From NCBI GenBank assembly GCA_016840905.1, contig JAEORM010000030.1, positions 1 to 13,099 of the forward strand: a DNA stretch of 13,099 nucleotides, written 5' to 3'. The notes below the pieces were generated by a model. The model ran no database searches, was not told where the DNA came from, and was given only the letters and a program-made list of their open reading frames with translations. Below, piece by piece: positions 1 through 13,099 of this stretch. This stretch comes from Candidatus Gerdarchaeota archaeon. GTDB taxonomy: Archaea; Asgardarchaeota; Heimdallarchaeia; JABLTI01. A program made the position numbers and the translations under genes. Each line of letters opens with the position of its first letter. The stretch's first letter is position 1.

Positions 1-90
1 CATAATCTCAATGATTTCTATATCATACACTCTGTTGTTTTATTATTAAAGCGTTGTAGAAAATTCCAACAAGGTTTGTGATTAGAAAAT

Positions 91-100
91 TCAATATATC
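91..100 (+). promoter_or_regulatory. Possible TATA-like promoter element upstream of kynureninase
   Basis: The sequence TCAATATATC follows a purine-rich stretch (GATTAGAAAA) that could act as a BRE. An archaeal TATA box here would place transcription start near 120-125, upstream of either candidate kynureninase start (154 or 208). The same TCAATATAT core recurs at 6210-6218 in front of the UvrA gene. In DNA this AT-rich, such boxes arise often by chance. The rest of 1-153 shows no convincing gene. Confidence 0.25.
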
Positions 101-207
101 TAGTAAATTCGTTCTGGTATTTTTGTCGATAAAAGCACTTTTTCTCTCAAAAAATGGTTATCATAATATTTTTGACTAGTAAAAAGCATTCAAAATTGAT
201 GATTTTA

Positions 208-1488
208 ATGGAAACTCAATTTAATACCACTGAACCTTTCGCTCGGGAACTTGATAGTAATGATCCCTTAGCAAGATTTCGTGATGAATTTATTATACCT
301 GAAAATACTATTTATGTTGATGGTAATTCTTTGGGTTTGATGGCTAAAAAATCTGAGGAATGTATAACAAGAGTAATTAATGAATGGAAAACCCTTGCTA
401 TTAATGGTTGGTACATAGGTAAACCATCTTGGTTTTACTTCAGTGAAATTTTAGGTGAAAAAGCAGCCCCTTTAATTGGGGCAAAAGCAAATGAAGTTGT
501 TGCAACAGGAACTACTACAGTTAACTTACATGCTTTAGTAAGTTCATTTTACCTTCCTACAAAAGATCGAACAAAAATCCTTGCTGATGTTTTAAATTTT
601 CCAACTGATATTTATGCATTAAAAAGTCAAGTAGCATTGAAAGGTTATGATCCAAAAGAACATTTAATTTTAGTGCCATCTACTGATGGTCGTTTCTTAG
701 ATGAAGATTTAATTATAGACCATATGAAAGAGGATGTTGTTTTGGCTGTACTTCCTTCTGTTCTATATCGTAATAGTCAATTATTAGATATTCCTCGTTT
801 AACTAAAGAAGCGCATAAGAGAGGGATTTTAATTGGTTTTGATTGCAGCCATTCTGTAGGAGCCATTCCTCATAATTTCGATAAATGGGATATAGATTTT
901 GCTTTTTGGTGTAGTTATAAATATATGAATGGTGGACCAGGTGCACCAGCCTTTCTATATGTAAACGAGAAACATTTCGATGTTTACCCTGCATTAAGTG
1001 GTTGGTTTGGAAATAATAAAGCAACACAATTCAATATGTCACTTGAATTTGAACCGGCAAAAAATGCTGGGCAATGGCAAATATCATCACCGGGCATTCT
1101 TGGTGCAGCAGGGATAGAAGGAGCATTGGAAATCACTCTTGAAGCGGGGATAGATGCTATTAGAGAAAAAAATATTCAAATGACATCTTATTTGATTTAT
1201 TTAATAGATGAAATTTTAACAAAAGAACCATATAATTTTATTTTAGGTACTCCTCGAGAGAATCATAAAAGAGGAAGTCATATAGCATTAGAGCGAAACG
1301 AATTTTCATATGAAATATTTGAAGCTCTTAAAGCTCATGGTGTAATAGGTGATTATCGTCAGAAGAATATTATTAGAATAGCACCTGCAGCGTTGTATAA
1401 TACTTATCATGAGATATGGCGTGTTGTTCATATTTTAAAGAAAATAATAGATGAAAAAGAATATGAACAATTTAAAATAAAGGAGTAA
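208..1488 (+). CDS. kynU: Kynureninase (PLP-dependent L-kynurenine hydrolase)
   Basis: Kynureninase cleaves L-kynurenine to anthranilate plus alanine, or 3-hydroxykynurenine to 3-hydroxyanthranilate plus alanine, in tryptophan catabolism or de novo NAD synthesis. It is a soluble fold-type I PLP enzyme. Seen here, numbering from ATG 208: the N-terminal DGNSLG motif (38-43), the Asp of FDCSHSVG (Asp212) expected to contact the PLP ring nitrogen, and SYKYMNGGPG with the presumed Schiff-base Lys238. The GWFG and FEPA..AGQWQ segments typical of the family follow. At 426 residues the length fits. The frame opens at ATG 154, but the extra residues are hydrophobic and unlike family N-termini, whereas METQFNTTEPFARELDSNDP matches a normal one; ATG 199 is also possible. 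No Shine-Dalgarno decides the start. No other kynurenine-pathway gene is in the window. A PepF gene follows after 81 bp without an obvious terminator, so co-transcription is possible. Confidence 0.93.
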   Translation: METQFNTTEPFARELDSNDPLARFRDEFIIPENTIYVDGNSLGLMAKKSEECITRVINEWKTLAINGWYIGKPSWFYFSEILGEKAAPLIGAKANEVVATGTTTVNLHALVSSFYLPTKDRTKILADVLNFPTDIYALKSQVALKGYDPKEHLILVPSTDGRFLDEDLIIDHMKEDVVLAVLPSVLYRNSQLLDIPRLTKEAHKRGILIGFDCSHSVGAIPHNFDKWDIDFAFWCSYKYMNGGPGAPAFLYVNEKHFDVYPALSGWFGNNKATQFNMSLEFEPAKNAGQWQISSPGILGAAGIEGALEITLEAGIDAIREKNIQMTSYLIYLIDEILTKEPYNFILGTPRENHKRGSHIALERNEFSYEIFEALKAHGVIGDYRQKNIIRIAPAALYNTYHEIWRVVHILKKIIDEKEYEQFKIKE

Positions 1489-1569
1489 AAGAAACTTCTG
1501 ATTTAAAGCGGAACATTAAAGTGGTAATTTAGACCATCAAAAATTAAGAAAAATAAGGTTGTTGTTTAC

Positions 1570-3354
1570 ATGACAGAAAAAGATATCGCTTGGGATTTAT
1601 CAGATGTATTTCCAAGCATAAATGATCCATCCATAGAAAAAGCTATAGAACAAATACAAAAAGTAGCAAATAATATTGCTGAAAAGTATTCGGGTAAAAT
1701 CATTAATTTTTCAGCTAATGAATTATTAATCCTTTTACGAGAATATGAAGAATACCTTATAGAATCAAGAAATCTAGGTATGTATGCAAGATTATCATAT
1801 GCTGCAAATATGACTTTACCTGAAACTCAAAAATTAAATGATCGTGTTAGTAAACTTGGAGCTGAATTAGGTAAAAAATTAGCTTTTCTTAACATAGAGC
1901 TTGGAAAATTAATAAGTTCAAAACCCGAACTAATTAAGGACCCAATTTTAATCAATTATAAACACTATCTTGAACGAATTAATCGAGCTGTACCTCATCA
2001 ACTCTCAGAAATTGAAGAACAATTAATTATTGAAAAAGATCAAAATGGCATTAATGCCTGGCAACAATTACAGAGTAAATGGTTAAATACAAGAATTTTT
2101 GAGGTTGAGGTTGAAGGTGTCAAACAAAAGCTCCCTTATGGTAAAGCTAATGGATTACTTCCTCATAAAGATAGAGCAACTCGTAAATCAGCGAATCAAG
2201 AAATTTATTGTTTACTTAAAAATGATGGAGAGATTTTTGCTTCAGCTATGAGAAGTATTTTTGATGATTGGATCAATATAACGAAAAGGCGTAACTTTGA
2301 TTCAGAAATGCATGCTAGTTTAATTGCTAATGATACTGAACATGAAATTATAGAGAGTCTCCTAAAAACAATTGATGAAGGTTCTCATATATATAGAAGA
2401 TATCTAAAATTGAAAGCCAAATTATTGGGTCTCCCAATTTTAGCAAACTATGATATAGATGCACCTTTGCCCAATTCTCCTGACATCAAATATGATTATG
2501 AAAAAGCTAAAGAGATAACAGTAGAAGCATATAGCAAATTTGATGAAGACTATGCTTATGCAATAAAGGATATGTTTGCTCGAAATCATGTCGATGCTTC
2601 TCCAAGATTTGGTAAAAGAAATGGCGCTTTTTGTTCAAGCTGGTATAAAGGAAAATCAGCTTTTATGTTACAAAGCTATAATGAAACATTAGATGGTATC
2701 TACACTTTAGCTCACGAAATGGGTCATGCAACCCATGATTATTATTTTGCTCAAGAACAAACTATTCTTAATAGTACCATGCCTATGATTGTTGCAGAGA
2801 CAGCTTCTATTTTCGGTGAATTATTAGTAACTGATTTATTGTTAAACAAAGCACAAACAAAAGAAGAAAAAATGGAAATTATTTGTCAAGTACTTGATGG
2901 TGCTGGAATGGCTGCTTTCCAAGTTACTGCACGTGCTTGGTTTGAACAAGATCTTTATGATGCAAATAAACGCGGCGAATATTTAGACTATCAAACAATT
3001 AGTAAGTATTGGACAAAGAATCGTGATAGGATTTATGGTGATGTAATTGAATGGCTCGATGTTATGGATGCTGAATGGACCATGAAAGGACATTATTACA
3101 TGCCAAATTTCAGATTCTATAATTATCCATATGTCTATGGTCAGTTATTCGTTTATGCTCTTTATCAGAAATATATAGATGAAGGAAAAGCCTTTGTTCC
3201 TAAATTCAAAAAAGCACTAGCTATAGGTAATAGTCTCTCACCAAAAGATATTGGTGAATTATTAGGACTAAATGTAGCAGATCCAGAATTTTGGAAATTA
3301 GGAATAAAACGTTTTGAATATTTTGTTGATGAGCTAGAAAAACTCATGAAATAA
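1570..3354 (+). CDS. pepF: Oligoendopeptidase F-like M3 family zinc metallopeptidase (copy 1)
   Basis: This is a gluzincin of the M3B/PepF type, expected to hydrolyse short oligopeptides in the cytoplasm; there is no signal peptide. In this 594-residue protein the zinc site is complete: LAHEMGHATH gives His382, Glu383 (catalytic base) and His386, and VAETAS gives the third ligand Glu410. The preceding GAFCSSWY segment and the late GHYYMPNFRFYNYPYVYGQ segment are the family's substrate-site loops with conserved His and Tyr. The N-terminal half is the helical PepF region. Length is normal (about 600). ATG 1570 has no Shine-Dalgarno before it. The gene lies 81 bp after kynureninase and ends at a strong hairpin terminator. 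The next gene is a clear paralogue. The true substrate cannot be told from sequence; members range from general oligopeptidases to specialised peptide-processing enzymes. Confidence 0.93.
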   Translation: MTEKDIAWDLSDVFPSINDPSIEKAIEQIQKVANNIAEKYSGKIINFSANELLILLREYEEYLIESRNLGMYARLSYAANMTLPETQKLNDRVSKLGAELGKKLAFLNIELGKLISSKPELIKDPILINYKHYLERINRAVPHQLSEIEEQLIIEKDQNGINAWQQLQSKWLNTRIFEVEVEGVKQKLPYGKANGLLPHKDRATRKSANQEIYCLLKNDGEIFASAMRSIFDDWINITKRRNFDSEMHASLIANDTEHEIIESLLKTIDEGSHIYRRYLKLKAKLLGLPILANYDIDAPLPNSPDIKYDYEKAKEITVEAYSKFDEDYAYAIKDMFARNHVDASPRFGKRNGAFCSSWYKGKSAFMLQSYNETLDGIYTLAHEMGHATHDYYFAQEQTILNSTMPMIVAETASIFGELLVTDLLLNKAQTKEEKMEIICQVLDGAGMAAFQVTARAWFEQDLYDANKRGEYLDYQTISKYWTKNRDRIYGDVIEWLDVMDAEWTMKGHYYMPNFRFYNYPYVYGQLFVYALYQKYIDEGKAFVPKFKKALAIGNSLSPKDIGELLGLNVADPEFWKLGIKRFEYFVDELEKLMK

Positions 3355-3361
3355 GAGATAT

Positions 3362-3397
3362 TTCGGTTATTTTAACCGAATATTTTTTATTTTTTTA
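3362..3397 (+). terminator. Hairpin plus T-tract terminator after the first PepF gene
   Basis: There is a perfect 8-bp stem, TTCGGTTA (3362-3369) and TAACCGAA (3373-3380), with a TTT loop. A run of almost pure T (TATTTTTTATTTTTTT) follows directly. It starts 7 bases after the stop codon and separates the two PepF genes into different transcripts, at least in part. It would work as an intrinsic terminator in bacteria; in archaea the T-tract alone could suffice. Confidence 0.65.
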
Positions 3398-3401
3398 TAA
3401 G
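3394..3401 (+). promoter_or_regulatory. Probable TATA box for the second PepF gene
   Basis: TTTATAAG is close to the archaeal TATA consensus. It sits about 43 bp before the ATG at 3444, so a start site about 25 bp downstream would give a leader of roughly 20 nt. Its position just after a terminator fits an independent promoter for the second paralogue. The call rests on motif and spacing only and assumes an archaeal host. Confidence 0.35.
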
Positions 3402-3443
3402 ATTAAATACATTAATTTTGAAATGGTATTGGGGTAAGTAAAT

Positions 3444-5222
3444 ATGATGGAAGAAATTCCTTTTGATTTAACCGATGTTTTCTCTGGGATAAATGATCCT
3501 GCTTTTGAAGAAGCTATTGAACAGTTAAATTCTCTTGTTAATGAATTCGCAAAAAAACACCAAGGAAAGATAGAAAAATACGATGCTGAAGGTGTTCTTA
3601 ATTTACTACTTGAATATGAGAAATATCTAGAGAGTTATGGTACAATTCGAGTCTTTGCAGGATTTTCTTTTTATGGAGATATGACTAAAAAAGATGCTCA
3701 AATTCTCTATAATCGTTTCAAGGAAATACATGCTATTAATGCAAAAAAATTAGCTTTTTATAATCTTGAATTAGGTAAATTGTTAGTGAAAAAGCCTGAA
3801 TTGATTAACGATAAGATTTTGCAAAATTATCATCATTATTTGAAGCAAGTTCAAGAAATCACCAGCCATCAACTCACTCCTATCGAAGAACAACTAATAA
3901 TAGAAAAGGATCTTTACGGAGTCAAAGCGTGGTCTGATTTACAAAGTAAATGGTCTAGTATAAGAGAATTTGAAATCGATATTAATGGAAAGAAAGAAGT
4001 TTTCCATATTGGTGAAAGAACCAAATATGCTATGAATGAGAATCGAAATGTTAGAAAACAAGCTTTAGAATTAATTTCAACTGATTGTGTTAAAAATGGG
4101 GAGATCTATGCTTATGCTCTTAGAAATATTTGTAGTGATTGGGTTGCAATATGTAAAAGAAGAAAATACGCAAAACCAATTGATGAATCTTTATTCTACA
4201 ATGAAATCGATCAGATTATATTAGACAATATGTTTTCTGTTATTGAACGTAACATCCCCTTATATAGAAAAATCTTGAAAATAAGAGCAAAACTATTAGG
4301 TTTACCAAAATTAGCTCCTTATGACACAATTGCACCAATATCTGGTATGAAAGCAATAAAATATTCTTGGCAGGATGCACAAAAACTAATTTTAACTTCT
4401 TTTTCAAAATTTGATAGAGAATTCATGGATATAGCTAAAGATATGTTTGATAGAAATCATATAGATGCTACTTCTCGTAAAGGAAAAACAGCAGGAGCTT
4501 TTTGTTCTTCTTGGTATGCTGGAAAATCTTCTTTCATTTTGCAAAGCTTTAATGAAGACATAGAGAGTGTAACTACAACTGCTCATGAATTAGGCCATGC
4601 TATTCATAGCTATCTTATGTATAAAGAACAAACGATTATTAATTGTGGGTATCCATCAACTGCTGCAGAAACAGCCTCTTTTTTTGGTGAGCTTTTATTG
4701 ATCGAACAACTATTGAATAAGGTTGAAACAAAAGAAGAAAAAATTGATATTCTCCTAAAATTGGTAAGTAGAATTGGTCATGTTATTTTTGGTTTAACAC
4801 CTATGTATTGGTTTGAATTAGAACTTTATAATGCAATAGAAAGAGGAGAATACCTGGATTATTCTACTATTACAAATTATTGGGTTACTGCTCGAGATAA
4901 AATCTACGGAGAAGAAATCGAATGGTTTGAAGAAAGCAACTCATCATGGTGTCTAGTTCCTCATTATTACATGGTTAATAATCGATTCTATAATTATCCC
5001 TACATTTTTGCTCAATTATTTGTTTACGCTCTTTACCAACAATATCTTAAGGAAAAAGAAACTTTCATACCAAAGTTCAAAAAAATATTAAGCGCTGGTG
5101 GGAGTTTACCCTTAAATCAACTGGGTGAGATAATGGGTTTAGATATTACAAAACCAGAATTTTGGGAATTAGGGATGAAGCAATTTGAATATTTTGTAAA
5201 TGAACTTGAAAAAATAATCTAA
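3444..5222 (+). CDS. pepF: Oligoendopeptidase F-like M3 family zinc metallopeptidase (copy 2)
   Basis: This 592-residue paralogue of the upstream PepF aligns along its whole length with almost no gaps and roughly half identical residues by eye. Both proteins open with a DL(S/T)DVF..INDP motif and end with FEYFV(D/N)ELEK. The zinc site is intact: TAHELGHAIH gives His381, Glu382 and His385, and AAETAS gives Glu409. It therefore looks like an active cytoplasmic oligopeptidase. The specificity loops differ from copy 1: GHYYMPNFRF becomes PHYYMVNNRF, and TSTMPMIVAET-type residues become CGYPSTAAET. This suggests a different peptide preference. Two ATG codons are adjacent (3444, 3447); GGGGT about 10 bases upstream is a weak ribosome-site candidate. 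The gene converges on the minus-strand small membrane protein gene, with a short terminator between them. Confidence 0.93.
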   Translation: MMEEIPFDLTDVFSGINDPAFEEAIEQLNSLVNEFAKKHQGKIEKYDAEGVLNLLLEYEKYLESYGTIRVFAGFSFYGDMTKKDAQILYNRFKEIHAINAKKLAFYNLELGKLLVKKPELINDKILQNYHHYLKQVQEITSHQLTPIEEQLIIEKDLYGVKAWSDLQSKWSSIREFEIDINGKKEVFHIGERTKYAMNENRNVRKQALELISTDCVKNGEIYAYALRNICSDWVAICKRRKYAKPIDESLFYNEIDQIILDNMFSVIERNIPLYRKILKIRAKLLGLPKLAPYDTIAPISGMKAIKYSWQDAQKLILTSFSKFDREFMDIAKDMFDRNHIDATSRKGKTAGAFCSSWYAGKSSFILQSFNEDIESVTTTAHELGHAIHSYLMYKEQTIINCGYPSTAAETASFFGELLLIEQLLNKVETKEEKIDILLKLVSRIGHVIFGLTPMYWFELELYNAIERGEYLDYSTITNYWVTARDKIYGEEIEWFEESNSSWCLVPHYYMVNNRFYNYPYIFAQLFVYALYQQYLKEKETFIPKFKKILSAGGSLPLNQLGEIMGLDITKPEFWELGMKQFEYFVNELEKII

Positions 5223-5256
5223 AAAGGATAGGTTAAATCAACCTTTCTTTTTTTAT
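5223..5256. terminator. Bidirectional terminator between convergent genes
   Basis: The 34-bp gap between the PepF stop (5222) and the small minus-strand gene's stop (5257) holds an inverted repeat, AGGTT (5230-5234) with AACCT (5240-5244). An alternative pairing is AAAGG (5223-5227) with CCTTT (5242-5246). On the plus strand it is followed by TTCTTTTTTTAT; on the minus strand the hairpin leads into ATCCTTTTT. The T-tract on each side suits termination from both directions. The stem is short, so the T-tracts may do most of the work. Confidence 0.5.
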
Positions 5257-5421
5257 TTAATACCAAATCATTTCCACTGGTGGATTTTTAGTAACAAAAT
5301 AAACTGTGAAAATCACTATTAACAACATAGCAATTATACAAAACGCACCAATTCCTAGAAACACTTTTCGTCGTGTTGTGAATTTCTCTTGGGGCATTTC
5401 TTCTTCGAGTTCTTCTGCCAT
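5257..5421 (-). CDS. Small single-pass membrane protein, 54 residues, function unknown
   Basis: The minus strand encodes MAEELEEEMPQEKF at the N-terminus, then a basic TTRRK and a hydrophobic segment at about residues 20-43 (VFLGIGAFCIIAMLLIVIFT and onward). A short tail ending in PPVEMIWY closes the protein. The acidic, then basic, then transmembrane order predicts a single-pass protein with a cytoplasmic N-terminus by the positive-inside rule. The ATG at 5421 lies 37 bp after the methyltransferase stop on the same strand and has no clear Shine-Dalgarno; the two are probably co-transcribed. Its size and topology resemble small secretion-channel subunits (SecE/Sec61-beta class), but no diagnostic motif is visible, so no function is assigned. 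The charged-hydrophobic-polar design and fit to the operon make it more credible than the antisense frame across it. Confidence 0.6.
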   Translation of the reverse strand: MAEELEEEMPQEKFTTRRKVFLGIGAFCIIAMLLIVIFTVYFVTKNPPVEMIWY

Positions 5422-5458
5422 GATTTTTCAATCCATTCTTTCATTTTTGAACTTTTAT

Positions 5459-6133
5459 CTATTTTGTATAAATTATACAGAATATACTTGAATTATCCAC
5501 TTCTTCTATTTTAGCATTTACTTTTATTTTTTTGACAAGTTCGTTAAAATCATGTTCTGTAAAAGTAGTAGCAATAAAACCATCTTTACAGACAATTTTA
5601 CCATCTTTTGTTTGGTCAAAATCTATTTCACCTAATAATCCTTGTTCAGATTGATCAATGAACCATTCTAATCTTTCTTGCCAAATTTTTTCTGAATAAC
5701 TAGAGAGAATGACTTTCCCTCCTGGTTTTGTTACTTGAATGCTTTCAGTTACCAAAATGGTTGGATCAACCTTAAATGCTGAAATACCATTTTGTATCGC
5801 TATAACAATATCAAATTTCTGTTCTTCAAATTTAAGTGATTGTGCATTCATTTGTAGCAATTTCACATTTTTAAATTCTTGAAGATAATATTCTGCCAAA
5901 AGTAAACTATCTTTTGATGTATCAATACCATAGACCATAGCTACTTTCTGAGCTAAAGGTTTCATTACTCTACCATAACCACAACCAAGTTCTAGCACAA
6001 TATCATTAGGTTGAGTTTGTGCTAAAACATATTCGATTTCAGCAGTCAAATATTGTTGAATTCTAGGTTTAGCAATATCATAGCATTGTTTCAATTTATT
6101 TGCTGAAAGTTTTTGAGAGTAATATTCATCCAT
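5459..6133 (-). CDS. Class I SAM-dependent methyltransferase
   Basis: This Rossmann-fold methyltransferase transfers a methyl group from S-adenosylmethionine to an unidentified substrate. With ATG 6133 as residue 1, the protein is 224 residues. Motif I is VLELGCGYGR (about 46-55). The acidic residue ending strand beta2 is in YGIDTS (Asp71). Motif IV is FDIVIAIQNGIS (about 107-118), and KPGGKVILSSYS forms the post-IV strand. The open frame extends one codon further to a TTG at 6136, but the adjacent ATG is the more likely start. Nothing in the C-terminal part identifies a substrate, and the fold is shared by small-molecule, lipid and protein methyltransferases. It is divergent from the giant UvrA gene across 184 bp and is followed by a small membrane protein gene on the same strand. 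Confidence 0.88.
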   Translation of the reverse strand: MDEYYSQKLSANKLKQCYDIAKPRIQQYLTAEIEYVLAQTQPNDIVLELGCGYGRVMKPLAQKVAMVYGIDTSKDSLLLAEYYLQEFKNVKLLQMNAQSLKFEEQKFDIVIAIQNGISAFKVDPTILVTESIQVTKPGGKVILSSYSEKIWQERLEWFIDQSEQGLLGEIDFDQTKDGKIVCKDGFIATTFTEHDFNELVKKIKVNAKIEEVDNSSIFCIIYTK

Positions 6134-6317
6134 CAAGTTATTTCCATTATTCTTTTCAGCTAATATAATTGTAATAGTTAATCAAAGTAATGGTCATCAA
6201 AAACTAAAGTCAATATATTGATTTTCATAATACTTTTAGTTACCTCTGGTAATAATTAATAACATTAAAGCAATTTTACGATAAACTTAGTAGATAATTT
6301 GTTTCGAGAGATTGTAG
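6134..6317. promoter_or_regulatory. Divergent intergenic region with nested inverted repeats
   Basis: These 184 bp separate the methyltransferase (-) and UvrA (+) starts and must hold both promoters. A perfect 12-bp palindrome, TCAATATATTGA (6210-6221), can serve as a TATA-like box in both directions. It sits inside a wider inverted repeat, AACTAAA (6202-6208) and TTTAGTT (6235-6241), although the two are not concentric. A further AT-rich box, AATAATTAATAA, lies at about 6250-6261. The layout would suit a shared operator, but no regulator gene is nearby and AT-rich palindromes are common by chance. No gene or RNA is visible here. Confidence 0.35.
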
Positions 6318-9300
6318 ATGAAAATATCCATCAAAGGAGCATGCGAAAATAACCTCAAAAATATTGATGTTGATATAGATGATGGGATAACAGTTGTAAC
6401 TGGAATTTCTGGTTCTGGAAAAACATCTCTCGTTTTTGATACACTCTATAAAGAAGCTCGCAGAAGATTTATGGATATTTTTTCCATAAGAACCTCTGCA
6501 CTTAGAATGCAACCTGTAAAGGTTCAAAGTTTGATAGGTGTAGGTCCAACAATAGCTGTAGGGCAAAATTTGCTTAATAGAAATCCTTTGTCCACTCTAG
6601 CTACTGCTTCAGGTTTACATCCTTTTTTACGTTTATTATATGCTAACTTTGGTGAAAGACGATGTAATAATTGTGGAAATCTAATACAAATTTTAGATGA
6701 AGATTCAATTGTAGACAAACTAAATTTACTGAAGAAGCATAAGGAAATCACTCTTTTTAGTCCATTAGTTAAAAGGAGTAAAGGAAGTCATAGAGCACTT
6801 CTTAGTAAATTAGTTGCTACATTTAAACATCAAAATATTTTTGTTGATGGAAAAATTTGGGACAACAAAAATTTAATCCCAACAATTGAACATGATATTG
6901 AAATAAAATTAGGTGAAATAAAACAAAACACTTCTATTAAACAAATAAGGGAATTTATTCAAGAATCTGGTATGCTAGGAACGCCTGCAATAATACTTCG
7001 AGCAACTAATTTTGAGGTAATTTTTTCTAAAGATTACATTTGTGCAAATTGTAATACTTGGCTGGGAGAAGTAAAACCACAGCATTTTCATACTAGATGT
7101 CCATTTTGTGAGGGTAAGGGTTGCGTACAATGTAAACAAACAGGTTTGCACCCACAAGCTGCAACTGTTTATTGGGGAGGATTAATTTTACCAGAGTTAT
7201 TATCACAATCTATAGCTGATGTTAGTAGATTATTTGCTCAAGAAGAATTACCTAACTCAGCTGATAGATTAAAACATGAAATTACTAAACGGCTCGATTC
7301 GCTTCTTCAAGTTGGATTGGGTTATATCTCACTTGATAGACCTTCACCAACCTTATCTAGAGGAGAATCACAAAGAGTTAGATTAGCGGTAGCAATTTCT
7401 AGCAAATTGGAAGATATGCTTTATGTTTTAGATGAGCCAACAGTTGGCCAACATATGGCTGATGTTAATCGTTTTCTTCCAATTTTCAAGGAGTTAAAAG
7501 GTTCTGTTGTTTTTGTTGAACATGATAGAATGGCTGCTTTATCTGCAGATGAAGCTATAGATATTGGTCCTAAAGCGGGATTTATGGGTGGTGAAATTGT
7601 ATTTCAAGGTTCGCTAAATGCATTGTGGGAATCCAATACAATTACTGGACGTTATTTTAGTCTAAATGAACGCGTACAAATCCCTTCTTCCAATAAAGCA
7701 TCAAATCATTTTCTGATTTTTAAAGAAGCTTTTTTCAGAAATTTACAACAAATTGATATTAAAATTCCTTTAAACTGTATGACTGTTATCACAGGTGTTT
7801 CTGGTTCAGGAAAAAGCACTCTTATTGAAGAGGTTATAGTTCCTTCTTTAACAAAGAAGAAAGCAATTGGTTGTAAAGAAATTATTGGTTCCTTATTAAA
7901 ACCAATAATAGTAGATCAGTCACCTATTGGACGGAATCCCCGATCAAATCCTGCAACCTATACTAATCTTTCAGATATTATACGAGAAATATTTTCAAAC
8001 CAAACAAAATTATCAGCTTCCCACTTTTCGTTTAATAGACCTGAAGGAGCTTGTACTGCCTGTAATGGTATTGGTGCGCAAGAAGTAAAAATGCGATATC
8101 TTCCTTCTACTTGGATAACATGTGCTTCATGTTCAGGTGATAGGTTTTCTGAAGAGGTTTTGGAAGCTAAAGTTTCTTTTAATGGTAAAGAGTACTCAAT
8201 TGCTGATTTTTATAATCTTGATGTTGCTCAAGCATATAATTTATTCAAAAATGAAAAACGATTTTCTGAAAAAAATCAAAACGCTGCTCTTAGAATTCTC
8301 AAAGCGATGATGGATGTTGGTTTGGGATATCTCCCATTAGGACAATCCTCAACAACACTTTCAGGTGGTGAAGCTCAGAGAGTAAAATTAGCAAAATATC
8401 TTGGAAAAGGATCAATTAAAGATCGATTAATCATTCTAGATGAACCTTCTACTGGTTTACATCCATTTGATATAAGTGGTTTATTGAATGTTCTTCATCG
8501 TTTAGTAAGAGCTAATGGAACAATTATCGTGGTAGAACACAACTCAGACATTATACGAGCTGCAGATTGGATTATTGATTTGGGGCCTGGAGCAGGTGAT
8601 GAAGGTGGAAAAGTAATTTTTTCTGGTACACCTAATGATTTACTTCATTGTAAAAATTCATTAACGAGTGAATTTCTAGAACGAGAAGAAAAAATCAAAC
8701 CAGAAGCAGAGAAGGAAGAGGTAAGACACTCTTATTCTGATAAAATTTCAATTCGAGGGGCAAATATCCACAATTTAAAGAATGTTGATATCGATTTTCC
8801 TAAAAATCAATTAATAGTTGTTACAGGTGTTTCGGGTTCTGGAAAATCAAGTCTTGTATCTGATATATTGGAAATAGAAGCTAGAAGAAGATTTCTTGAA
8901 ACATTAACTTTATATGAACGTCAAAGCACACGAGAAGGACCTGAAGCTCCAGTCGAATCAGTTAGTGGCTTAGGGGTAACACTAACTGTTAAACCTGGTA
9001 GAGATAATTATAATCTACGAAATACTGTTGGAATAGCAACTGAGATTTCTTATCATTTCGCAATTTTATTTGCTAATATAGGTGATAAATTCTGTTTAAA
9101 ATGCGGAGAGAAAATGATAAAAGGTGAACATTGGATTTGTCCATCTTGCAAATCTGTAGAACCATTAGCAAAGGTTCGTCATTTCTCACCCATAAATTAT
9201 GCTGCGGCATGCACTACTTGTAATGGTGTAGGCACACTTAGAAAACCTTCTCCAGAGAAATTGATCATTAATCCTAAAAAACCACTTTGTGAAGGAGCAA

Positions 9301-11180
9301 TGTATTCGCCAGGTTTCTTCCCTTATGGATTTATCTGTAAACCTTTCAATAGTGGTTATTATATAATACGAGCTTTAGGTGAGCGATATAATTTTGATCC
9401 TTGTAAAACTCCATGGAATGAAATGTCTGAAGAAGCACAAAACGCTTTTCTTTTTGGTGATTCAAAACCAATAGAAGGAGTAAGTATTGGTCGAAAAGGG
9501 CATACTAATCCATTTAAATTTACTTTTCGTGGTTTTTATGGTTGGGTGAGGGAATGGGATGTAGGAGGAACCTATACTGAAACACAGATCTGTCCTCAAT
9601 GTAAAGGTGCACGTTTAAAACCTGAATATCTTTCAGTTAAAATTAATAATTTTAATTTACATGAAATTCAAGAATTATCTTTAATTGAACTTGAAAAAAT
9701 CTTAGGCTCAATAAAAATATCTGAAACTAAACCCAAACTTATTTTTTCAAGTTATGAAGCAGTGATGAAACGATTAAAGTTTCTAATCCAAGTTGGTTTG
9801 GGATACATCCATCTTAACAGAATTTTTGCTACTTTATCTGCTGGTGAAGCTCAAAGAATAAAATTAGCTGGTTTGTTGGGTAGTGGATTAACTCATCTAA
9901 CGATCTTATTGGATGAACCATCTCGAGGTATGCATCCTGTTGAAATTGATGGTTTGATAATTGCTCTTAAAGAATTAAGAGATGAAGGAAATACTGTTAT
10001 CGTTGTAGAACATGATCCAGAAATAATTGAAAAAGCTGATTATCTTATTGATATGGGACCAGGACCAGGAATTGCAGGCGGTAAAATTTGCGCGAAAGGA
10101 TCATTTCCAGCGGTACTTGAGAAGCAAACTATTACAACTGATTGGTTAAATGGGAAACGAAAAATTAATTTGAAGAAAATCACTCGAGAGTCAAAAGATT
10201 GGATGATTATTGAAGGTGCTAAAGCACAAAATCTGAAGGGAGAGGATATTAAAATTCCTCTGGGAATTTTAACAGGTATCTGTGGAGTTTCGGGTTCTGG
10301 TAAGAGTACTTTACTAATAGACACATTGGGAAGAGCATTGATTCCCAAAAAACAAACAACTTCTGTTGCTTATGAACCTATAGATCCAGGGGAGCATAAA
10401 GTTATCAAAGGTGCACCAGAACGTGTAATAATGGTTGATCAAACAAGACAGGGTATCTATAACCCATTATATTATTTAGGTTTAACAAAACCATTTATGA
10501 AAATCTATGCTGAAAGTGAGGATGCTGAAATTTTAGGTATAGATGAATCTATCTTGTCAAAACAATGTAGTGTTTGTAATGGTCGGGGAATCATTTCTAC
10601 AGATTTAGATTTTCTACCATCTATTTTAACACCTTGTGATACTTGTAAAGGATCAGGACATATTGCTGAAATTTGGGACATCCGCGTAAAAGGGTATACT
10701 TTACCAGATTTATACAATCTAACAATAGAACAGGTTTATGAATTATACAAAAATCAACCTCAGATTGCTGGTAAATTACAATGTGCAATTGATGTTGGTC
10801 TAGGTTATCTTGTTATGAAACAACCAAGTTATTCTTTATCAGGAGGGGAAGTACAGAGATTAAAAATAGCGTTTGAGTTAAGTAAGAAAGCTCTCGATAG
10901 AACTTTGTATATTCTAGATGAACCAACTGTTGGGCAGCATTTAGAAGATATCAATAGATTAATTGGTGTTTTTAATAGATTAGTTGAATTAGGGCATTCA
11001 GTAATAGTAATAGAACATAGTACAGAAATTTTAGCTTCATGTGATTGGTTAATCGAATTAGGTCCTGGAGGAGGTCCTGATGGTGGAAAAGTAGTTGCTG
11101 AAGGTACACCTAGTAAACTTGCAAAAGGAACGACACCAACAGCAAAATACCTTCGTAAAATTTTGGAGGAACTAAAATGA
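6318..11180 (+). CDS. uvrA: Giant tandem UvrA: four-ABC excinuclease subunit A-like ATPase
   Basis: UvrA is the damage-sensing ABC ATPase of nucleotide excision repair and normally has about 940 residues with two ABC cores. This 1620-residue protein holds four: Walker A lysines at 35, 499, 843 and 1329; signatures LSRGE (346), LSGGE (681), LSAGE (1173) and LSGGE (1507); Walker B Asp-Glu at 372-373, 708-709, 1199-1200 and 1534-1535. A charged linker (about 785-808) joins two UvrA units. The DNA-binding zinc finger of each second core has the UvrA spacing CX2CX19CX2C (579/582/602/605 and 1417/1420/1440/1443), which identifies UvrA rather than ABC-F or a transporter. Unit 1 keeps a UvrB-binding-like region (about 120-241) but has no insertion domain. 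Unit 2 lacks the UvrB-binding region but keeps the insertion domain (about 969-1091). The C-terminus (AEGTPSKLAK...YLRKILEELK) is complete. Start ATG 6318 gives a normal UvrA N-terminus without a strong Shine-Dalgarno. The stop overlaps the next gene. Chlamydial UvrA is also a tandem form. No uvrB or uvrC is in the window, so a repair role is likely but not shown. Confidence 0.93.
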   Translation: MKISIKGACENNLKNIDVDIDDGITVVTGISGSGKTSLVFDTLYKEARRRFMDIFSIRTSALRMQPVKVQSLIGVGPTIAVGQNLLNRNPLSTLATASGLHPFLRLLYANFGERRCNNCGNLIQILDEDSIVDKLNLLKKHKEITLFSPLVKRSKGSHRALLSKLVATFKHQNIFVDGKIWDNKNLIPTIEHDIEIKLGEIKQNTSIKQIREFIQESGMLGTPAIILRATNFEVIFSKDYICANCNTWLGEVKPQHFHTRCPFCEGKGCVQCKQTGLHPQAATVYWGGLILPELLSQSIADVSRLFAQEELPNSADRLKHEITKRLDSLLQVGLGYISLDRPSPTLSRGESQRVRLAVAISSKLEDMLYVLDEPTVGQHMADVNRFLPIFKELKGSVVFVEHDRMAALSADEAIDIGPKAGFMGGEIVFQGSLNALWESNTITGRYFSLNERVQIPSSNKASNHFLIFKEAFFRNLQQIDIKIPLNCMTVITGVSGSGKSTLIEEVIVPSLTKKKAIGCKEIIGSLLKPIIVDQSPIGRNPRSNPATYTNLSDIIREIFSNQTKLSASHFSFNRPEGACTACNGIGAQEVKMRYLPSTWITCASCSGDRFSEEVLEAKVSFNGKEYSIADFYNLDVAQAYNLFKNEKRFSEKNQNAALRILKAMMDVGLGYLPLGQSSTTLSGGEAQRVKLAKYLGKGSIKDRLIILDEPSTGLHPFDISGLLNVLHRLVRANGTIIVVEHNSDIIRAADWIIDLGPGAGDEGGKVIFSGTPNDLLHCKNSLTSEFLEREEKIKPEAEKEEVRHSYSDKISIRGANIHNLKNVDIDFPKNQLIVVTGVSGSGKSSLVSDILEIEARRRFLETLTLYERQSTREGPEAPVESVSGLGVTLTVKPGRDNYNLRNTVGIATEISYHFAILFANIGDKFCLKCGEKMIKGEHWICPSCKSVEPLAKVRHFSPINYAAACTTCNGVGTLRKPSPEKLIINPKKPLCEGAMYSPGFFPYGFICKPFNSGYYIIRALGERYNFDPCKTPWNEMSEEAQNAFLFGDSKPIEGVSIGRKGHTNPFKFTFRGFYGWVREWDVGGTYTETQICPQCKGARLKPEYLSVKINNFNLHEIQELSLIELEKILGSIKISETKPKLIFSSYEAVMKRLKFLIQVGLGYIHLNRIFATLSAGEAQRIKLAGLLGSGLTHLTILLDEPSRGMHPVEIDGLIIALKELRDEGNTVIVVEHDPEIIEKADYLIDMGPGPGIAGGKICAKGSFPAVLEKQTITTDWLNGKRKINLKKITRESKDWMIIEGAKAQNLKGEDIKIPLGILTGICGVSGSGKSTLLIDTLGRALIPKKQTTSVAYEPIDPGEHKVIKGAPERVIMVDQTRQGIYNPLYYLGLTKPFMKIYAESEDAEILGIDESILSKQCSVCNGRGIISTDLDFLPSILTPCDTCKGSGHIAEIWDIRVKGYTLPDLYNLTIEQVYELYKNQPQIAGKLQCAIDVGLGYLVMKQPSYSLSGGEVQRLKIAFELSKKALDRTLYILDEPTVGQHLEDINRLIGVFNRLVELGHSVIVIEHSTEILASCDWLIELGPGGGPDGGKVVAEGTPSKLAKGTTPTAKYLRKILEELK
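11163..11180 (+). promoter_or_regulatory. Ribosome binding site and ATGA start/stop overlap
   Basis: The last codons of the UvrA gene contain GGAGG (11166-11170), 6 bases before ATG 11177. This is the clearest Shine-Dalgarno in the window. The UvrA stop TGA (11178-11180) overlaps that ATG as ATGA. Together they indicate translational coupling of the toroid protein to UvrA, and they fix the downstream start. Confidence 0.75.
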
Positions 11181-12208
11181 CCTGGTTACCAATTTTATTA
11201 GCAGACCCTTCACTAAATCTTCGTTATCTTGTGATGAAAAATTTCTTATCAGAAGATAATGCTGACGAATTGAATGAGCTAGAAGAACTCCGTTATGAAG
11301 ATTCTTTATTGACTGATTTATTAGCTTTACAATCACCTGAAGGGTATTGGGATAAAGGTGATTTTGTTGGTGGAAGTCATAAAACTCGAATTTTCACTAC
11401 TGCTCAAGCTTTAATTAGATTGAGTTATTTTGATTTACCAAAAGAATATCTTCCTATTAAACAAGGAGTTGAATATCTCTTTAGCGAACAAAGAGATGAT
11501 GGTTCGTGGCCTTTACCTGCTTATCGAGAAAAATTTGTTGAAAAAGATGGTTATGAGATTATGTCATTGCAAACATCTTTACCTCTAAGAGCTATTGCCA
11601 AATGTGGCTTTGCTACTGATTCTCGTGCAGAGAAAGCATATAATTGGTTGTTAAATCAACGCACACCAGATGGCACTTGGCCAACAGGTATCGTAAAAGG
11701 AAACTTTGGTTATGTAGCTGGTTATCGAAAGATTGCTCAAAGTAGATGGGGGTGTCGGTCAAATACAACTGGGGCGCTGATTTGTTTAGCACATCATCCT
11801 AAGTATCAACATTCACCAGCTGCTCAAAGAGCCTTGGATTTATTATTGGGTCGTGATACACAAGAACAACAAACACTGGGTTATGAAGTGGCGAGAACAA
11901 TTGGTTTTGAGCAAGCAACAGGATTTATCACTTATTTTGCAAGGTTTGATGTATCACTTATGCTTGACCTTTGTTGGCGCGTCAAAGCGACATTAGAAGA
12001 CAATCGTATTAGAGAATTAGTTTCTTTCATAGAGAACCTACAAGGTCCGTATGGTCTTTGGGAATATCATGAGAAACCTCACGCATCACGATGGATTACA
12101 TTTGATATACTAAGATCACTTAATAATTTACAAGCTGATGGCGAGTGGCTAAGCAATGTACCAAAAACGCCTTTCCAAACCTATCCAAAAACAAAGAAAC
12201 GATTTTAA
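11177..12208 (+). CDS. Prenyltransferase/squalene-cyclase-like alpha/alpha-toroid repeat protein
   Basis: The 343-residue protein carries repeated QW-type motifs (QxxxGxW) of the terpenoid-cyclase/prenyltransferase toroid fold: QSPEGYW (52-58), QRDDGSW (105-111), QRTPDGTW (161-168, one residue longer) and QGPYGLW (289-295). Helical segments with small residues lie between them. The DxDD acid motif of squalene-hopene cyclases is absent, and no protein-prenyltransferase zinc triad can be assigned, so cyclase activity is unlikely; a binding or scaffold role, or an unknown enzyme, is more plausible. The first 30 or so residues (LADPSLNLRYLVMKNFL) look like a helical-repeat cap. No signal peptide or membrane segment is seen, so it is probably cytoplasmic. 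It starts inside the UvrA stop codon with a good ribosome site and is very likely made together with UvrA. Proteins of this fold are sometimes annotated only as prenyltransferase/squalene oxidase repeat-containing. Confidence 0.82.
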   Translation: MTWLPILLADPSLNLRYLVMKNFLSEDNADELNELEELRYEDSLLTDLLALQSPEGYWDKGDFVGGSHKTRIFTTAQALIRLSYFDLPKEYLPIKQGVEYLFSEQRDDGSWPLPAYREKFVEKDGYEIMSLQTSLPLRAIAKCGFATDSRAEKAYNWLLNQRTPDGTWPTGIVKGNFGYVAGYRKIAQSRWGCRSNTTGALICLAHHPKYQHSPAAQRALDLLLGRDTQEQQTLGYEVARTIGFEQATGFITYFARFDVSLMLDLCWRVKATLEDNRIRELVSFIENLQGPYGLWEYHEKPHASRWITFDILRSLNNLQADGEWLSNVPKTPFQTYPKTKKRF

Positions 12209-12219
12209 TTTTGTTTTTA
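12203..12219 (+). terminator. T-rich tract at the end of the UvrA-toroid operon
   Basis: TTTTAATTTTGTTTTT begins at the toroid stop codon. No stable hairpin precedes it, so it would fit an archaeal U-tract terminator better than a bacterial intrinsic one. The remaining stretch up to 12375 holds no gene I can support; it contains a 10-bp tandem repeat at 12259-12278. Confidence 0.3.
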
Positions 12220-12258
12220 ACCAAATTTAACTAAAGAAAAGCAAAAAGAAGAAAAGAG

Positions 12259-12278
12259 TTTCCAACAATTTCCAACTA
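12259..12278 (+). repeat. Two tandem copies of TTTCCAAC(A/T)A
   Basis: TTTCCAACAA (12259-12268) is followed directly by TTTCCAACTA (12269-12278). The 10-bp period is about one helical turn, so two bound proteins would face the same side of the DNA. A related TTCCAACAA lies at 64-72 in front of kynureninase. Function is unknown; it may be a regulator site for the DUF3303-like gene or chance. Confidence 0.35.
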
Positions 12279-12375
12279 TTTTACCAAGAATTTAACATTA
12301 ATGATAATCGAAATAATCTTAAAAGAGATTATTGATTGTTTAATAGTAAAAGAAATTTTGATGGAAGTCATGTAC

Positions 12376-12663
12376 ATGAGATTCATAGTATTTTGGGAAT
12401 ATCTACCTGAAACCTTGGATGAGGTATTAAAAAAATTAAATAAATTTGAAAAAGAGGAAGCAAAAAATAAAGAAAAATATCCTACAATACTAACAGGTCC
12501 ATTTTTATTTACAGGTGAATCCAAAGGTATAACAATTTGCTCAGCTGATAATGACGAACAGATTTTTAGCTTATATCAATATCTCCATCCAGAGTTAAAA
12601 ATGAGTTTTGTTCCTGTTATGGATACCAAAGAAGCTAAAGAATTTTTATTACCAGGTAAATAG
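12376..12663 (+). CDS. DUF3303-like small protein, function unknown
   Basis: From ATG 12376 the protein has 95 residues and begins MRFIVFWEYLPET, a typical start for the DUF3303 family of small alpha/beta proteins. KYPTILTGPFLFTGESKGIT (35-54) and HPELKMSFVPVMD (71-83) also match the family's pattern as I recall it; the fold is dimeric alpha/beta-barrel-like, and the biochemical role is unknown. The frame is open back to ATG 12301, with ATGs at 12361 and 12370. The MRF start is preferred because family members begin there, and because GGAAG (12363-12367) lies 8 bases upstream. The extra 25 residues are hydrophobic and low in complexity. The gene converges with the MFS transporter gene, leaving 16 bp between them. 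Confidence 0.72.
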   Translation: MRFIVFWEYLPETLDEVLKKLNKFEKEEAKNKEKYPTILTGPFLFTGESKGITICSADNDEQIFSLYQYLHPELKMSFVPVMDTKEAKEFLLPGK

Positions 12664-12679
12664 CTTAATAGCTCTTTCT

Positions 12680-13099
12680 TTACTTTGGTGTAGAAAACGA
12701 TGGTGGTAATTCTTCTACTTTTTTAGTTGTTTTTGGTTCACTAATGAATAAATAACCCATTGATGCTATTAATCTCCCACCTGCAATGATCCAAAGTAAA
12801 ACATAAATTGTCAACCATTCATTGTTCATAATTTTTATGTGATCAGCAATTATCCCCATTACAAGACTAGCTATAAATGTTACTACACCAACAAAGAGAT
12901 TATGGATGCCTGTATATGTTCCTTTTTCTGCTTCTGGAGCACAATCCAATATATAGCTATTTTGTCCAACGAAATAAAATGCATTGCACATTCCACTAAC
13001 AATTGAGGAAAGTGACATAAACCACCATGTTGGTAACCATATGATTGCTATTGCCAAATTTAGTGGTACTAAAAATAATCCCACTCTTCCAATAAATAG
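12680..13099 (-). CDS. Major facilitator superfamily transporter, C-terminal part (5' end outside window)
   Basis: The last 139 residues of a membrane transporter are encoded. The frame runs through the window edge without a stop (LFIGRVGLFLVPL...). A GTG at 13082-13084 is internal, so the gene is cut by the window rather than short. Four membrane spans are visible: around LFLVPLNLAIAIIW, FMSLSSIVSGMCNAFYFVG, LFVGVVTFIASLVMGIIAD and YVLLWIIAGGRLIASMGYLF, as expected for spans 9-12. Between spans 10 and 11 lies SYILDCAPEAEKGTYTGIHN, the cytoplasmic loop seen in many MFS proteins (P.e.rg...g). A hydrophilic tail of about 20 residues (SEPKTTKKVEELPPS) ends in the cytoplasm. The substrate cannot be inferred from this half. 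Confidence 0.8.
   Translation of the reverse strand, partial: LFIGRVGLFLVPLNLAIAIIWLPTWWFMSLSSIVSGMCNAFYFVGQNSYILDCAPEAEKGTYTGIHNLFVGVVTFIASLVMGIIADHIKIMNNEWLTIYVLLWIIAGGRLIASMGYLFISEPKTTKKVEELPPSFSTPK

Follow-up and report, generated by a model that had tools for sequence, protein, structure and literature searches.

Organization of the locus

The window, that is, the whole 13,099-nt stretch of contig JAEORM010000030.1 (Candidatus Gerdarchaeota archaeon) that was analyzed, contains a large gene coding for a tandem UvrA, followed by a gene coding for a protein with a predicted toroid fold. The features of both genes are as follows, with the supporting evidence in brackets.

6318..11180, + strand: tandem UvrA gene, 1620 aa, two units in one chain with four ABC ATPase sites (TIGR00630/NF001503, PDB UvrA matches, motifs)
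6318..8717, + strand: unit 1, residues 1-800; UvrB-binding-type domain present, insertion domain absent
6402..6425, + strand: Walker A of ATP site 1, residues 29-36 (motif)
6663..7052, + strand: unit-1 Zn1 module with UvrB-binding-type domain, residues 116-245 (PF17760, residue tables)
7098..7133, + strand: unit-1 Zn2 module without insertion domain, residues 261-272 (cysteine spacing, alignment)
7794..7817, + strand: Walker A of ATP site 2, residues 493-500 (motif)
8718..11177, + strand: unit 2, residues 801-1620; insertion domain present, UvrB-binding domain absent
8826..8849, + strand: Walker A of ATP site 3, residues 837-844 (motif)
9093..9149, + strand: unit-2 Zn1 module, closed up and without UvrB-binding domain, residues 926-944 (cysteine spacing, alignment)
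9210..9602, + strand: unit-2 Zn2 module with insertion (DNA-clamp) domain, residues 965-1095 (PF17755, HMM)
10284..10307, + strand: Walker A of ATP site 4, residues 1323-1330 (motif)
11177..12208, + strand: partner gene, 343-aa alpha/alpha-toroid (squalene-cyclase-like fold) protein (junction, downstream conservation, fold)

The remaining genes that we noted in the window are a kynureninase-family gene at 154-1488 (TIGR01814, 367 bits, cut-off 246) and two adjoining M3 oligoendopeptidase genes (1570-3354 and 3444-5222), which share 48% identity and represent a tandem gene duplication.

The large gene product belongs to the UvrA family, as it scores 1374 bits against TIGR00630 (cut-off 730) and 1348 bits against NF001503 (cut-off 1147); both scores are sums over the two units, and the tandem stretches of its relatives, when taken singly, fall below the cut-off. 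Pfam identifies a single UvrB-binding-type domain in unit 1 (residues 129-221) and a single insertion domain in unit 2 (residues 979-1077), so that the protein carries one of each per two units, and not both domains per unit as canonical class I UvrA does. PADLOC returned 53 family matches for the tandem, with mad3 and mad8 the best among the 25 listed, which we read as general ABC-ATPase matches.

The original prediction had described the two halves as complementary on the basis of the spacing of their CxxC pairs, and this spacing was found to be residue-exact: 122 residues (C119-C242) and 4 residues (C264-C269) in unit 1, 11 residues (C929-C941) and 123 residues (C968-C1092) in unit 2. A diverged UvrB-binding fold hidden inside unit 2 is ruled out by the 11 residues available between the cysteine pairs, and an insertion domain at some other place in unit 1 by the corresponding 4 residues; no second HMM copy of either domain was detected in any tandem.

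The reduced tandem is widespread and conserved

A whole-protein search with the window tandem gave 7985 matches among 7994 scored candidates. The best 120 of the 7985, the window's own match included, are all tandem-sized (117 of 1600-1699 aa, two of 1500-1599 aa and one of 1743 aa), and this recurrence among the matches listed rules out an assembly artefact as the origin of the fused ORF. Of the named homologues in this listing, the nearest come from Candidatus Heimdallarchaeota (80% identity) and from an entry labelled Candidatus Bathyarchaeia (82%). The cysteine pairs are distributed 4/2/4/2 in 115 of the best 120 matches, and the pattern of long and short spacings is the same in 93 of the 94 rows from this set that could be fully parsed.

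Named genomes were scanned with one unit-1 peptide pattern together with a query of insertion-less unit-1 pieces, 80 of 86 relatives being retained as loci; this query biases the scan toward the reduced architecture, a bias of which the whole-protein search is free. The 67 tandems longer than 1500 aa, the window's included, made up the comparison set. When HMMs built from canonical UvrAs were run on it, a UvrB-type domain in unit 1 and an insertion domain in unit 2 were recovered in 64 of the 67 tandems, and in the other three, all from Kribbella, the UvrB-type domain alone fell under the HMM threshold. The alignment of 26 tandems gives the same picture: in unit 1, the UvrB-binding stretch has 125-132 filled positions and the insertion stretch 0-12, and in unit 2 the figures are 16-25 and 97-132, respectively. 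The complementary domain content that had been claimed for the two halves is confirmed by these data, and we conclude that the architecture is real, old and fixed.

Across the 67 tandems we also surveyed the Walker A, Walker B, signature and H-loop motifs. The Walker A lysine is present at sites 1 to 4 in 65, 67, 66 and 67 tandems, the remainder being gaps, and the Walker B glutamate in 67/67 at each of the four ABC sites. As regards DNA binding and damage recognition of the UvrA type, the ATPase motifs and the insertion domain are in place in the tandem.

Named hosts comprise Asgard lineages, Bathyarchaeota, Chloroflexota, Actinomycetota, one Bacillota, one Caldifarciminota and others. Within the phylum of Asgard genome G028, the tandem is present in 24 of 148 genomes, two of them with partial matches. 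With respect to the surroundings of the gene, in 12 Lokiarchaeota loci (L020, L021, L027, L031, L038, L040-L043, L048, L056 and L071) the gene immediately before the tandem codes for a single-chain UvrA2-like protein of about 835 aa, which has an insertion domain and lacks the UvrB-binding domain; methyltransferase, DUF3795, BtrH-type and PadR-type genes are frequent near these tandems. Four Kribbella and two Actinopolymorpha loci share one gene family upstream of the tandem, APH-type in the member tested.

Origin of the two units

In the careful tree, which includes 13 rows per unit, unit 1 forms one clade and unit 2 another (100/100 each), and Actinomycetota branch first within both of them; this pattern fits a single old fusion. 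The halves of chlamydial-type tandems included in this tree (L088 and L090) fall outside both clades.

That each half has lost what the other keeps, as the original prediction put it, is not established as a history, as the UvrB-binding domain is also absent from class II UvrAs and from Asgard single-chain UvrA2-like proteins. Fusion of two already distinct UvrA paralogues, the one behind unit 2 being of class II type, would leave the loss of the unit-1 insertion domain as the only new event. FastTree joins unit 2 to the Asgard UvrA2-like proteins with a support of 0.971 and the careful tree does so at 61/97, and the UvrA2-like genes upstream of the 12 Lokiarchaeota tandems also speak for such a fusion. 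Against it, the unit-2 grouping carries no star in the careful tree, and the topology test did not reject units 1 and 2 as sister groups (p-AU 0.538; the likelihood of that tree exceeds that of the free tree by 2.19). In addition, unit 1 groups with other class II UvrAs in FastTree (0.87 and 0.93) and weakly so in the careful tree (57/74), which would complicate the history of the UvrB-type domain. We therefore regard paralogue fusion as a serious candidate, placed a little below an even bet; these trees do not distinguish it from complementary loss after a duplication.

A toroid protein gene accompanies the tandem

In the window, the ATG of the partner gene overlaps the TGA of the tandem gene (ATGA). 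When the 3 kb that follow each tandem were searched with an HMM in all six frames, a toroid homologue was recovered in 66/66 testable loci, within 300 nt in 65 of them and at 2.2 kb in L004. Outside the 66 are nine tandems that are shorter than 1500 aa or are followed by less than 300 nt, and the ORFs below 900 aa, including a broken one, L008; in L042, which is among the nine, the start of a toroid gene is visible. The 4-nt overlap recurs in 41 of the 55 loci in which an ORF-based neighbour count places the toroid gene within 1 kb.

Genome-wide, 31 of 33 genomes searched have a strong toroid match, the exceptions being the genome with the broken tandem and a chlamydial genome. Among 121 Bathyarchaeia genomes, 8/8 strong toroid matches adjoin a tandem or a piece of one. 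In the locus with the broken tandem (L008, CP070760.1), the tandem ORF ends early, at about 660 aa, and the search of the genome gave no close homologue of the toroid protein (best match 3.3e-9), as if the tandem and the toroid gene had been lost together. A fixed pair of tandem-UvrA and toroid genes is common to archaea and bacteria, and we consider this the larger find of the analysis. No description of the tandem fusion, its interface or the UvrA-toroid pair was found in the literature searched, most subscription papers and bioRxiv lying outside its scope.

The partner proteins show a Q..xGxW-type repeat in 48 of 56 cases and invariant YR and GCR motifs. A DxDD catalytic motif is the hallmark of type II terpene cyclases. 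The string DxDD occurs in 9 of the 56 partner proteins, near residues 20-29 in seven of them, and is not conserved; reading the window partner protein by eye, we did not find it. PADLOC gave no family match for the window toroid protein. As for the side of the tandem on which the toroid protein might act, a rough comparison of distances across 56 loci related toroid divergence more strongly to that of the insertion domain (partial r 0.54) than to that of the UvrB-type domain (0.19), so that docking on the latter is not favoured.

The resemblance of the toroid fold to small-molecule cyclases would suit a genotoxin-resistance machine, in which the tandem, as a single-chain relative of class II UvrA and Ecm16, strips small molecules from DNA and the toroid protein receives or modifies them. 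We think this specific role rather unlikely.

The UvrB face is lost and other residues are conserved

Residues R176 and R206 of E. coli UvrA are, we assume, important for UvrB. Five UvrB-face residues (E. coli numbering) were scored, namely these two, D205, which was added from the alignment, and R216 and E222, which are altered in an E. coli UvrB-interface mutant according to PMC3025350. As a canonical control we used 25 N-terminal units from 22 tandem-bearing genomes, made up of 24 ordinary UvrAs plus the N-terminal half of the full-length Asgard tandem L111. All five residues are present in 24 of these 25 units. The exceptional unit, a 974-aa UvrA (L094; G025, CP070683.1), keeps three and is devoid of R206 and R216; the chromosome record of this Bathyarchaeon (1.68 Mb) contains no UvrB match above cut-off.

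The tandems differ sharply from the control. Among 65 aligned tandems, two gap rows having been left out, which we take to be L007 and L016 with their 5′ ends cut by contig ends, none of the five residues is kept in 28, one in 33, two in three and three in a single one, L034. Thus 61 of 65 keep at most one, and the window tandem keeps none. H162 (65/65) and R218 (62/65) are near-invariant instead, Actinomycetota included, and correspond to H158 and R211 of the window protein; canonical units mostly have Y at the first position and A, T, V or S at the second. In the predicted structure, a single helix carries R218 together with the R216 and E222 positions. H198 was dropped as a candidate tandem-specific residue, being conserved in 24/25 canonical units too. 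As these other residues are near-invariant in the domain, the unit-1 UvrB-type domain stays under constraint, for another role or for a UvrB bound very differently; probably it serves another partner.

UvrB and another UvrA-family protein were searched for in 44 genomes carrying the reduced tandem, the genome with the broken tandem included; a 45th genome searched, G045, is from Chlamydiota. UvrB was above cut-off in 36 of the 44 and another UvrA-family protein in 40, which rules out the tandem as a replacement for the cell's UvrA in most carriers. Other UvrAs above cut-off are absent from G015, G034 and G036, and G008 has a fragment only. In the Asgard loci L103, L104 and L105 (G011, G020 and G031), two full-length canonical-type UvrA genes are adjacent to each other, beside uvrB.

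Within the class of G025, which we take as Bathyarchaeia, the tandem gives a strong match in six of 121 genomes, is cut by contig ends in three more and is in pieces in one. At E ≤1e-60, UvrB was not found in any of these 10 tandem-bearing genomes, mainly drafts, vs. 25 of the 111 genomes without a tandem, a difference which is no proof of avoidance. The counts do point to maintenance of the tandem in the absence of UvrB in Bathyarchaeia. The tandem in pieces is located on a 2.3-Mb contig (G162:C1), with residues ~1-294 (L140) and residues 1064-1619 plus the toroid gene (L141) about 0.5 Mb apart, and the split may reflect decay, rearrangement or an assembly error.

The original prediction had interpreted the tandem as a true NER UvrA with a UvrB-contacting and a DNA-clamping half, hence an obligate one-UvrB complex, and this we judge quite improbable: one UvrB-binding-type fold is indeed kept and is well predicted in the structure model, most carriers encode UvrB, and for ordinary UvrA complexes of A2B1 as well as A2B2 have been described (PMC7835731; titles of 9ga3 and 9ga4), but the UvrB face is mostly gone, a second UvrA-family protein is usually present and UvrB was not found in any of the 10 Bathyarchaeia carriers.

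Discussion

The tandem is rather likely a single-chain, permanently asymmetric UvrA "dimer", a specialized paralogue that would work independently of UvrB and with a dedicated toroid partner, and not the cell's NER UvrA. The earlier idea of subfunctionalization is right in its anatomy and probably wrong about UvrB: the complementary halves are old and fixed and a DNA-clamping insertion half is plausible, whereas a UvrB-contacting half is not supported.

In such a protein, the one chain would fold onto itself into a saddle like that of the UvrA dimer, and DNA would be gripped mainly by the insertion domain of unit 2. The "UvrB arm" remaining in unit 1 would bind a different partner and no longer UvrB; this arm, the insertion side or both may recruit the partner, and the toroid protein is the natural candidate for this partner. 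Turnover of ATP at the four sites, each now distinguishable, would drive recognition and release, and the resulting remodeling could release or present a DNA lesion or a DNA-bound ligand without UvrB, by analogy with what has been proposed for Ecm16, the toroid protein acting as a dedicated downstream factor. Some observations run against this explanation. In the 36 carriers that encode UvrB, the latter could bind through a remodelled face; L034 keeps three UvrB-face residues and three other tandems keep two; and the absence of UvrB from Bathyarchaeia rests mainly on draft genomes.

Going one step further, we tentatively propose, with slightly less than even confidence, that the locus codes for an undescribed two-gene machine of archaea and bacteria, in which a one-chain, UvrB-free UvrA heterodimer with a single partner arm and a single DNA clamp and its obligate toroid protein clear certain DNA lesions or DNA-bound compounds. 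UvrA is usually studied as a homodimer, and its UvrB stoichiometry has been variously estimated, according to PMC7835731. An asymmetric one-chain UvrA would allow single sites or arms to be mutated without mixed dimers and, if it is UvrB-independent, class II-like UvrAs would gain a defined, conserved partner to test.

Comparison with known systems

Canonical class I UvrA (G. stearothermophilus, 2r6f/3uwx) differs from the window protein in that here two units are present per chain. A pair of class I chains has two of each domain and retains the UvrB-face residues, whereas the tandem totals a single UvrB-type domain and a single insertion domain and has lost these residues.

NF001885, a model of 1809 positions, we take to represent the chlamydial-type tandem UvrA, which fits with the search of Chlamydiota relatives. 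These proteins, too, combine two UvrA units within a single chain. The original prediction had pointed to them as a place where the same pattern might be found; the complementary pattern is absent there. Chlamydial-type tandems were examined in 13 of the 37 genomes that belong to the same class as a Chlamydiota genome; the HMMs detect two UvrB-binding domains in 12/13 and one in L085, in which the cysteines are spaced as in its relatives. The second-half insertion domain is above the HMM threshold in few of these tandems, with the cysteine spacing kept in most, and separate insertion losses are seen in the first half of L091 and L092. The window protein scores 884 bits against NF001885, the cut-off being 3054, and this score together with its domain content rules it out as a chlamydial-type protein. 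Fused units are also found in the full Asgard tandem L111 (1972 aa), encoded in the same genome (G026) as the reduced tandem L030; unlike the latter, L111 has both domains in both halves.

The partner protein resembles type II terpene cyclases and squalene-hopene cyclase in its toroid fold and its repeat, and differs from them in having a single toroid, no conserved DxDD, and the invariant YR and GCR.

Class II UvrAs (D. radiodurans UvrA2, 2vf7; Ecm16, 7sh1) usually occur alongside another UvrA, as the tandem does. They are defined by the absence of the UvrB-binding domain from the protein, and in the tandem unit 2 is without this domain and unit 1 has it. A class II UvrA is a single-unit chain that dimerizes, giving two insertion domains per dimer, whereas in the tandem unit 1 contributes the UvrB-type domain and is without an insertion domain. 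The role of class II UvrAs is described as unclear in PMC5128194, and drug resistance is given for Ecm16 in PMC10192343. By analogy, class II UvrAs would be the nearest functional model for the tandem, for which a role in handling lesions or DNA-bound ligands may be envisaged.
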